Assembly (NCBI RefSeq): GCF_016863015.1
Contig: NZ_BOOB01000037.1
Coordinates: 62,001 to 126,000, forward strand
Direction of reading: 5' to 3'
Length of the DNA: 64,000 nucleotides
DNA from: Microbispora amethystogenes
GTDB taxonomy: Bacteria; Actinomycetota; Actinomycetes; Streptosporangiales; Streptosporangiaceae
Below are positions 1-64,000 of the stretch, in pieces (position 1 is the first letter of the stretch; every line of letters begins with the position of its first letter). The notes below the pieces were generated by a model. The model was not told the origin of the DNA and ran no database searches. It saw only the letters and a list, made by a program, of their open reading frames with translations. A program made the position numbers and the translations under genes.

Positions 1-2
1 TA

Positions 3-161
3 CGCGACCTGGAGGTCGTCCCGGCCGACCTGGAGGACGCCTTCGTCGCCCTGACGAGCACAGTTCCAGCCACAGTTCCAGCCACAGTTCCAGCCACAGT
101 TCCAGCCACAGTTCCAGCCACAGCCCCGACTACCGCCCCGACCGGCAAGGAGAACGCGTGA
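3..161 (+). CDS. ABC transporter ATP-binding protein, C-terminal end only (partial)
   Basis: Only the last 52 codons are in the window, ending at TGA 159-161. The frame reads RDLEVVPADLEDAFVALTS, which is the usual tail of drug-exporter type (DrrA/CcmA-like) ABC ATPases, where 'LEDAFVALT' closes the domain. It is followed by a low-complexity tail made of five TVPA units. The TGA overlaps the ATG of the permease by one base (TGATG), so the two genes are translationally coupled. The catalytic motifs lie upstream of the window, so the family call rests on the tail motif and on the adjacent ABC-2 permease. Confidence 0.7.
   Translation, partial: RDLEVVPADLEDAFVALTSTVPATVPATVPATVPATVPATAPTTAPTGKENA
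60..119 (+). repeat. 12-bp in-frame tandem repeat, five copies
   Basis: The unit ACAGTTCCAGCC occurs five times without interruption and encodes (TVPA)5 at the C-terminus of the ABC ATPase. It lies outside the conserved domain, so its copy number probably varies without loss of function. Confidence 0.9.
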
Positions 162-886
162 TGTGGGGATATGTCCGGCTCGAACTGACCAGGACCCTCC
201 GCGACGGCGGCTATGTCATATTCGCTGTTGTGATGCCGGTCGTCATGTACGTCATCTTCACCAACCTCGGCCTGGCCCCCGGCGACCGGCACGACGCCGC
301 GATCTACGTGATGGTCAGCATGGCGGCGTACGGCGCGCTCGGCGGCGCGTTCAACAACGGCAGCGGCATCGCCGAGGACCGCGCGACCGGATGGCTGCGT
401 CAGTTACGGCTCACGCCGCTGACCCCCGTGCAGGTCGTCACGGGGAAGGTGCTGACCGGGGTCGTCGGCGTCGTGCCGAGCATCGCGGCCGTGCTGCTGG
501 CCGGCGTGCTGGTCAACCACGTCACGCTCCCGCCGCAGCGGTGGCTGGCGATCATCGTGCTGCTGTGGGCCGGGACCGTGCCGTTCTCCCTGCTCGGCCT
601 CGGTAACGGCTACCGCCTGTCCGGCCAGACGGCGGCGGTGGCCAACGTCGCGACCATGCTGACCCTGTCCATCGTCGGCGGCCTGTGGATACCGGCGGAG
701 ACGTTCCCCTCCTGGCTGCGCGCGATCGCCGACTGGACGCCGTCGAACAGCTACGCGGGCCTGTCCTGGCGGGTCGCGTTCGGCGACGCCCCCACCCTCC
801 GGCAGGCCGCGATCCTTGTGGCGTGGCTGCTCGTCTTCGCCGCCTACGCGATGTACGGCTACCGCCGCGCCGGGCGCCGGGCCTGA
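161..886 (+). CDS. ABC-2 type transporter permease
   Basis: Integral membrane subunit of a two-gene ABC exporter, about 241 aa with six predicted membrane segments (for example YVIFAVVMPVVMYVIFTNLG near the N-terminus and AAILVAWLLVFAAYAMYGY-like residues near the C-terminus). The region GIAEDRATGWLRQLRLTPLT is the cytoplasmic coupling segment typical of ABC-2 permeases (EREXGTLEQLLVTPL in relatives). The ATG at 161 overlaps the TGA of the upstream ATPase; GTG 158 is an alternative start. The histidine kinase and response regulator follow at once, an arrangement common for exporters induced by envelope stress or antibiotics. The substrate is unknown. Confidence 0.85.
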   Translation: MWGYVRLELTRTLRDGGYVIFAVVMPVVMYVIFTNLGLAPGDRHDAAIYVMVSMAAYGALGGAFNNGSGIAEDRATGWLRQLRLTPLTPVQVVTGKVLTGVVGVVPSIAAVLLAGVLVNHVTLPPQRWLAIIVLLWAGTVPFSLLGLGNGYRLSGQTAAVANVATMLTLSIVGGLWIPAETFPSWLRAIADWTPSNSYAGLSWRVAFGDAPTLRQAAILVAWLLVFAAYAMYGYRRAGRRA

Positions 887-909
887 CCCCCTGTACCCTG
901 GCGATCTCC

Positions 910-2085
910 ATGACAACCGAACGCCCCATGACGACCGAACGCGACATCTGGCTCGACCCGCTGCGGGAGGGCGAGCGCGGCCCCGACGCCAAGGGGCTGT
1001 TCATCTGGGTGCTCCTGACGGCGGGACCCGTGTGGGACATCGCGCACGGCCGGTCTCACCCGCTCTGGCTGGCGTGGCCGGCGGCGGTGGCCGCGGCCGG
1101 GCTGTACCTCCTCACCGCCCACCACGCCTTCGCCGACCGGCGGCGGGCCCTGCCGTCGCTGGGGCTGCTGGCGGCCGTCGTCCTCGCGGCGACCGCCGGG
1201 TTCGGCGACAACTGGCTGTACCTGGTCGTCATGCTCGCCACCGCCACCGGGATCGCCGTGCAGGGCCGGGTCCTGCCGCTGCTGCTGCTCGCGGAGTGCG
1301 CCGCCGCCCTGCTGCTGGCCGTACGCGGCGGAGCCGGCCTCACCGACGCGGCCCCGCTGGTCTGGGGCACGTTCACCGCCGGCCTCATCCCGGCGATAAT
1401 CATCAGGCTCTGGGCGGCCATCCACGAGCTCAAGGCCACCCGGGAGGAGCTGGCCCGGACCGCCGTGACCGAGGAGCGGCTGCGTTTCTCCCGCGACCTG
1501 CACGACCTGCTCGGCCACACCCTCTCAGTGATGGTCGTCAAGGCCGAAGCCGTACGCCGGCTGACGCGGGTCGACGCGGAGGCGGCCACCGCGCAGGCCG
1601 CCGACATCGAGCGGATCGGGCGGGAGGCGCTGGCGGAGGTGCGGGCGGCCGTCACCGGCTACCGCGGCAGGGGCCTTTCGGCCGAGCTCGACGCCGCCCG
1701 GGCCGTCCTCGCCGACGCCGGCATCGGCGCCGTGGTCCGCACCTGCCCGGTGCGGGCGGCTCCGGAGATCGACGCACTGCTCGGCTGGGCCGTACGCGAG
1801 GGCGTCACCAACGTCGTACGGCACAGCGGCGCGGCGGCCTGCGACATCGACCTGGCCGAGGGCGGCGGCCGTCTGCTGCTGGAGATCCGCGACGACGGCC
1901 CGGCGCGGGAGAAGACCCCTGGGCACGGCAACGAGCACGGCAACGGGCTGACGGGGCTGCGCGAGCGGGTGCGGGCCGTGGGCGGCAGCCTGGAGATCGC
2001 CGCGCCGCCGGGCGGAGGCTTCCTGCTCCGGGTGGCGGTGCCGTACGACAAGCTCGTGCCGTACGACAAGGAGGAGCAGGCGTGA
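910..2085 (+). CDS. Sensor histidine kinase (NarL/DesK type)
   Basis: Membrane-bound two-component sensor, 391 aa. The N-terminal ~150 residues hold four to six hydrophobic helices. A HisKA_3 dimerisation domain follows with the phospho-acceptor His in SRDLHDLLGHTLSVM (about residue 198), then a HATPase_c domain with the N-box VREGVTNVVRHS and the G-box EIRDDGP...GNGLTGLRERV. I chose ATG 910 (MTTERPMTTERD); a second in-frame ATG follows six codons later. The TGA overlaps the GTG of the response regulator (GTGA). Together with the ABC genes upstream it probably forms an exporter-sensing unit; the ligand cannot be inferred. Confidence 0.88.
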   Translation: MTTERPMTTERDIWLDPLREGERGPDAKGLFIWVLLTAGPVWDIAHGRSHPLWLAWPAAVAAAGLYLLTAHHAFADRRRALPSLGLLAAVVLAATAGFGDNWLYLVVMLATATGIAVQGRVLPLLLLAECAAALLLAVRGGAGLTDAAPLVWGTFTAGLIPAIIIRLWAAIHELKATREELARTAVTEERLRFSRDLHDLLGHTLSVMVVKAEAVRRLTRVDAEAATAQAADIERIGREALAEVRAAVTGYRGRGLSAELDAARAVLADAGIGAVVRTCPVRAAPEIDALLGWAVREGVTNVVRHSGAAACDIDLAEGGGRLLLEIRDDGPAREKTPGHGNEHGNGLTGLRERVRAVGGSLEIAAPPGGGFLLRVAVPYDKLVPYDKEEQA

Positions 2086-2687
2086 TCAGGGTGCTGCTGG
2101 CCGAGGACCAGGGCATGATGCGCGGCGCGCTGGCCCTGCTCCTCGGCCTGGAGGACGACATCGAGGTCGTCGCCCAGGTGGGCCGCGGCGACGAGGTGGT
2201 GGACGCCGCCCTCCGCGCCCGGCCCGACGTCGCCCTGCTCGACATCGAGATGCCGGGCCGCGGCGGCCTGGAGACCGCCGCCGACCTGCGCGAACGCCTG
2301 CCCGGCTGCGCCGTGCTCATCCTCACCACCTTCGGGCGGCCCGGATACCTGCGCCGGGCGATGGAAGCCGGGGCGCGGGGGTTCCTGGTCAAGGACGGGC
2401 CGGTCGAGGAACTCGCCGACGCCGTCCGCCGGGTCCTGCGGGGCGATCTGGTCATCGACCCCGCCCTCGCGGCCGCCGCGCTCAGCACCGGCCCGAGCCC
2501 GCTGACCGACCGCGAGCGCGACGTCCTCGCCGCGGCGGCGGACGGCTCGACCATCGCCGACATCGCCGCGCGGCTCCACCTGTCGGAGAGCACCGTACGC
2601 AACTATCTCTCGTCGTCGATCGGCAAGACCGGCACCAGGAACCGGATCGAGGCGGCCCGCCTGGCCCGCCACAACGGCTGGCTGTAG
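2082..2687 (+). CDS. LuxR/NarL-family response regulator
   Basis: Cognate regulator of the preceding kinase, 201 aa. The receiver domain (1-~120) has the acidic pocket AEDQ, the phospho-acceptor Asp in VALLDIEMPG (about residue 53), the conserved Thr in ILTTFG and the Lys in FLVKDG. The C-terminal GerE/LuxR helix-turn-helix runs from LTDRERDVLAAAADGSTIADIAARLHLSE through STVRNYLSSSIGK. The GTG start overlaps the kinase stop by 4 nt. Likely targets are the ABC exporter operon itself. Confidence 0.9.
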   Translation: MIRVLLAEDQGMMRGALALLLGLEDDIEVVAQVGRGDEVVDAALRARPDVALLDIEMPGRGGLETAADLRERLPGCAVLILTTFGRPGYLRRAMEAGARGFLVKDGPVEELADAVRRVLRGDLVIDPALAAAALSTGPSPLTDRERDVLAAAADGSTIADIAARLHLSESTVRNYLSSSIGKTGTRNRIEAARLARHNGWL

Positions 2688-2696
2688 CCCGTAGCG

Positions 2697-2717
2697 GTAA
2701 CCAGTGATAATGGTTAC
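2697..2717 (+). promoter_or_regulatory. Operator-like inverted repeat enclosing a -10 box; leaderless start
   Basis: GTAACCA (2697-2703) and TGGTTAC (2711-2717) form a perfect 7-bp inverted repeat with a 7-nt spacer. The spacer plus the first base of the right arm contains GATAAT (2706-2711), a near-consensus -10 box. The GTG at 2718 follows after 6 nt, so transcription should begin at or next to the start codon. A dimeric regulator bound here would block the promoter, and autoregulation by the CGNR protein is the simplest idea. Confidence 0.6.
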
Positions 2718-3359
2718 GTGAGCCTGACGCTACACGCCCGTGACGGGACCACCTTCCGGTTCGATCCGGGCGCGCTCTGCCTGGAGTTCCTCATGAGCGG
2801 AGGCGTGGGGGTCTACGCCTGCTACGAGTCGCTTCACGAGCCGGCCGACCTCGCCCGCTGGACCGCTTTGTCCCGGCTCGGCCTGGACCAGGTGGACACG
2901 ACCATGGACGACCTGGCCCGGGCGAAGGCCCTGCGCACCGCCCTGTGGGGGCTCGCCGCCGACCGGGCGCACGGCCGTACGCCACGGCAGGCCGACGTCG
3001 ACGCGGTGAACGAGGCGGCCGCGGCGGCCCCGCTGGTGCCCGTCATGACCGTGCCCGTCATGACCGTGCCCGTCATGACCGGGGACGCCATGACCGGGGA
3101 CGCCATGACCATGGACGGGCGGAAATCCTGGGCTCCCGCGGCCACCGGCCGTCAGGTGGTGGCGACCGTCGCGCGGGACGCGATCGACCTGTTCACCGGG
3201 CCCTTCGCCGCGCGGGTGCGCGAGTGCGCCGCGGACGGCTGCCCCCTCGTCTTCGTCGACACCTCCCGCCCCGGCAGCCGGCGCTGGTGCTCGATGGAGC
3301 GGTGCGGCAACCGGCACAAGGTGCGCGCGCACCGCTCCCGCGACGTCCCAGCGGGGTGA
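2718..3359 (+). CDS. ABATE/CGNR zinc-finger transcriptional regulator
   Basis: 213-aa protein. The N-terminal part matches the stress-induced ABATE domain layout (FRFDPGALCLEFLMSG, then LARAKALRTALWGLAADRAHG). The C-terminus is a CGNR zinc finger with ligands CAADGC...RRWCSMERCGNRHK, expected to bind DNA. Between them, residues ~107-131 are a run of VPVMT and GDAMT units that looks like recent repeat expansion in a linker. It starts with GTG directly after a -10 box, so it has no leader or ribosome-binding site. It is monocistronic; the next gene is convergent. The regulon is unknown. Confidence 0.8.
   Translation: MSLTLHARDGTTFRFDPGALCLEFLMSGGVGVYACYESLHEPADLARWTALSRLGLDQVDTTMDDLARAKALRTALWGLAADRAHGRTPRQADVDAVNEAAAAAPLVPVMTVPVMTVPVMTGDAMTGDAMTMDGRKSWAPAATGRQVVATVARDAIDLFTGPFAARVRECAADGCPLVFVDTSRPGSRRWCSMERCGNRHKVRAHRSRDVPAG
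3036..3110 (+). repeat. 15-bp coding tandem repeat (3 + 2 units)
   Basis: GTGCCCGTCATGACC is repeated three times (3036-3080), followed by two copies of the related GGGGACGCCATGACC (3081-3110). It encodes VPVMT x3 and GDAMT x2 in the linker of the CGNR protein. The exact identity of the units suggests recent slippage. Confidence 0.9.
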
Positions 3360-3370
3360 TGACATGACTG

Positions 3371-4186
3371 TCAGGCGTCGGTGTCGCGGAAGAAGCCGGC
3401 ATCGTAGGTGACCTTCGCGAGGGCCCGCTGCCCGTCGGCGTTGGGATGGAAGTAGTCCCAGCCGCTGACCTGCTTGAGTGTGAACGGGTAGGAGAAGACC
3501 GCTCCCCCGTCGTAGCGGCAGGCCGGACCGTACAGGGCACACACCTCCCTGAGCTGCTCGTTGTAGTCCATCACCCGCTCGCGCACCCGGTCGCGCCTGG
3601 CCACGTCCTTCTTCGCCGTCGACCGGGGATTGGCCAGCATCGCCTGGCAGATGTGGCCGACCGCCCAGAAGGTCCGCGCCCACCCGTTGCCCTTGCCGAT
3701 GCGCCACAGGCGCTCGATGTCGGGGATGCTGGCCACGAAGACCCGCGCGCCGGTCGGCCGGAGCACGGCGAAGGCCTCTTCGATGTGCTGCCGGAACACC
3801 GGCACCGGCGTCATCTCCTTCTCCGAGCCGACGCAGGCGTCCTGCGCGCCGATGAGGACGGTGACGTAGTCGGCCTTCTCCCGCACGGCCTGCCGGGCCT
3901 GCCCGGCGAGGGCGGCGCTGGTCGAGCCGGGGACCGCGAAGTTGAGGTTGTGCCCCTTGATGGCGTGTTCCGAGGCGAGCAGGCGAAGGTAGTGGCTGTC
4001 CACCTTGGGGTTGTCGCCCGACGACCAGGAGCGTGACCTGCAGGCGACGTACCAGCCGCAGGCGTTGAACCCCGCGCTGATCGAGTCGCCGAGCGCGGCC
4101 ATCACGGTGGGCGACGTGCCTGCGTGGGCGGCGGCAGGCACGAGCAGGACGGACGCGGCCAGGACAGGCGCGATCTTCTTGAGCAT
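3371..4186 (-). CDS. Secreted SGNH/GDSL-type lipase/esterase
   Basis: 271-aa exported hydrolase. It starts at ATG 4186 with GGAGG 5 nt upstream; the longer GTG start would bury that site. A Sec signal peptide (MLKKIAPVLAASVLLVPAAAHA) precedes block I ALGDSISAGF with the nucleophile Ser, block II PGSTSAALAG, block III-like VLIGAQDACVG (the usual GxND Asn is Gln-Asp here) and block V DYFHPNADGQRAL with the catalytic Asp/His. Several Cys residues suggest disulfides, as in secreted Streptomyces lipases. It is convergent with the CGNR gene and divergent from menF. The substrate is unknown; esters of lipids or polysaccharides are likely. Confidence 0.85.
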   Translation of the reverse strand: MLKKIAPVLAASVLLVPAAAHAGTSPTVMAALGDSISAGFNACGWYVACRSRSWSSGDNPKVDSHYLRLLASEHAIKGHNLNFAVPGSTSAALAGQARQAVREKADYVTVLIGAQDACVGSEKEMTPVPVFRQHIEEAFAVLRPTGARVFVASIPDIERLWRIGKGNGWARTFWAVGHICQAMLANPRSTAKKDVARRDRVRERVMDYNEQLREVCALYGPACRYDGGAVFSYPFTLKQVSGWDYFHPNADGQRALAKVTYDAGFFRDTDA

Positions 4187-4319
4187 GTACACCTCCGGAA
4201 GATCAACGGTAGGGATTTCTTGGAGGTGCGCTCTATCGCTTTCAGGGAAGGCGGGCCTTCCGTGACCGATTTCCTATCGCGGCTTGACAGAGTGGGCTCA
4301 AGCGGCATGCGGGGGCCTC

Positions 4320-4350
4320 TTGTCGAACATGTTCAGATCGTGCGTAGAGT
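4320..4350 (+). promoter_or_regulatory. menF promoter, leaderless
   Basis: TTGTCG (4320-4325) and TAGAGT (4345-4350) are separated by 19 nt, and the GTG start at 4358 follows the -10 box after 7 nt. No ribosome-binding site is present. Confidence 0.6.
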
Positions 4351-4357
4351 GATTCGG

Positions 4358-5581
4358 GTGAGTGTCGCCCTTATCCAGCCCCTGGTGGTTCGCACGGTCG
4401 CGGTGAGCGACCCCGACGATCTCCTGGCGCGCCTGCCCGGCGCCGCGCCGTACGCGTGGATCAGGAACGGCGAGGGACTCGTGGGCTGGGGGGAGGCGGC
4501 GCGTGCGATGGTGCCTCCCGGCCCCGGACGGTTCGACTGGGCCCGCGGCTGGCTCTCCTCGCTGTTCACCGGCGCGCTCATCCGGGACGAGGTCGGCATG
4601 CCGGGCTCGGGCCCGGTGGCCTTCGGCTCCTTCACGTTCGACGCCGACGCCCCGGGGACCGTCCTGGTCGTCCCCCGCGTGGTGCTCGCCCGGCGGGACG
4701 GCCGCGCCTGGCTCACCACGATCGGCGACAACGCGTTCGACCTGGCCCGCCCTCCGGTGGAGCCCGGCCGCATCCGGTACGGCGACGGCACGCTGACGGC
4801 GCCCCAGTGGGAGCACCGGGTCGCGCGAGCGGTACGCCGCATCAGGGACGGCGGCCTCGACAAGGTGGTGCTCGCCCGTGACCTGACGGCCGTCGCCGAC
4901 CGGGAGATCGACATCCGCGTGCTGCTCGGGCGGCTCGCCCAAAGCTACCCCGAGTGCTACACGTTCTCCGTGGACGGCCTGGTCGGCGCGACCCCCGAAC
5001 TGCTGGTCCGGCACACCGGCCAGGCGGTGGAGTCACTGGTCCTGGCCGGCACCACGCCGCGCGGGTCGGGCCCGGCCGACGACGCCGCCCGCGCCGCCGC
5101 CCTGTACGCGTCGAAGAAGGACCGGCACGAGCACGCCTGCGCGGTCGCCTCGGTCCGTGAGGCCCTGGCCCCCCTGTGCTCGGCGTTGCACGTGCCCGAG
5201 GAGCCGGAACTGCTCGTGCTGCCCAACGTGCAGCACCTGGCGAGCCGGGTCACCGGGCGGCTGTCCGACGGCGCGTCGGTGCTCGACGTGGTCGCCGCCA
5301 TGCACCCCACGGCCGCCGTCGGCGGGACGCCCACCGGCACCGCCCTCGGTCTGATCCGCGAACTGGAGGGCATGGACCGCGGGGGCTACTCCGGCCCGGT
5401 CGGCTGGATCGACGCCCACGGCGACGGCGAGTGGGGCATCGCCCTGCGCTGCGCGTACATCTCCGGCAGGCACGCGCGGCTGTTCGCCGGCTGCGGCATC
5501 ATGGCCGGATCCGACCCGGCCACCGAACTCGCCGAGGCGCAGGCCAAGCTCCGCGTCATGCAGTACGCCCTGGAGGGGTGA
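4358..5581 (+). CDS. menF: Isochorismate synthase
   Basis: Converts chorismate to isochorismate, the first step of classical menaquinone synthesis; cytoplasmic, Mg-dependent, 407 aa. The chorismate-binding fold is clear: KVVLARDL, CYTFSVDGLVGATPELLVR, VLAGTTPRG, KDRHEHACAV, VQHLASRVTG, MHPTAAVGGTPT, GYSGPVGWIDAHGDGEWGIALR and the C-terminal AGCGIMAGSDPATELAEAQAK. The catalytic Lys lies in KVVLARD and the GGTP and E-rich motifs bind Mg. It starts at GTG 4358, leaderless. menD, menB and menE lie 7-11 kb away in the same window, so the quinone role is favoured over a siderophore EntC, though no siderophore genes were excluded outside the window. Confidence 0.88.
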   Translation: MSVALIQPLVVRTVAVSDPDDLLARLPGAAPYAWIRNGEGLVGWGEAARAMVPPGPGRFDWARGWLSSLFTGALIRDEVGMPGSGPVAFGSFTFDADAPGTVLVVPRVVLARRDGRAWLTTIGDNAFDLARPPVEPGRIRYGDGTLTAPQWEHRVARAVRRIRDGGLDKVVLARDLTAVADREIDIRVLLGRLAQSYPECYTFSVDGLVGATPELLVRHTGQAVESLVLAGTTPRGSGPADDAARAAALYASKKDRHEHACAVASVREALAPLCSALHVPEEPELLVLPNVQHLASRVTGRLSDGASVLDVVAAMHPTAAVGGTPTGTALGLIRELEGMDRGGYSGPVGWIDAHGDGEWGIALRCAYISGRHARLFAGCGIMAGSDPATELAEAQAKLRVMQYALEG

Positions 5582-5615
5582 GAGCCGCAGGGCCTCAGTT
5601 CGGCTCAGTGCGGCC

Positions 5616-6263
5616 TCAGCGGGCCAGGTGGACGGTCTCTCCGAGGGCCGTCTCGGCCCGCCCGGCGGTGACCGCCGCGACCCACTCCCCGAAGGCGGAC
5701 AGCCGGTCCTCGGCGACCGCCACCTCGAAGGCCACCCGCGCGCCGTGGCCGTCCCCGTCGTCGACGCTGTAGTCGACACCGCGCACCGCGTACGGCGAGG
5801 AGCGCAGATCGCTCTCCAGCCGCCCGGCCTGGGCGTGACCGACCGACACGGTCACAACCGCCGCGGGGACCATCTCGACGACCTCCGCCCTGTCAAGAGT
5901 CTCCCCCACGGCCCCGCCGTACGCGCGGGCGAGACCGCCGGCGCCCAGCAGCACCCCGCCGAAGTAGCGGGTGACGACCGCCACCACATCCGCGAATCCG
6001 CGCCGGGTGAGCATCTCCAGCATCGGCGTACCCGCCGTGCCGCCCGGCTCACCGTCGTCGTCCGCCCGGCGTACCCCTCCGCCGCCGATCACGTACGCCG
6101 TGCAGTTGTGGCTGGCGTCGGCGTACAGCCTCCTACGCCCCGCGACGAACTCGCGTGCCGCCTCCTCCGTGGCCACCGGAGCCAAGGCGCAGATGAAGCG
6201 CGAGCGGCGGATCTCGGTTTCATGCTCGACGACGTTTCCGATCGTCCGGTACGGCGCTGTCAC
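5616..6263 (-). CDS. yigZ: IMPACT/YigZ family protein
   Basis: 215 aa, matching the UPF0029/IMPACT family of ribosome-associated or translation-linked proteins whose biochemical role is still unsettled. The N-terminal domain carries the signature DDDGEPGGTAGTPMLEML and YFGGVLLGAGGLARAYGGAV; the C-terminal DUF1949-like domain covers about residues 140-205. The GTG start is preceded by TAGACT (6270-6275) at 6 nt, so it is probably leaderless. A 16-bp palindromic element identical to the one in front of the tetR-type gene at 18879 overlaps the -35 region. It is convergent with menF. Confidence 0.85.
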   Translation of the reverse strand: MTAPYRTIGNVVEHETEIRRSRFICALAPVATEEAAREFVAGRRRLYADASHNCTAYVIGGGGVRRADDDGEPGGTAGTPMLEMLTRRGFADVVAVVTRYFGGVLLGAGGLARAYGGAVGETLDRAEVVEMVPAAVVTVSVGHAQAGRLESDLRSSPYAVRGVDYSVDDGDGHGARVAFEVAVAEDRLSAFGEWVAAVTAGRAETALGETVHLAR

Positions 6264-6286
6264 GATGTCAGTCTATTGAGCACCCT

Positions 6287-6302
6287 CCTTTACGAAGTAA
6301 GG
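6287..6302. promoter_or_regulatory. Palindromic operator-like site, identical to 18849-18864
   Basis: CCTTTACGAAGTAAGG contains the perfect inverted repeat TTAC-GAA-GTAA (6290-6300). It sits at the -35 position of the yigZ promoter (minus strand; -10 TAGACT at 6270-6275). The same 16 bp occur ahead of the TetR-family gene 12.6 kb away. Confidence 0.65.
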
Positions 6303-6399
6303 CAATACCGTTTCACGCTTCCACGACCACGAGGGAGTGGATGTAGGTCCACCCCGGCGGCAACAGGGCATCCCTCCATCAGCAGACCGGGCCCACCGC

Positions 6400-6447
6400 C
6401 ACCCAGGTCAGCACCCAGGTCAGCACCCAGATCGGCACCCAGATCGG
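6400..6447 (+). repeat. 12-bp tandem repeat in the 6303-6575 gap
   Basis: Two copies of CACCCAGGTCAG followed by two of CACCCAGATCGG. The surrounding 270 bp between yigZ and the DUF222-HNH gene contain no convincing gene; reading frames there are low-complexity and lack start signals. Confidence 0.7.
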
Positions 6448-6575
6448 CACCGGCAGGCCCGTCTGCCGCTTCACGGTTCGCTGTAGCCGGAGGTGTTCGC
6501 GGCACTCCCCTCCCACCGCGCCGACCATCGGCCCAAATCGGCTGGCCTCCCGCAGTCCCTGGCCCTTCTGATGGC

Positions 6576-9323
<2,748 letters not shown>

Positions 9324-9503
9324 CTGCCCCTCCTCCCACAGCACCTACACTTCGAACACTTGACCTAATCCTTTCATCGCCACCTACATAGCGCAAGGCA
9401 GCCAAGTGATTACCTGGCGTCACAGGAAGTAAAGGGGCGGGCGCCTTCGAGGGAGGCTTCGTTTCCGGCATCACGGCCGCGAGGCTGAAGGAGAGACGCT
9501 CGC

Positions 9504-9836
9504 TCAGCCGCGCGGGGCGTACATGATGACCGCCACTCCGACCAGGCAGATGGCCGCACCGGCGAGGTCCCACCGGTCGGGGCGGAAGCCGTCCATCACC
9601 ACGCCCCACAGGAGCGAGCCGGCGACGAACACCCCGCCGTACGCGGCGAGGATGCGGCCGAAGTGCGCGTCCGGCTGGAACGTGGCGGCGAACCCGTAGG
9701 CGGCCAGCGCGAGGATCCCGGCGGCGATCCAGGCGGCCCCCCGATGCTCCCGCCAGCCCTGCCACACCAGCCACGCTCCGCCGATCTCGAATACGGCCGC
9801 GAGGACGAACAACACCAGAGAACGGACGATCGTCAT
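9504..9836 (-). CDS. YnfA/UPF0060 family small membrane protein
   Basis: 110 aa with four hydrophobic helices: [63 protein letters not shown] and [22 protein letters not shown]. This order and the FEIGG...W motif match UPF0060, which resembles half of a small-multidrug-resistance exporter. I chose ATG 9836 ([10 protein letters not shown]), which gives the family's standard length; longer reading upstream is low-complexity. The transported compound is unknown. The neighbouring genes are unrelated. Confidence 0.85.
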
Positions 9837-9958
9837 GACCGGTAGTGCAGCACATCTGCGGCACACCCGACGCCGCGCCCCTGTCGAGGACCCGGAAGGG
9901 CGCCGCCAAGCCGGGTGGCGGGCGGCGGACGCCTCCGCCACCCGGCTTGGCGGGAGTG

Positions 9959-11125
9959 TCACCAGCGCAGCGGGAGGGTGGCGATGAAGTCGCCGAGCCG
10001 CTGCGAGATGATCTTGTGGTCGTGGGCCGAGGGGTGCCAGTCGCAGCCGCCGTAGTCGAGGTCCGTGTTGTCGTAGTACCAGTAGCGGACCCGGTCGTCG
10101 CCCCTCTTGTTGCGGTCCTGGACGATCTGCCGCGCCGCGTCGGCGAACGCCGTCGTGTTGGACATGTACGTGGCGCTGACCACGATCACCGCCTTCTTAC
10201 CGTACCGGGACCGGAGCTTGTCGATGAAGCCGTGGTAGGCGCTCTTGTACGCGGCGACCAGGGTCTCCGGCGTCCACGGCTCGCCCGGGTTGATGGCGGT
10301 GGAGAAGTCGTTGATGCCGAGGCCGATCACGATCAGCTGCGGGTGCCAGGTGCCCGGGTTCTTCCAGACGTCGCCCGGCACGCCGATCAGGGCCCGGTCG
10401 TAGTAGGTGCGGTAGTCGGTGCCCGGCTCGATCCCGTTGTAGTTGCGCACCACGCCGCGCCCGGAGAAGGCGTTGATCTGGTAGTCGGCGCCGAGCCCGC
10501 GCGCGGTGAGGGCGCCGAAGCTGACGTCGGCGTTGGTGGTTCGGTCGATCTGGCCCGGGGCCGGGCAGTCGCGGGTGTCGGACATGTTGCCGTAGCCCGC
10601 CGTGTAGGAGTCGCCGATGAACTCGATCTGACGACGACGGTCGGCGGGTTTGGGCAGGATCGCGCCGCCGGGGGCGGCGACGAACCCGCCGAACTCGCCC
10701 ACCGCCCACTGACCCTCGCTGCGCTTGACGAGCCGTACACCGTGCGCGCCGTTGCGGAGGTTCTTGACCCAATAGGTGGTGCGGCCGGGGGTGACCAGGG
10801 TGGCGACGGTGGCACCGTCGATCTGGACGTCGTAGTCGTTGGCGGCGTCGTTGAGCACGATCCCCACGCCGGTGCCGCGGAAGCGGCCCTCGAAGTAGAC
10901 GCCCGGCCAGCTGTACCGCACGGAGCGTCCGGCGGCCTCGACCCGGCCGGCGGTGTGCGCCGTCGCCAGAGCGGCCGGAACGGCCTCCCCCGGACGCCCC
11001 GCCAGAGCCGGATCGGCCGCGGGCGGCGAGGTCGCCGCGGATGTGGCCGCATGGGCCGCCGCGGGCAGCAAGGTCGCGGTCACCGCCAGCGCGGCCAGTG
11101 CCGCGTGTACCTGAGTGCGTCGCAC
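9959..11125 (-). CDS. Secreted carbohydrate esterase, CE2-like (SGNH hydrolase)
   Basis: 388 aa. GTG 11125 is preceded by GGGAGAAGGG. A Sec signal peptide ends near AAAHAATSA. Residues ~60-155 form a jelly-roll domain ([24 protein letters not shown]...VQIDGATV), followed by an SGNH domain with nucleophile motif [13 protein letters not shown], oxyanion motif [10 protein letters not shown] and catalytic pair DWHPSAHDH. This two-domain order is that of family CE2 esterases, which remove acetyl groups from plant polysaccharides. It fits the other secreted plant-polysaccharide enzymes in the window (45757 and 58698) but is not adjacent to them. Confidence 0.85.
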
Positions 11126-11467
11126 GGTCTTCCCTTCTCCCTGCCGGCGCGAAGGCGCCCGGGCCCGTCCGTCGGGGCCCCCGGGCGCCGGGGGGCCGGC
11201 GCTGAACGTTTCACGGACGCGGGTACGACGGCGGCGAAGGCGGCGCACGCGGCCTGGTCGCACGCGGAGGTGCCGGGGCGCGGGTGACCACGGATGACCT
11301 GGGGGGCAAGGCTCACCCTCTGCCTCGGAGCGGACGGCAGGCGGCGGGACCCGGAGACGCTCCGGGGCCGGCGCCGGGTGCAGAGTGTCCGCTCCCCCGC
11401 CGGAAGGTCAAGACCGCGGAAGGGCCCAGACTTCCGGGAAGGTCGAGAACGCGGAACGGCCGGGCCC

Positions 11468-11539
11468 GGTGAAAGAGCCAGGGCCGGTGAAAGAGCCAGG
11501 GCCGGTGAAAGAGCCAGGGCCGGTGAAAGAGCCAGGGCT
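11468..11539. repeat. 18-bp tandem repeat, four copies, in the 11126-11564 intergenic region
   Basis: GGTGAAAGAGCCAGGGCC is repeated four times; the last copy ends in CTG. The array lies between the end of dedA and the start of the CE2 esterase, both on the minus strand. The rest of the 440-bp gap shows no gene I can support; it must contain the esterase promoter. Confidence 0.85.
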
Positions 11540-11564
11540 GATGGAAGAGCCGGGGCGGCTGCCC

Positions 11565-12206
11565 TCAGGCGGCGGTGGCGGTCTCCGGGACGGGCTCCTC
11601 CTCGCGCGCCGCCTTGGCGGCCCTGCGCTTCAGCCACATCGTGCTGCCCAGCCCGAACAGCAGGGCGATCACCAGCCCCACCCAGGAGAAGCCCTTCAGC
11701 CACTTGTCGGCCACGACGCCGAGGTAGTAGACGGCGGCCGTGGTGCCGCCCGCCCACGCGATGCCGCCGAGGACGTTGGCGACGAGGAAGCGCCAGTAGG
11801 GCATGTGCAGGGCGCCGGCCAGGGGCCCCGCGAGGATGCGCAGCAGCGCGACGAACCGGCCGAAGAACACGGCCCACATGCCGTGGCGGTTGAAGACCTG
11901 CTCGGCCTTGGCGATGTGCGCCGGGCCGAAGTGCTTGGGGAAGCGCCGGCCCAGCCGGTCGAACAGCGGCCGCCCGCCCTTACGGCCGATCAGGTAACCG
12001 ATCGAGTCGCCCACGATGGCCCCGCCACTCGCGCACAACCCGAGGACCATTGGGTCGACGACCCCTCGGGACGACAGCAGCGCGGCGCTGACCAGGACGA
12101 TCTCGCCGGGCAGCGGAATGCCCAGGCTCTCCAGCCCGATGATGGCGCCCACGAGCACATAGACCCAGACGGACGGGATGGTCTGCAGCCACTCGTCGAC
12201 GTGCAT
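11565..12206 (-). CDS. DedA family membrane protein
   Basis: 213 aa, standard DedA length. GAGGAG lies 4 nt before ATG 12206. Diagnostic motifs are ESLGIPLPGEIVLVSAALLSS near the N-terminus, GDSIGYLIGRKGGRPLFDRLGRRFPKHF, and GMWAVFFGRFVALLRILAGPLAGALHMPYWRFL with the conserved F/G-R-F...R...G-AG pattern. Members act in membrane homeostasis, with roles shown for undecaprenyl phosphate or phospholipid flipping in some bacteria. Five or six hydrophobic segments are visible, with a basic C-terminal tail. It is encoded between the CE2 esterase and menD. Confidence 0.88.
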   Translation of the reverse strand: MHVDEWLQTIPSVWVYVLVGAIIGLESLGIPLPGEIVLVSAALLSSRGVVDPMVLGLCASGGAIVGDSIGYLIGRKGGRPLFDRLGRRFPKHFGPAHIAKAEQVFNRHGMWAVFFGRFVALLRILAGPLAGALHMPYWRFLVANVLGGIAWAGGTTAAVYYLGVVADKWLKGFSWVGLVIALLFGLGSTMWLKRRAAKAAREEEPVPETATAA

Positions 12207-12334
12207 GTCACTCCTCAGTGCGGAAAGCTTCCCCCATTCTGCCGCCGCCCTGCCGATGCGGCATCCGCCGTGAGGACCAGAAGAGACCGTGCCGTGTGCG
12301 ACCGGAGGATGATCAGGGGGCGATCGAGGGGTGA

Positions 12335-13984
12335 TCAGTCGCGCATCGCCGCGCGTACGGCCTCGCGCATCGCGACGTGGACGGCGGCGTTGCGCGCCCG
12401 GTCCGTCCGCGCCTCCACCAGGCGCAGGCCGTCCCCCTTGAGGGCCTTGGAGAGCTCCTCCGTCTCCTGCACCACCGTGTACGGCAGGCCGCTCGCGGCG
12501 GCCAGGTAGCCGAGGTCCACGCCGTGCGGCGTGCCGAAGACCCGTTCGAACGGATCCTCCAGCGCGGCCTGCGGCAGCAGCGAGAAGATCCCGCCGCCGT
12601 CGTTGTTCACCACCACCAGGCACAGGTCGGGCCGGGGCTCGCGCGGGCCGAGGATCAGGCCGTTCTGGTCGTGCAGCAGTGTGAGGTCGCCGATCAGCGC
12701 GTACGACGGGCCGTTGTGGGCCAGTGCGGCCCCGACGGCGGTGGAGACGAGGCCGTCGATGCCCGAGGCACCCCGGTTGGCCATCAGACGGAGTCCCCTG
12801 CGGGGCCGCATGGCCTGGTCGAGGTCCCTGATCGGCATGGACGACCCGCAGAACAGCAGCGACCCGTTGGGCAGCACCTCGGCGAGGTCCCTGGCCAGCC
12901 GCGGCTCGGTCAGCCCGGAGGAGTCGAGCACCGCGTCGATCGCCTCGCGGGCCACGTGGTCGGCGTGCCGCCAGGCGCGCAGCCAGGCGTCGCCGCCCGC
13001 GGCGATCGGGATCTCCACGGCCTGCGCGACCTGGGTGGCCGACCGGGTCGGGTCGGGCCACCGGGTGAGGTCGGGGGCCACCACGATGTGCTCCTCGGCC
13101 CGGCGCAGCCACGACAGCAGCGGGCGCGACAGGCCCGGGCGGCCGAGGGTGACCACCACGTCCGGCCGGTGGGCGTCGGCGAACTCCTGGTCGCCCAGCA
13201 GGAAGTGATAGGCCGAGACGGCGTGGTCGCCGTACCGGCCGCCGCCGTTGGGCTCCGACAGCACCGGCCAGCCCGCCATGCCCGCGGCGGCGACGTAGCG
13301 GCGCACGTTGGCGGCGCCGTCGCCGACCACCAGCACGCCGCGCCGGGTCGGCGGGATGTGCAGGGCCGCCGACGGCGGCGCGACCCGCGCCCGGAACCAC
13401 GAGCCGGAGGCGTCCCCGTCGAGCGACTCGCACCACGACGCGTCGCCGTCGGGGATCAGCGGTTCGCGGAAGGCCACGTTGAGGTGGACCGGCCCGGGAT
13501 CCGGCGGCCCGGAGGCCCGCTGGCAGGCCCGGCAGACCAGCGACCGCCAGTAGGCGACCTGGCCGGGGCGGTCCTCGGGCACGCCGACCTCGGCGAACCA
13601 GCGCACGGCCGATCCGTACAGCTTGATCTGGTCGATCGTCTGGTTCGCGCCGGTACCGCGCAGTTCGGGCGGGCGGTCGGCGGTCAGCACGAGCAGCGGC
13701 ACGCCCGACTCGGACGCCTCGATCACAGCGGGATGGAAGTTCGCCGCCGCCGTCCCCGAGGTGCAGACCAGCGCCACCGGCCGCTCGGACCGCTTGGCCA
13801 GGCCGAGCGCGACGAAGGAGGCCGAGCGCTCGTCGACGCGCACGTGCAGGCGCACCCGCGAGTCGGCGTGCGCGGCGAGCGCCAGCGGCGCGGACCGGGA
13901 GCCGGGGGCGAGCACCACGTCGGTGACCCCGCAGCGCACCAGTTCGTCGATCAGTACGGTCGCGAGCGCGGTCGCCGGGTTCAC
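12335..13984 (-). CDS. menD: 2-succinyl-5-enolpyruvyl-6-hydroxy-3-cyclohexene-1-carboxylate synthase
   Basis: Thiamine-diphosphate enzyme (549 aa) that joins isochorismate and 2-oxoglutarate in menaquinone synthesis. N-terminal pyrimidine-binding domain: VVLAPGSRSAPLALAAH and a conserved Glu in VDERSASFVALGLAKRS. Middle domain: LTADRPPELRGTGANQTIDQ. C-terminal diphosphate-binding domain: GASGIDGLVSTAVGAAL...LIGDLTLLHDQNGL and NNDGGGIFSLLPQ. GTG 13984 has GGGAGG 7 nt upstream and matches the family start (VNPATALATVLIDEL). It ends 98 nt downstream of nothing co-directional, so it appears to be monocistronic, with menB ending 115 nt upstream on the same strand. Confidence 0.93.
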   Translation of the reverse strand: MNPATALATVLIDELVRCGVTDVVLAPGSRSAPLALAAHADSRVRLHVRVDERSASFVALGLAKRSERPVALVCTSGTAAANFHPAVIEASESGVPLLVLTADRPPELRGTGANQTIDQIKLYGSAVRWFAEVGVPEDRPGQVAYWRSLVCRACQRASGPPDPGPVHLNVAFREPLIPDGDASWCESLDGDASGSWFRARVAPPSAALHIPPTRRGVLVVGDGAANVRRYVAAAGMAGWPVLSEPNGGGRYGDHAVSAYHFLLGDQEFADAHRPDVVVTLGRPGLSRPLLSWLRRAEEHIVVAPDLTRWPDPTRSATQVAQAVEIPIAAGGDAWLRAWRHADHVAREAIDAVLDSSGLTEPRLARDLAEVLPNGSLLFCGSSMPIRDLDQAMRPRRGLRLMANRGASGIDGLVSTAVGAALAHNGPSYALIGDLTLLHDQNGLILGPREPRPDLCLVVVNNDGGGIFSLLPQAALEDPFERVFGTPHGVDLGYLAAASGLPYTVVQETEELSKALKGDGLRLVEARTDRARNAAVHVAMREAVRAAMRD

Positions 13985-14099
13985 CGCCGCGCCTCCCGAA
14001 CGCCCCGGTAGGCCCGGTTTGTGTCCAACCGCCCGTCTCCTCCCGTTCCCGAAGCCGTCAGCGTACGGCACACCGGGGCAAACCCCGTCACACCACGCC

Positions 14100-14930
14100 C
14101 TATGGGCGGCGGGGGAACTTCCCGAAGTCGGGCCTGCGCTTCTCCTTGAACGCGTCGCGGCCCTCCTGGGCCTCCTCGCTCATGTAGTAGAGGAGCGTGG
14201 CGTCGCCGGCGAACTGCTGCATGCCGGCCGCGCCGTCGGTCACCGCGTTGAGCGCGCCCTTCAGCATGCGCAGGGCGAGGGGAGACTTCTCCAGCAGCTC
14301 GCGGGCCCACTGGACGGTCTCCTCCTCCAGCCGCTCCAGGGGCACGACGGCGTTGACCAGGCCCCACTGGAGGGCGGTCTCGGCGTCGTACTGACGGCAC
14401 AGGTACCAGATCTCGCGGGCCCGCTTCAGGCCCACGGTCTCGGCCAGCAGCCAGGAGCCGTACCCGCCGTCGAACGAGCCGACCTTCGGGCCGGTCTGGC
14501 CGAACCTCGCGTTGTCGGCGGCGATCGTCAGGTCGCAGCACACGTGCAGGACGTGGCCGCCGCCGATGGCGTAGCCCGCCACCATCGCGATGACCGGCTT
14601 GGGACAGCGCCGGATCTGCACCTGCAGGTCCAGGACGTTGAGCCGGCCGACGCCGTGGGTCTTGTCGTCCACGTAGCCGTCGTCGCCGCGGATCTTCTGG
14701 TCGCCGCCCGAGCAGAACGCCCTGTCGCCCGCGCCGGTGAAGATGATCACGCCGACCTCGGTGTCCTCCTGCGCCCGGTTGAAGGCGTCCCGGAGCTCGA
14801 ACAGAGTCGTCGGGCGGAAGGCGTTGTGCCGCTCGGGGCGGTTGATCGTGATCTTCGCCATCCCCTCCGCGGTCTCGTAGAAGATGTCCTCGTACTCGCC
14901 CGACCGCTTCCAGTCGACCCCGCTCGTCAC
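14100..14930 (-). CDS. menB: 1,4-dihydroxy-2-naphthoyl-CoA synthase
   Basis: Crotonase-fold enzyme (276 aa) that closes the second naphthoquinone ring from o-succinylbenzoyl-CoA. MenB-specific features are [29 protein letters not shown], the oxyanion-hole stretch [45 protein letters not shown], and the C-terminal [19 protein letters not shown] that completes the neighbouring active site. GTG 14930 has AAGGAG 5 nt upstream. It diverges from menE, with a 111-bp shared promoter region, so the two consecutive steps (MenE activates OSB, MenB cyclises) may be co-regulated. Confidence 0.94.
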
Positions 14931-15028
14931 GCTCACTCCTTCACCGTCAGAGTTCACCAGTCGCCGGCACGCCGTCACCAGTACGCCGTCACCGGCCGGG
15001 CGGTCGCCTCCCGCCACCGCGCCGGGAC

Positions 15029-15034
15029 TAACCT
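15029..15034 (+). promoter_or_regulatory. menE -10 box (leaderless)
   Basis: TAACCT lies 7 nt before the GTG start at 15042, within the menB-menE divergent region. No Shine-Dalgarno sequence precedes the GTG. Confidence 0.5.
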
Positions 15035-15041
15035 TACGACC

Positions 15042-16226
15042 GTGCTCAGCCGTCCAGGACACCGCCCGCGAACGCACCCGGGAGAGCGGCCGGTCCACGC
15101 CCTGGTCCTGCCGGCCGGTCCCGCCCTGTACGACGCGGTGCGGCGGGCCCTGACGGGCGACGGACCGGCCGTGCTGCCGCTCTCCCCCGACCTGCCGCGG
15201 CCCGCGCTGGAGGCCGCGCTCGCCGCGCTGCGCCCCACACACGTGGTGACCCCCGACGGCGTACGGCGTGAGCCGGGCGGCGTTCCGTCCGGCGCGGCGC
15301 TGATCATCGCGACGTCCGGCTCGACGGGCGCGCCCAAGGGCGTCGAGCTGACGGCGGAGGCGCTGCTCGCGTCGGCCCGCGCCTCGCTGGCCCGCCTCGG
15401 GGCCGGGGAGGGCGACCGCTGGCTGTGCTGCCTGCCGCCCTCGCACATCTCCGGGGCGCAGGTGCTCGTCCGGTCGCTGCTGTGCGGCGCCGAGCCGATC
15501 GTCCACCCGCGCTTCTCCCCCGCCGCGGTCGCCGCGAGCGGCGCGGACCACGTCTCCCTCGTCCCCACGCAGCTGCGGCGGATGCTCGACTCCGGGGCCG
15601 GCGTCGCGGCCTTCCGCACGATCCTGCTCGGCGGGGCCGCCGCCCCCGCCGGACTGCTGGCCGAGGCGCGCGCCGCCGGCGCCCGGATCGTCACGACGTA
15701 CGGCATGAGCGAGACGAGCGGCGGATGCGTGTACGACGGCGTGCCGCTCGACGGCGTGGACGTCGCGATCGGCGGCGACGGGCGGGTGCGGATCGCGGGC
15801 CCGGTGCTGCTGTCCGGTTACCGCCTCCGCGACGAGCCGCATCTCGACGACGGCTGGTTCGTCACCTCAGACCTCGGATCCGTCGAGGACGGGCGGCTCA
15901 CGGTGCTGGGCCGGGCCGACGACGTGATCAACACGGGCGGCCGGAAGGTCGTGGCCGGCGCGGTCGCCGAGGTCCTCTCCGGGCATCCGGCCGTACGGGA
16001 CGTGGTCGTGGTGGGCAGGTCCGACCCGGAGTGGGGCGAGATCGTGGTGGCGGTCGTCGCCGGGAAGACCGGGGCGAAGGTCGGGCTGGACGACCTGCGG
16101 GCCTTCGCCAAGGAGCGGCTGCCCGCCTACGCGGCGCCGCGCGCGGTCGAGCTGGTGCCCCGGATTCCGCTCCTGCCGAACGGCAAACCGGATATGGTCG
16201 CACTCAGGAACCGGAACCGCGGATGA
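15042..16226 (+). CDS. menE: o-Succinylbenzoate-CoA ligase
   Basis: ANL-superfamily adenylating enzyme, 394 aa, shorter than many MenE because the N-terminal part is compact. Motifs: ATP loop [29 protein letters not shown], hinge Asp/Arg region [32 protein letters not shown] and the catalytic Lys in LLPNGKPDM. It activates o-succinylbenzoate with ATP and CoA for MenB. The leaderless GTG at 15042 is supported by the -10 box. The divergent menB neighbour makes the MenE assignment firm over other acyl-CoA ligases. Confidence 0.9.
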
Positions 16227-16298
16227 CCTTCCTGCGTCATAGAAGCAGGGACGTCTACTGAGAGCGCTCGACCGGGAGCAGGGGAAGGGGGACGCCGC

Positions 16299-16619
16299 AT
16301 GCGACCGATCCGGCTCACGCCGGCCCACAAGATGATGGCCTCCGCCGTGCTCGTGAGCCTCGTCATCCTGGGCGGTGCCTCGGTCACCGCCGCCGCGTTC
16401 GCCGCCCGGCTGGACAAGGTCGTGCAGAACGCCCCCGCCGTCAAGCTCGGCCCCGCCCCCACCGAGGATCCCGGCACCGGGGACTCCTCCGTGGTGTCCA
16501 AGGACCTCACCGACGACCCCGAGCAGGTCGGCGGCTACTGGACGCCGGAGCGTCTGGAGGACGCGAGCCCGATGCCGGTGCCCGAGCTCAGCATCGACAT
16601 CGTCACGCCCAACGACTGA
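16299..16619 (+). CDS. Hypothetical membrane-anchored or secreted small protein
   Basis: 106 aa, unknown. GGGGAAGGGGGA precedes ATG 16299. A basic N-terminus is followed by one hydrophobic helix (MMASAVLVSLVILGGASVTAAAFAA), which could be a signal anchor; the remaining ~70 residues are acidic and Pro-rich and would lie outside. The phrase VGGYWTPERLEDASPMPVPE resembles a 'YWTPERM' segment I associate with the pro-regions of secreted actinomycete serine proteases, but no protease domain follows. It sits between menE and the sigma factor. Confidence 0.6.
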   Translation: MRPIRLTPAHKMMASAVLVSLVILGGASVTAAAFAARLDKVVQNAPAVKLGPAPTEDPGTGDSSVVSKDLTDDPEQVGGYWTPERLEDASPMPVPELSIDIVTPND

Positions 16620-16675
16620 GGAAACGGCTCAAACGGCCCGCACGGCCGAACCGGAAGATCTGCCCTGCCGAGTCT

Positions 16676-16701
16676 GGGAACAAACCGGGCACGAGAGCGT
16701 T
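16676..16701 (+). promoter_or_regulatory. ECF sigma-type promoter ahead of the sigma-70 gene
   Basis: GGGAAC (16676-16681) and CGTT (16698-16701) are separated by 16 nt. The pair matches the GGAAC/CGTT pattern of stress ECF sigma factors such as SigE, SigH and SigR. A possible second -10, GATACT, lies at 16705-16710. The sigma gene starts at 16800, leaving a leader of about 90 nt. Confidence 0.55.
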
Positions 16702-16799
16702 ATTGATACTGGTGCGCTGAGCCGCCGGACGCCGCGCCCCGATCACAAGCATTTGAAACCCCGAATCGATCATGAACTCCGCAAGGAGGAGGTGTCTTC

Positions 16800-18212
16800 A
16801 TGCCCCGGACCGCCGTGGCGAACTCGCACGAGCGCGAGGTGACCCCGACGACGCTCGACCGGCTCCTGGAGCGCGGCCGTACGCAGGGTCGCCTTTCCCT
16901 GTCGGAGCTGCGCGAGGCCTTCGCAGAGGCCGGCGTCAGCCCCGTCGAGGGTCGCTCCATCCTCCGCGAGCTCACCGAGGCGGGCGTGAACCTGGCCGCC
17001 GAGAACGAGCCGGGCCTCACCGCCGGCGCGCGGACGCCCGCGCAGAAGTCGACGCAGAAGTCCACGCAGACCTCCGGAGAGGCGCCCGCCAGGAAGTCGC
17101 GCCGGGCCGCCCAGGCCGCGGCCCAGGCCGCCGGGGACGCGCCCGCCCGCGGCGGCGCCGCGAAGAGGCGGACGACCAAGGCGAACGCCGACGCCACCGC
17201 CGAGGAGCCGTACGACGAGGACGTCGCCGGCGCCGAGGCGGAGGCCGAGGCGGCGGACAACGAGCCGCTCGACCTCGACGACACCTCCTCGGTCATGGGC
17301 GACTCGGTGCACACCTACCTGAAGTCGATCGGCCGCCGCACGCTGCTCACCGCCGCCCAGGAGGTGGAGCTGGCCAAGCGCATCGAGGCCGGGTTGTACG
17401 CCGAGTACAAGCTGGAGACGGCCCTGGAGAGCGGCGGCCACCTGCCCGCGCACGTCCGCGAGGACCTGGAGTGGGCCATCGAGGACGGCCGCAGGGCCAA
17501 GGACCACATGCTGGAGGCCAACCTCCGGCTGGTCGTCTCGGTGGCCAAGAAGTACACCGACCGGGGCATGGCCCTGCTCGACGTGGTGCAGGAGGGCAAC
17601 CTCGGCCTGATCCGGGCGGTCGAGAAGTTCGACTACACCAAGGGCTACAAGTTCTCCACGTACGCCATGTGGTGGATCCGGCAGGCCATCCAGCGCGGCT
17701 TCGCCGACTCGGCCCGCACCATCCGGCTGCCCGTCCACGTGCTGGAGATGCTGTCGAAGCTGTCCCGCGTGGAGCGTGACATGCACCAGCGGCTGGGCCG
17801 GGAGCCCACCCCGGAGGAGCTCGCCGCCGAGCTGGACAAGACGCCCGACCAGATCGAGGAGCTGCTGCGCACCAGCCGGCAGCCGATCAGCCTCGACTCG
17901 ACCATCGGCGAGGACGGCGAGACCCGCATCGGCGACCTCATCGAGGATGTCGACTCGCCCGAGGCGTCCGAGGTCGTCGACCGGCAGCTGCTGGCCGAGC
18001 AGCTCAAGGGCGTGCTCGGCAACCTGTCGCCGCGCGAGGCCAAGATCATGAGCCTGCGGTTCGGCCTGGCCGACGGCAAGCCCCACACGCTGGACGAGAT
18101 CGGCAAGCACCTGGGCCTGACCCGGGAGCGGATCCGCCAGCTGGAGAAGGAGTCGCTCTCCAAGCTGCGCCACCCGAGCAACACCCGGCCCCTGCTCGAC
18201 TGGGCCAGCTGA
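16800..18212 (+). CDS. RNA polymerase sigma-70 factor, group 1/2 (HrdB/SigB-like)
   Basis: 470 aa, cytoplasmic transcription factor. AAGGAGGTGTCTTC precedes ATG 16800. A divergent region 1.1-like domain (~residues 15-75), then a Lys/Ala/acidic spacer (75-165), region 1.2 SVHTYLKSIGRRTLLTAAQEVELAKRIEAG, region 2 NLRLVVSVAKKYTDRGMALLDVVQEGNLGLIRAVEKFDYTKGYKFSTYAMWWIRQAI, region 3 and region 4 ending in the helix-turn-helix TLDEIGKHLGLTRERIRQLE. The C-terminus LDWAS differs from the RDYLD ending I associate with primary HrdB/SigA, and residues such as YAMWW and LISL-type changes resemble alternative HrdD/SigB proteins. The ECF-type promoter also favours a stress-inducible group 2 sigma. Confidence 0.9.
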   Translation: MPRTAVANSHEREVTPTTLDRLLERGRTQGRLSLSELREAFAEAGVSPVEGRSILRELTEAGVNLAAENEPGLTAGARTPAQKSTQKSTQTSGEAPARKSRRAAQAAAQAAGDAPARGGAAKRRTTKANADATAEEPYDEDVAGAEAEAEAADNEPLDLDDTSSVMGDSVHTYLKSIGRRTLLTAAQEVELAKRIEAGLYAEYKLETALESGGHLPAHVREDLEWAIEDGRRAKDHMLEANLRLVVSVAKKYTDRGMALLDVVQEGNLGLIRAVEKFDYTKGYKFSTYAMWWIRQAIQRGFADSARTIRLPVHVLEMLSKLSRVERDMHQRLGREPTPEELAAELDKTPDQIEELLRTSRQPISLDSTIGEDGETRIGDLIEDVDSPEASEVVDRQLLAEQLKGVLGNLSPREAKIMSLRFGLADGKPHTLDEIGKHLGLTRERIRQLEKESLSKLRHPSNTRPLLDWAS

Positions 18213-18244
18213 GATCCGGCCCGGCCGAGATACAGCCTGAACGA

Positions 18245-18281
18245 CGTACGGCCCGCGCCCCTCGGGGGTGCGGGCCGTACG
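18245..18281 (+). terminator. Intrinsic terminator of the sigma gene
   Basis: A perfect 12-bp stem CGTACGGCCCGC/GCGGGCCGTACG, with a further GCCCC/GGGGG pairing inside the loop, lies 32 nt after the stop. There is no U-tract, as is usual in actinomycetes. Confidence 0.8.
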
Positions 18282-18301
18282 GCTGTCTCAGGAGCGGGCG
18301 G

Positions 18302-18754
18302 TCAGCCGCGGGCGGAGGCGAGGCCTCCGCGCACGTCGCGCGGGGTCAGCCGGGCGGGCTCGCCCGTACGGCCGGCGCGGGGCACCCGCGGGATGCCGCT
18401 GAGCCGGTGCGCCTCGCGCATCGTGCGCAGGCGGTTCACCTCGTCGGTCCACAGGGCGCCGTCGGGCGTCGCCCGTCCCTTGCGCCGGGCGATCCTGCTG
18501 TCGTAGGACTTCACCCCGAAGGTCGCGCGCTGTCCCGCCTCGGCGGCGCGCAGCGCCTCGGTCAGCGCGGTGTCCAGGCCCAGGGCCGCCTCGCGGAGCA
18601 CGGGCAGCGGCGCCCCGGCCGCCTTCGCCTCCTGGAACCGCCGCTGCGCCACCCGGACCTTCTCCAGCACGTCGCCGAAGTTCCGCCGGATCTCCAGATC
18701 CGCGTGGTAGCGGACCTCCGCCTCCCGGCTCACCCGCGGACGGAAAAACGCCAT
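18302..18754 (-). CDS. Hypothetical protein, coiled-coil-like
   Basis: 150 aa, not recognised. AAGGGG precedes ATG 18754 by 6 nt. The first ~90 residues are rich in charged heptad-like helix (EVRYHADLEIRRNFGDVLEKVRVAQRRFQEAKAAG), then a basic, Pro-rich tail. It has no signal peptide or membrane segment. It is convergent with the sigma factor gene and shares its terminator region, and it diverges from the TetR-type gene with about 120 bp between starts. Confidence 0.65.
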   Translation of the reverse strand: MAFFRPRVSREAEVRYHADLEIRRNFGDVLEKVRVAQRRFQEAKAAGAPLPVLREAALGLDTALTEALRAAEAGQRATFGVKSYDSRIARRKGRATPDGALWTDEVNRLRTMREAHRLSGIPRVPRAGRTGEPARLTPRDVRGGLASARG

Positions 18755-18848
18755 CGTCAGCCCCTTAGGTATCCACCCTGTGCAGTCACGTCGTGCACTC
18801 GGTAGCGTACGCGGTCCACGCGAGGCCTCGCACCGCAGGGTGCGCCGC

Positions 18849-18864
18849 CCTTTACGAAGTAAGG
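18849..18864. promoter_or_regulatory. TetR-type operator, identical to 6287-6302
   Basis: CCTTTACGAAGTAAGG, with inverted repeat TTAC-GAA-GTAA at 18852-18862, lies 16-26 nt before the TetR-family start. Position and symmetry suit an autoregulatory operator. Confidence 0.7.
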
Positions 18865-18878
18865 AAAGCTGTGGCAGC

Positions 18879-19478
18879 ATGATCGCCATGCCTGCCAAGC
18901 GACCACCCGTGCCGCTGTCCCGGGAACGGATCATCGACGCCGCCCTGCACATCGCCGACGGCCAGGGCCTGCGCCGGCTGACCATGCGCCGGCTGGGCGA
19001 CGCCCTCCAGGTGGAGGCGATGGCGATCTACCATCACCTGCCCCGGGGCAAGGAGGCGCTGATGGACGCGCTCGCCGAGCACGTGACGACCGTACGCGTC
19101 GACCCCGCCGAGGCGCCGGGCTGGCAGGACAGGGCCCGCGCCTGGGCCAGGGCGAGCCGCGCCGCGCTGCTCGAACACCCCGGCGTGCTGTCGCTGGCCC
19201 TCACCAAGCCGCCGAAGGGCTCGGCCCTGATCGCGATCAGGGAGCAGACCGAGCAACTGGGCGAGGCCGGCGCGCGCGACCCGGAGGCGGCCGTACGGGC
19301 GCTGCGGGCGTACGTCTTCGGCAGCGTCGCGGTGGAGGTCCAGCGGTCGGGGTGGGCCGACCCGGACGCGACCGTGCGCGACGCGCGGACCGCCGAGGGC
19401 GAGCGCGACTTCGAGCACGGCCTCGACGCGCTGATCAGCGGACTAGGCGGACAACACGGCGGACGACACGGCGGCTGA
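18879..19478 (+). CDS. TetR/AcrR family transcriptional regulator
   Basis: 199 aa. The N-terminal helix-turn-helix domain reads SRERIIDAALHIADGQGLRRLTMRRLGDALQVEAMAIYHHLPRGKEALMDALAEHV, including the AIYHH recognition-helix end of this family. The C-terminal ligand-binding domain resembles the TetR_C class of tetracycline-like repressors. Two starts are possible: ATG 18879 or ATG 18888; neither has a good ribosome-binding site, and the second lies 7 nt after a weak CAGCAT -10. The palindrome at 18849-18864 is a likely operator, and its twin before yigZ suggests a second target. No efflux gene is adjacent. Confidence 0.85.
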   Translation: MIAMPAKRPPVPLSRERIIDAALHIADGQGLRRLTMRRLGDALQVEAMAIYHHLPRGKEALMDALAEHVTTVRVDPAEAPGWQDRARAWARASRAALLEHPGVLSLALTKPPKGSALIAIREQTEQLGEAGARDPEAAVRALRAYVFGSVAVEVQRSGWADPDATVRDARTAEGERDFEHGLDALISGLGGQHGGRHGG

Positions 19479-19775
19479 CACCGGAGCTGTGGCCTCCTGG
19501 TTACCGGATGGTCGGCGTGTCGAGGTTGGAGCGTTATCTCGAATGGGGCATTCTTGTGTACTAGGTCACATCAGTGTGTGTGAGGCCGCTCGGGGGGTGT
19601 GGTCGGGTCCCCAGCCCGACCGGCGGAAATGCCCCGAACGGACTATGTCATGCGGATGGGGCCGAACCGCAGACTGGAGTAGTCCGATGTGTCGTACGTC
19701 ATACACGGCGCGGCGGACACCCGGCGGAACACACGAACGTAAGACGAACGATAAAGAACACGGGGAGCCCCGGCG
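19479..19775. other. 297-bp intergenic region upstream of the DUF5999 gene
   Basis: No gene is supported here. It is noticeably less GC-rich around 19530-19590 (TTATCTCGAATGGGGCATTC and the GTGTACTAGGTCACATC stretch) and probably contains the promoter and a long leader for the gene at 19776. I could not identify a specific motif. Confidence 0.4.
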
Positions 19776-19976
19776 ATGTGCCCTCATGAACCGGCCTGTC
19801 CCACTGCGGACGCGAAGGACCGAGAAGCCGCCCGAACGGTAGCCTGCCACCCCGAGCAGGGCTGGAGCCTGCTCTGCAACGGCGTGGTGCTGTTCGAGGA
19901 CACCGGGGAGCTGTTGCCGGACGGCGGCGTCATCGCTCCGCACCGCCCCACCGACATGGCGATCAGCGCGGCCTAG
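19776..19976 (+). CDS. DUF5999 family small protein
   Basis: 66 aa, cytoplasmic, unknown function, but a recognisable conserved actinobacterial family: MCPHEPACPTADAKDRE at the N-terminus with two Cys and a His, then HPEQGWSLLCNGVVLFEDTGELLPDG and IAPHRP. The Cys/His arrangement could bind a metal. GGGGAGCCCC precedes ATG 19776. Its last 14 bp overlap the end of the convergent hydrolase gene. Confidence 0.75.
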   Translation: MCPHEPACPTADAKDREAARTVACHPEQGWSLLCNGVVLFEDTGELLPDGGVIAPHRPTDMAISAA

Positions 19977-20601
19977 CGGAGTAGCAGGTCTCCTGCTCCA
20001 GCAGCCACGGGAGCAGCCACCGCGCCACCTCCTCGCCCACCCGGGCGGGGTTCTTCCGGAACTCGTGCCCCTCCCCCGGGAGGACCACGAGACGGGCGGC
20101 GTCCTTCTCGTCCGGCACGCCGAACGGATCCCGATCCCCGCTGACGACGAGCACAGGGGTCCCCGCCTGCCGAAGCTCCTCCGCCCGCGACCGCTCAGGT
20201 CTCCCCGGCGGGTGCAGCGGGAAGGCGAGCGCCACCACCGCCCCGGCCCCCGCCGCACGTGCCGTGCGGCAGGCGACCCGCGCGCCGTTGCTCCGCCCGC
20301 CCTGGACGAGCGGCAGGCCCGGGTGACGGGCCCGCAGCGCGGCGACGACGGCCAGCCACGCCTCGTCCTGTTTCACGGCCGATCCCGGCGCCCGGGCGCC
20401 GCGCAGCCGGAACGGCTGGACCACCCGCGCGACCGTCACCCCCGCCGGCAGCACGGCCTCCCGTACGGCGAGCAGGTCGGGGGCGTCCACCCCGCCGCCG
20501 GACCCGTGCGTCAGCACCAGCAGCAGCCGGGCGCCCGGGGCCTCGTCCACCTCCGCCAGCGCCGGACCGTGCGGAGTCTCGATCTCCACCGCGGTTCCCA
20601 T
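19963..20601 (-). CDS. Alpha/beta hydrolase (TEX30/KANL3-like)
   Basis: 212 aa. A short alpha/beta-hydrolase fold with LLVLTHGSGGGVDAPDL after strand 3, nucleophile elbow GGRSNGARVA (Ser), the acid in VVSGDRDPFG and the catalytic His in LPGEGHEFR. This matches the predicted hydrolases of the TEX30/KANL3 type; no substrate is known. It has no signal peptide. Its 3' end overlaps the DUF5999 gene on the other strand by 14 bp. It diverges from the small membrane protein gene at 20694. Confidence 0.8.
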   Translation of the reverse strand: MGTAVEIETPHGPALAEVDEAPGARLLLVLTHGSGGGVDAPDLLAVREAVLPAGVTVARVVQPFRLRGARAPGSAVKQDEAWLAVVAALRARHPGLPLVQGGRSNGARVACRTARAAGAGAVVALAFPLHPPGRPERSRAEELRQAGTPVLVVSGDRDPFGVPDEKDAARLVVLPGEGHEFRKNPARVGEEVARWLLPWLLEQETCYSARPR

Positions 20602-20693
20602 GCGGCGACCGTATCGGCTCCGCCCCGGGCAGGAGGTGCGGACCCTCCGTGGGGAGGATGGCAGGCCCCGCGAATGTGGGCCAGAATGTCAGG

Positions 20694-21101
20694 GTGCCGG
20701 AGATCGCATCGCAACCGCCCGCCGCCGGGCAGGGCCACAGGCCGCCGCAGCAGGCGGGAACGCCGTCGACCCGGGAGGACCTGCGCGCCGTCATGGCGGC
20801 CCGCCGGGACCTCGGCCCGGAGTACGAGGACGCGCTGGTCGACTCGTTTCTCGACAAGCTCGACGTGGAGATCGCCGCGCGGGTCCGCAACGAGGTCGCC
20901 GCGCAGATCGGCCACCAGCCGATGCCCGGGAGGCGCCCGAAGGACAGCTCGGTGGGCGTGGCCCTGGGCTCGCTCGGCATCGGCATCCCGCTGACCGCGA
21001 TCGCCGCGGGCGCCGCGAACGGGCCGGGGCTCCTGCTCGCCTGGGGCGGGATCGTCGCCGTCAACCTGGCGTACGCGCTGAGCCGCCGCACACACCGCTG
21101 A
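20694..21101 (+). CDS. Hypothetical small integral membrane protein
   Basis: 135 aa, unknown. The N-terminal 35 residues are Pro/Gln-rich, then an amphipathic helical part (LRAVMAARRDLGPEYEDALVDSFLDKLDVEIAARVRNEVAAQIG), then two hydrophobic segments (VGVALGSLGIGIPLTAIAAGAA and LLLAWGGIVAVNLAYALS). The layout resembles actinobacterial proteins often labelled 'integral membrane protein' with an SHOCT-like cytosolic helix. The GTG start follows CAGAAT (20682-20687) by 6 nt, so the mRNA is probably leaderless. Confidence 0.65.
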   Translation: MPEIASQPPAAGQGHRPPQQAGTPSTREDLRAVMAARRDLGPEYEDALVDSFLDKLDVEIAARVRNEVAAQIGHQPMPGRRPKDSSVGVALGSLGIGIPLTAIAAGAANGPGLLLAWGGIVAVNLAYALSRRTHR

Positions 21102-21103
21102 CA

Positions 21104-21121
21104 GACAGGCCCCGGCCTGTC
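21104..21121. terminator. Bidirectional terminator between convergent genes
   Basis: GACAGGCC-CC-GGCCTGTC is a perfect palindromic hairpin in the 18-bp gap. It reaches into the stop codon of the minus-strand gene at 21120. Confidence 0.65.
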
Positions 21122-21656
21122 AGGCCTCGACGCTCTCCATGACCGGGCCGACGTCCCGGCCGAGGCGCAGCCGCACCTGCTCGGCGAGCGCCCGGTCGGG
21201 GTGGTCGAGGCCGTAGCGCCACACGGTCCCGGCATCCGCGTCGCGCCCCCGCAGGGGCAGCGTGCGGGCCAGCAGTTCGATCGCCAGCGCGCCGGTCTCG
21301 GCGTCCGGGCCCTCCCCGCGGCCCTCCTCCACCGCGCCGGCGAACTGGGCGCAGGCCATCTCCAGGTGCGCGATGCCGAGCAGCACGCGCAGACGCGCCC
21401 GGTCGGCCACCGCGGGCACCGACAGCGCCTCCAGCAGCACGTCGGCGGCCCGCTCCGGCTCCCCCTCGGCGAGCAGCCGCTCCGCCATCTCCTCCACGAC
21501 GGCCGACAGGCCCGCCGCCGCCTCGGCGCGGTCGGGCGCCTGTTCGTCCGCGGCGAGCTCCGCGAAGATCGCCGCCGCCGCGTCGAGGTCGCCCGTCTCG
21601 GAGAGCCGGTGCGCCTGGTCGAGCCGGCCGGGCCGCCCGGGGTCGATGGCCGTCAT
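21120..21656 (-). CDS. TPR-like hypothetical protein
   Basis: 178 aa, cytoplasmic, Ala/Glu-rich and fully helical in appearance. Repeating helix pairs such as LDQAHRLSETGDLDAAAAIFAEL, AAAGLSAVVEEMAERLLAEGEPERAADVLLEAL and RLRVLLGIAHLEMACAQFAGAVEE suggest three to four degenerate tetratricopeptide units. ATG 21656 was chosen because upstream reading becomes low-complexity. It lies 92 bp downstream of gcvP on the same strand and may be read through from it. Function unknown. Confidence 0.65.
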   Translation of the reverse strand: MTAIDPGRPGRLDQAHRLSETGDLDAAAAIFAELAADEQAPDRAEAAAGLSAVVEEMAERLLAEGEPERAADVLLEALSVPAVADRARLRVLLGIAHLEMACAQFAGAVEEGRGEGPDAETGALAIELLARTLPLRGRDADAGTVWRYGLDHPDRALAEQVRLRLGRDVGPVMESVEA

Positions 21657-21748
21657 GAGGTGGCCTCGCAGAGGTCGCAGGGACAGGAACCGTGCATCCG
21701 CGATCTTAACGAGCCCGGCCTCCGGGCGGGGCCGACATGCGCAACCGG

Positions 21749-24574
<2,826 letters not shown>

Positions 24575-24645
24575 GACAGGGGCCTCCTGGGCGGGTCGAG
24601 ACCTGCGGCGACCGCCTCGCGCCCGTGGGCGCGACCGGCCGTGAT

Positions 24646-24842
24646 GCGGTCTCCCCCTCTGTCATCGGACCTGAGAGCTTCACCGGGCCGCCGGGCCCGG
24701 CTTTCCCCTTCGGTGAGGCGCCGCCTGGCCGGCGGGCCTGCTTTTCAGAGTCGCCTCGTCCGTGCGGTACGGATGCCTGAGAGTTTCCGGGGAGGTTTGC
24801 TCCTTCGGCGCCCCTGCAACTTCAGGGGTCTCTCCCGCACGA
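24646..24842 (-). ncRNA. Tandem glycine riboswitch in the gcvP leader
   Basis: On the minus strand the 5' aptamer reads GCGGGAGAGACC, GCGCCGAAGGAGCAA, ACTCTCAGGCA; the 3' aptamer reads CACCGAAGGGGAAAGC, GAAGCTCTCAGGTCC, GACAGAGGGGGAGACC. The paired CGAAGGRGMAA and CTCTCAGG signatures, twice in about 200 nt, are diagnostic. It ends ~70 nt before the gcvP ATG. Glycine binding to such tandem elements usually turns on cleavage-system expression. Confidence 0.93.
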
Positions 24843-24892
24843 GGTCGTCGGCCGTGTCCACTCTACCCGGTTACTTCCGTTGTACCCGTTTC

Positions 24893-25510
24893 TCAGCCGG
24901 TCTTGCGGGCCTTCCTGCGACGGGCCAGCTCGTCGGCGGGATGGTCCCCCTCCGCATCCGGGGAGGATTCCGCGCGCTCACCCGGCAGCTCGGCCAGGGA
25001 GCCCTCCACCTCCCGCCAGACCCGCCCGAGCGCGATGCCGAACACGCCCTGGCCGCCCTGCAGCAGGTCGATCACCTCGTCGGCGCTGGTGCACTCGTAG
25101 ACGCTCACGCCGTCGCTCATCAGGGTGATCTGGGCCAGGTCGTTGACGCCGCGGTCGCGCAGGTGCCGTACGGCGGTGCGGATCTGCTGGAGGGAGACCC
25201 CCGTGTCGAGGAGACGTTTGACGACCTTCAGGACGAGGATGTCGCGGAAGCTGTAGAGTCGCTGCGAACCGGACCCCTGAGCTGCTCTTATGGTCGGGAG
25301 CACCAGTTCGGTCCGGGCCCAGTAGTCGAGCTGCCGGTAGGTGATCCCGGCCGCCGCGCACGCCGTCGGCCCGCGGTAACCGATGTTCTCGGGCAGCGCC
25401 GTCGGCTGCTCGTCGAACAGCAGACCCTGTTCACCGGCGCGCTCGCGTGCCGCCCGCCGAACCGGGTCGTGCTGGCCGGCCGACCTACCCTCGCCGCTGC
25501 TGACCGCCAC
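24893..25510 (-). CDS. MerR family regulator (Rv1830-like)
   Basis: 205 aa. GTG 25510 has GGAGG 6 nt upstream and is preferred to ATG 25534. An unusual N-terminal ~45 residues precede the winged helix YRGPTACAAAGITYRQLDYWARTELVLPTIRAAQGSGSQRLYSFRDILVLKVVKRLLDTGVSLQQIRTAVRHL. The effector half lacks Cys clusters, so it is not a metal or redox MerR. Position between gcvP and the DUF151 nuclease matches the mycobacterial order (Rv1830 homologue; cg1633 in corynebacteria). A role in division or growth control is likely by analogy but unproven here. Confidence 0.85.
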   Translation of the reverse strand: MAVSSGEGRSAGQHDPVRRAARERAGEQGLLFDEQPTALPENIGYRGPTACAAAGITYRQLDYWARTELVLPTIRAAQGSGSQRLYSFRDILVLKVVKRLLDTGVSLQQIRTAVRHLRDRGVNDLAQITLMSDGVSVYECTSADEVIDLLQGGQGVFGIALGRVWREVEGSLAELPGERAESSPDAEGDHPADELARRRKARKTG

Positions 25511-25665
25511 TGCGGACCTCCGGCTTTCTCTCATCCCACGGTCTGATCTGGGGGTTCGCGAATTACAACCGTGGTTTCCCTTGCACCGTAGGACCGGGGC
25601 CACCGTCAGTCAACGACCCCGTCCGGCGCGTCGTGAAGCGTAATTTCCCGAAATCGTGCGGCACG

Positions 25666-26136
25666 TCAGCCCGCTCGCCCGAAGTCTTCCGGTGTGATTT
25701 TGTCCAGGAACTCGCGGAACTTCTCCACTTCGTCTTCCTGGTCGTCGGGCATGCTCACACCCGCCTCCTGGATGACGTCCTCACTCGCGTAGATCGTCGC
25801 CCCCGTACGCAACGCCAGTGCGATCGAGTCCGAAGGGCGGGCGCTCACCTCGACCCCGTTCGAGAACACCAGGTCGGCGAAGAAGATCCCGTCGCGGAGC
25901 GCGACGATGTTGACGGTGCGCAACCGCACCCCCAACGCCTCAAGCACATCGCGGAACAAGTCGTGGGTCAGCGGCCTCGGCGGGGGCTCCTCCGCCTGGG
26001 CCAGCGCGATGGCGGTCGCCTCGGTCATGCCAATCCAGATCGGCAGGTACCGATCACCGCTCGCCTCCTTCAGGAGAACGATCGGCTGGTTTGTGGGCAT
26101 CTCAACGCGAACCCCCACGACCTCCATCTGCAACAC
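25666..26136 (-). CDS. DUF151 bifunctional nuclease family protein
   Basis: 156 aa. The conserved core VVGVRVEMPTNQPIVLLKEASGDRYLPIWIGMTEATAIALA, then RPLTHDLFRDVLEALG and VEVSARPSDSIALALRTGATIYASEDVIQEAGV, followed by an acidic UVR-like tail DDQEDEVEKFREFLDKITPEDF. The family includes a plant bifunctional nuclease and Rv1829; the bacterial role is unsettled. I kept GTG 26136 (MLQMEVVGV) because relatives begin two to four residues before VVGVRVEM. It lies in the garA-MerR-DUF151-MerR-gcvP block. Confidence 0.88.
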   Translation of the reverse strand: MLQMEVVGVRVEMPTNQPIVLLKEASGDRYLPIWIGMTEATAIALAQAEEPPPRPLTHDLFRDVLEALGVRLRTVNIVALRDGIFFADLVFSNGVEVSARPSDSIALALRTGATIYASEDVIQEAGVSMPDDQEDEVEKFREFLDKITPEDFGRAG

Positions 26137-26234
26137 GGGCGGCTCCGTCTCAAGCGTCGCGGCATATCACCAGGCATTCAACGTAACACCCGCCAGGGAG
26201 CGGATGTGCCGGTCACCGCCCCATCAGCCCACCT

Positions 26235-26891
26235 CTACTGGCCCAGAACGCCACGAACGCTGCTACGCAACAACGCATTGTGCAGTTCCTGGAGAAGACC
26301 GGACATCTCGCGGGCGGTCTCGTCGGCCTCCGCGATCGCTCCCGTCGCCTTCCGGCGCAGCACGGGCGCCACCGCCTGCTCGATCAGGCCGGCCTCCCGC
26401 TCCACCAGAGCCCGCACCGCCCGGAGGTGCCGCGCGCGCAGGCCGAACCGCGCCAGCGCCCCCACGCTGCGCGCGATCTCCAGCGCCTCGCCGTCGTAGC
26501 GGCGGGCGACCGGCGCGACCAGGCCGAAGCTCTCCATCTCGGCCAGGGTCTCCTCGTCGATGCCCGCGGCCTCGATGAGCTCGTCCCTGCTGAGACGCAC
26601 CGCCGGCGGGCCGTCGGAGACGCTCTGCGGGCGTGCCACCTGCCCGTCCAGCTGATCCTTGATCACCCGGAGGGGCAGGTACTGGTCACGCTGCGCCCGC
26701 AGGATGTACCGCAGGCGCTCCACGTCGTTGTAGGTGAACTTGCGGTAGCCCGAAGGGCTCCGCTGGGGCTCGATGAGCCCTTCACCCTCCAGGAACCGGA
26801 TCTTGGAGACGGTCACGTCGGGGAACTCGGCCTGCAGCTGGCCGAGCACCTCCCCGATACTCATGAACGCCCGTACGGCCTGTGCGCTCAT
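26235..26891 (-). CDS. ftsR: MerR family regulator FtsR-like (Rv1828 homologue)
   Basis: 218 aa. GAGGAG precedes ATG 26891. The N-terminal winged helix reads MSIGEVLGQLQAEFPDVTVSKIRFLEGEGLIEPQRSPSGYRKFTYNDVERLRYILRAQRDQYLPLRVIKDQL. The C-terminal half (residues ~95-218) is helical, without metal-binding Cys. This length and its place directly downstream of garA match Rv1828 and corynebacterial FtsR, which activates ftsZ. Only 19 nt separate it from garA, so the pair is probably one operon. Confidence 0.86.
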   Translation of the reverse strand: MSAQAVRAFMSIGEVLGQLQAEFPDVTVSKIRFLEGEGLIEPQRSPSGYRKFTYNDVERLRYILRAQRDQYLPLRVIKDQLDGQVARPQSVSDGPPAVRLSRDELIEAAGIDEETLAEMESFGLVAPVARRYDGEALEIARSVGALARFGLRARHLRAVRALVEREAGLIEQAVAPVLRRKATGAIAEADETAREMSGLLQELHNALLRSSVRGVLGQ

Positions 26892-26910
26892 GACTTCTCC
26901 TCCTCACCGA

Positions 26911-27414
26911 TCACAGCCCTCCAGGACCACGCGTGAGGAACACCAGCCGGAACTTGCCGATCTGCACCTCGTCGCCGCCCTGCAACGGGGACTCCTCGAT
27001 GCGTTCCCGGTTGACGTAGGTGCCGTTCAGGCTGCCCACGTCGCGGACCGTGAACTGGCCGCCGCGGCGGTAGAACTCGACATGCCTCCTGGACACGGTT
27101 ACATCGTCCAGGAAAATGTCGCTTTCCGGGTGGCGACCCGCCGTAGTGAGATCGCTGTCGAGCAGAAAACGGCTGCCCGCGTTCGGGCCGCGCATGACCA
27201 CAAGGAGAGCCGTGCCGGGCGGCATCTGCTCGATCGCGGACCGGTCCGGAAGCAGCGTCTGGCCCGTCTCCGCCTCCAGCGCCTCCAGGGAGATCGTCGA
27301 GGTGGTGTCGGCTGCGACGGGCGCCGGAGCGCTCAGCGGCGAACCGCACCGTGAACAGAAACGGGCATCCTCGGGGTTGGCATGACCGCACTGCGTGCAG
27401 TAGACGCTGGGCAT
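26911..27414 (-). CDS. garA: FHA-domain metabolic regulator GarA/OdhI-like
   Basis: 167 aa. Residues 1-27 form a zinc ribbon (CTQCG...CSRCG). Next is ADTTSTISLEAL, equivalent to the DTTS/ETTS phospho-site that PknB and PknG modify in GarA. The FHA domain (~70-160) has GRHPESDIFLDD, VSRRHVEFYRR and SLNGTYVN. Known GarA binds 2-oxoglutarate dehydrogenase and glutamate dehydrogenase when unphosphorylated, balancing TCA flux and glutamate; phosphorylation makes the FHA domain bind its own tail. The N-terminal zinc ribbon is an addition relative to the ~160-aa mycobacterial protein as I recall it. It is the first gene of the minus-strand block. Confidence 0.9.
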   Translation of the reverse strand: MPSVYCTQCGHANPEDARFCSRCGSPLSAPAPVAADTTSTISLEALEAETGQTLLPDRSAIEQMPPGTALLVVMRGPNAGSRFLLDSDLTTAGRHPESDIFLDDVTVSRRHVEFYRRGGQFTVRDVGSLNGTYVNRERIEESPLQGGDEVQIGKFRLVFLTRGPGGL

Positions 27415-27654
27415 CGAACGGCTCGGCCTCTCTCACGACTCTCACGACTTGCTCGGGACTGGCTCAAACTGCGAATGCCGCAACTTACGCTGATCAGGCA
27501 CAAAGGTCAAGAAGCCGCGGCTGGGCGTGGACTGACCAACGCTACAGCCCACAGAGGTTCAAGGTCCATCCCGACACATGCATCCCCCGCATCCCATCCT
27601 GATCACGAAAGAGGGAGCAGGGGTTCGGCAGGGGTCAGCAGGGGCCGGCACGGC
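27415..27654. other. 240-bp intergenic region between garA and the nucleotidyltransferase fusion
   Basis: No gene visible. It should contain the garA promoter at the low-numbered side. In mycobacteria gcvH precedes garA at this place; it is absent here. Confidence 0.4.
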
Positions 27655-30159
27655 TCAGCAGGAGCCGGCGGCCTGCTCGACCACGTGGGCCCAGCGTTCC
27701 AGGAGTGCCTGGGCGCCGTCCACGTCGTGGCCCTCGGCCCACAGGTGGGTGACGGCCTCGGCGGGGTCGGGCAGCACGAGCGCCCAGCTTCCGTCCTCCT
27801 CGACGACCCGGACGCCGTCGGTGGTGTCCAGGCGGTGGCCCTCGGCGGCCTCGACGACCGAGCGCATCACGGCCCCCTTGTGCGCCCACGGCGTCGGGAC
27901 GGTCCGCTTCAGCAACCTGGCCTCCGGGATGCGGGCGTCGATCTGGCTGAGCGACAGCCGGGTGCGCGCGACCAGGCCGAGCAGGCGCAGGAACACGGCC
28001 AGGCCGTCCAGGGTCGGCCCGAACTCCGGGACGATGAAGCCGCCCCGCCCGTCGCCCGCGAAGATCGTGTCGGGGTGCCGGGCCGCCCGGGTCAGCGTGT
28101 CGAGGCTGGTGGCCGTCCAGTCGACCTGCACGCCGTGGAAGCGGCACACCATCTCCGCCACCCTGGTCGTGGTGACCGGCAGCGCCACCCGGCCGCCGCG
28201 CCGCTCGGCCGCGACCAGGTCGAGCACGACGAGCAGCGCCCGCTCCTCGCTGATGAGCTGGCCCATCTCGTCGACCAGGGACACCCGCTCCCCCACCGGG
28301 TCGAACCGTACGCCGAAGGCGGCCCGGGCGGAGGCGACCAGGTCCGCCAGGCGCTGCAGGTCGCGGCGCCGCTCGGCGAGGGTCTCGGTGGGCGAGGCGT
28401 CGTCGAGGCGGTTGTTCACGGTCAGCACGTCGACCCCGGCCCGGCCGAGCAGGCTGGGCAGCACCAGCGAGGACGTGCCCCCGGCGCAGTCGACCACGAC
28501 CTTCATCTCGGCGTCCTTCACGCCGTACATGTCGACGCAGGCCAGCAGTTCCCTGGCGTAGGTGTCGACGGCCCTGGCGGGGAACGTCAGCTCGGCGATC
28601 TCGCCGGGGAAGGCCCGGCGGTACTCCTGCCGGGTGAAGACCCGCTCCAGCTTGCGCTGCGCCGCCTGCGACAGGTCCGAGCCGGTCTCGTCCATGAACA
28701 CGATGTCCACGCTCTGCGGGTCGCCCGCGGTCGTGCGCAGGAAGATGCCGCCCCTGACGTTCTCGCGGGAGGTGTTGAACCGGGCCACCGGCAGGGCGGC
28801 GGCCTCCAGGTCGACGACGTTGATCGCGCTGGAGTTCAGCGCGCTGATCACCGCGCGCTTCAGCGCCCGCGCCGCACGTGAGGCGTCGCGGGCGGTGACC
28901 ACCGTGTCGCCCTTCTTCAGGGTCGTGGCGTACGCGCTGGCGAGCCGTACGCACAGCTCGGGGGTGATCTCCACGTTGACCAGCCCGGAGACGCCCCGGG
29001 GGCCGAAGAGGCTGCGCTGGCCGCGCGACTCCCAGATCACGCTGGTGTTGACGACGGTGCCTGCCTCGATCGTCTTGAACGGGTAGATCTTGACCCCGGA
29101 GGAGACGTACGCCTCGGCCTCGATGACGCACTCGTCGCCGACGACGGCGTTCTCCTCGATCCGGGCGCCGGTCATGACGTCGGTGTTCTTGCCGATCACG
29201 CATCCGCGCAGGTGCGCGGCGGGGCCGACGTACACGTTGTCGCTGACCACCGCGCGGTGCAGGAAGGCGCCCTCCTTGACCACCGCGTTGCTGCCGAGCA
29301 CGGTGTACTCCCGCAGCTCGGCTCCGGCCTCGACCTTGGCGTAGTCGCCGATGTAAAGGGGCCCCTTGAGCACCGCCTCGGGGTCGACGGAGGCGCCCTC
29401 GGCGGCCCACACGCCCGGAGCCAGCTCGAAGGCGTCGAAGTCGACCTTGACCTTGCCCTCCAGCACGTCGGCCTGCGCCTTGAGGTAGCTCTCGTGCGTG
29501 CCGACGTCCTCCCAGTAGCCCTCGGCGACGTAGCCGAACAGCCGGCAGCCCCGCTCCAGCAGGCGGGGGAAGATGTCGGACGACCAGTCGACCGGCTGGC
29601 CGGGGGCGATCTCGTCGAGGACCGACGGCTCCATGATGTACACGCCGGTGTTGACCGTGTCGGAGAACACCTGCCCCCAGGTCGGCTTCTCCAGGAAGCG
29701 CTGGATGCGGCCGTTCTCGTCGACGATGATGATCCCGAACTCCAGCGGGTTGGGCACGCGCTTGAGCCCGATCGTGACCAGCGCCCGGTTCTCCCGGTGG
29801 AAGCGGAGCATGTCGGTCAGGTCGATGTCGGTGAGCGCGTCACCGGAGATGACCAGGAACCGGTCCTCGCGGAGCTTGTCGGCGGCGTTCTTCACGCTGC
29901 CCGCCGTGCCGAGGGGGACGTCCTCCGTGGCGTAGTGGAGGGTCATGCCGAGCTCGTCGCCGTCGCCGAAGTAGTTGCGGATGAGCGCGGCGAGGAACTG
30001 CACGGTCACCACGACCTCGGTGTAGCCGTGCCGTCTGAGCAGCCGCAGCACGTGCTCCATGATCGGCCGGTTGATGATGGGCAGCAGGGGCTTGGGCTGG
30101 TTGGCGGTCATCGGCCGCAGCCGTGTCCCCTCCCCGCCCGCCATGACGACGGCCTTCAC
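27655..30159 (-). CDS. Nucleotidyltransferase / phosphomannomutase-like fusion protein
   Basis: 834 aa in three parts. Residues 1-~235: sugar-phosphate nucleotidyltransferase ([67 protein letters not shown]). ~255-375: left-handed beta-helix hexapeptide repeats ([41 protein letters not shown]). ~380-834: phosphohexomutase fold. Homologues are usually annotated mannose-1-phosphate guanylyltransferase. In the mutase part the phosphoserine loop TASHNP is replaced by TTAGDPQ, so mutase catalysis is doubtful. The product is probably a GDP- or NDP-activated sugar for glycans. A 3-nt gap to the upstream phosphatidyltransferase indicates an operon. Confidence 0.88.
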
Positions 30160-30162
30160 GGG

Positions 30163-30729
30163 TCACCCCTTCGTTAGCTGGCGCACCTGTACGACATACA
30201 ACACCCCCGCCCACCAATACAGACCAGTTCCCCAGATGGCGAAGGCCCATCCGAAGATCGCGGCAATCTCGGCGTACCAGCCGTCATGGGAGGCGAGGAA
30301 CAGCAGCGGGAACGCGTACATGAGGGCGGCGGTGCCCGCCTTGCCGAGGAAGTGGACGGGCAGGGCGGGGCCGTATCCGTGCCGCCGCAGGACCGGCGGC
30401 ATCCACAGCAGCAGGATGTCGCGCAGCGGCACCGCGAGCGCCAGCCACCAGGGGATGACGCCCCGCAGGACCAGGCCGACAAGCGTGGCGAGGATGTAGA
30501 GCCGGTCGGCGAGCGGGTCGATGAGGCGGCCGAGCCTGCTGGTCTGGTTCCACGCGCGGGCGAGCTTGCCGTCGAGCCAGTCGCTGAAGCCCGCGAGCAT
30601 CAGCAGCGCGACGGCCCATCCGTCGGCCCGGGGGCCCAGCACGAGCCAGAGGAAGACGGGGACGCCGAGCAGCCGCAGGGCGCTCAGCAGGTTGGGAACC
30701 GTCCAGATCCGGTCCTCGGCAGCGTTCAC
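30163..30729 (-). CDS. CDP-alcohol phosphatidyltransferase family protein
   Basis: 188 aa, integral membrane enzyme of phospholipid synthesis. The family signature DGXXAR(X8)GXXXDXXXD is complete: DGKLARAWNQTSRLGRLIDPLADRLY. The N-terminus WTVPNLLSALRLLGVPVFLW is typical, and five or six membrane helices are visible. The head-group acceptor cannot be told from sequence alone; PgsA-like or inositol-phosphate transferases are both possible. It is co-transcribed with the nucleotidyltransferase fusion, which suggests a glycolipid or phosphoglycan role. Confidence 0.88.
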   Translation of the reverse strand: MNAAEDRIWTVPNLLSALRLLGVPVFLWLVLGPRADGWAVALLMLAGFSDWLDGKLARAWNQTSRLGRLIDPLADRLYILATLVGLVLRGVIPWWLALAVPLRDILLLWMPPVLRRHGYGPALPVHFLGKAGTAALMYAFPLLFLASHDGWYAEIAAIFGWAFAIWGTGLYWWAGVLYVVQVRQLTKG

Positions 30730-30739
30730 GCCCCAGACC

Positions 30740-30771
30740 CTACATGCCGGTATCCCGGCCGTTCCGCGGAG
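30740..30771. repeat. Direct repeat copy A bounding the RiPP cassette
   Basis: CTACATGCCGGTATCCCGGC continues for 12 more bases and matches 35452-35483 at 28 of 32 positions; all differences are transitions. It encodes the final PRNGRDTGM of the transporter. Confidence 0.75.
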
Positions 30772-32914
30772 CGGCGGCCCCGGCGGGGGCCGTCTGCGCG
30801 GCGACGAGCCGGGTGTAGCGCCCGCCCAGGGCCAGCAGCTCCTCGTGGGTGCCCCGCTCCACCACCGTGCCCCGCTCGACGACCAGGATCAGGTCGGCGT
30901 CCCGCACCGTGCTCAGCCGGTGCGCGATCACGATGCGGGTCTGCGTCAGGCGGGACAGCCGCGCCTCGATGCCGGCCTCGGTCGCGCTGTCCAGGTTGCT
31001 GGTCGCCTCGTCGAGCAGCAGCACCGTGGGGCGGGGCAGCAGCGCGCGGGCCAGGGCGAGGCGCTGGCGCTGCCCGCCCGACAGGCCGCCGCCCTCGACC
31101 AGGATCGTCTCGTAGCCCATCGGCATCGCCATGATCTCGTCGTGCAGGCCCGCGATCCGGGCCGCCTCGGCGATCCGGTCCAGGCCGGCCTCGGGGAGAT
31201 TGAGCGCGATGTTCTCCCGGATCGTCCCGGTGAACAGCGACGGCTCCTGGGTGACCACACCGAACTGGCGGCGCAGCGACCGCGGGTTGAGCTCGGCCGC
31301 GGGAACGCCGTCGTACCGGATCTCCCCGGCCGTCGGCCGGTACAGGGCGAGCAGGAGGCGGGCGAGCGTGCTCTTGCCCGACCCCGAGGGACCGACCAGC
31401 GCGACCTTCTGCCCCGGCCGCACGACCAGTGAGACGTCGCGCAGCGTCCACGCGCCGCGCGGGTCGTGGCGGAAACCCACCCCGCGCAGCTCGATGCCGC
31501 CGCGCAGCCGCAGCACCTCGATCCCCGTGGACGGCTCGGGCTCGGCGGCGAGGATGTCCGACAGCCGGTCGAAGTGCGCCCCGGCCTGCTGAAGGCTGCG
31601 CAGGCTGGTCATCAGCGAGCCGATCGGGGTGAGCGCGGCGGTGGCCAGGGCGTTCAGCGCGAGCAGCGTCCCGAGGCTCAGCGACCCGTCGAGCACCCGC
31701 CACGCGCCGACCCACAGGAGCCCCAGCGGCGCGAGATGGCGCACCGCCCCGAGCGCCGCCTCGATGAGCCCCCGGACGAGCCCTCCCCGCACGTCGGCGT
31801 CGAGTTGCCGGGCGAACAGGTCCGACCAGCGCCGCATCGCCCGCGGCTCGGCCCCGGACGCCTTGAGCGTCTCGATGCCGCCGACGGCCTCCATCAGGCG
31901 GCCCTGCGTGTCGGCGAGAGCGGCCAGCTCGCGCCTGGTCAGCTCGCCCACCCGGCGGGCGGTGCCGAGCAGGAGGGCGGCCTGCCCCGCGGCGAGCAGC
32001 GCGAGGAAGGCGCCGAAGACCGGGTCCCAGGCGAAGACGAGCAGCAGGTAGACGAGGGCGAGCGGCCCGTCGAGCAACGACGAGAGGATCTGCCCGGTCA
32101 GCGTCTCGCGCAGGGCCATGACGCTGTTCGATCGGTTCACCAGGTCCGCCTTGCCGCGCACCGCGAAGTACCGGTACGGCAGTGCGACGAGGTGCGACAC
32201 CAGATTCCGCGTCACCTCGCCGTCGGTGCGCGAACGGAGCGCGACGAGCAGCACCGAACGCAGGTAGCCCACCGCGAACTGGGTGACCACGGCGACCAGC
32301 ACGGCCACGCCGAGGAGCGCGAGGAGCCCGGAGTCCCCGCGTGGGAGGATCCGGTCGACGACGACCTGGAACGCCGTCGCGAGCCCCAGGCCGAGCACCT
32401 GGAGCAGCACCGACGCCGCGAGCACCTGGGCGAGCAGGCCCTTCCTGCGGAGCACCAGGGCGCGCAGGAAGTCGCGCCGCCACGCCCGCGCGGCGCCGGA
32501 CCGCACGCGGCGGAACCCCGGCTCCGGCTCGAACGCCAGCAGCACGCCGGTGAACCCGGCGTCGAACTCAGCGGGCGTGAGCCGCCTGCGTCCCTGGCCG
32601 GGGTCCATGATGTCCACGTGATCGGGGGTCCACCGCTCCACCACCACGAAGTGCTGGAACTCCCAGTGGACGATCGCGGGCATGGGCACCCGCCCGAGGT
32701 CGGCCGGCTCCAGCGAGAACGCCCTGGCCTTCAGGCCGAACTCCCGCGCGGCGCGGACGACGGCCAGCGCGCTCAGGCCGTCCCTGCCTACCTGGAGGTG
32801 GTCGGTGACCTCTTGGATGGTGGTGCGGTGGCCGTGGAAGGACAGGATCACGGCCAGGCAGGCCGCGCCGCACTCGGTCGCCGAGTTCTGCAGCAGGACC
32901 GGGACCCGTCTCAC
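30740..32914 (-). CDS. Peptidase-containing ABC transporter (C39 peptidase-TMD-NBD)
   Basis: 724 aa, the export and leader-cleavage protein of the RiPP cassette. The C39 domain (1-~130) has the catalytic Cys in LLQNSATECGAACLAVIL, His in VHWEFQHFVVVE and Asp in IMDPGQGRR, so it should cleave after Gly-Gly. Six membrane helices follow (~155-445). The ATPase domain has Walker A LVGPSGSGKSTLARLL, the signature LSGGQRQRLALARAL, Walker B TVLLLDEATSNLD and the H-loop IVIAHRLSTV. GTG 32914 overlaps the stop of the mini-HlyD gene (GTGA). Its last ten codons lie in a 32-bp direct repeat shared with the end of the response-regulator gene at 35452. Confidence 0.95.
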   Translation of the reverse strand: MRRVPVLLQNSATECGAACLAVILSFHGHRTTIQEVTDHLQVGRDGLSALAVVRAAREFGLKARAFSLEPADLGRVPMPAIVHWEFQHFVVVERWTPDHVDIMDPGQGRRRLTPAEFDAGFTGVLLAFEPEPGFRRVRSGAARAWRRDFLRALVLRRKGLLAQVLAASVLLQVLGLGLATAFQVVVDRILPRGDSGLLALLGVAVLVAVVTQFAVGYLRSVLLVALRSRTDGEVTRNLVSHLVALPYRYFAVRGKADLVNRSNSVMALRETLTGQILSSLLDGPLALVYLLLVFAWDPVFGAFLALLAAGQAALLLGTARRVGELTRRELAALADTQGRLMEAVGGIETLKASGAEPRAMRRWSDLFARQLDADVRGGLVRGLIEAALGAVRHLAPLGLLWVGAWRVLDGSLSLGTLLALNALATAALTPIGSLMTSLRSLQQAGAHFDRLSDILAAEPEPSTGIEVLRLRGGIELRGVGFRHDPRGAWTLRDVSLVVRPGQKVALVGPSGSGKSTLARLLLALYRPTAGEIRYDGVPAAELNPRSLRRQFGVVTQEPSLFTGTIRENIALNLPEAGLDRIAEAARIAGLHDEIMAMPMGYETILVEGGGLSGGQRQRLALARALLPRPTVLLLDEATSNLDSATEAGIEARLSRLTQTRIVIAHRLSTVRDADLILVVERGTVVERGTHEELLALGGRYTRLVAAQTAPAGAAAPRNGRDTGM

Positions 32915-33087
32915 CCGCCACCCCTCAGGACCAGAGCGGTGAGAACGGCCAGCCCCGAGGCGAGCACCGCGACCGCGCACCAGAGCAGGACGAGCGCACG
33001 GTCGCCGACCTCTTTCACAGCGGCCGGGGCGGACGGCGGGGCGGCATGGCGGCGCAGCGCCTCGGCGCGGAAGATCTGCCCGTTCAC
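32911..33087 (-). CDS. Small HlyD-anchor-like membrane protein of the RiPP cassette
   Basis: 58 aa. GTG 33087 overlaps the stop of the PpiC-like gene (GTGA), and its own TGA overlaps the GTG of the ABC transporter, so it is translationally coupled on both sides and very likely real. The start MNGQIFRAEALRRHAAPP matches the N-terminus of HlyD-type adaptor proteins from peptide export systems (FRxEALxRxxSP). One membrane helix follows (LLWCAVAVLASGLAVLTALVL), ending in RGGG. The periplasmic barrel and coiled-coil parts of HlyD are missing altogether. It may anchor or organise the exporter in a monoderm envelope. Confidence 0.75.
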   Translation of the reverse strand: MNGQIFRAEALRRHAAPPSAPAAVKEVGDRALVLLWCAVAVLASGLAVLTALVLRGGG

Positions 33088-34055
33088 CGCGTGCCGGTCC
33101 GCGCCGTGGTTCCCCAGAACCATTCGATCTTCGCGGCCCGGCGGCGTTCGTCGATCCACAGGTCGAAGACCCGCCGTTCGACGCGGCGGCGCGTGTCCGC
33201 GTCGAGCTCGGCGCCGGCCACGGAGATCACCTCGAGCAGGACGTCCGGGGCGGGCGAGACGACGTCGCCGGGGCGGGCGGTGCCGATCTCGGCCGCGGGC
33301 ACGTCCTCGACGACCAGCCGGGCGCCGCGCGTTCGCTCCGCCAGTGCGAAGAAGCCTGCTCCGGCGTCGATCTCGGCCGCCGCCCGCCGGGCCGCCTCGG
33401 AGCCGGGGAAGGTGAGCCGGGCGACCCGGGCCGTGCCGAACTCCTCCCGGTGCTCCTCGAAGTACGGCTCGACCCGTCCGGCCGTCACCCGCTCGCGGAC
33501 GCGGGCGACGGCCACCTCCCCCGCGACCAGCTCCCGGAGATCCACCGGGGTGAGGGAGCGGCGGTCCATCCACTCGCGCGTCCGTTCCACGGTGAGCAGC
33601 CCCCGGGCGCGCCGGAACGCGTCCACCGCCTCCTGGATCTCGTGGTCGGAGAGCTCGACCGGCGCCTCCTCCAGCTCCGCCTGGACGAGGGCGGCGGCGA
33701 CGATCCGGTCCACCAGCCGGGCCTCGTCCCACAGGAAGTCGAGCCGGGCGACCGCGTCGACCACCTTGACCCCGACTCCGTCGATCCGCAGCAGCAGCGT
33801 CTCGCCGGCTCGCTGCACGCCCCGCAGGGGCCAGGGCAGTGCGCGGTCGGGGCACCAGGACAGCGACACGGTCCCCTCCCCCGGCCGTCTGATCAGAAGG
33901 TCGTAGTGGAGCGAGTCGTCGTAGTCCTCCCGCTGCCACAGCAGCCGGAAGCGCACGCCGGGATGGCGCTCCCGCAACTCCCGCAGGCGCTCCCGGGCCT
34001 CGGACGGCTCGGCGCCGTCCAGGCCGCGGAGGGTTTCAAGGGCGTCGGGCAGCAT
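33084..34055 (-). CDS. PpiC/SurA-like peptide maturation system protein
   Basis: 323 aa, cytosolic (no signal peptide). The N-terminal ~115 residues hold an RQRED/LHYDLLIRRPGEGTVSLSWCPD segment; residues ~125-205 resemble the SurA chaperone helix bundle (LSDHEIQEAVDAFRRARGLLTVERTREWMDRRSLTPVDLRELV), and ~210-300 a degenerate PpiC parvulin domain (TARVARLTFP...GDVVSPAPDVLLEVISV). It matches the family I know as 'putative peptide maturation system protein', found next to ATP-grasp peptide ligases. It may hold the precursor or isomerise Pro in the core. GAGGAG precedes ATG 34055; it overlaps the ATP-grasp gene by 20 nt. Confidence 0.8.
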   Translation of the reverse strand: MLPDALETLRGLDGAEPSEARERLRELRERHPGVRFRLLWQREDYDDSLHYDLLIRRPGEGTVSLSWCPDRALPWPLRGVQRAGETLLLRIDGVGVKVVDAVARLDFLWDEARLVDRIVAAALVQAELEEAPVELSDHEIQEAVDAFRRARGLLTVERTREWMDRRSLTPVDLRELVAGEVAVARVRERVTAGRVEPYFEEHREEFGTARVARLTFPGSEAARRAAAEIDAGAGFFALAERTRGARLVVEDVPAAEIGTARPGDVVSPAPDVLLEVISVAGAELDADTRRRVERRVFDLWIDERRRAAKIEWFWGTTARTGTR

Positions 34056-35052
34056 GTGCGGTCTCCTCTCGGACCGTGCCGTACATCAACAGGTCACACA
34101 ACGCCGCGCCGATCGGCAGGCCGGTGGCCTTCTCGATCCAGAGCCACTGGCCACTGGGGTTGACTTCGAGGAAGACGTAGCGCCCGTCGGGGGTGAGGAT
34201 GAGATCGATCGCTCCGTAGCGCAGGCCGAGCCGCCGCACGATCCGCACGCAGCGCCCGGCCACCTCCGGCGGCAGCTCGTGCACCTCATGGCGGGTGCCG
34301 CCCGGGTCGTAACGGCGCCAGTCGAGCCTCGTGTGGTTGCTCTCCTGGGAGTGGATCTCCGCCGCGAAGACGGCCCGCCCCACGACGGTCACCCGGAGTT
34401 CGACCCGCTTGGGCACGTATTCCTGGGTGACGACCGGGCCGAACCTGATCGCGTCCGCGTACGTCACGTCCCGGGTGGACACCGGTTCCGACATCCGGGC
34501 CACGCCCTCCCCGTCCGCGCGGGACGTCGCGGGAACGCCCACGGGCTTGGTGATGACGCGGCCCCGGTGCCGGTTGTAGAAGTCCAGGAACTCGTCGGGG
34601 TCGTTGGTGATCAGCGTGTCCGGCAGCTCGAATCCGAGACGACCGGCCAGGACCAGCTGTGACGACTTGCGCTGGGCCAGCCTCACCCGTTCCCTGGGCG
34701 CGGGGACCATGCGGCAGTCGAGCTGCTCCCACAGGTCCCCGGCGAACACCGCGCACTCCTGCTCGATGTACGCGCGTGCCACCGGGTCGGCGATCTCGGG
34801 ATGCGCGACGGGAGCCTGGGGACGGCGGAACCACAACGCCGTCAGATGATCGAGATCGACGTCCGCCGTCTCCGTGCGCAGCCGCCGCCGCACCCGCCCG
34901 TCACGGTGGTAGACCGCGTCGAGCACCGCGCGGACCGGATAGCCGGCCGGGTCGAAGACGACCGGTTCCGCCCCCCGCGCGGCCAGCAGACGGGCCACGT
35001 GCTCCGCATGGGAGTCTCCGTCGATCGTGAGGATGAGTATTTCACCGGACAT
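34036..35052 (-). CDS. ATP-grasp RiPP maturase (graspetide synthetase-like)
   Basis: 338 aa, of the MvdD-type ATP-grasp group. The N-terminal domain (ILILTIDGDSHAEHVARLLAARG, LTALWFRRP) is typical for peptide-modifying members. The ATP-grasp core follows: RKSSQLVLAGRLGFELPDTLITNDP, RVITKPVG, VVTQEYVPKRVELRVTVVG, and the Mg/ATP-binding RYGAIDLILTPDGRYVFLEVNPSGQWLWIEKATGLPI. These enzymes activate Asp/Glu side chains as acyl phosphates and form ester or amide cross-links to Ser/Thr/Lys. The precursor gene lies 96 nt upstream with hairpins between. No R-E-L/LanM/cyclodehydratase genes are present. Confidence 0.9.
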   Translation of the reverse strand: MSGEILILTIDGDSHAEHVARLLAARGAEPVVFDPAGYPVRAVLDAVYHRDGRVRRRLRTETADVDLDHLTALWFRRPQAPVAHPEIADPVARAYIEQECAVFAGDLWEQLDCRMVPAPRERVRLAQRKSSQLVLAGRLGFELPDTLITNDPDEFLDFYNRHRGRVITKPVGVPATSRADGEGVARMSEPVSTRDVTYADAIRFGPVVTQEYVPKRVELRVTVVGRAVFAAEIHSQESNHTRLDWRRYDPGGTRHEVHELPPEVAGRCVRIVRRLGLRYGAIDLILTPDGRYVFLEVNPSGQWLWIEKATGLPIGAALCDLLMYGTVREETAHAARRP

Positions 35053-35080
35053 CTCTCGCCCTTTCTGGGGCTGTCTTCCT

Positions 35081-35128
35081 GATCGGGCTTCCCGATCGGG
35101 CGCGGGGCGCCGGAAGGGCGCCCCGCGC
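35081..35128 (-). terminator. Double hairpin between the precursor and maturase genes (attenuator)
   Basis: A 12-bp perfect stem (35100-35111 with 35117-35128, loop GGAAG) is followed on the minus strand by GATCGGG-CTT-CCCGATC (35081-35097). It lies after the precursor stop and before the ATP-grasp start, as expected for a partial terminator that keeps precursor mRNA in excess. Confidence 0.7.
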
Positions 35129-35148
35129 GCTCACTCGGAAGCGGTCGC

Positions 35149-35301
35149 TCAGAAGTCGAGGTCCTTGGCGTCGACGGTGCCGTCCGGGGTCATGACCTGG
35201 CTCGACCACTCGAACTTCCGGCCGCCGTTGACGAGGCGGAGGTCTCCCTCGTCGAGCTCCGGCCCGGCCGCCGCGATGTCGTCGATTCTGATCCTGTCCA
35301 T
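35149..35301 (-). CDS. RiPP precursor peptide with double-glycine leader
   Basis: 50 aa: leader MDRIRIDDIAAAGPELDEGD plus LRLVNGG, then a 23-residue core beginning RKFEWSSQVMTPDG and ending VDAKDLDF. The GG at 26-27, preceded by the LxLVxGG pattern, is the site expected for the C39 peptidase encoded at 30740. The core has one Glu and four Asp, against two Ser, two Thr and two Lys, which are donor and acceptor residues for ATP-grasp ester or amide links. GGGAGGG lies 6 nt before ATG 35301. The gene heads the maturase-export operon. I do not recognise the core from any described graspetide. Confidence 0.85.
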   Translation of the reverse strand: MDRIRIDDIAAAGPELDEGDLRLVNGGRKFEWSSQVMTPDGTVDAKDLDF

Positions 35302-35347
35302 GATGATCCCTCCCGCCGTCCGGGGACGGCGCGTTCTCCGGTGTGAC

Positions 35348-35379
35348 GGCGCCCGATCGGGCGCCGGACACGAACGCTA
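35348..35379 (-). promoter_or_regulatory. Precursor promoter with an 18-bp palindrome at the transcription start
   Basis: TAGCGT (35374-35379, minus strand) is a good -10 box. Its start point would fall near 35367, directly before the perfect palindrome GGCGCCCGATCGGGCGCC (35348-35365). No good -35 is visible, which suggests activation. The palindrome could be an operator or a 5' hairpin that stabilises the mRNA. Confidence 0.55.
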
Positions 35380-35451
35380 GGAGGGCCTTCTCGACACCCG
35401 CTTCTCACGGCCTTGGGAGCGGCTAAACAACCGCTTGGGGCCGGGCCCTTC

Positions 35452-35483
35452 CTACACGCCGGCGTCCCGGCCGTTCCGTGGAG
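35452..35483. repeat. Direct repeat copy B at the end of the response-regulator gene
   Basis: Partner of 30740-30771 (28 of 32 bases identical). It encodes the terminal PRNGRDAGV of the response regulator. Confidence 0.75.
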
Positions 35484-36141
35484 GCGTCACAGGGGTGAAG
35501 GCGGCGTCCACCAACCCGAAGCGGTGCGCCATCACCGCCGCCTGCGTGCGGTTGCGCAGGTCCAGCTTCTCGATCAGCGCTGCGACGTGGCTCTTCACGG
35601 TCGTGACGCCCACGTGCAGCCGCCCGGCGATCTCCGCGTTGGACAGGCCCACGCCGATCAGCGTCAGCACCTGCGCCTCGCGCTCGGTCAGGGCCGCGGG
35701 CGGCGGCAGCGTCTGCCGTTCGGCGGCCAGGGCCCGCTCGACGACCCGCCGCAGCACCGACGGGGCGAGCGGGGGCTCTCCCGCCGCGGCCCGCCGCACG
35801 GCCTCGACCATGTGGGCGGGCGGGTCGTCCTTGACCAGGAACCCGAGCGCGCCCGCGCCCAGCGCGGCGTAGAGGTTCTCGTCCTCGGCGAACGTGGTGA
35901 GCACGACGATCCGGGCGGACGGCCGGGCGGCGAGGATCCTGCGGGTGGCCTCCAGCCCGTCCACGCGCGGCATGCGCAGGTCCATCAGCACGACGTCGGG
36001 ACGGTGCCGCTCGTCCAGCCGTACGGCCTCGGCGCCGTCGGCGGCCTCGCCGCACACCTCCATGTCCCCGGCCGCCTCCAGCATCATGCGGACGCCGGCC
36101 CGTACGAGGGCCTGGTCGTCGGCGACGACGACGCGGATCAC
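35452..36141 (-). CDS. LuxR/NarL-family response regulator
   Basis: 229 aa. Receiver domain with VVVADDQALVR, the phospho-acceptor in VVLMDLRMPRVDG, Thr in VLTTFA and Lys in FLVKDD; LuxR domain ALTEREAQVLTLIGVGLSNAEIAGRLHVGVTTVKSHVAALIEKL. GTG 36141 overlaps the stop of its kinase (GTGA). The RiPP precursor promoter lies 70 bp downstream, so it is the nearest candidate to control that cassette. The C-terminal TPPRNGRDAGV extension goes beyond the domain and is shared with the ABC transporter's tail. Confidence 0.9.
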   Translation of the reverse strand: MIRVVVADDQALVRAGVRMMLEAAGDMEVCGEAADGAEAVRLDERHRPDVVLMDLRMPRVDGLEATRRILAARPSARIVVLTTFAEDENLYAALGAGALGFLVKDDPPAHMVEAVRRAAAGEPPLAPSVLRRVVERALAAERQTLPPPAALTEREAQVLTLIGVGLSNAEIAGRLHVGVTTVKSHVAALIEKLDLRNRTQAAVMAHRFGLVDAAFTPVTPPRNGRDAGV

Positions 36142-37793
36142 GCGAGTCTCCCCCTCATGTGGCAGTCGGGCGGGCTCTCGCACGCGCCCTCGGGCGGGAT
36201 GGGCAGCGAGGCGGTCAGCCGCCACCCGCCGTCCCCGGCCGGGCCGGCGGTGACGCGCCCCCCGAAGGCGCGGGCCCGTTCCCGCATGCCGGCGATGCCC
36301 TGGCCGTGGGACGGCAGCGCCTCCGGCGGGCGGGCCGGGCCCGGGCCGTTGCGCACCTCCACCACCAGCGCGCCCTCGCGCGTCCGCACGCCGACCTCGG
36401 CGCGGGCGCCGGGCCCCGCGTGTTTCAGCACGTTGGTGAGCCCCTCCTGGACGATCCTGGCCGCCGCCGCGCGCAGCACCAGCGGGGCCAGGCCCGCCTC
36501 GGGCGACTGCCGCAGGTCCACGTGCAGGCCCGCCGCCGACATCCGCGCCACCGCGTCCCGCAGCACGTCGCCGGGGTCGGCGAGCATGTCCGCGAGCGGG
36601 AGGTCGTCGCGCAGCGCCTCGGCGGGATCGCGCAGCACGGTGAGCAGGCCGCGCAGGTCCTCCAGGACGCGGTGCCCGGTCTCCCGGATGTCGGCCAGCG
36701 CCTCGGCGGCCGGGCCGTCCGCCCCGGCGTACTGGGCCGCGCTCGCCCGCAGGACCATCGCCCCGACGTGGTGGGCCACGATGTCGTGGACCTCGCGGGC
36801 GATCCGCTCCCGCTCGGCCAGCCGCCCGGCCCTGGCCCGCTCGGCGGCCAGTTCGGCCGCGTGCCGGGCCTGCGCCTGCCGCGCGCCGACGTACCGGCCG
36901 ATCGCCACCGGTGCGGTCACCATCGTCATCAGCGCCACGACCCGGAACGGGGTGACGTCGGCGGGGTCGTCCACGGTCACGAGGGCGGAGACCGAGCAGG
37001 TCAGCGCGTACGCCGCGGCGAGCCACGGCCAGGCGGCGCGGGTCGCGAACACGCCGAGGGCCACGAGAGCGAGCAGTTGCAGGCTGTTGCCGGTCCTCGG
37101 GACGTACTGGTCGGCGGTGACCAGCGTCAGGCTCTCCAGCAGCAGGACCGCGCCGGGCAGGTGCCGCACGACGCCCAGCGCGAGCCCCGCGAGCATCACC
37201 CCGAGCGCGACCGCCCACACCGGGGGCACCCCGCTGTGCCAGTAGGGCCAGGTGGTGAGCACCGCCAGTGCCACCCCGCCGCCGGCGAGGAGGAGGTCGA
37301 GCAGCGGGGCCGGGTCCTCCCGGCGCCGCCCCGCCTGCGTGCGGAGATAGCCGCCGATCAGCACCGGGGCGGCGATCAGGCCGGCCGAGTAGAACCAGGT
37401 GTTCGCGGTGAGCGCGATGCCGGGGTCGGCGAGGTTCACGGCCGTCGCGGCGACGGCGAGCACGGCCACCGGCGCCGTCCAGCGCCAGGAGTGCCCCCGG
37501 GCCAGCACGCCGACGGCGATGGGCAGCAGGATCTGGACGGTGTTGACGGTGAACGCGCCGACCTGGTCGCAGGCCACCAGCAGCGCGGCCAGGTAGACGG
37601 CCACCGGGCCGGGCCATCGGCGCACCAGCCCCATCGGCAGCCCGGCCAGCAGCGCGAGCCCCAGCCCCACCCACACCGGGGCCGGGCCGTTGCCGCCCGT
37701 CCAGGATCCCGCGCTGACCAGCACGTCGAGGCCGGTCCCGCTCACCGCGAGGAAGACGTCGAGAACCGGGCCACGTGAGAAGGGCCGCCGCAT
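36138..37793 (-). CDS. Sensor histidine kinase (NarL/DesK type)
   Basis: 551 aa. The N-terminal ~330 residues carry about ten hydrophobic segments in two blocks, more than the usual four to six. HisKA_3 follows, with His in ERERIAREVHDIVAHHVGAMV (about residue 345), then HATPase_c with RIVQEGLTNVLKHAG and SHGQGIAGMRERARAFGG. ATG 37793 follows TAGCGT (37800-37805) by 6 nt, so it is leaderless. It forms an operon with the response regulator. Signal unknown; proximity suggests a link to the RiPP cassette. Confidence 0.88.
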   Translation of the reverse strand: MRRPFSRGPVLDVFLAVSGTGLDVLVSAGSWTGGNGPAPVWVGLGLALLAGLPMGLVRRWPGPVAVYLAALLVACDQVGAFTVNTVQILLPIAVGVLARGHSWRWTAPVAVLAVAATAVNLADPGIALTANTWFYSAGLIAAPVLIGGYLRTQAGRRREDPAPLLDLLLAGGGVALAVLTTWPYWHSGVPPVWAVALGVMLAGLALGVVRHLPGAVLLLESLTLVTADQYVPRTGNSLQLLALVALGVFATRAAWPWLAAAYALTCSVSALVTVDDPADVTPFRVVALMTMVTAPVAIGRYVGARQAQARHAAELAAERARAGRLAERERIAREVHDIVAHHVGAMVLRASAAQYAGADGPAAEALADIRETGHRVLEDLRGLLTVLRDPAEALRDDLPLADMLADPGDVLRDAVARMSAAGLHVDLRQSPEAGLAPLVLRAAAARIVQEGLTNVLKHAGPGARAEVGVRTREGALVVEVRNGPGPARPPEALPSHGQGIAGMRERARAFGGRVTAGPAGDGGWRLTASLPIPPEGACESPPDCHMRGRLA

Positions 37794-37799
37794 GGGGGA

Positions 37800-37938
37800 A
37801 CGCTACCGAACTCCCGGGGTGGCGGCCCTCCTCCGGCCGGAGGACCACGCCTCCTCCTTCTGGCCGCTCTCCATGCGCCGACCGGCCGCCAGGTCGGCCC
37901 GTATCGCGGGCGGATCGGGCCGTGACCCGGCCTAGCGT
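37800..37938. promoter_or_regulatory. Divergent leaderless promoters of the kinase and methyltransferase genes
   Basis: TAGCGT is the -10 box for both directions: minus strand at 37800-37805 (6 nt before the kinase ATG) and plus strand at 37933-37938 (7 nt before the methyltransferase ATG). The RiPP precursor has the same hexamer. Confidence 0.55.
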
Positions 37939-37945
37939 GACCGGC

Positions 37946-38551
37946 ATGAACAGTGAGTCAGCGGTTCTCCTCGGCCAGTTCCTGCGCTCCCCGGCCGCCA
38001 CAGGAGCGGTCGCGCCCAGCTCGCGGCGGCTGTCGCGGGCGGTGTGCGCACCGGTGCCCGAGGGGGGCGCGCCCGTCGTGGTGGAGCTGGGACCGGGCAC
38101 CGGGCCCTTCACCGCCGAGATCCAGCGGCGGCTCGCGGGACGGGGACGCCATCTGGCCGTCGAGATCAACCCCCTCCTGGCGGGACGGCTCTCGACCCGC
38201 CACCCGGGGGTCGACCTGGTCGTCGGCAGCGCCGCGGACCTGCCCGCCCTGCTCGCCGAGCGGGGGCTGGCCGCGGCCGACGTGATCGTCAGCGGGCTGC
38301 CCTGGGCGGCGTTCTCCCCCGGCCACCAGGCCGCGCTGCTGCGCGCGGCGGTCGGCGCGCTCGCCCCGGGCGGCGCGTTCACGACCTTCTCCTACGTCCA
38401 CGCCCGCGCGCTGCCCGCGGCCCTGCGCTTCCGCCGCGCGCTGACCGCCTCCTTCGAGGAGGTGGTGGCGGGCCGCACCGTGTGGCGCAACCTGCCGCCC
38501 GCGTTCGTCTACCACGCCCGCCGCCCGCGGGCGGACGCCGTCCTCCGGTGA
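37946..38551 (+). CDS. SAM-dependent methyltransferase, phospholipid N-methyltransferase-like
   Basis: 201 aa, class I methyltransferase. N-terminal SESAVLLGQFLRSPAATGAVAPSSRRLSRAV is the start seen in PmtA-type enzymes and rRNA adenine dimethylase relatives. The SAM-binding motif I is VVELGPGTGPFTAEI and the acidic residue after strand 2 is AVEINP. The motif IV SGLPWAAFSP fits PmtA-like proteins, not the NxPY of KsgA/Erm. It is therefore more likely to act on lipid head groups or an unknown small substrate. Leaderless start at ATG 37946. Confidence 0.75.
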   Translation: MNSESAVLLGQFLRSPAATGAVAPSSRRLSRAVCAPVPEGGAPVVVELGPGTGPFTAEIQRRLAGRGRHLAVEINPLLAGRLSTRHPGVDLVVGSAADLPALLAERGLAAADVIVSGLPWAAFSPGHQAALLRAAVGALAPGGAFTTFSYVHARALPAALRFRRALTASFEEVVAGRTVWRNLPPAFVYHARRPRADAVLR

Positions 38552-38557
38552 CGGATC

Positions 38558-38563
38558 TACAGT
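38558..38563 (+). promoter_or_regulatory. Acyl-CoA dehydrogenase -10 box (leaderless)
   Basis: TACAGT lies 6 nt before ATG 38570, inside the 18-bp gap after the methyltransferase gene, so the dehydrogenase has its own promoter. Confidence 0.5.
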
Positions 38564-38569
38564 GTCGGC

Positions 38570-39751
38570 ATGGACTTCACCCTGCCGGAGAGCGCGCAGG
38601 CGGTACGGCGCGGCGTCGCGGACGTCTGCGCGCGGTACGACATGGACTACTGGCAGCGCTGCGAGACGGAGAAGCGCTGGCCGGAGGAGGTGTGGGCGGA
38701 TCTCGCCAAGGGCGGCTGGCTCGGCCTGGCCGTCCCGGAGGAGTACGGCGGGGCGGGCCAGGGCCTGCTCGAACTCGCGGTGGCCACCGAGACCCTGTCG
38801 GCCTCGGGCTCGGCCGGGGGCTCGGCCTTCATGTACGTGCTGACGCCTGGGTTCGGGGCGCTCACGCTGGCCAGGCACGGCTCGGCCGAGCAGAAGGAGG
38901 CCCTGTTGCCGAAGCTGGCGACGGGCGAAATGGAGACGTGCTTCGCGCTGACCGAGCCCGACGCCGGGTCCAACTCCCTGGCGATCTCGACCTTCGCCCG
39001 CCGCGACGGCTCGGACTTCGTGGTCAACGGCCAGAAGGTCTGGATCACCGGGGTGCAGCGGGCCGCCCGGATGCTGCTGGTCACCCGGACGATCCCGGCG
39101 GAGCGGGCCCGGCCCCGCACCGACGGGCTGACGGTCTTCCTGGTCGACGTGCCCGAGGCGGTGCGGGCGGGCGGCCTGACCTACCGGCCCATTCCCAAGA
39201 TGGGCGCGAACACCACGCCGTCCAACATGGTTTTCGTCGACGACCTGCGGCTGCCCGCGTCCAGCGTGCTCGGCGAGGTGGACCGGGGCGTCGCCGTGCT
39301 GTGGGACGTGCTGAACCCCGAGCGGATCCTGCTGGCCGCGAGCGCGCTCGGCGCGGCCGAGGTGGCGTTGCGGGTGGGGGTGGACTACGCGAAGCAGCGG
39401 GAGGTCTTCGGCCGCCCGATCGGCGCCAACCAGGCGGTCGCGTTCCCGCTGGCGCGGGTCAAGGCCGAGATCGAGCTGGCCAGGCTGATGCTGTACAAGG
39501 CGGCCTGGTCCTTCGACAACGGGCTGCCCTGCGGCACCGAGGCCAACATCGCCAAGCTGGCCGCCTCGCGGGCCGCGTGGGAGGCGGCGGACGCCGCGTT
39601 CCAGACCCACGGCGGCATGGCCTACTCACTGGAGTATCCCGTGGCCCGGCTGCTCGCCGACGCGAGGATCGGCAGGATCGCCCCGGTCACCGAGGAACTG
39701 CTGCTGAACCACCTGGCCACCCAGGTCCTCGGCCTGCCGAGAAGCTTCTGA
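38570..39751 (+). CDS. Acyl-CoA dehydrogenase
   Basis: 393 aa, FAD-dependent. Conserved parts: GWLGLAVPEEYGGAGQGLLELAVA, CFALTEPDAGSNSLAISTFARR (FAD and substrate loop), GQKVWITG, RPIPKMGANTTPSNMVFVDDLRLPASSVLGE, RILLAASALGAAEVALRVGVDYAKQREVFGRPIGANQAV, and the C-terminal TEELLLNHLATQVLGLPRSF. The catalytic Glu would lie in the HGGMAYSLEYPVARLLADARI segment. Substrate chain length cannot be read off. It is convergent with the hydrolase at 39767. Confidence 0.9.
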   Translation: MDFTLPESAQAVRRGVADVCARYDMDYWQRCETEKRWPEEVWADLAKGGWLGLAVPEEYGGAGQGLLELAVATETLSASGSAGGSAFMYVLTPGFGALTLARHGSAEQKEALLPKLATGEMETCFALTEPDAGSNSLAISTFARRDGSDFVVNGQKVWITGVQRAARMLLVTRTIPAERARPRTDGLTVFLVDVPEAVRAGGLTYRPIPKMGANTTPSNMVFVDDLRLPASSVLGEVDRGVAVLWDVLNPERILLAASALGAAEVALRVGVDYAKQREVFGRPIGANQAVAFPLARVKAEIELARLMLYKAAWSFDNGLPCGTEANIAKLAASRAAWEAADAAFQTHGGMAYSLEYPVARLLADARIGRIAPVTEELLLNHLATQVLGLPRSF

Positions 39752-39766
39752 GCTCCTCGGCGCGGG

Positions 39767-40687
39767 TCACGCGAACGCCTCCTTGAGCCGCGTGGTGAGG
39801 AGGTCGCGGCCCTCGACCGCCTGGTCGAAGAACCCGGGCAGGCCGAGGAAGCCGTGCAGCGCGCCCTCGAAGCACCGGTACTCCACCGGCACACCGGCCT
39901 CCGCGAGCGCCCGGGCGTAGGCGGCCCCCTCGTCGCACAACGGGTCGTACTCGGCCGTGATCACCGTCGCGGGCGCGAGACCCGACTTGTCCGGCAGGTG
40001 GAGCGGCGCCAGACGGGGGTCGCGCGGATCGGCGCCGCCCGCGTACTGCTCGACGAACCACCTCATCTCCGCCGCCTCCAGCCCGTACCCCTTGCCGTTC
40101 GCCTGGAAGCTGGGCGTGTCGCCGGCGACGTCGGCGACCGGGTAGATCAGCGCCTGGTGGGCGAGACGGAGGCCCGCGTCCCTGGCGAGCCACGCGGCCA
40201 CGGCCGCGAGGTTGCCGCCGGCGCTGTCGCCGACGACCGCGACCCGGCCGGCGTCGCCGCCGTAGAAGCCGGGCCTGTCGTATACGTCGCGGACCACCGC
40301 GAAGGCGTCGTCCGCCGCCGCCGGGAACGGATGCTCGGGCGCGAGACGGTAGTCCACCGAGACCACCACGGCGCCGGTGCGCGCGGCGAGATCCCGCGCG
40401 AGGGGGTCGTTGCGCTCGACGCTGCCGAAGACCCAGCCGCCACCGTGGTAGTAGACGAGCACCGGCAGCGGGTGCTCGCCGGGCTCCGGGCGGTAGATCC
40501 GGACCGGGACCCCGGCCACCGTCTCGTCCCTGACCACCGGCAGGTCGATCCTCGGCCCGCGCTGCTCGGCCAGCCCGTCCATCGTCCGCATTTCGGCGAT
40601 CTGCTCGCGGGAGAGGGAGGCGAGGTCGGCGCCGAGGTCGGAGGGGAACAGCGCGAGGTAGGCCGCGGCCTGGGGATGCAACGCCAT
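39767..40687 (-). CDS. Alpha/beta hydrolase, hormone-sensitive-lipase family
   Basis: 306 aa. The HSL oxyanion motif YYHGGGWVFGS, nucleophile elbow VVGDSAGGNLAAVAAW, acid in ITAEYDPLCDEG and His in EGALHGFLGLPG are all present. It lacks a signal peptide and is cytosolic. Relatives hydrolyse short-chain esters of diverse origin. The amidotransferase-like gene at 40701 is only 13 nt upstream on the same strand, so the two are probably co-transcribed. Confidence 0.9.
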   Translation of the reverse strand: MALHPQAAAYLALFPSDLGADLASLSREQIAEMRTMDGLAEQRGPRIDLPVVRDETVAGVPVRIYRPEPGEHPLPVLVYYHGGGWVFGSVERNDPLARDLAARTGAVVVSVDYRLAPEHPFPAAADDAFAVVRDVYDRPGFYGGDAGRVAVVGDSAGGNLAAVAAWLARDAGLRLAHQALIYPVADVAGDTPSFQANGKGYGLEAAEMRWFVEQYAGGADPRDPRLAPLHLPDKSGLAPATVITAEYDPLCDEGAAYARALAEAGVPVEYRCFEGALHGFLGLPGFFDQAVEGRDLLTTRLKEAFA

Positions 40688-40700
40688 CCCTGAACAGTAA

Positions 40701-41402
40701 TCAAGGACGGGCGGCGTCCACCAGAGCCTCGATGAGGCGGTTGTCCGCGCCGCGTTCGGGGTGCCACTGGACGCCGACGGCGAAACGGTGGCCCTGGAGT
40801 TCGACGCCTTCGACGATCTGGTCGTCCGCCCAGGCCACGGCGAGCAGGCCGGTGCCGAGACGCCGTACGGCCCGGCCGTGCGCGCCGGTCACCTCGGCGC
40901 GGTCGCCGACCGCCTTGCCCAGCCGGCTCGTCACGCTGATGGTCACGACGTGCCTCGCGGTCTCGTGCCGGTCGTGGCCCACGGCCGCGGGCAGGGAGGT
41001 GATCAGCGTGCCGCCCTGCGCCACGTTGAGCACGTGCATGCCGCGCGAGATCCCGAGCAGCGGCACGTCGACCTCCACCGCCGCCTGGGCGAGCGCCACC
41101 TCGAACCGGTCGCGGTGCGGCTGCGGCGCGGCGAGCGCGTCGCCGTCGTCCGCCTCGGCGGCGGGCGCCTCGCCGTACAGCGCGGGGTCGACGTCGACGC
41201 CGCCGGCGAGGATGAGGGCATCGAGGCGGCGCGCGTGGTCGCCGGCGGACACCGGGCTCAGCGGCGGCAGCAGGACGGGCGCGCCGCCCGCCTTCTCGAC
41301 CGCACGCGCGTACGCGTGCGGCGACACCGCGGCCTCACGGACCCACGTCCCCCAGCGCGCGGCCTCAAGGTAGGTGGTGATGCCGACGATCGGACGCGCC
41401 AT
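40701..41402 (-). CDS. Class I glutamine amidotransferase-like (peptidase C26/PuuD-type), nucleophile Cys replaced by Ser
   Basis: 233 aa. The family start PIVGITTYLEAARWGTW, the region LDALILAGGVDVDPALYGE and the closing VGVQWHPE are clear, matching gamma-glutamyl-gamma-aminobutyrate hydrolases. The nucleophile elbow, normally GICRGMQ, reads LLGISRGMHVLNVAQGG (TCG codon), so the catalytic Cys is Ser. The protein may be inactive as a hydrolase, or a Ser-dependent variant. The His/Glu of the triad remain. GTG/ATG alternatives were not needed: ATG 41402 fits the family start. Confidence 0.85.
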   Translation of the reverse strand: MARPIVGITTYLEAARWGTWVREAAVSPHAYARAVEKAGGAPVLLPPLSPVSAGDHARRLDALILAGGVDVDPALYGEAPAAEADDGDALAAPQPHRDRFEVALAQAAVEVDVPLLGISRGMHVLNVAQGGTLITSLPAAVGHDRHETARHVVTISVTSRLGKAVGDRAEVTGAHGRAVRRLGTGLLAVAWADDQIVEGVELQGHRFAVGVQWHPERGADNRLIEALVDAARP

Positions 41403-41740
41403 GGCGACTCCTGTGGTTCATGGGCGGCTTGGGTTCACGGGCGGCGGTTCATGGGCGGAGCAGGGCCCATCATGGCGCAGCTTCTTTCCTTTTTGTCGAC
41501 TTTTGGATCAGTAACCACACCAGTCACACCAGTCACAAGGCAAGGATCACGAAAAATAACGAAGCGTTCACAGCTGGTCGCCTTGCCCGCGGATCGGTTG
41601 TGACGCACCGGAGTGGGTGGAACACTCCGGGGTGAGCGACCGGTCGGGCCGGGGCCTCCGTCGCTCGTCACCCGGAGCCGTCAGGGAGGTGGATCGACAG
41701 ACCGGAGCACGCTTCCGGTCCCTAGGGTGGGACACAACCG
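41403..41740. other. 338-bp divergent region between the PuuD-like and flavohemoglobin genes
   Basis: No gene is supported. It holds three GGTTCAYGGGCGG units (41414-41457), a tandem ACCAGTCAC pair near 41525-41545 in a locally AT-rich stretch, and TAGGGT (41723-41728), a -10 box 12 nt before the flavohemoglobin ATG. Confidence 0.5.
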
Positions 41741-42937
41741 ATGTCGCCGAACACGCGCCTGATCAAGGAAAGCTTCGCGCTCGTCGAACCCGTCGCGGGG
41801 CGGGCCGCCGCGTACTTCTACGGATTGCTGTTCGCGCACTGCCCCAGCCTGCGCGGGATGTTCCCGCCGGACATGGCGGCGCCGCGCGGCCTGCTCCTCG
41901 ACGTCCTCAGGAGGATCGTCCGGGAGCTCGACAGCCCCGAGAGGCTGACGTCCTATCTCGCCGGGCTGGGCCGCGACCAGCGCAGGTACGGCTTCTCCCC
42001 CGAGCACCACGCGGCCGCCGGCGCCGCCCTGCTCGCGACCATGAGGCGCTTCGCCGCGCGGACCTGGACCGAGGAGACCGAGGCCGCCTGGACCGAGGCG
42101 TACGCCATGGCCTCGCGGATCATGACGGACGCGGCCGCGGCGGAGACCACTCCCCCGTGGTGGCTGGCGGAGGTGATCGGCCACGAGCCGCGCTGCCGCG
42201 ACCTCGCGGTCCTCACGCTGCGGCCGTCGCAGCCGATGGACTTCGTCCCCGGGCAGCACGTCACGGTGCAGACGGCCAGGTGGCCGCGGGTGTGGCGGCG
42301 CTTCTCCATCGCCAACGCCCCCCGCCCGGACGGCACGCTGCGCCTGCACGTGCGGGCCGTGCCCGGCGGCTGGGTGAGCTCGGCCCTGGTCCGCCACACG
42401 CGTCCCGGCGACCAGCTGCTGCTCGGCCCGCCCGCCGGCACCATGGCGCCGCCCGAGTCGGACCGCGACATCCTGTGCGTCGCCGGCGGCACCGGGCTCG
42501 CACCCCTGAAGGCCGTCATGGAGCACGTCATCGCCTCCGGCCGCCGCCCCAACATCCACCTGCTGTTCGGGGTACGGCACGCGGGCGACCTGTACGACAT
42601 GCCCGACCTGGCGCGGATGGCGGCGGGCTTCCCCTGGCTGCGGGTGCTGCCGGTGGTCTCCGGCGACCCCGCCTACCGGGGGCTGCGCGGCCGGCTTCCC
42701 GACGTCGTGGACGCGTTCCCGTCCTGGGCGGATCACGAGGTGTACGTCTGCGGCCCGCCCCCCATGGTGGACGAGACCGTACGGCGCCTGCGGCTCTCGG
42801 GGGTGCCGCTCGCGCGGATCCACCGCGACACCGATCACCACGACGCCGATCGGGAGCGGGACCGCGACCGGAGGGACCCGACCGAAACGGTGAGCGCGCC
42901 GGACCGATTCCTGGCAGGATTCGAATCGAAAACGTGA
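41741..42937 (+). CDS. Flavohemoglobin-like oxidoreductase
   Basis: 398 aa. Residues 1-~130 are a globin domain: LIKESFALVEPVAGRAAAYFYGLLFAHCPSLRGMFP, proximal-helix His in YGFSPEHHAAAGAALL. Residues ~140-360 are a ferredoxin-reductase module: FAD motif RRFSIANAP, NAD(P) motif CVAGGTGLAPLKAVM and VYVCGPPPMVDET. The order is that of nitric-oxide dioxygenases and single-chain globin reductases, which turn NO to nitrate. A charged tail of about 35 residues follows the reductase. Its -10 is TAGGGT; the leader is at most a few bases. Confidence 0.88.
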   Translation: MSPNTRLIKESFALVEPVAGRAAAYFYGLLFAHCPSLRGMFPPDMAAPRGLLLDVLRRIVRELDSPERLTSYLAGLGRDQRRYGFSPEHHAAAGAALLATMRRFAARTWTEETEAAWTEAYAMASRIMTDAAAAETTPPWWLAEVIGHEPRCRDLAVLTLRPSQPMDFVPGQHVTVQTARWPRVWRRFSIANAPRPDGTLRLHVRAVPGGWVSSALVRHTRPGDQLLLGPPAGTMAPPESDRDILCVAGGTGLAPLKAVMEHVIASGRRPNIHLLFGVRHAGDLYDMPDLARMAAGFPWLRVLPVVSGDPAYRGLRGRLPDVVDAFPSWADHEVYVCGPPPMVDETVRRLRLSGVPLARIHRDTDHHDADRERDRDRRDPTETVSAPDRFLAGFESKT

Positions 42938-42961
42938 TCGAAATCCGGACAGGGAGGGCGC

Positions 42962-44038
42962 ATGCCCGCACTACTCGCGATCGGCACCCGAAAAGGATTG
43001 TTCCTGGCACACTCCTCGAACGGCGGGCCGTTCGAGGTCGACCCCGTGCGCTTCTCGACCATCGGCGTCCCCTCCGTCGCCGTCGACACGCGCGGGCCGG
43101 TGCCGCGGATCCTGGCCGGGATCGAGTACGGCCATTTCGGGCCGTCCGTCCTGTGGTCGGACGACCTCGGCGAGACGTGGCAGGAGGCGGCCACCCCGCC
43201 GGTCGCCTTCCCCGAGCGCACCGGGGCCGCGCTGGCCCGGGTGTGGCAGCTCCAGCCGTCGCCGGCCGAGCCGGGAGTGGTGTGGGCGGGCGCCGAGCCG
43301 GCCGCGCTGTTCCGCTCGGAGGACGGCGGGGCCACCTACACGCTGGTCGAGGGCCTGTGGGACCACCCCACCCGGCCGCGGTGGCAGCCGGGCGGCGGCG
43401 GGCTGTGCCTGCACACGGTGATCCCGCACCCCACCGACCCCGGCCGGCTCGGCGTCGCCGCCTCCGCCGTCGGCTTCTTCCGCAGCGACGACGCCGGGGC
43501 CACCTGGCGGCCGTCCAACAGCGACATCCGCGCGCCCTTCCTGCCGGAGGGAGCGCAGTATCCCGAGTTCGGGCAGTGCGTGCACAAGGTGGCGCAGCAT
43601 CCCGCGCGGCCCGAGCGGCTCTATCTCCAGCACCACTTCGGCGTCTACCGGTCCGACGACTTTGGCGGTTCCTGGACGGAGATCGGTTCCGGGCTGCCCT
43701 CCGACTTCGGGTTCCCGATCGCGGTCAGTCCGGACGATCCCGACCGGGTGTACGTCTTCCCACTGCACGGCGACGTCGACCGCACCCCCGTCGGCCACCG
43801 GTGCCGGGTGTTCCGCAGCGACGACGCCGGAGTCACCTGGCAGGGCTTCTCGGAGGGCCTGCCCGAGGGCCCGGCGCACGCCGCCGTGCTCCGGGACGCC
43901 ATGACCGCCGGGCCCGCCGGGGTGTTCTTCGGCACCCGGGACGGCGAGGTGTACGGCTCCGCCGACGCGGGCGAGTCGTGGACGCTGATCGCCCGCCACC
44001 TGCCCGACGTCCTGTGCGTGCGGGCCGCCGTGGTCTGA
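42962..44038 (+). CDS. BNR/Asp-box repeat protein (sialidase-like propeller)
   Basis: 358 aa, no signal peptide. At least six Asp-box motifs of the form S-X-D-X-G-X-T-W occur: SDDLGETW, SEDGGATY, SDDAGATW, SDDFGGSW, SDDAGVTW and SADAGESW, spaced as in a beta-propeller. The catalytic Arg triad and Tyr/Glu of true sialidases are not evident. Homologues are labelled exo-alpha-sialidase or glycosyl hydrolase without proof. GGGAGGGCGC precedes ATG 42962, 24 nt after the flavohemoglobin stop, so they may share an mRNA. Confidence 0.82.
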   Translation: MPALLAIGTRKGLFLAHSSNGGPFEVDPVRFSTIGVPSVAVDTRGPVPRILAGIEYGHFGPSVLWSDDLGETWQEAATPPVAFPERTGAALARVWQLQPSPAEPGVVWAGAEPAALFRSEDGGATYTLVEGLWDHPTRPRWQPGGGGLCLHTVIPHPTDPGRLGVAASAVGFFRSDDAGATWRPSNSDIRAPFLPEGAQYPEFGQCVHKVAQHPARPERLYLQHHFGVYRSDDFGGSWTEIGSGLPSDFGFPIAVSPDDPDRVYVFPLHGDVDRTPVGHRCRVFRSDDAGVTWQGFSEGLPEGPAHAAVLRDAMTAGPAGVFFGTRDGEVYGSADAGESWTLIARHLPDVLCVRAAVV

Positions 44039-44068
44039 GTGCCGTGCTGTGACTGCCCCGCCCGGCGC

Positions 44069-44851
44069 TCAGACCTTGCGGTGGCCGGGGATCCAGGCGC
44101 CGTCCTCGACCGTGTAGTCGCCGAACAACGCCGGGGCCTCCGCCCGCATGATCTCCCCGATGCGGTTGAACACGAGGCGGATCTCCTCCTCCGCCCCGGC
44201 GGCCGTACGGGACTCGATCGTGTGGCGCAGCGTGCGCATGTTGGCCGTCCAGACCAGGCCCGTCGCGACGCCCTCGGGGGCGAAGCGCCGCATGAACGAG
44301 GTGCGGTGCTTCTTCTCCGAGAACGGCACGCCGTCGGCGTCCAGCCCGAAGTGGGCGGACATCCAGTTCTGGAACTCCTCCATCCGGTCGAGCATCTCGG
44401 TCGCCCGCTTCATCAGCTCGGCGTCCTCGCGCGCCCACTCGGGGAACCAGAACGGCAGGTCGTTCAGCCGGACGAAGCGCAGCGACTCCTGCGAGATCGC
44501 CACCCCGGGCCGGTGCCGCACCAGCTCGTGGGTCATCACCCGCGAGACGTTGTGCAGCACGAAGCTGAAGCTGGCGTGCTCCAGGACGCTGCCGTGCGCG
44601 CTGGCGAGGATGTTGCGCAGGTACGCCTCCTGGTCGGCGCGGACCCGCACCACGTTGGGGTTGAGCCCCGGCTCGAACGAGCGGTAGCACAGCCGCCCGG
44701 CGAACTCGGCGAGGTCCTGCGCGTCGAACTCGCCGCGCTCCAGCCGCTCCAGCCAGCTCTCCCCGCCGACCTCCCGCAGGTAGCGGGCCAGCTCGTCGTA
44801 GTCGACGGACGGCTTGGCGACGAGGAAGACCTCGGGCTCGACGCTGCGCAT
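44069..44851 (-). CDS. thyX: FAD-dependent thymidylate synthase
   Basis: 260 aa. Makes dTMP from dUMP with methylene-tetrahydrofolate, FAD and NADPH. The ThyX signature is present as ELVRHRPGVAISQESLRF (RHRX5-7S). Other family blocks: LEHASFSFVLHNVSR, ATGLVWTANMRTLRHTIESRTAAGAEEEIR. ATG 44851 was chosen; GGGG lies 8 nt upstream. It is convergent with the BNR gene, and the start faces the ~900-bp region that carries a regulator remnant. Confidence 0.95.
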   Translation of the reverse strand: MRSVEPEVFLVAKPSVDYDELARYLREVGGESWLERLERGEFDAQDLAEFAGRLCYRSFEPGLNPNVVRVRADQEAYLRNILASAHGSVLEHASFSFVLHNVSRVMTHELVRHRPGVAISQESLRFVRLNDLPFWFPEWAREDAELMKRATEMLDRMEEFQNWMSAHFGLDADGVPFSEKKHRTSFMRRFAPEGVATGLVWTANMRTLRHTIESRTAAGAEEEIRLVFNRIGEIMRAEAPALFGDYTVEDGAWIPGHRKV

Positions 44852-45011
44852 TCAGATCCCCGTTGAGTCGGTGCCGGTTGTGACGGGTCCAAGCAAACCA
44901 GCTCAGGCCCCACGATCGCGACTCGGGGTGAGGCGCCCACCGCGCCCTGACGCGCGGTGCGCGCGATCAGCGGGAGCGAGTCTGGCCGTCGCCGTATGCC
45001 GAATCCGCTCT

Positions 45012-45219
45012 GAAAGATTCAGGAAAGTTTGCCTGGAAAATTTCTCTACTTACGGGCGTCCAGTTCGGCGTCGATGACAAAGGCGATGGTCATAGGGGCA
45101 GCGGACCAGTCGGTGAGAGGGCGGAGCCGCCCGCGTAGGGCGACAGTACCGAGGGCGGGTGGACTGAGACGGGCCTCATCTCTAGTTTATGTTTCGTTAT
45201 GATCATCTAGAAAGTTTCT
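45012..45219. promoter_or_regulatory. Cluster of GAAANTTTC-type palindromes
   Basis: GAAAGATTC (45012-45020), GGAAAGTTT (45022-45030), GAAAATTTC (45036-45044) and AGAAAGTTTCT (45209-45219) lie in a locally AT-rich stretch. Such palindromes are typical LacI-family operators for polysaccharide-use genes in actinomycetes. They lie upstream of the LacI remnant and the secreted glycosidase. The rest of 44852-45397 shows no gene I can support. Confidence 0.5.
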
Positions 45220-45397
45220 GTTCTGAGATGGTTCGGCGGGTTGGGCGGATCGCTCCTCATCAACGGAGAGTCCATGGTGCGCACGAGGCCCACTACGCGC
45301 CGATCGTCTCCATATACCTGTCCACATACCTGGTCGTCCGATGCCGGTTGCGCAAGGAAGTACTGATCGGCGCCGTCAAGGCCGACATCGAGGGAGA

Positions 45398-45690
45398 GTC
45401 CCGTTCGTAGTCTTCGACCCCACCACCGAACTGCCGGACGACGTCCCGTATGTCGGCGCCACCAACTGGGCGGGCGGCCGGTCGGCCCTGGGAGTCGCGG
45501 GCCTTCGGGTGGCCACCGACCTCGTCGTACACGCCGAGCCGACCAGACATGACGGACGAATGGCCGCGCTCCGCCTGCTGCGCGGCCCGGAACGACCCAC
45601 GGCGATCTTCGAAGCCTCCGGCCTGACGGACAGGGAGACGCACGTGTTCACACCGCTGATCCGCTGGGATCAGCCCTTTTCGAGAGGAGG
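45398..45690 (+). pseudogene. LacI-family regulator remnant
   Basis: The frame VPFVVFDPTTELPDDVPYVGATNWAGGRSA is the effector-domain segment of LacI/GalR regulators (VVVDP..PDVPSVGATNWAGG). It jumps directly to LRVATDLVVHAEPTRHDGRMAALRLLRGPERPTAIF, which in intact proteins lies about 40 residues further on, then passes to an unrelated end. The helix-turn-helix domain and the C-terminal third are missing. At least two deletions are needed to explain it. It may once have controlled the glycosidase 60 bp downstream. Confidence 0.7.
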
Positions 45691-45756
45691 TGATCGACTA
45701 CCGGATGTGATGCGAGTCGCTCAGCACTCCGTGCCCTCCCACAACAAGGAATCCCC

Positions 45757-47820
45757 GTGAAGACCAAACCTCTGGCGAAGTTACTAATCAGCACACTGCT
45801 TGCCGTTTTCGTCGGCGTCGGGACGACCGCTCTGGTGGCGCCGGAGTACGGCGCGATCGCGGCGACCGGCCCGGCCGGCGACGACTCGGCCGGCCTGGCA
45901 GCCGGCGGCTGCGTCGCCGATCCCACGCTGCCGGGCGCCACGAAGAGTTCCCTCTACACCGTCACGGCGGACGGCTCCCCGCTGTTCGTCGAGAAGATGA
46001 CCAAGTTCGCTCCCGAGATGCAGGTGCACTACGCGCACTGCTCGATGGCGGCAGCGGGCACCGCCAGGTTCTCCGTCACCGTGGCCCAAAGCTTCAACTC
46101 GTACACCGTCAGCCCCAAGAGCCGGAAGCTGGCGGTCACCAGAAGCGGCAACACCATCACCTTCGACAGCGGCCCGAACTACTTGATCGTCCAGTTCGAC
46201 TCCGCGGAGCTGCTGTTCATCCTCATTGACGCACCCGAGTCCGATGCGCCGCACCTGGGGGACGCCAACGTCAAGAGCCTGGCCGACTACGGGGTCGACA
46301 ACACCGGGGGGACACTCGTCACGGCCAAGATCCAAAGTGCCATCAACGCCGCTTCGGGAGCGACCCGCAATATCCTTTACGTGCCGGCCGGCAAGTACCT
46401 GGTCGGCGAGCTCTGGCTGAAAAGCAACATGACGTTGTATCTGGCCGCCGGTGCGGTCCTCTACGGCTCGAACAACAAGGCGGACTTCAACACCGGCAGC
46501 GGCGGGGTGAACATCGAGGGCATGCAGCACGCCTCCCTGCGGGTGTACCAGGTCAGCAACGCGAAGCTGCTGGGCCGCGGTGTCATCGACGGAAACGGGA
46601 AGTCGCTGCGGGCGCAGGGCCTGAACCTGGCGTTGCTGAAGATCGAGCAGAGTTCGAACATCCAGGTCGACGGCCCGATCGTCCGTGACTCCAGCTACTG
46701 GAACACGCTCGTCTACCGCAGCGACAAGGTCACCATCAAGCACTACAAGCTGATCAACTGTCGGCCCACGACGGGTTACAACAACACCGACGGTGTGGAT
46801 TTCGACGAGTCGACCAACGGCCTGTTGTCCAATGCCTTCCTCTACACCGGTGACGACAACATGGCGACCAAGAACGAGGACACCACCGCCGGTGCGATCG
46901 ACACCAAGAACGTCGTCCACGAGCATGTCGTCTGCTACAGCAATTCCGGCTGCGCGAAGATCGGCACCAAGACGGAAGGGCGGTCGATGGACGGGGTCGC
47001 GTTCCGTGACATCGACGTGGTGAAGGCGGGACGCTCGATGGTGATCGACGCGGTCGACACGGCCGTTGTCTCGAACACCCGGTGGGAGAACATCAGGGTG
47101 GAGAACACCGACAGCCTGATCGACCTGCAGGAGGACCGGCCGCCTTCCTGGCGAACCGTGAAGAACACCGCGACGATCCGCGACGCCTACTTCACCAACG
47201 TCTCCTCCGACGTGAAGAAGGTCGTCAACCTGCACGGTCGTTCGTCGAGCGTGAACATCAACGGCGTACATTTCACCAACTTCACCGTCCAGGGCAAACC
47301 CGTCACCAGTTCAACCGACGCGGACGCGAGCTGGAACATCAACTCCTACGTCTCCAACATCACCTTCTCCACGGCCCCGACCTCCACGCCCTCGCCGAGC
47401 CCGACACCCTCGCCGAGCCCCACGCCCTCGCCGAGCCCCACGCCCTCGCTGAGCCCCTCGCCCTCGCTGAGCCCCTCGCCCTCGCCCTCGCCGAGCCAGT
47501 CCGGCGTCTGCGAGGTGGGCTACACGATGAACTCCTGGAACGACGGGTTCACCGCCAGCATCCACATCACCAACCGTGGCACATCAACGATCGACGGTTG
47601 GACCTTGGCGTTCACACTTCCTGGCGGGCAGACCATCACCAACGGCTGGAACGCCACCTACACCGGCTCCAGCGGTCAGATCTCCGCGCGCAACGTCTCG
47701 TACAACGGGACGCTGGCAGCAGGCGGATCCACCGACATCGGCTTCCAGGCCACCCATACCGGCAATACCGGCAAGCCTGACCAGTTTGCCCTCAACGGCG
47801 TCAGCTGCGCCATTTCCTGA
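45757..47820 (+). CDS. Secreted right-handed beta-helix glycosidase (GH28/GH49-like) with CBM2
   Basis: 687 aa. Signal peptide (~1-36), an N-terminal beta-sandwich (~50-170), then a parallel beta-helix (~175-540) with the catalytic-type motifs NNTDGVDFDESTNGLL and FLYTGDDNMATKN, like the polygalacturonase D and DD residues. A Pro/Ser/Thr linker (~543-583, SPSPTPSPSP units) joins a C-terminal CBM2 beginning CEVGYTMNSWNDGFTA and ending VSCAIS. The sandwich-plus-helix order recalls GH49 dextranases as well as GH28. It should act on a plant or microbial polysaccharide while held on cellulose. The sequence is visibly less GC-rich than its neighbours. GTG/ATG: ATG 45757 begins the signal peptide (MKTKPLAK). 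Confidence 0.82.
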   Translation: MKTKPLAKLLISTLLAVFVGVGTTALVAPEYGAIAATGPAGDDSAGLAAGGCVADPTLPGATKSSLYTVTADGSPLFVEKMTKFAPEMQVHYAHCSMAAAGTARFSVTVAQSFNSYTVSPKSRKLAVTRSGNTITFDSGPNYLIVQFDSAELLFILIDAPESDAPHLGDANVKSLADYGVDNTGGTLVTAKIQSAINAASGATRNILYVPAGKYLVGELWLKSNMTLYLAAGAVLYGSNNKADFNTGSGGVNIEGMQHASLRVYQVSNAKLLGRGVIDGNGKSLRAQGLNLALLKIEQSSNIQVDGPIVRDSSYWNTLVYRSDKVTIKHYKLINCRPTTGYNNTDGVDFDESTNGLLSNAFLYTGDDNMATKNEDTTAGAIDTKNVVHEHVVCYSNSGCAKIGTKTEGRSMDGVAFRDIDVVKAGRSMVIDAVDTAVVSNTRWENIRVENTDSLIDLQEDRPPSWRTVKNTATIRDAYFTNVSSDVKKVVNLHGRSSSVNINGVHFTNFTVQGKPVTSSTDADASWNINSYVSNITFSTAPTSTPSPSPTPSPSPTPSPSPTPSLSPSPSLSPSPSPSPSQSGVCEVGYTMNSWNDGFTASIHITNRGTSTIDGWTLAFTLPGGQTITNGWNATYTGSSGQISARNVSYNGTLAAGGSTDIGFQATHTGNTGKPDQFALNGVSCAIS

Positions 47821-47926
47821 CAGGAACGCCGTATGTGTGCTGCTTCTGCCGGTTGATCTCGCGCAAGGGTGTCGAGGCCAACCGGTCGGCGGCCACCTGG
47901 TCGCGCCTGATCGGGGCGGCGACGTG

Positions 47927-47959
47927 AAGGCCCGGATCCCTGACGAGGGTCCGGGCCTT
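47927..47959 (+). terminator. Intrinsic terminator after the CBM2 glycosidase
   Basis: AAGGCCCGGA(T)CCC pairs with GGGTCCGGGCCTT around loop TGACGA (13 bp, one bulge), followed by T. The remaining 47821-48134 gap holds only a small AAAGGCA-T-TGCCTTT palindrome (48104-48118), a possible terminator for the opposing amidohydrolase. Confidence 0.8.
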
Positions 47960-48134
47960 TGCGTACTTCGCCCACGGCTGCGACTGCCCCTGCTGCGCTG
48001 CGTGACCGGCAGAGCGGCGCGGGTTCCGGTCACCTTCGATCACCTCGTTGTGCCTGCCTGACCTGCGGAAAGGGCGTGCCGTTCCAGCCCCTTCCGGCGG
48101 AACAAAGGCATTGCCTTTACGTTGTAGATTCGGT

Positions 48135-49307
48135 TCAGAGGCGGTAGACGCGCCGGGCGTTGGCCGAGCCGATCATGTGGGCGATCCGGGCCGCGTCGGA
48201 GACGCTCCACTCTCCCTCGGCGATCCGGCCGGCCAGCAGCCGGGCCAGGCCGCGGCGGTGATAGAGGGCGGCCAGATAACACAGCTCGGCGGCGCCGCGG
48301 CAGCCGGAGCCGTACATCTGCTTGTGGAACGGCGCGAGCTCCAGCAGCTCGCGCAGGATGTGGGCCGAGCCCGCCCCGGTGAGCGCCACGGCGAGCCCGG
48401 CGTCCACGTAGACGTGCGGGAAGACGCTCGCGAGGTACGCCGCCTCGCGGTGGCAGGGATAGCAGTGCACCAGCACGACCGGCACCCCGAGCGGGGCGAG
48501 GGCGCGGACGAACCCCGTGAGCCCCGCCGGGTCGGCCGTGTGGATCTGGATCGGCAGGCTCCGCTCCCTCGCCACGTCGGCGGCGGCCCACAGCAGGTGC
48601 CGTACGAGGACCGGGTCGGCGAGGCGGGCCTTGGGATCGGCGAGCCTGCGGCCGGCCGCGGCGATCACGCTGCCGCGGGAGGGCCGGGACGGGTCGGCGC
48701 CGGGCCGGCGGCGGTGCGCGGCGACCGTCTTCAGCCCGGCGGCGCGGGCCGCGCGGGCGGTGAGCTCGTCCCGCAGCGCGCCCGCGTAGTCGACGGCGGG
48801 CAGGCCCGCCTCGGCGACGTCCCGCTCGACCTGCTCCAGCCGGACGATCTCGTCGGCGACGGCGCCACCGAGCCGCCCCATCTCGGCCGGGCCGAGCAGG
48901 TCGGGGGCCTCCGGGCCGGTGTCCACCAGGAAGGCCGAGACGCCGGCGCCGCGCAGCAGCCGCCGGTTGACCTCGGCGGCGCCGAGCTCGGTGCGGCGGG
49001 ACAGGTACACCGCGGCCGACGCGTGCGGCTCCAGGCCGAGGACCGGCGCGCACCAGCGCCGGATGGCCGCGCCCGCCGGGGTGTCGAAGTGGGTGGTCCC
49101 GGGCGGCGCGGGCGCGCCGCCCTCGGCGACCAGCTGCTCGAACCCCGAACGCGGCGGGTCGTCGCGCCGCACCCCGTGGCAGTGCTGGTCGACCATCGGC
49201 GCGAGCAGGGCCGCCCGCACCGTGTCGGGGACGGGCACGGGCAGCGGGTCCGCCGAAAGCAACGGGTCCGCGGGAAGCGGCGGGGCATGAAGTCGCGTCT
49301 CCGGCAC
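48135..49307 (-). CDS. Amidohydrolase, FluG-like TIM barrel
   Basis: 390 aa. Metal-dependent amidohydrolase_2-type enzyme: HxH motif in MVDQHCHGV near residue 41, metal His in LPIQIHTAD, VVLVHCYPCHREAAYLASVFPHVYVDAGLAV, and the catalytic Asp region MYGSGCRG. These blocks match the N-terminal half of fungal/bacterial FluG proteins, where a glutamine synthetase domain usually follows; it is absent here. The N-terminal 30 residues are Pro-rich. The start at GTG 49307 is tentative. The substrate is unknown. Confidence 0.75.
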   Translation of the reverse strand: MPETRLHAPPLPADPLLSADPLPVPVPDTVRAALLAPMVDQHCHGVRRDDPPRSGFEQLVAEGGAPAPPGTTHFDTPAGAAIRRWCAPVLGLEPHASAAVYLSRRTELGAAEVNRRLLRGAGVSAFLVDTGPEAPDLLGPAEMGRLGGAVADEIVRLEQVERDVAEAGLPAVDYAGALRDELTARAARAAGLKTVAAHRRRPGADPSRPSRGSVIAAAGRRLADPKARLADPVLVRHLLWAAADVARERSLPIQIHTADPAGLTGFVRALAPLGVPVVLVHCYPCHREAAYLASVFPHVYVDAGLAVALTGAGSAHILRELLELAPFHKQMYGSGCRGAAELCYLAALYHRRGLARLLAGRIAEGEWSVSDAARIAHMIGSANARRVYRL

Positions 49308-49372
49308 GGCAGAGGACTCTACGGCTCCCCCGCCGCGCCGGCGCCGTCCGAGGACGGCTCTTTACCCGCCGT

Positions 49373-51502
49373 CTACCGGGCGCAGAGACGCAGCACGTTG
49401 GCGATGATCCTCGCCCCCGCGCGGCCCTCGGTCGTCAGGATCGACTCGGGGTGGAACTGGACGCCGAAGCGCAGGTTCTCGGTGTCCTCCACGGCCATCG
49501 CCGCGCCGTCCGGCGTGAACGCCGTGACCCGGAAGCCGGTGACCCCCGGCTCCTTGGCGTGCAGGGAGTGGTAGCGGGCCGCGACGAACTCGCCGGGCAG
49601 CCCGTCGAGCAGCGCGCTGTCGCCCTCGCGCCGGACGCGCCCGCGCTTGCCGTGCTCGGGGTACGGCAGCAGTTCCAGCGTGCCGCCCGCCTGCTCGACC
49701 ATCGCCTGCAGGCCGAGGCACACCCCGAAGACCGGCAGCCTCCGGGCGTACAACGCCTCCAGCAGGGCGGCGCAGCCGAAGTCGGACGGCCAGCCGGGGC
49801 CGGGCGACAGCACCACGAGCGTGGGCGCGATCTCGTCGAGCTTCTCCATCGGGAAGCCGTGCCGCAGCGTGACCACCGACGCGCCCTGCTGCCGGAAGTA
49901 GTCGGCGAGGGTGTTGACGAAGGAGTCCTCGTGGTCGACGAGCAGCACCCGGTGGCCCTCCCCCGGCAGGTCGGCGGGGGGTGCCGCCGGGGCGTCCTCC
50001 CGCGGGCGGGTGGCCGCGGCGAGCGCGCCGAGCAGGGCGCTGGCCTTGAGCTCGGTCTCCCGCTCCTCGGCCTCGGGGTCGGAGTCGTAGAGCAGCGTGG
50101 CCCCGGCGCGCACGGTGGCCACGCCGTCGCGGATCTGCGCGGTGCGCAGGGTAAGGCCGGTGTTCATCGAGCCGTCGAAGCCGATGAAGCCGACGGCGCC
50201 GCCGTACCAGCGCCGGGTGGTCTCCTCGTGGTCCTCGATGAACTGCATGGCCCACGTCTTGGGGGCGCCGGTGACCGTGACCGCCCACATGTGGGTGAGG
50301 AACGCGTCGAGCGCGTCGAACTCGGGGCGCAGGCGGCCCTCGATGTGGTCGACGGTGTGGATCAGCCGGGAGTACATCTCGATCTGCCGGCGGCCGATCA
50401 CCCGGACGCTGCCGGGGACGCAGATGCGCGACTTGTCGTTGCGGTCCACGTCCGTGCACATGGTCAGCTCCGACTCCTCCTTCACGCTGGACAGGAGGGT
50501 GCGGATCGCCTCGGCGTCCTCGACCGGGTCGGCCCCGCGGGCGATGGTGCCGGAGATCGGGCAGGTCTCGATCCGGTCGCCCGTCACCCGCACGTACATC
50601 TCGGGCGAGGCGCCGACGAGGTGCTCTCCGTCGCCGAGGTTCAGCAGGAACTCGTACGGCGCGGGGTTGGCGGTGCGCAGGGACCGGTAGAAGGCGGCGG
50701 GATCGGTGCAGACCGAGTGGAAGACCTGGCCGGGGACGACCTCGAACAGGTCGCCGCGCTGGAACTTCTCCTTGGCCTCGGCGACGACGCGGGAGTAGGT
50801 GCCCCGGACCGGGTCGGGCGGGACCGCGCCGGGCGTGACGAGGGGCGTCGTCTCGCCGGAGCGCTCCATGCCCTGGGTGGAGGCGCCGTCCACGGTGAAC
50901 TCGTAGCGGAACTCCGTGGTGGTCTCACGGACCCGGTCGATCACGACGAGCCGGTCCGGAAGATGGAGCACCAGGTCGCGCTGGTCGCCGGGGCGGGTGA
51001 GGCGGTAGCGGATCGGCTCGAACTGGAAGGCGAGGTCGTAGCCGAAGGCGCCGTACAGGCCGAGGTGCGGGTCGTCGCCGCGGAAGGCGGCGATGACCTC
51101 GCGGATGGCGGTGAAGACGGTGGGCCGGCGGCTGCGCATCTCCTCCGGGAGCAGGTCCTCCGACTCGGGGACGTGCACCTCGACGAAGCCGGGCGTCGGC
51201 TCCGACACCGGCTTGCCCGCCGCCAGCAGGCAGGAGGCGACGACGGGCAGCACAACCTGGCCGCGCTCGTTGAGCGCCCGCGCGGAGATCCGGCGCCCCC
51301 GCGCGACGATCTCCAGGCAGGGGTCCACGTAGCCGAAGGCCCATCGGCTGTAGCGCCCGGGGTAGTCCATGCCGGAGGAGAAGGCTCCGCCGCGCCGCTC
51401 GGCGAGCGACGTGATGATCTCCTCCAGCGCCTCCTCGGGCACCTCGCGCACGGCCCGCTCGACCGCGATGCCGCCCGCGGTGGTATATCCGCTGATCTCC
51501 AC
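49373..51502 (-). CDS. trpEG: Anthranilate synthase, fused TrpE-TrpG
   Basis: 709 aa, first enzyme of tryptophan synthesis. The chorismate-binding part (1-~505) has FEVVPGQVFHSVCTDP, ANPAPYEFLLNLGDGEHLVGASPEMYVRV, CPISGTIARGADP, ELTMCTDVDRNDKSRICVPGSV, FLTHMWAVTVTGAPKTWAMQFIEDHE and YGGAVGFIGFDGSMNTGLTLRTA. The glutaminase part (~520-709) has VLLVDHEDSFVNTLADYF, LSPGPGWPSDF, the Cys nucleophile in FGVCLGLQAMVE and the His/Glu in VQFHPESILTTEG. The Trp feedback site region is N-terminal. GTG 51502 has AAGGGG upstream. A leader peptide with two Trp codons and an attenuator precede it. Confidence 0.94.
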   Translation of the reverse strand: MEISGYTTAGGIAVERAVREVPEEALEEIITSLAERRGGAFSSGMDYPGRYSRWAFGYVDPCLEIVARGRRISARALNERGQVVLPVVASCLLAAGKPVSEPTPGFVEVHVPESEDLLPEEMRSRRPTVFTAIREVIAAFRGDDPHLGLYGAFGYDLAFQFEPIRYRLTRPGDQRDLVLHLPDRLVVIDRVRETTTEFRYEFTVDGASTQGMERSGETTPLVTPGAVPPDPVRGTYSRVVAEAKEKFQRGDLFEVVPGQVFHSVCTDPAAFYRSLRTANPAPYEFLLNLGDGEHLVGASPEMYVRVTGDRIETCPISGTIARGADPVEDAEAIRTLLSSVKEESELTMCTDVDRNDKSRICVPGSVRVIGRRQIEMYSRLIHTVDHIEGRLRPEFDALDAFLTHMWAVTVTGAPKTWAMQFIEDHEETTRRWYGGAVGFIGFDGSMNTGLTLRTAQIRDGVATVRAGATLLYDSDPEAEERETELKASALLGALAAATRPREDAPAAPPADLPGEGHRVLLVDHEDSFVNTLADYFRQQGASVVTLRHGFPMEKLDEIAPTLVVLSPGPGWPSDFGCAALLEALYARRLPVFGVCLGLQAMVEQAGGTLELLPYPEHGKRGRVRREGDSALLDGLPGEFVAARYHSLHAKEPGVTGFRVTAFTPDGAAMAVEDTENLRFGVQFHPESILTTEGRAGARIIANVLRLCAR

Positions 51503-51547
51503 TGTCCACGCCCCTTTTTTCGTATGCCCCGGGGCGGACATACAGAA

Positions 51548-51569
51548 GGCCGCCACTCACGGGGCGGCC
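51548..51569 (-). terminator. trp attenuator hairpin
   Basis: On the minus strand GGCCGCC-(8 nt)-GGCGGCC forms a 7-bp terminator stem (segments 3:4) followed by TTCTGTAT. An upstream GGCGGCG segment just after the leader stop can pair with CGCCGC (1:2) or with the CCGCC of segment 3 (2:3). Confidence 0.65.
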
Positions 51570-51606
51570 GGTCTCCTCGATGCGAAGAATGCGAAAACGC
51601 CGCCAG

Positions 51607-51645
51607 CTAGCGGCGCCACCACTGGGAGGGTGCAGAAGTTCGCAT
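51607..51645 (-). CDS. trpL: trp leader peptide
   Basis: Twelve codons, MRTSAPSQWWRR, stop TAG. Two adjacent Trp codons just before the start of a competing-hairpin region, 105 nt upstream of trpEG, define a classic ribosome-stalling leader. It is too short for ordinary gene finding. Confidence 0.8.
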   Translation of the reverse strand: MRTSAPSQWWRR

Positions 51646-51771
51646 GGGAAAAGCGTAGCGGCGCGGACCGCGATCATGCAACGCGACGTGGCTGGAAGCA
51701 CGACTTCCGGATAGATATTCTGTTACTGAGCAGGAAACCCGCTCTCGGCTCGGCCGGGGAGGGAGGTCGGC

Positions 51772-53454
51772 ATGGTCCGGGTGCCGGTCAGAGTGCCGGT
51801 CCGCGTCCCGGTGCGGACGCCGGTGGGCCGCCGCGCTCCCGGAGGCCCGTACGGCTCGCCCGGCCTGCGGGTCCGGGTCCGCCGCGACGTGCCCGTGCCG
51901 ATGCCGGACGGCGTGACCCTGCTGGCCGACCACTACGCCCCGGTGGGCTCCGGCCGGCCGCCGACGATCCTGATCCGCACACCGTACGGGCGGGCCGGGG
52001 TGGTCGGCTGGATGTACGGCTGGACCTTCGCCCGGCACGGCTTCCAGGTCCTGCTGCAGAGCTGCCGGGGCGGCTTCGGCTCCGGCGGCGTGCTCGACCC
52101 CCTCGTCCACGAGCAGGCGGACGGGCTGGCGACGGTCGAGTGGATGCGGGCGCAGTCGTGGTACGGCGGCTCGTTCGCCATGCACGGGCCCTCCTACCTC
52201 GGGTACACGCAGTGGGCCATCGCCGCCGAGGCGCCGGACCTGCGGGCGATGGCCGTCCAGGTCACCGCCTCGTGCTTCCGCGACGCGGCGTACGTCGGGG
52301 GGTCGTTCGCCCTGGAGTCCACCCTGATCTGGACGACCCTCACCGCCCACCTGGAGGGCAGGCTGGGCGGCGCGGCCGCGTTCATCGCGCCCCGGCGCAC
52401 GCGGCGGGCCGTGCTGTCGGGCCTGGCGGGCCACCCGCTGCCGGAGCTCGATCTGCTGTCGGCGGGCCGCCCGCTGCCGTTCTTCCGCGAGCTGCTGGCC
52501 CATCACGGCGAGGCCCTCTGCACTTACTGGGACAAGAGGGACTTCTCGGCGTCGGTGGGCCAGGTCGGCGCGGAGATCACGATGACCGGCGGCTGGTACG
52601 ACGTGTTCCTGCCCTGGCAGCTCAAGGACTACGCGGCGCTGCGGGCGGCCGGGCGGCGGCCGCACCTGACGATCGGGCCGTGGTACCACGCCGACATCCG
52701 GCACGGCCGGGCGGCCAACGCCGACGCCCTCGCCTGGTTCCGCGCCCACCTGCTCGGCGACCCATCAGGGCTGCGCCCCTCCCCCGTCCGGCTGTACGTC
52801 ACCGGCGCCGGCGAGTGGCGGGACGAGCCGGACTGGCCGCCGCCGGGCATGCGGCCCGAGCGCTGGCACCTGCAGCCGGGCTTCGCCCTGTCCACCGCGA
52901 ACCCGGCGGGCGGCGAGCCGGACCGTTACCGCTACGACCCGGCGCACCCCACGCCGGTGATCGGCGGCCCGGTGCTGATCGGCAACTCCGAGCCCCGGGA
53001 CAACCGGCGGCTGGAGGCCCGGCGGGACGTGCTCGTCTACACCTCCGGCCCGCTCGGCCGGGACACCGAGATGATCGGCCCGGTGACCGCCGAACTGTTC
53101 GTCCGCACCGGCAGGGAGCACACGGACTTCGTCGTACGGGTGTGCGACGTCCATCCCGACGGCGCGTCGATGAACGTCTGCGAGGGCGTGCGGCGCCTGA
53201 CCCCCGCCGACCGCGGCGACGAGGCCGGCGTGCGGCGGGTGGAGGTCGACCTGTGGCCGATGGGCCACCGGTTCCGCCGGGGGCACCGGATCCGGGTGCA
53301 GGTGGCGAGCGGGGCCTATCCGCGCATCGCCCGCAATCCCGGCACCGGGGCACCGCTCACGGCCGGCAGCACCATGGTCGCCTCCGACCAGGAGGTGCTG
53401 CACGACCCCGCCCACCCCTCGGCGGTGATCCTCCCCGCCGTCACCCCCTCCTGA
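51772..53454 (+). CDS. CocE/NonD family hydrolase (X-Pro dipeptidyl-peptidase-like)
   Basis: 560 aa. The S15-type fold has PMPDGVTLLADHYAP, IRTPYGRAG, nucleophile Ser in MHGPSYLGYTQW (about residue 142), Asp in GGWYDVFLPWQ and His in IGPWYHADIRHG. A C-terminal jelly-roll follows (TAELFVRT...FVVRVCDVHPDGASMNVCEG, RRGHRIRVQVASGAYPRIARNPGTG). Members cleave esters or amides such as cocaine or cephalosporin esters; the true substrate is unknown. The N-terminal RVPVRVPVRVPVR run is a repeat expansion. GGGAGGGAGG precedes ATG 51772. It diverges from the trp leader. Confidence 0.88.
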   Translation: MVRVPVRVPVRVPVRTPVGRRAPGGPYGSPGLRVRVRRDVPVPMPDGVTLLADHYAPVGSGRPPTILIRTPYGRAGVVGWMYGWTFARHGFQVLLQSCRGGFGSGGVLDPLVHEQADGLATVEWMRAQSWYGGSFAMHGPSYLGYTQWAIAAEAPDLRAMAVQVTASCFRDAAYVGGSFALESTLIWTTLTAHLEGRLGGAAAFIAPRRTRRAVLSGLAGHPLPELDLLSAGRPLPFFRELLAHHGEALCTYWDKRDFSASVGQVGAEITMTGGWYDVFLPWQLKDYAALRAAGRRPHLTIGPWYHADIRHGRAANADALAWFRAHLLGDPSGLRPSPVRLYVTGAGEWRDEPDWPPPGMRPERWHLQPGFALSTANPAGGEPDRYRYDPAHPTPVIGGPVLIGNSEPRDNRRLEARRDVLVYTSGPLGRDTEMIGPVTAELFVRTGREHTDFVVRVCDVHPDGASMNVCEGVRRLTPADRGDEAGVRRVEVDLWPMGHRFRRGHRIRVQVASGAYPRIARNPGTGAPLTAGSTMVASDQEVLHDPAHPSAVILPAVTPS

Positions 53455-53672
53455 CCACTCCCTCCTGGCCCTCTCCTGACGACCGCGCCTGACCGGCTGT
53501 CGCTGGGCGCGCCAACACGACCGTTCGCCGATCGGTGATCCTCCTGTTACCCGCGCGTCCCTAATCTGCCGCAGAGTGACCGTCCCGCTGATCCCCGTGA
53601 CCGTCCGTCGCGCGGATCTGCCGGGCACGCCTGGTCCGTGCCCGATTGGAGAACGTCGTCCGATAGGAGAAC

Positions 53673-53909
53673 GTGTTGGCGACTCCCGATCGCCGCGATG
53701 GCCGCAGCGGCGCCCCCACCGGCGACCGCAGCCCGCTGAACTGGCTGCTGCTGCTCCCCATCGCGATCCCGCTCCTCCCGCCCCTGTTCAACGCCGTGGA
53801 ACCGCGGCTGTTCGGCATACCGCTGTTCTACTGGCTGCAACTCGCCTTCATCGTGCTCGGTGTCACCACGACCACCCTCGTCTACCGCGCGACGAGGAGG
53901 AACCGGTGA
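53673..53909 (+). CDS. DUF3311 small membrane protein
   Basis: 78 aa with two membrane helices (NWLLLLPIAIPLLPPLFN and GIPLFYWLQLAFIVLGVTTTTLVY), the last followed by basic RATRRNR. DUF3311 proteins are regularly encoded just before sodium:solute symporters and are thought to be their partner. AGGAG lies 3 nt before GTG 53673 or 6 nt before TTG 53676, so the start is uncertain by one codon. The stretch GGAGAACGT occurs twice just upstream. Its TGA overlaps the symporter GTG (GTGA). Confidence 0.82.
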   Translation: MLATPDRRDGRSGAPTGDRSPLNWLLLLPIAIPLLPPLFNAVEPRLFGIPLFYWLQLAFIVLGVTTTTLVYRATRRNR

Positions 53910-55498
53910 AGACCACCGAGATCGTCATCTTCACGCTCCTGTTCCTGCTCGTCAGCGGCCTGGGCTTCGTGGCCGCCCGCTGGCGCCGCCCCGACGACCT
54001 CGCGAACCTGAACGAGTGGGGCCTCGGCGGGCGCGGCTTCGGAGGCTGGATCACCTGGTTCCTGGTCGGCGGCGACCTCTACACGGCCTACACGTTCGTG
54101 GCCGTGCCCGCCCTGATCTTCGGCGCCGGCGCCATGGGGTTCTACGCCGTGCCGTACACCGTGGTCGTGTATCCCATGGTGATGCTCGTGCTGGTGCGGC
54201 TGTGGTCGGTCTCGCACGTGCACAACCTCGTCACCCCGGCCGACTTCGTCCGGGTCCGCTTCGGCTCCCCCACGCTGGCCCTGCTGGTCGCGATCACCGG
54301 CATCGTCGCGACGATGCCGTACATCGCGCTGCAGCTCATCGGCATCGAGGCGGTGCTGAAGACGATGGGCGTGACCGGCGACCTGCCGCTGATCATCGCG
54401 TTCGCGATCCTCGCGGCCTACACCTACCAGTCCGGGCTGCGGGCTCCCGCGCTGATCGCGTTCGTCAAGGACTCGCTGATCTACCTGGTGATCCTGGTGG
54501 CGATCGTCTACATCCCGGCGAAGCTGGGCGGCTGGGCGTCGATCTTCGACGCCGCCAAGGCGAAGTTCGACGCGACCCCCGCGCCCGGCGACGGCATCAC
54601 GCTCAACGCCAACAACCAGCTTCAGTACGTCACGCTGGCCCTCGGCTCGGCGCTGGCGCTGTTCCTCTATCCCCACAGCGTCACCGGGATCCTCGCCTCC
54701 CGCGACCGGAACGTGATCAAGCGGAACATGTCGGCCCTGCCGGCCTACAGCCTGCTGCTCGGCCTGATCGCGCTGCTCGGCTACATGGCGATCGCGGCCG
54801 GGGTCGCGCCGATCGGCAAGGACAACAACACGATCACGCCGCAGCTGTTCGACAAACTGTTCCCCGACTGGTTCGCGGGGGTCGCGTTCGCGGCCATCGG
54901 CATCGGCGCGCTCGTGCCCGCCGCCATCATGTCGATCGCGGCGGCCAACCTGTTCGCCCGCAACATCTACCGCGAGTACCTCAACCGGGACGCCACCCCG
55001 GCGCAGGAGGCCAGGGTCAGCAAGATCGCGTCGCTGGTCGTGAAGGTCGGCGCGGTGCTGGTCATCCTGGGCATCGACCCGCAGTTCTCGATCGACCTCC
55101 AGCTGATCGGCGGCGTGATCATCCTGCAGACCCTGCCGTCGGTGGGTCTCGGCCTCTACACCCGCTGGTTCCACCGCGGCGGCCTGATCGCCGGCTGGGC
55201 CGCGGGCATGGCGGCCGGGATGCTGCTGCTCTACAACATCGCCAACCCCGCCACCAAGCACGAGCACTTCGGCGGCTCGGCCTTCCCCCTGGAGAAGCTC
55301 GGGTTCGACACCAAGATCACGATCTACGCCGGGTTCCTCGCGCTGATCGTCAACCTGGTCGTCGCCGTGCTCGGGACCTTCGTGGCCCGCGCGCTGAGGA
55401 GCGCCGACGGCCCCGACGGGACCCGGCCGGAGGACTACTTCGCCGACAAGGGCGACCCGCGCGTCCACGAGCTGGAGACCACCGCGCCCGCGTCCTGA
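53906..55498 (+). CDS. Sodium:solute symporter, MctC-like monocarboxylate transporter
   Basis: 530 aa, SSS family, about 13 membrane helices. N-terminal LNEWGLGGRGFGGWITWFLVGGDLYTAYTFVAVPALIFGAGAMGF, VTPADFVRVRFGSPTLAL, YIALQLIGIEAVLKTMGV, the helix-5 to 6 region ASRDRNVIKRNMSALPAYSLLLG and IGALVPAAIMSIAAANLFARNIYREYL match actinobacterial MctC-type carriers of acetate, propionate and pyruvate. The DUF3311 partner is coupled upstream. The exact substrate is inferred by similarity only. A strong inverted repeat ends the unit at 55527-55576. Confidence 0.88.
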   Translation: MKTTEIVIFTLLFLLVSGLGFVAARWRRPDDLANLNEWGLGGRGFGGWITWFLVGGDLYTAYTFVAVPALIFGAGAMGFYAVPYTVVVYPMVMLVLVRLWSVSHVHNLVTPADFVRVRFGSPTLALLVAITGIVATMPYIALQLIGIEAVLKTMGVTGDLPLIIAFAILAAYTYQSGLRAPALIAFVKDSLIYLVILVAIVYIPAKLGGWASIFDAAKAKFDATPAPGDGITLNANNQLQYVTLALGSALALFLYPHSVTGILASRDRNVIKRNMSALPAYSLLLGLIALLGYMAIAAGVAPIGKDNNTITPQLFDKLFPDWFAGVAFAAIGIGALVPAAIMSIAAANLFARNIYREYLNRDATPAQEARVSKIASLVVKVGAVLVILGIDPQFSIDLQLIGGVIILQTLPSVGLGLYTRWFHRGGLIAGWAAGMAAGMLLLYNIANPATKHEHFGGSAFPLEKLGFDTKITIYAGFLALIVNLVVAVLGTFVARALRSADGPDGTRPEDYFADKGDPRVHELETTAPAS

Positions 55499-55526
55499 CC
55501 GGTCGCGTCGGACCTGCCGCCGGCGA

Positions 55527-55576
55527 CTTGTGGCCGGCTTGACGCGGCGGCCCGCCCGCGTGAAGCCGGCCACAAG
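55527..55576 (+). terminator. Long inverted-repeat terminator
   Basis: Two 20-bp arms (CTTGTGGCCGGCTTGACGCG and its complement with one mismatch) surround a 10-nt loop. It sits 28 nt after the symporter stop and 50 nt before the next gene, whose promoter must lie within or after it. Confidence 0.8.
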
Positions 55577-55625
55577 CATGCGGTGGGACAAAGAGGCATC
55601 ACCGCGAACAAGCAAGGAGACGAGG

Positions 55626-56930
55626 ATGCCTCTCAACACCGACCTGGTGGTCACCGGCGGGCACGTGCTCAGCATGGACCCGGCCGTGCCGGACGGGCCC
55701 GCCGACGTCGTCGTCCGGGACGGCGTGATCGTCTCGGTCGGGCCCGCCGTGGAGATCCCGCCGGGGGCCCGTGTCGTGGACGCCGCCGGCTGCGTCGTGC
55801 TGCCGGGGCTGGTCGACACCCACCGTCACACCTGGCAGTCGGCGCTGCGCCACATCGGCCTGGACTGGAGCCTGACGGACTACTTAGGCGCCGCGTTCCT
55901 CGGGCTCGGCCCGAACTTCCGGCCCGAGGACGTCTACGCGGGCACCCTGGTGGGCGCGCTCGGCGCACTGGAGTGCGGCATCACCACCCTGGTCGACTGG
56001 TCCCACATCCAGAACACCCCCGCGCACGGCGACGCCGCCGTCGCCGCACTGCGCGACAGCGGGATCCGCGGCGTGTTCGCGTACGGCTGGCCGCAGACGG
56101 ACGCGCTGAGCTGGGTGGGCGAGCACAGCGACGCGGAGCTGCCCGCCGACGTCCGCCGGATCAGGGACGTGCTCCACGACGACGGCGCGCGCGTGACCAT
56201 GGCCCTCGCGGCGCGCGGCCCCGAGATGTCGGCCCCCTCCGCCACCCGGCGCGACCTGCTGCTCGCGCGGGAGCTCGGCCTGCGGGTCACCATGCACGTC
56301 GGCAGGGCGGGCAGCGTCGACCGGCTGCACGGGGAGGGCCTGCTCGACGAGACGGTCACGCTGGTCCACGCGAGCGCCGTCGGCGACGACGAGCTGAAGC
56401 TCGCCGCCGACGCGGGCACGACCGCGAGCGTCGCGCCGTTCATCGAGATGACCATGCCCGGGCTCGGCTCGCCCGCCACCGGCCGCCTCCTGCGGGCGGG
56501 CGTCGTCACCGGGCTCGGCGCCGACACCGAGATCGCCACCTCGGGGGACATGTTCACGCAGATGCGGGCCGCGCTCGCCCACCACCGCTTCACCGGGGAC
56601 GGCGCGCCGCTGACCGCTGGCCGCCTGCTGCGGATGACCACCGCCGACGGCGCGGCGGTGGCCGGGCTCGGGGCGGTCACCGGCAGCCTCACCCCCGGCA
56701 AGCGCGCCGACCTCGTCGTGGTCGACGCCGGAACCCCCGCGACGGCGCCGGTGCTCGACCACCTCGCCTCCGTCGTGCTCGCCGCCCATCCCGGACTGGT
56801 CCGTACGGTGGTGTGCGACGGCGTGCTCGTCAAGCACGACGGGGTGCTCACGGGGCCGGTCGCACGGGCCGGGGAGGTCGCGGCCGAGAGCCTCGCCCAC
56901 CTGCGCCACACCATGCCCGGCCTGCTGTGA
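55626..56930 (+). CDS. Amidohydrolase of the ATZ/TRZ (guanine deaminase-like) group
   Basis: 434 aa. AAGGAGACGAGG precedes ATG 55626. Metal ligands are HRH in LPGLVDTHRHTWQSALRHIG, His in LRVTMHVGRAG, His in VTLVHASAVGDDEL and Asp in GLGADTEIATSGDMFTQMRAAL. The C-terminal GSLTPGKRADLVVVD closes the barrel-associated sandwich. This set is characteristic of hydrolytic deaminases and dechlorinases such as 8-oxoguanine deaminase and TrzN. The substrate is open. It follows a symporter on the same strand but a strong terminator separates them. Confidence 0.82.
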   Translation: MPLNTDLVVTGGHVLSMDPAVPDGPADVVVRDGVIVSVGPAVEIPPGARVVDAAGCVVLPGLVDTHRHTWQSALRHIGLDWSLTDYLGAAFLGLGPNFRPEDVYAGTLVGALGALECGITTLVDWSHIQNTPAHGDAAVAALRDSGIRGVFAYGWPQTDALSWVGEHSDAELPADVRRIRDVLHDDGARVTMALAARGPEMSAPSATRRDLLLARELGLRVTMHVGRAGSVDRLHGEGLLDETVTLVHASAVGDDELKLAADAGTTASVAPFIEMTMPGLGSPATGRLLRAGVVTGLGADTEIATSGDMFTQMRAALAHHRFTGDGAPLTAGRLLRMTTADGAAVAGLGAVTGSLTPGKRADLVVVDAGTPATAPVLDHLASVVLAAHPGLVRTVVCDGVLVKHDGVLTGPVARAGEVAAESLAHLRHTMPGLL

Positions 56931-57034
56931 GCACCGGAGTCCCTCCGCCGGGGCGTGCGGAGGGGCTCCGGGCACAGCGATCAGCAGGCCGGATCGGCAG
57001 CCCGGATCAGCAACCGCCGATCAACACGCGCGGA

Positions 57035-57937
57035 TCAGCCGGGCGGGAGGTTGCCGTTCTTGGCGACCGGCAGGGCCACCTGGTCGGCGCCGAGCAGGGT
57101 GGCCTGCTCGGCCGGGAGACCGGCGAGCACGGGGTCGATGTGCCGCAGGCCCAGCGAGACCGAGGTGGGCAGCGCCTGGGTGATCGCGTCGAACTTCTCC
57201 AGGTCGATCCACCGCACGATGTCGAGCACCGCGCTCGGGATGGTGTCCCCGGCCTTCTGCACCGGGACGCACAGCTGACGGGCGTACAGGATGTCCGCTT
57301 TGTGGGTGGGAATCTGGGAGGTGAGGACGGGATTGAGCTGACGCAGGGACACCGTCTGGTTCAGCGCGGTGTTGGGGGTGATCCCGTAGCACTTGAGATC
57401 GATGTAACGGACGAGCTGCAGCACGTCGGCGGGCGGGACCGCGTTGTTCTTCACGACCGGCACGCACAACTGCTGCGGCGTGTTCATGGAGATCTTCGTG
57501 CGCGGCAGGTTCTGGAACAGCGGATTGAGATGGCTGAGCACGAGATCCGTGTTCACCGTGGCGCCGGAGATCTTGTAGCAGGACAGGTCGACGTACTTGA
57601 TGAAATCGATCGCGGGTGACGGCGGCTCCTGCGAGTTCTTGGCGACCGGGACGCACAGCTGCTCACGCTGGCCCAGGGTGACGGTCTCGACCGGCAGGTT
57701 GCCGAGCACGGGATTGAGGTGCCGCACCGTGATCTGGACGGCCGGCGGCTGGTAGGCGCTGGTCCGGTAGCACTCGAGGTCGAGGTAGGCGGTCAGGCTC
57801 TTCGGCGTCGGCAGCGTGACGGCGCCGACGGGCGGCACGCTGAGGAGCACCACGGCGAGCGCCGCGAGCACGGCCGACGCGAAACGCCGGAACGTCGTTC
57901 TTCCACGGGCGGGAATTCGGATTACGGCTCGGTCCAC
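57035..57937 (-). CDS. Secreted four-repeat protein of unknown function
   Basis: 300 aa. GTG 57937 has GGAG 5 nt upstream, giving a signal peptide (FRRFASAVLAALAVVLLSVPPVGAVT). The mature part is four repeats of ~60 residues with the pattern YLDLxCY...LxHLNPVL.NLP...QLCVPVxKN. Repeats 1-3 each have one CY and one QLCVP cysteine (ECY/QLCVP, SCY/QLCVP, KCY/QLCVP), a probable disulfide. Repeat 4 has EKF and QVALP, so both Cys are lost together. I believe similar domains are filed as a DUF (DUF7450-like). It diverges from the GH127 gene with a 760-bp region between. Confidence 0.78.
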   Translation of the reverse strand: MDRAVIRIPARGRTTFRRFASAVLAALAVVLLSVPPVGAVTLPTPKSLTAYLDLECYRTSAYQPPAVQITVRHLNPVLGNLPVETVTLGQREQLCVPVAKNSQEPPSPAIDFIKYVDLSCYKISGATVNTDLVLSHLNPLFQNLPRTKISMNTPQQLCVPVVKNNAVPPADVLQLVRYIDLKCYGITPNTALNQTVSLRQLNPVLTSQIPTHKADILYARQLCVPVQKAGDTIPSAVLDIVRWIDLEKFDAITQALPTSVSLGLRHIDPVLAGLPAEQATLLGADQVALPVAKNGNLPPG

Positions 57938-58286
57938 TGCGGCTCCAGAGAATGGGAGAGGAATCGTTGCCAGGAGTGTGTGCCGCCGTGACCGGCCAGA
58001 CAATATCGCCGAGGTCGCGCCGGGAGTCCGCCCCCATGAGCCGGGAACACGAAATCCTCCGGTAATACGCCGTTCAGCCCCCCGGAAAACGGTTTGCGGC
58101 CCGATCGGACCGGGACCCCGGCCTTTCCGCGGCGTTTCGCCCCCGGCCGGAAATTCCGCAGGCATCCGGCCGGACGCCGGAAATCACGCCGCCGAAATAT
58201 CCATGAAAAGCACCCGGGGGAATACCGGCCGCGGTTCGTTTCGGCCGCCACAATCGGCGGCCCGGCCGGCCGGGCCGCGCCCGGAT

Positions 58287-58477
58287 CGGAAAAGGATTGC
58301 CCCCTGGCGGCCGCCTGTGAAACTTTCAGCGCCACCAGGCGGTGGCGAGACCGGGCGCCCGGCAGGACGCGCCACGGATGGGCCACGTCCGGCCCGGAAA
58401 AGGATTGCCTGGCGGGCGGCCACCCGGTGGAACGTTCAGCGCCACCCTGCGGGACGAAGCGAGACACCCGGCAGGAC
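58287..58477. repeat. Duplicated ~83-bp noncoding element
   Basis: Copy 1 at 58287-58368 and copy 2 at 58395-58477, spaced 108 bp. Shared blocks in the same order: CGGAAAAGGATTGCC, TGGCGG, TTCAGCGCCACC, GCGAGAC and CCCGGCAGGAC. A weaker third start (CGGAAAACGGTTTGC) lies near 58082. They occupy the gap between the four-repeat protein and GH127 genes; no gene is visible in 57938-58697. Confidence 0.75.
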
Positions 58478-58586
58478 CCCCACGCCCGTCCGCGCCCGGC
58501 CCCGGGATTGACAGATCCTCACGGCGTCATGTTTGCTCCCACCCACCACCACCCAGACCCGACAAAAGGGGTCGCCCGGACCCACG

Positions 58587-58600
58587 TGTTAGCGCTAACA
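58587..58600. promoter_or_regulatory. LacI/GalR-type operator before GH127
   Basis: TGTTAGCGCTAACA is a perfect 14-bp palindrome with the central CG of LacI-family operators. It lies 98 bp upstream of the GH127 ATG. The cognate regulator is not in the window, apart from the decayed LacI gene at 45398. Confidence 0.8.
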
Positions 58601-58697
58601 CCTTCCTCCGCAGGCCCTTGTCGCTGGCTCGCGGCGGCGGATGTCAGCGCTGACCGGGAATGCCCGGCAGCCCCTGTCGTGACCTCCAGGAGGCCTC

Positions 58698-61031
58698 ATG
58701 CCGTCCCCGTCGCTCAGCCGCCGTCAGCTGCTGCAGGCGGCCGGTGTCGCCGTCGTCGCGTCCACCACCGGCGGGGTCGCCGGCGCCTCGGCGGCGGCCG
58801 CCGCCGTCGCGCCGTCCCGGCCCGACATCGGCGTCTCGGCGTACCCGTTCGAGCTGGGCCAGGTGCGGCTGACGACCAGCCGCTGGCTGGACAACCAGAA
58901 CCGCACGCTCTCCTATCTCCAGTTCGTCGACGTCAACCGGATGCTGTACAACTTCCGGGCCAACCACCGGCTGTCCACCAACGGCGCCGCCACGAACGGC
59001 GGGTGGGACGCCCCCTCGTTCCCGTTCCGCACCCACATGCAGGGCCACCTCCTGACCGCGTGGGCCCAGGCGTACGCCGTGCTCGGCGACACCACCTGCC
59101 GGGACAAGGCCACCACCATGGTCGCCGAGCTGGCCAAGTGCCAGGCGAACAACGGCGCCGCCGGGTTCAACACCGGATACCTGTCCGGCTTTCCCGAGTC
59201 GGACTTCACCGCCCTCGAAGCCCGCACGCTGAGCAACGGCAACGTCCCGTACTACTGCATCCACAAGACGCTGACCGGCCTGCTCGACGTGTGGCGCCTC
59301 ATCGGCAGCACCCAGGCGCGCGACGTGCTGCTGGCGCTCGCCGGCTGGGTCGACTGGCGGACGAGCAGGCTGAGCAGCAGCCAGATGCAGAACATGCTGG
59401 GCACCGAGTTCGGCGGGATGAACGCGGTGCTGACCGACATCTACCAGCAGACGGGCGACGGGCGCTGGCTCACCGTCGCGCAGCGGTTCGACCACGCCGC
59501 CGTGTTCAACCCCCTGGCGTCGAACCAGGACCAGCTGAACGGCCTGCACGCCAACACCCAGGTGCCCAAGTGGATCGGCGCGGCCCGGGAGTACAAGGCC
59601 ACCGGCACGACCCGCTACCGGGACATCGCCGTCAACGCCTGGAACATCACCACCGGCGCGCACACCTACGCGATCGGCGGCAACAGCCAGGCCGAGCACT
59701 TCCGGGCGCCCAACGCGATCGCCGGGTATCTCACCAACGACACCTGCGAGCACTGCAACACCGTCAACATGCTCAACCTGACCCGCGAGCTGTGGACGCT
59801 CAACCCCGACCGGGTCGCGTACGTGGACTTCTACGAGCAGGCGCTGCTCAACCACGTCATCGGCGCGCAGAACCCGTCCGACGGCCACGGGCACGTCACC
59901 TACTTCACCCCGCTCAAGCCGGGCGGCCGGCGCGGCGTGGGCCCGGCGTGGGGCGGCGGCACCTGGAGCACCGACTACAACTCGTTCTGGTGCTGCCAGG
60001 GGACGGGGGTGGAGGTCAACACGAGGCTGATGGACTCCATCTACTTCTACAACGGCACCACGCTGACGGTGAACCTGTTTATGCCGTCGACGCTGAACTG
60101 GACCCAGCGCGGCATCACGGTCACGCAGACGACGTCCTATCCGGCGAGCGACACCACGACGCTGCAGGTCACCGGCAACGTGAGCGGCTCGTGGTCCATG
60201 CGCGTCCGCATCCCGTCGTGGGCCTCCGGCGCCACGATCAGCGTGAACGGCGCCCAGCAGGACGTGGCCGCCACTCCCGGCACCTACGCCGTCCTCACCC
60301 GGTCGTGGACCTCCGGCGACACCGTCACCGTGCGGCTGCCCATGCGGGTGGTCGTGAAGGCCTCCAACGACAACGCCAACGTCGCGGCGGTCACCTACGG
60401 GCCGGTCGTGCTGTCGGGCAACTACGGCAACACCTCGCTGTCGGCGCCGCCCTCCCTGAACACCGGGTCGATCACCCGCACCAGCACCACGGCGCTCGCC
60501 TTCACGGCCACGGCCAACGGCTCGACCGTCAACCTCGGCCCGTTCTACGACGCGCACGGCTACAACTACACCGTCTACTGGAACACCAGCGGGCAGGGCA
60601 ACGGCGGAACGGGAAGCTACCGGCTGGTCAACGCGGCCAGCGGCCTGGTCCTCGGCATCCAGAACATGTCCACCGCGGACGGCGGTCTCGCGCTGCAGTG
60701 GACCGACAACGGCACCGCCGACCACAACTGGGTGATGGTGACCGACGGCAACGCCGTGCGGTTCCGCAACGTCAACAGCGGCAAGGTGCTGGGCGTGGAG
60801 AACATGTCCGCCAACGACGGCGCCCGCGTCCTGCAGTGGTCCGACAACGGCACCGCCGACCACCGGTGGACTCTGGTCGACAACGGCGACGGAACCTACA
60901 AGATCCGCAACGTGAACAGCGGCAAGCTGCTCGCCATCCAGAACAACTCCACCGCCAACGGCGCCCAGGCCGTCCAGGACTCCGACAACGGGACCGCCGA
61001 CAACCGGTGGCGGCTGGTGGCCAACAACTAG
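58698..61031 (+). CDS. Tat-exported beta-L-arabinofuranosidase (GH127) with ricin-type CBM13
   Basis: 777 aa. AGGAGG precedes ATG 58698. A twin-arginine signal SLSRRQLLQAAGVAVVA precedes the GH127 (DUF1680) alpha/alpha barrel (~40-~490) and beta-domains (to ~625). The zinc-cysteine catalytic centre is intact: AEHFR (Glu), TCEHCNTVNM (two Cys) and SFWCCQGTG (two Cys). Residues ~633-777 are a ricin-B-type lectin (three QW-like repeats with LQWTDNGTADHNW, LQWSDNGTADHRW, VQDSDNGTADNRW). It releases L-arabinofuranose from plant glycans outside the cell. A LacI-type operator precedes it. Confidence 0.92.
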   Translation: MPSPSLSRRQLLQAAGVAVVASTTGGVAGASAAAAAVAPSRPDIGVSAYPFELGQVRLTTSRWLDNQNRTLSYLQFVDVNRMLYNFRANHRLSTNGAATNGGWDAPSFPFRTHMQGHLLTAWAQAYAVLGDTTCRDKATTMVAELAKCQANNGAAGFNTGYLSGFPESDFTALEARTLSNGNVPYYCIHKTLTGLLDVWRLIGSTQARDVLLALAGWVDWRTSRLSSSQMQNMLGTEFGGMNAVLTDIYQQTGDGRWLTVAQRFDHAAVFNPLASNQDQLNGLHANTQVPKWIGAAREYKATGTTRYRDIAVNAWNITTGAHTYAIGGNSQAEHFRAPNAIAGYLTNDTCEHCNTVNMLNLTRELWTLNPDRVAYVDFYEQALLNHVIGAQNPSDGHGHVTYFTPLKPGGRRGVGPAWGGGTWSTDYNSFWCCQGTGVEVNTRLMDSIYFYNGTTLTVNLFMPSTLNWTQRGITVTQTTSYPASDTTTLQVTGNVSGSWSMRVRIPSWASGATISVNGAQQDVAATPGTYAVLTRSWTSGDTVTVRLPMRVVVKASNDNANVAAVTYGPVVLSGNYGNTSLSAPPSLNTGSITRTSTTALAFTATANGSTVNLGPFYDAHGYNYTVYWNTSGQGNGGTGSYRLVNAASGLVLGIQNMSTADGGLALQWTDNGTADHNWVMVTDGNAVRFRNVNSGKVLGVENMSANDGARVLQWSDNGTADHRWTLVDNGDGTYKIRNVNSGKLLAIQNNSTANGAQAVQDSDNGTADNRWRLVANN

Positions 61032-61159
61032 AACCCGACCGGCAGGCCGTCGGCGCGGCGTGCCGGTCGGTGGGCCGGCGACGGCGCGCGACCGGCACCG
61101 GCGGTTCGCGGACGCCCCGGGGACGGCCGGGATGCCACGATCAGAGCGCGATGATCTGG

Positions 61160-61165
61160 CACAAT
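61160..61165 (+). promoter_or_regulatory. SARP-gene -10 box (leaderless)
   Basis: CACAAT lies 6 nt before ATG 61172; no ribosome-binding site is present. Confidence 0.5.
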
Positions 61166-61171
61166 CCCGGC

Positions 61172-64000
61172 ATGGCAGTCATGTTCCGGGTGCTCGGCCC
61201 GGTCGAGGCGTACGTCGACGGCGTCCCCGTCGACCTCGGCGGGCCGAGGCCGCGGCTGCTGATGGCGCGCCTGCTGATCGCCGGGGGCGCAACGGTGTCG
61301 GTGGACGCGATCCTCGACGACCTGTACGACGGCGCCCCTCCGCCCCGCGCGCTGAGCACCCTGCACAGCTACGTCTCCGTCCTGCGCCGGGTGTTAGAGC
61401 CGGGGCGCGCGCCCCGCACCCCGTCGTCGGTCCTGATCAGCCGCCCGCCCGGGTACGCCCTCGGCCCGCACGAGGTGGACGCCGAGGAGTTCCTGCGGCT
61501 GGCCAGGGCCGGCGAGCCCGAACGCGCGCTCACCCTGTGGCGTGGCGCGCCATACGAGGAGTTCGGCGACGTTCCCTGGCTCCGGCCGGAGATCGAGCGG
61601 CTGGCCGAGGCCCGCCTGGTGACCCGGGAGCGGCTGCTGCAGGGGCGGGTCGGCGACCCGCACGTGGTGGGTGAGCTGGAGGCCCTGGTTGCCGAGCACC
61701 CCCTCCGGGAAGGGCTGTGGGAGCTGCTCGCCCGCACGCTCTACGCACTCGGACGGCAGGCGGACGCGCTGGAGGCGCTGCGTACGGCCCGCGCCCGGCT
61801 GGCCGGTGAGCTCGGCCTGGACCCCGGCCCCGCGCTGCGGCGGCTGGAGGAGGCGATCCTCACCCAGGACCCGGCTCTGGACCGTGCCCCGGCTCTTGTT
61901 CCGGACCCGCCTCCCGTACGGATCGGCGTAGGAATCGGTGCGGTCCCCGGCGGCGGGCACGCGGAGGGGACGTCGCCGGAACGGCGGGCCGTCGGCCGGG
62001 AGAGCCAGCTCGACCGGCTGGCCGGACTGGCGCACGACGTGGCCCGGGGGGCGACCCGGGGGCCGGGACTCGCGGTGATCTCGGGCGAGCCGGGGATCGG
62101 CAAGACGTGGCTCGCGGAGGCGTTCGCGGAGCGGCTGACCGCCGACGGCTGGCAGGTCGCGTGGGGCCGGTGCCACGAGACGTCGGGCGCCCCCGCCCTG
62201 TGGCCCTGGCAGCAGGTCGCCCGGGACCTCGGCGAGCGCGTGCCCCCACCGGCCGCGTGGGCCGCCTCCCTGCGGGTGCTGCTCGGCGGCTCCCCCGGCG
62301 TCCCCCTCAGCAACTCCCCCGCCGAGGCGGGCGAGGCCCGGTTCCTGCTGCACCAGGCCACGGCGGCGTACCTGCAGACGGTCGCCGCCGGCCGCCCGCT
62401 CCTCGTGGTGATCGAGGACCTCCAGTGGGCCGACGCGGCCTCACTGGGCCTGCTGTCGGACCTCGCGCCGCTGCTGCGCGGCGCGATCGCGATCGTGGTC
62501 ACCGTGCGCTCCGGCGAGGGCTCCCCCGCCGTGTACGACGCGCTCGGCCTCCTCGGACGGCACGACGCCCTCCGCCTCCCACTGGCCGGGCTCGACCCCG
62601 CCTCGGTGGCGGAGCTGTCGGGCCTGCGCGACCCGGTGAGCGTCGCGGCGCTCGCCGAGCGCACCAGGGGCAACCCGCTGTTCGTCCGCGAGACCCTCCG
62701 CCTGGCCGAGGACCAGGGCCTCGAACGGGCGCTCACGGGGGTGCCCGAGGGGCTGGCCGACGTGCTACGCCGCCGCCTGCTGAACCTCCCCGCCCCGTTC
62801 CGTCCCGCCGTCGACGCCGCGGCGGTGCTCGGCGCGGGCGCGGACCGGTCGCTGCTCGCCGAGGTCGCCGGGACGGCCGCCAAGACGGGCACCGGGACCG
62901 CGGCCGTGATGGATGTGGACGAGGCGCTCGACGCCGCGATCGCCATGCGGATCCTCGGCGAGGACCTGCGGTTCACCCACGACCTGGCCAGGGAGACGGT
63001 CTACGCCGACATCCCGCTCCGTGGGCGCGCCGCTCTGCACCTGGCCGCGCTGCGGGCGCTGGAACGGCGGCCGGGGTCGGATCTCGCGCTGCTGGCCCGG
63101 CACGCGCTGGCGGCGGGGCCGGAGGCCGCGGCGGACGCGGTGCGCTGGGCGTCGGCCACGGCGCGGCAGGCGGCCGGCCGGTACGCCCACGAGGACGCCG
63201 CGCAGTGGTGGCGCCGGGCGGTCGAGGCACACGGGACGCTTCCCGGCGCCGACCCGCGCGATCACGTCGAACTGCTGCTGGAGCTGGTCCGGGCGCAGCT
63301 CGCCGCCGGTGACGGCTTCACGGCCCGGCAGACCCGCGCGGAGGCGGTGCTCGCCGCCGACCGGTCGGGCGGCCCGCTGCTCGCCGCGCGGGCGCTGACC
63401 AGCCTGGACGCCCCCGGACTGTGGAAGTTCTACACCTACGGCGACGTCGAGCTGCACACCGTGCGGCGGATCGAGGAGGCTCTCGCCGAGCTGCCGGAGG
63501 AGGACTCCGAGCTGCGCTGCCGCCTGCTCGGCTGCCTGGGGATGGAACGTTACGACGGCTCCGCCGACCCCCGGTGCGACAGCGCCACGGCCGAGGCGCT
63601 GGCGATGGCCCGCCGTCTGACCGCCTCGGGGAAGGCCGGCCCGGAACTGCTGGCCATCACCCTGAACGCCCGGTATCTGGGCGTCCAGCTCCCCGAGCAC
63701 ATGCCGGAGCTCGACGCGATCGGCGAGGAGCTCACCCGGCTCGGGCTGCCCGGATTCGAGCTGCTCGGCCACATGATCAGGGAGCGGACCCGGCTGGAGC
63801 TGTTCGACGTGGCGGGCGCCGACCGGGCCGCCGAGCGGGCGGGCGTGCTGGTGGAGCGGCTCGACCTCCCCTGGCCCCGGTTCCAGCACCTCATCTGGAC
63901 CGGCACCCGGCGTCTGCTCGACGGCGACTTCGAGGGCGCCGCCAACGCGTACGCCGCGGCGGCCGAGGCCGGTGAACGGCTCAACCTGTGGCACACCGCC
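61172..64000 (+). CDS. SARP/AfsR-like regulator with BTAD and AAA ATPase domains (partial, 3' end missing)
   Basis: 943 codons remain open to the window end. N-terminal OmpR-type winged helix (FRVLGPVEAYVDGVPVDLGGPRPRLLMARLLI, then ALSTLHSYVSVLRRVLEPG), a bacterial transcriptional activation domain (VDAEEFLRLARAGEPERALTLWRGAPYEEFGD ... ALYALGRQADALEALRTARARLAGELGLDPGPALRRLE, ~95-245), then an AAA/STAND ATPase with Walker A GEPGIGKT (residues ~305-312) and Walker B VVIEDLQWAD. TPR-like helices follow. Such proteins activate secondary-metabolite clusters, which would lie beyond the right edge. Leaderless ATG 61172. Confidence 0.9.
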   Translation, partial: MAVMFRVLGPVEAYVDGVPVDLGGPRPRLLMARLLIAGGATVSVDAILDDLYDGAPPPRALSTLHSYVSVLRRVLEPGRAPRTPSSVLISRPPGYALGPHEVDAEEFLRLARAGEPERALTLWRGAPYEEFGDVPWLRPEIERLAEARLVTRERLLQGRVGDPHVVGELEALVAEHPLREGLWELLARTLYALGRQADALEALRTARARLAGELGLDPGPALRRLEEAILTQDPALDRAPALVPDPPPVRIGVGIGAVPGGGHAEGTSPERRAVGRESQLDRLAGLAHDVARGATRGPGLAVISGEPGIGKTWLAEAFAERLTADGWQVAWGRCHETSGAPALWPWQQVARDLGERVPPPAAWAASLRVLLGGSPGVPLSNSPAEAGEARFLLHQATAAYLQTVAAGRPLLVVIEDLQWADAASLGLLSDLAPLLRGAIAIVVTVRSGEGSPAVYDALGLLGRHDALRLPLAGLDPASVAELSGLRDPVSVAALAERTRGNPLFVRETLRLAEDQGLERALTGVPEGLADVLRRRLLNLPAPFRPAVDAAAVLGAGADRSLLAEVAGTAAKTGTGTAAVMDVDEALDAAIAMRILGEDLRFTHDLARETVYADIPLRGRAALHLAALRALERRPGSDLALLARHALAAGPEAAADAVRWASATARQAAGRYAHEDAAQWWRRAVEAHGTLPGADPRDHVELLLELVRAQLAAGDGFTARQTRAEAVLAADRSGGPLLAARALTSLDAPGLWKFYTYGDVELHTVRRIEEALAELPEEDSELRCRLLGCLGMERYDGSADPRCDSATAEALAMARRLTASGKAGPELLAITLNARYLGVQLPEHMPELDAIGEELTRLGLPGFELLGHMIRERTRLELFDVAGADRAAERAGVLVERLDLPWPRFQHLIWTGTRRLLDGDFEGAANAYAAAAEAGERLNLWHTA

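Follow-up and report, generated by a model that had tools for sequence, protein, structure and literature searches.

Five adjacent genes on the minus strand of a 64,000-nucleotide stretch of Microbispora amethystogenes DNA (the window, by which the whole stretch is meant) raise the question of what they make together, and of what a PpiC-like protein and a 58-aa HlyD-like protein contribute. In this soil actinomycete, their joint product is probably a small ring-tied peptide, which they would also fold and export. The arrangement of the five genes is more than chance and recurs in many related genomes.

Organization and Insertion Site of the Cassette

All five predicted ORFs are found at the coordinates listed in Table 1. 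The three overlaps are also as originally described, namely, 20 nt between the ATP-grasp and PpiC-like genes (34036-34055), 4 nt between the latter and the 58-aa ORF (33084-33087), and 4 nt between that ORF and the exporter gene (32911-32914). The original prediction took the five genes to be a single co-translated unit. This holds for four of them; the precursor gene does not overlap the ATP-grasp gene and is set apart from it by 96 nt with a hairpin, so that only the other four genes are translationally coupled. A 99-nt stretch at this gap folds at -53.7 kcal/mol (z of -4.42 with 200 dinucleotide shuffles), and a strong hairpin is also predicted between the precursor and synthetase genes in nine relatives listed. 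The likely role of the hairpin is to fix how much precursor is made relative to enzyme.

The cassette has been inserted as a discrete unit, and its site is fixed: in 9 of 15 genomes of the genus, the same site is empty. It is flanked by a 28-bp repeat that has two copies in the window and two in the 8.13-Mb genome. The upstream copy belongs to a response-regulator gene (35452-36141), and the exporter gene now ends with the downstream copy. The repeat was considered as a dispersed promoter-like element and rejected, as it has only two genomic copies and is a response-regulator 3'-end remnant. The upstream two-component genes (35452-37793) find no support as regulators of the cassette: the response-regulator gene is also present at the empty site in the 9 genomes. 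DpgABC-halogenase genes adjoin a second cassette and might be part of a hybrid pathway.

Table 1. Features of the cassette and its flanks
Feature	Size or location	Coordinates	Strand	Basis
Flank repeat 1, response-regulator gene 3' end	Upstream edge of insertion	35451-35478	-	Pattern search
Precursor peptide	50 aa	35149-35301	-	ORF; TIGR04497; homologous leaders in relatives
Precursor leader, ending ...ELDEGDLRLVNGG	27 aa	35221-35301	-	
Precursor core, RKFEWSSQVMTPDGTVDAKDLDF	23 aa	35152-35220	-	
Hairpin, G+C-rich, between precursor and synthetase genes	12 bp	35100-35128	-	Dinucleotide-shuffle z
ATP-grasp graspetide synthetase	338 aa	34036-35052	-	TIGR04187; structure matches; D-W-R motif
TIGR04500 partner	323 aa	33084-34055	-	TIGR04500; model; Foldseek
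Degenerate parvulin-like region of partner	Residues 208-281	33213-33434	-	Model; profile; homologue alignment
HlyD-anchor-like membrane protein	58 aa	32911-33087	-	Conserved family; hhalign
C39-peptidase ABC exporter	724 aa	30740-32914	-	Pfam C39, ABC_membrane, ABC_tran
Exporter C39 domain		32522-32905	-	Pfam
Flank repeat 2, truncated response-regulator 3'-end copy	Downstream edge of insertion	30739-30766	-	Pattern search; empty-site comparison

Class Assignment

The cassette is most likely one of the PpiC-partnered graspetide cassettes (group 21), whose representative is rosaritide, encoded by mirABCD of Micromonospora rosaria (PMC13097080, March 2026; statements from this source follow the part of its text that was available). 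It has four features of that group: a TIGR04500 partner, a TIGR04187-type synthetase with a D-x-R motif, a TIGR03796-type exporter, and a GG-leader precursor. The partner passes the TIGR04500 (PpiC_rel_mature) cut-off of 180 with 319.8 bits, and the other three proteins all fall below curated NCBIfam cut-offs: the synthetase scores 246.9 bits with its best match, TIGR04187 (cut-off, 350), the exporter 611 bits with TIGR03796 (853.3), and the precursor 31.6 bits with TIGR04497, "putative ATP-grasp target RiPP," just short of 32. The original call of a graspetide-type cassette was right, the three enzyme and exporter matches being the MirC/MirB/MirD set. The PpiC-like protein had been regarded as a non-standard part of graspetide systems, which is out of date now that MirC has been characterized (PMC13097080). 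The TIGR04500 match and the published rosaritide system likewise rule out a reading in which the cassette has no relative among characterized systems. In the rosaritide report, partner-dependent graspetide synthesis is described for the first time, with one PpiC-type example: MirC is obligatory for the activity of the ATP-grasp MirB, with which it copurified.

The predicted association of these genes recurs among relatives. An ATP-grasp gene lies beside the partner gene in 103 of 109 partner loci, counting one (L102) whose match spans only 52 residues, and the D-W-R motif of the window synthetase is kept as D[WFY]R in 100 of the 103. Homologues without a GG-leader peptide nearby had been named as evidence against the original prediction; most have one, with credible leaders upstream in 94 of the 103 loci (85 by profile and 9 by eye). 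The window leader itself ends in ...LRLVNGG, and the original call of a double-glycine precursor was right. Profile and eye inspection gave no acceptable precursor at the other 9 loci, among which L096, L098, and L102 fall in the group with an ATP-grasp match lacking D[WFY]R. Over 84 loci, ATP-grasp distances, with common ancestry not removed, track those of the partner (r of 0.90 and 0.93) more closely than those of the exporter (r of 0.64).

The window synthetase matches the ATP-grasp ligases 5ig8, 7m4s, and 5ig9 end to end. It is 49 to 52% identical to the synthetases of seven second-family loci (BLAST E values of 1e-90 to 1e-95 with a user-set database size). These values bear on a further mark of group 21, a shared synthetase network cluster at an alignment score of 70. 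Four of these seven loci encode rosaritide-like cores, ...GSSKTIDDIPGGGRPDTDTDF, which match the published rosaritide residues except for one Thr in place of Ser.

TIGR04500 Partner

This protein consists of an N-domain (residues 1 to 97), a SurA-like helical part (residues 111 to 206 and 286 to 307), and a parvulin-like region. Its structural model has a pLDDT of 76.3 and is weak at residues 41 to 120; the best Foldseek matches are Cj1289 (3rgc), SurA, and PrsA. No signal peptide is apparent by eye. The N-domain was not confirmed as a winged-helix RRE: none of the 50 Foldseek matches listed is RRE-like, and the model is of low confidence there. A weak RRE resemblance has been reported for MirC (PMC13097080).

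The parvulin-like region is degenerate. In the model, its elements follow the order beta-alpha-alpha-beta-alpha-beta-beta, and a weak profile match to PrsA 4wo7 (E = 0.0053) extends to residue 284. The partner lacks the catalytic His set of a parvulin-type prolyl isomerase. At the catalytic His positions of the parvulin domain, the first-strand columns are without His in 108 of 109 homologues, and the columns of and just before the last strand contain His in 26 of 109, the window protein not being among these. Furthermore, the entire region is cleanly missing in L104 and L194, which retain precursor, synthetase, and exporter. The loss of the first-strand His and the absence of the region from two otherwise normal cassettes make a role of the partner as chaperone or clamp probable, and the sequence comparisons suggest a chaperone rather than an isomerase. 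The family name, the element order, and the PrsA match might imply that the partner is an active prolyl isomerase that fixes the conformation of Pro12, either ahead of ring closure or following it. This is very unlikely in view of these losses; moreover, according to the rosaritide report, MirC is required for ring formation itself, and both prolines tested in rosaritide are trans (PMC13097080).

Precursor Core

Six Microbispora loci, L086, and L104 share S or T at positions 6, 7, and 11 of the core, together with clustered Asp residues at its C-terminal end. Between the window precursor and those of L066 and L077, amino acid changes outnumber silent ones, with few changes overall. The spacing is SS-x3-T and D-x2-D-x-D in the window core and differs from the SS-x-T donors and D-x-D-x-D acceptors of rosaritide (PMC13097080), so that the latter does not give the connectivity. 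T15, D13, and E4 could also participate in rings.

This difference in spacing would fit a product unlike rosaritide, with a single ring or with lactams formed through Lys2 or Lys19, both of which are possible amine donors. Family cores do differ widely, and 26 of 115 have a single acidic residue and hence one ring at most. However, both Lys residues are lost in L066 and L077, which keep S6, S7, and S11, and all links in rosaritide are esters (PMC13097080); lactams or a single ring in the window product are therefore quite unlikely, and macrolactones are the preferred reading. A form of rosaritide without the first three residues of the core had no inhibitory effect on any of the four bacteria tested (same source).

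Exporter and 58-aa HlyD-Like Protein

As predicted, the exporter contains C39, ABC-membrane, and ABC-ATPase domains (Pfam), and its residues 8 to 703 match PCAT1 (4ry2). Exporter matches number 88, some of them fragments, with 84 above 500 bits.

The 58-aa ORF has no match in NCBIfam or Pfam. It represents a conserved family of the same length and position across many genera, and a copy is present in 55 of the 338 genomes from the host's family. The gene lies directly before the C39 exporter gene in all 45 profile-detected loci, and likewise in all 11 loci that have no partner gene. The count of 45 is a lower bound, since the profile missed diverged copies in L086 and L104 that were read by eye. 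The original description as HlyD-anchor-like agrees with the hhalign comparison to the N termini of full-length HlyD-like proteins (85%); by hmmsearch with filters off, the similarity is weak (E values of 0.0075 to 0.035). None of 41 genomes passes the TIGR03794 cut-off, so that the HlyD-like proteins used for comparison also fall short of it.

A decaying HlyD remnant or a functionless coding accident would account for the missing profile match, for the dN/dS of 0.31 to 1.00 between Microbispora species (on few changes), and for the 39 loci in which the exporter match exceeds 500 bits but the profile detects no copy. It is nevertheless unlikely, given the constant length and position, the invariable place before the exporter, and the spread through the family. 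In the rosaritide-type loci examined, the 58-aa ORF was not found, the partner and exporter matches being just 36 to 90 nt apart, and exporters of this kind thus do not all require it.

Proposed Mechanism

We propose, with a probability of about 0.8, that the product is a graspetide of the rosaritide kind with three macrolactones, made by a two-protein complex in which the partner is a chaperone and exported by the C39 transporter with the 58-aa protein as accessory. Underlying this reading are the observed gene content, conservation, linkage, degenerate PPIase region, and fixed-site insertion. The complex of synthetase and partner would hold the precursor leader, with dependence on the partner and ester linkages carried over from rosaritide. 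The synthetase would phosphorylate carboxylates on the side chains of clustered Asp residues near the C terminus, most likely D17, D20, and D22, and the hydroxyls of S6, S7, and T11 would attack the activated carboxylates to give three macrolactones (predicted, -54 Da); the pairing of these residues is one that we infer. The partner would act by holding substrate and enzyme, not as a prolyl isomerase. The C39 domain would cleave after Gly-Gly, the transporter would export the core, and the 58-aa protein might serve as a minimal accessory exporter subunit, a function that we likewise infer.

More tentatively, and at somewhat less than even odds, TIGR04500 proteins might be general cytosolic clamps of graspetide synthetases and not isomerases, the clamp consisting of the N-domain and SurA-type helices. 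The cores handled by these synthetases would range from several rings to one, and the C39 exporter and 58-aa protein, a new minimal HlyD-type subunit, would form an exchangeable module that also occurs as a free-standing two-gene unit.

Beyond the available text of PMC13097080, these data add the degeneracy of the parvulin-like region, the linkage of the 58-aa family, the discrete insertion, and the wide range of cores. The need for the PPIase region is a simple question to test, as two cassettes naturally lack it. The role of the small HlyD-like protein is a second one, this protein going with the exporter and not with the modifying enzymes. Among the relatives, the cores run from one possible ring to several, and this ready-made set could be used to map the choice of links by a synthetase and its partner.

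Comparison with Known Systems

The window synthetase shares its whole-length fold and D-W-R motif with microviridin-type ATP-grasp ligases (5ig8, 7m4s, and 5ig9), of which 5ig8 and 5ig9 are microviridin enzymes. The cassette differs from these systems in its GG/C39 export logic and core pattern, and the microviridin-type ligases are not known to have a partner protein. With the chaperones SurA, Cj1289, and PrsA, the partner shares the helical chaperone part and a parvulin remnant; unlike them, it has an extra N-domain, a parvulin region that is degenerate or absent, no apparent signal peptide, and a gene coupled to the synthetase gene. The 58-aa protein has the N-terminal [FY]R..A[LM].R and single membrane helix of HlyD/NHLM-type membrane-fusion proteins (TIGR03794), whereas the whole extracytoplasmic part is missing, leaving an anchor-like segment.

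The closest system is that of rosaritide. Four of its components have counterparts in the window: a precursor carrying a cut site of the C39 type, a TIGR04187-type synthetase, a TIGR04500 partner, and a TIGR03796-type exporter. The window synthetase and those of rosaritide-like loci share only ~50% identity. The residue kinds of the core are also the same, with a Ser-Ser pair and a Thr as donors and, toward the C terminus, a cluster of Asp. The window cassette is set apart from it by the spacing of these residues and by the extra 58-aa HlyD-like gene.

Gene content of the window cassette

The window holds a real biosynthetic cassette, probably a complete one. At a probability of roughly 80%, it belongs to the kind of PpiC-partnered graspetide cassette characterised in 2026; its exact rings are not certain. 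Five minus-strand ORFs are present at the coordinates claimed in the original prediction, and the overlaps described there were confirmed: 20 nt between synthetase and partner and 4 nt each between the partner and the 58-aa ORF and between that ORF and the exporter. Among the five proteins, only the partner reaches its curated NCBIfam cut-off. The synthetase aligns over almost its full length to the ATP-grasp ligases 5ig8, 7m4s, and 5ig9 (5ig8 and 5ig9 we take to be microviridin enzymes) and retains the D-W-R motif. The exporter contains C39, ABC-membrane, and ABC-ATPase domains and matches PCAT1 (4ry2) at residues 8 to 703.

Features of the window and of related loci
Feature	Location	Strand	Match or remark
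Precursor	window 35149-35301	minus	TIGR04497 (NCBIfam), 31.6 bits, cut-off 32
Synthetase (ATP-grasp)	window 34036-35052	minus	TIGR04187 (NCBIfam), 246.9 bits, cut-off 350
Partner (PpiC-like)	window 33084-34055	minus	TIGR04500 (NCBIfam), 319.8 bits, cut-off 180
58-aa ORF	window 32911-33087	minus	no NCBIfam match
C39 ABC exporter	window 30740-32914	minus	TIGR03796 (NCBIfam), 611 bits, cut-off 853.3
G+C-rich hairpin, 12 bp, in precursor-synthetase spacer	window 35100-35128		z -4.42 (99-nt stretch, 200 dinucleotide shuffles)
Glycine riboswitch aptamer	window 24755-24847	minus	68 bits, gathering score 32
Second, paralogous cassette (L004)	own genome, contig C40, 3795-13749		
TIGR04500-like protein (L106)	own genome, contig C20, about 4737-5840		relatives L087, L094, L096-L098, L102, L107, L108
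Truncated regulator copy, L077	regulator nt 284-362 and 583-690		
Truncated regulator copy, L064	regulator nt 555-690		
Truncated regulator copy, window, L073, L080	regulator nt about 656-690		

The precursor gene does not overlap its neighbor; a 96-nt spacer with a hairpin separates it from the synthetase gene. A strong spacer hairpin is also predicted in the 9 relatives examined, including loci L041 and L188, whose sequences differ, and the spacer fold has z < -2 in 59 of the 83 loci whose spacer could be measured, the window among them (mononucleotide shuffles, a weaker control). The hairpin lacks a U-run and is probably a read-through hairpin favoring the precursor over the enzyme. No tRNA genes were found within the 64-kb window.

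Distribution of partner loci

Within the window's family, 77 of 341 genomes have a TIGR04500 match over the cut-off. The figure is 14 of 394 for genomes sampled from its class, 13 of the 14 belonging to that same family, and 6 of 300 for a second family, which, judging from the precursors, is probably Micromonosporaceae. The compared set of 110 loci comprises 100 stretches selected among the window-family matches (some genomes contribute several), 8 second-family loci, the window, and L004; their content was scored with profiles built from these stretches. All 110 have a partner match, which exceeds 150 bits in 109. An ATP-grasp match adjoins the partner in 103 of 109 partner loci and is missing from 6. 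The original prediction proposed a search for conserved co-occurrence of the precursor and the PpiC-like protein; of the 103 loci with partner and ATP-grasp, 94 have a credible leader peptide upstream (85 by profile, 9 by eye). Neither profile nor eye yielded an acceptable one in L061, L091, L096, L098, L102, L109, L124, L191, and L192. The D[WFY]R motif is found in 100 of the 103 and is missing from L096, L098, and L102, the last with a match of only 52 residues.

The loci without ATP-grasp encode either a full-length partner (L087, L094, and L097) or mostly its C-domain alone (L106, L107, and L108), and several of them lie near an ORF resembling a 2-oxo acid dehydrogenase subunit (translations read by eye). 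L106, from the window's own genome, and its relatives have no accepted precursor, and some have no ATP-grasp or N-domain; such proteins are possibly remnants, or partners with another job.

The paralogous cassette L004 encodes two precursors, a TIGR04500 partner, a 54% identical ATP-grasp protein, and a C39 exporter on the other strand. Its neighbors are the genes for DpgA, DpgB, and DpgC, which pass their NCBIfam cut-offs, and for a CmlS-like flavin halogenase, which does not. In genome G077 (L092/L216) the cassette has the same flanking genes; next to its counterpart in G078 (L082/L217) they were not found.

The partner protein

The AlphaFold2 model of the partner (14 sequences; pLDDT 76.3, pTM 0.56) is weak at residues 41 to 120. 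Foldseek places Cj1289 (3rgc) first, followed by SurA and other SurA-/PrsA-type proteins, with low TM-scores among the best 16 (0.23 to 0.37 by query, 0.27 to 0.45 by target). Cj1289 is likewise the structural neighbor of MirC, the rosaritide partner, in the consulted part of PMC13097080. Profile searches find SurA (E 0.0014) and PrsA (E 0.0053); the PrsA alignment extends to residue 284, so that residues 208 to 281 look like a degenerate parvulin domain. This is a slight difference from MirC, for which the same part of that paper describes no resemblance to the Cj1289 PPIase domain. In the parvulin-like region, His occupies the first-strand columns in 1 of 109 homologues and the last-strand columns, with those just before, in 26 of 109 (the window is not one of these 26). 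The region is absent in frame from L104 and L194 (the latter also without part of the last helix), which retain the N-domain, helices, synthetase, precursor, and exporter. Its absence from two cassettes of different families makes it an unlikely working part of the partner.

Across 84 loci, ATP-grasp distances correlate more closely with those of the partner N-domain (r 0.90) and C-domain (r 0.93) than with those of the exporter (r 0.64), in each case uncorrected for shared ancestry. This contrast within one set of loci fits a stable complex of synthetase and partner whose exporter can be exchanged.

The 58-aa protein

The 58-aa ORF is detected by profile in 45 of 110 loci, always directly before the exporter on the same strand (gap -1 to 475 nt). 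Another 43 loci have an exporter match (39 of them over 500 bits) and no profile-detected ORF; by eye, diverged copies can be recognized in two of these 43, the window's neighbors L086 and L104. The ORF is truly absent from the rosaritide-type loci L188, L190, and L194, where only 36 to 90 nt separate the partner and exporter matches. Its family gives 85% hhalign probability against the N-termini of full-length HlyD-like proteins from the same family of organisms, with weak hmmsearch scores.

A search of the window's family gave 58 matches to the ORF, in 55 of 338 genomes. Thirteen of these loci were examined, chosen mainly for having no over-cut-off partner match listed nearby. L230 turned out to carry a normal cassette, and L231 lies on a short contig without a complete exporter; in the other 11 the ORF directly precedes a C39 exporter, and the stretch shows no partner match. 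Partial ATP-grasp matches occur in L219 and L227, and a weak precursor match in L226. L220 to L226, L228, and L229 are free-standing pairs of 58-aa gene and C39 exporter, whose stretches show neither partner nor ATP-grasp matches; they could export peptides from cassettes that lack an exporter of their own at other sites in the genome. We conclude that the 58-aa protein belongs with the exporter.

Insertion site

In 9 of 15 Microbispora genomes, the response-regulator gene is followed directly by a CDP-alcohol phosphatidyltransferase gene; the remaining 6 have the cassette between these two genes. At or after the exporter gene end, 5 of the 6 carry a 5'-truncated copy of the regulator 3' end; none scored above threshold in L066. 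A 28-bp pattern is common to both copies in the window; allowing up to 3 mismatches, the 8.13-Mb genome contains no further occurrence of it. An intact regulator gene upstream and a truncated copy downstream indicate gain by insertion, perhaps through a single crossover of a circle bearing part of the regulator gene. The insert holds the five genes and no further evident one, and thus shows neither a dedicated regulator nor an immunity gene.

Core diversity

Among 115 precursors from 94 loci, acidic residues per core number 1 in 26, 2 in 19, 3 in 32, 4 in 18, 5 in 15, 6 in 4, and at least 7 in 1; these counts depend on the chosen GG cut and include related species, which are not independent of one another. 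With only one acidic residue, a core can close no more than one ring. The 26 single-acid cores (26 loci) are of two kinds, VSW...EW-type, such as RWSVSWYIGGKPAEWVNS (L057, L060, and relatives), and AKSQVIVIHGGHTHTSGDSN-like (AKSQV...SGDSN; L026 to L039 and relatives); their cassettes are candidate sources of one-ring graspetides. Cys is found in the core of 60 precursors (40 loci).

Comparison with rosaritide

The consulted parts of PMC13097080 and PMC8939145 make no mention of natural loss of the PPIase-like region, an exporter-bound 58-aa protein, the insertion site, or single-acid cores; PMC8939145 there associates TIGR04500 with ATP-grasp loci (40 occurrences). No second paper on rosaritide was found in the open-licence literature, and the titles and abstracts listed there gave no other description of a short HlyD-like export partner or of single-ring or partner-dependent graspetides.

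According to the consulted part of PMC13097080 (ACS Chem Biol, March 2026), rosaritide of Micromonospora rosaria is encoded with MirA, MirB (TIGR04187), MirC (TIGR04500), and MirD (TIGR03796). Modification by MirB requires MirC, with both its domains; the two co-purify as an active complex, and the authors propose a chaperone role for MirC. The macrolactones are S8-D22, S9-D26, and T11-D24, and rosaritide minus its first three core residues did not inhibit growth of four test bacteria.

The second-family loci L188, L189, L190, and L193 encode cores LPR[NP]GAGSSKTIDDIPGGGRPDTDTDF, which equal published rosaritide at all residue numbers comparable in that part of the paper, except for Thr instead of Ser at 25. 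The window synthetase is 49 to 52% identical to those of the seven second-family loci with full ATP-grasp. Core positions 6, 7, and 11 are invariably Ser/Thr in the six Microbispora loci and in L086 and L104, all of which keep a C-terminal Asp cluster; both Lys of the core are gone in L066 and L077. Based on these features and the rosaritide-like relatives, three ester links are predicted in the window product. The window core, RKFEWSSQVMTPDGTVDAKDLDF, resembles rosaritide in its kinds of residues but differs in their spacings, and the cassette is filed as a putative group-21-type member.
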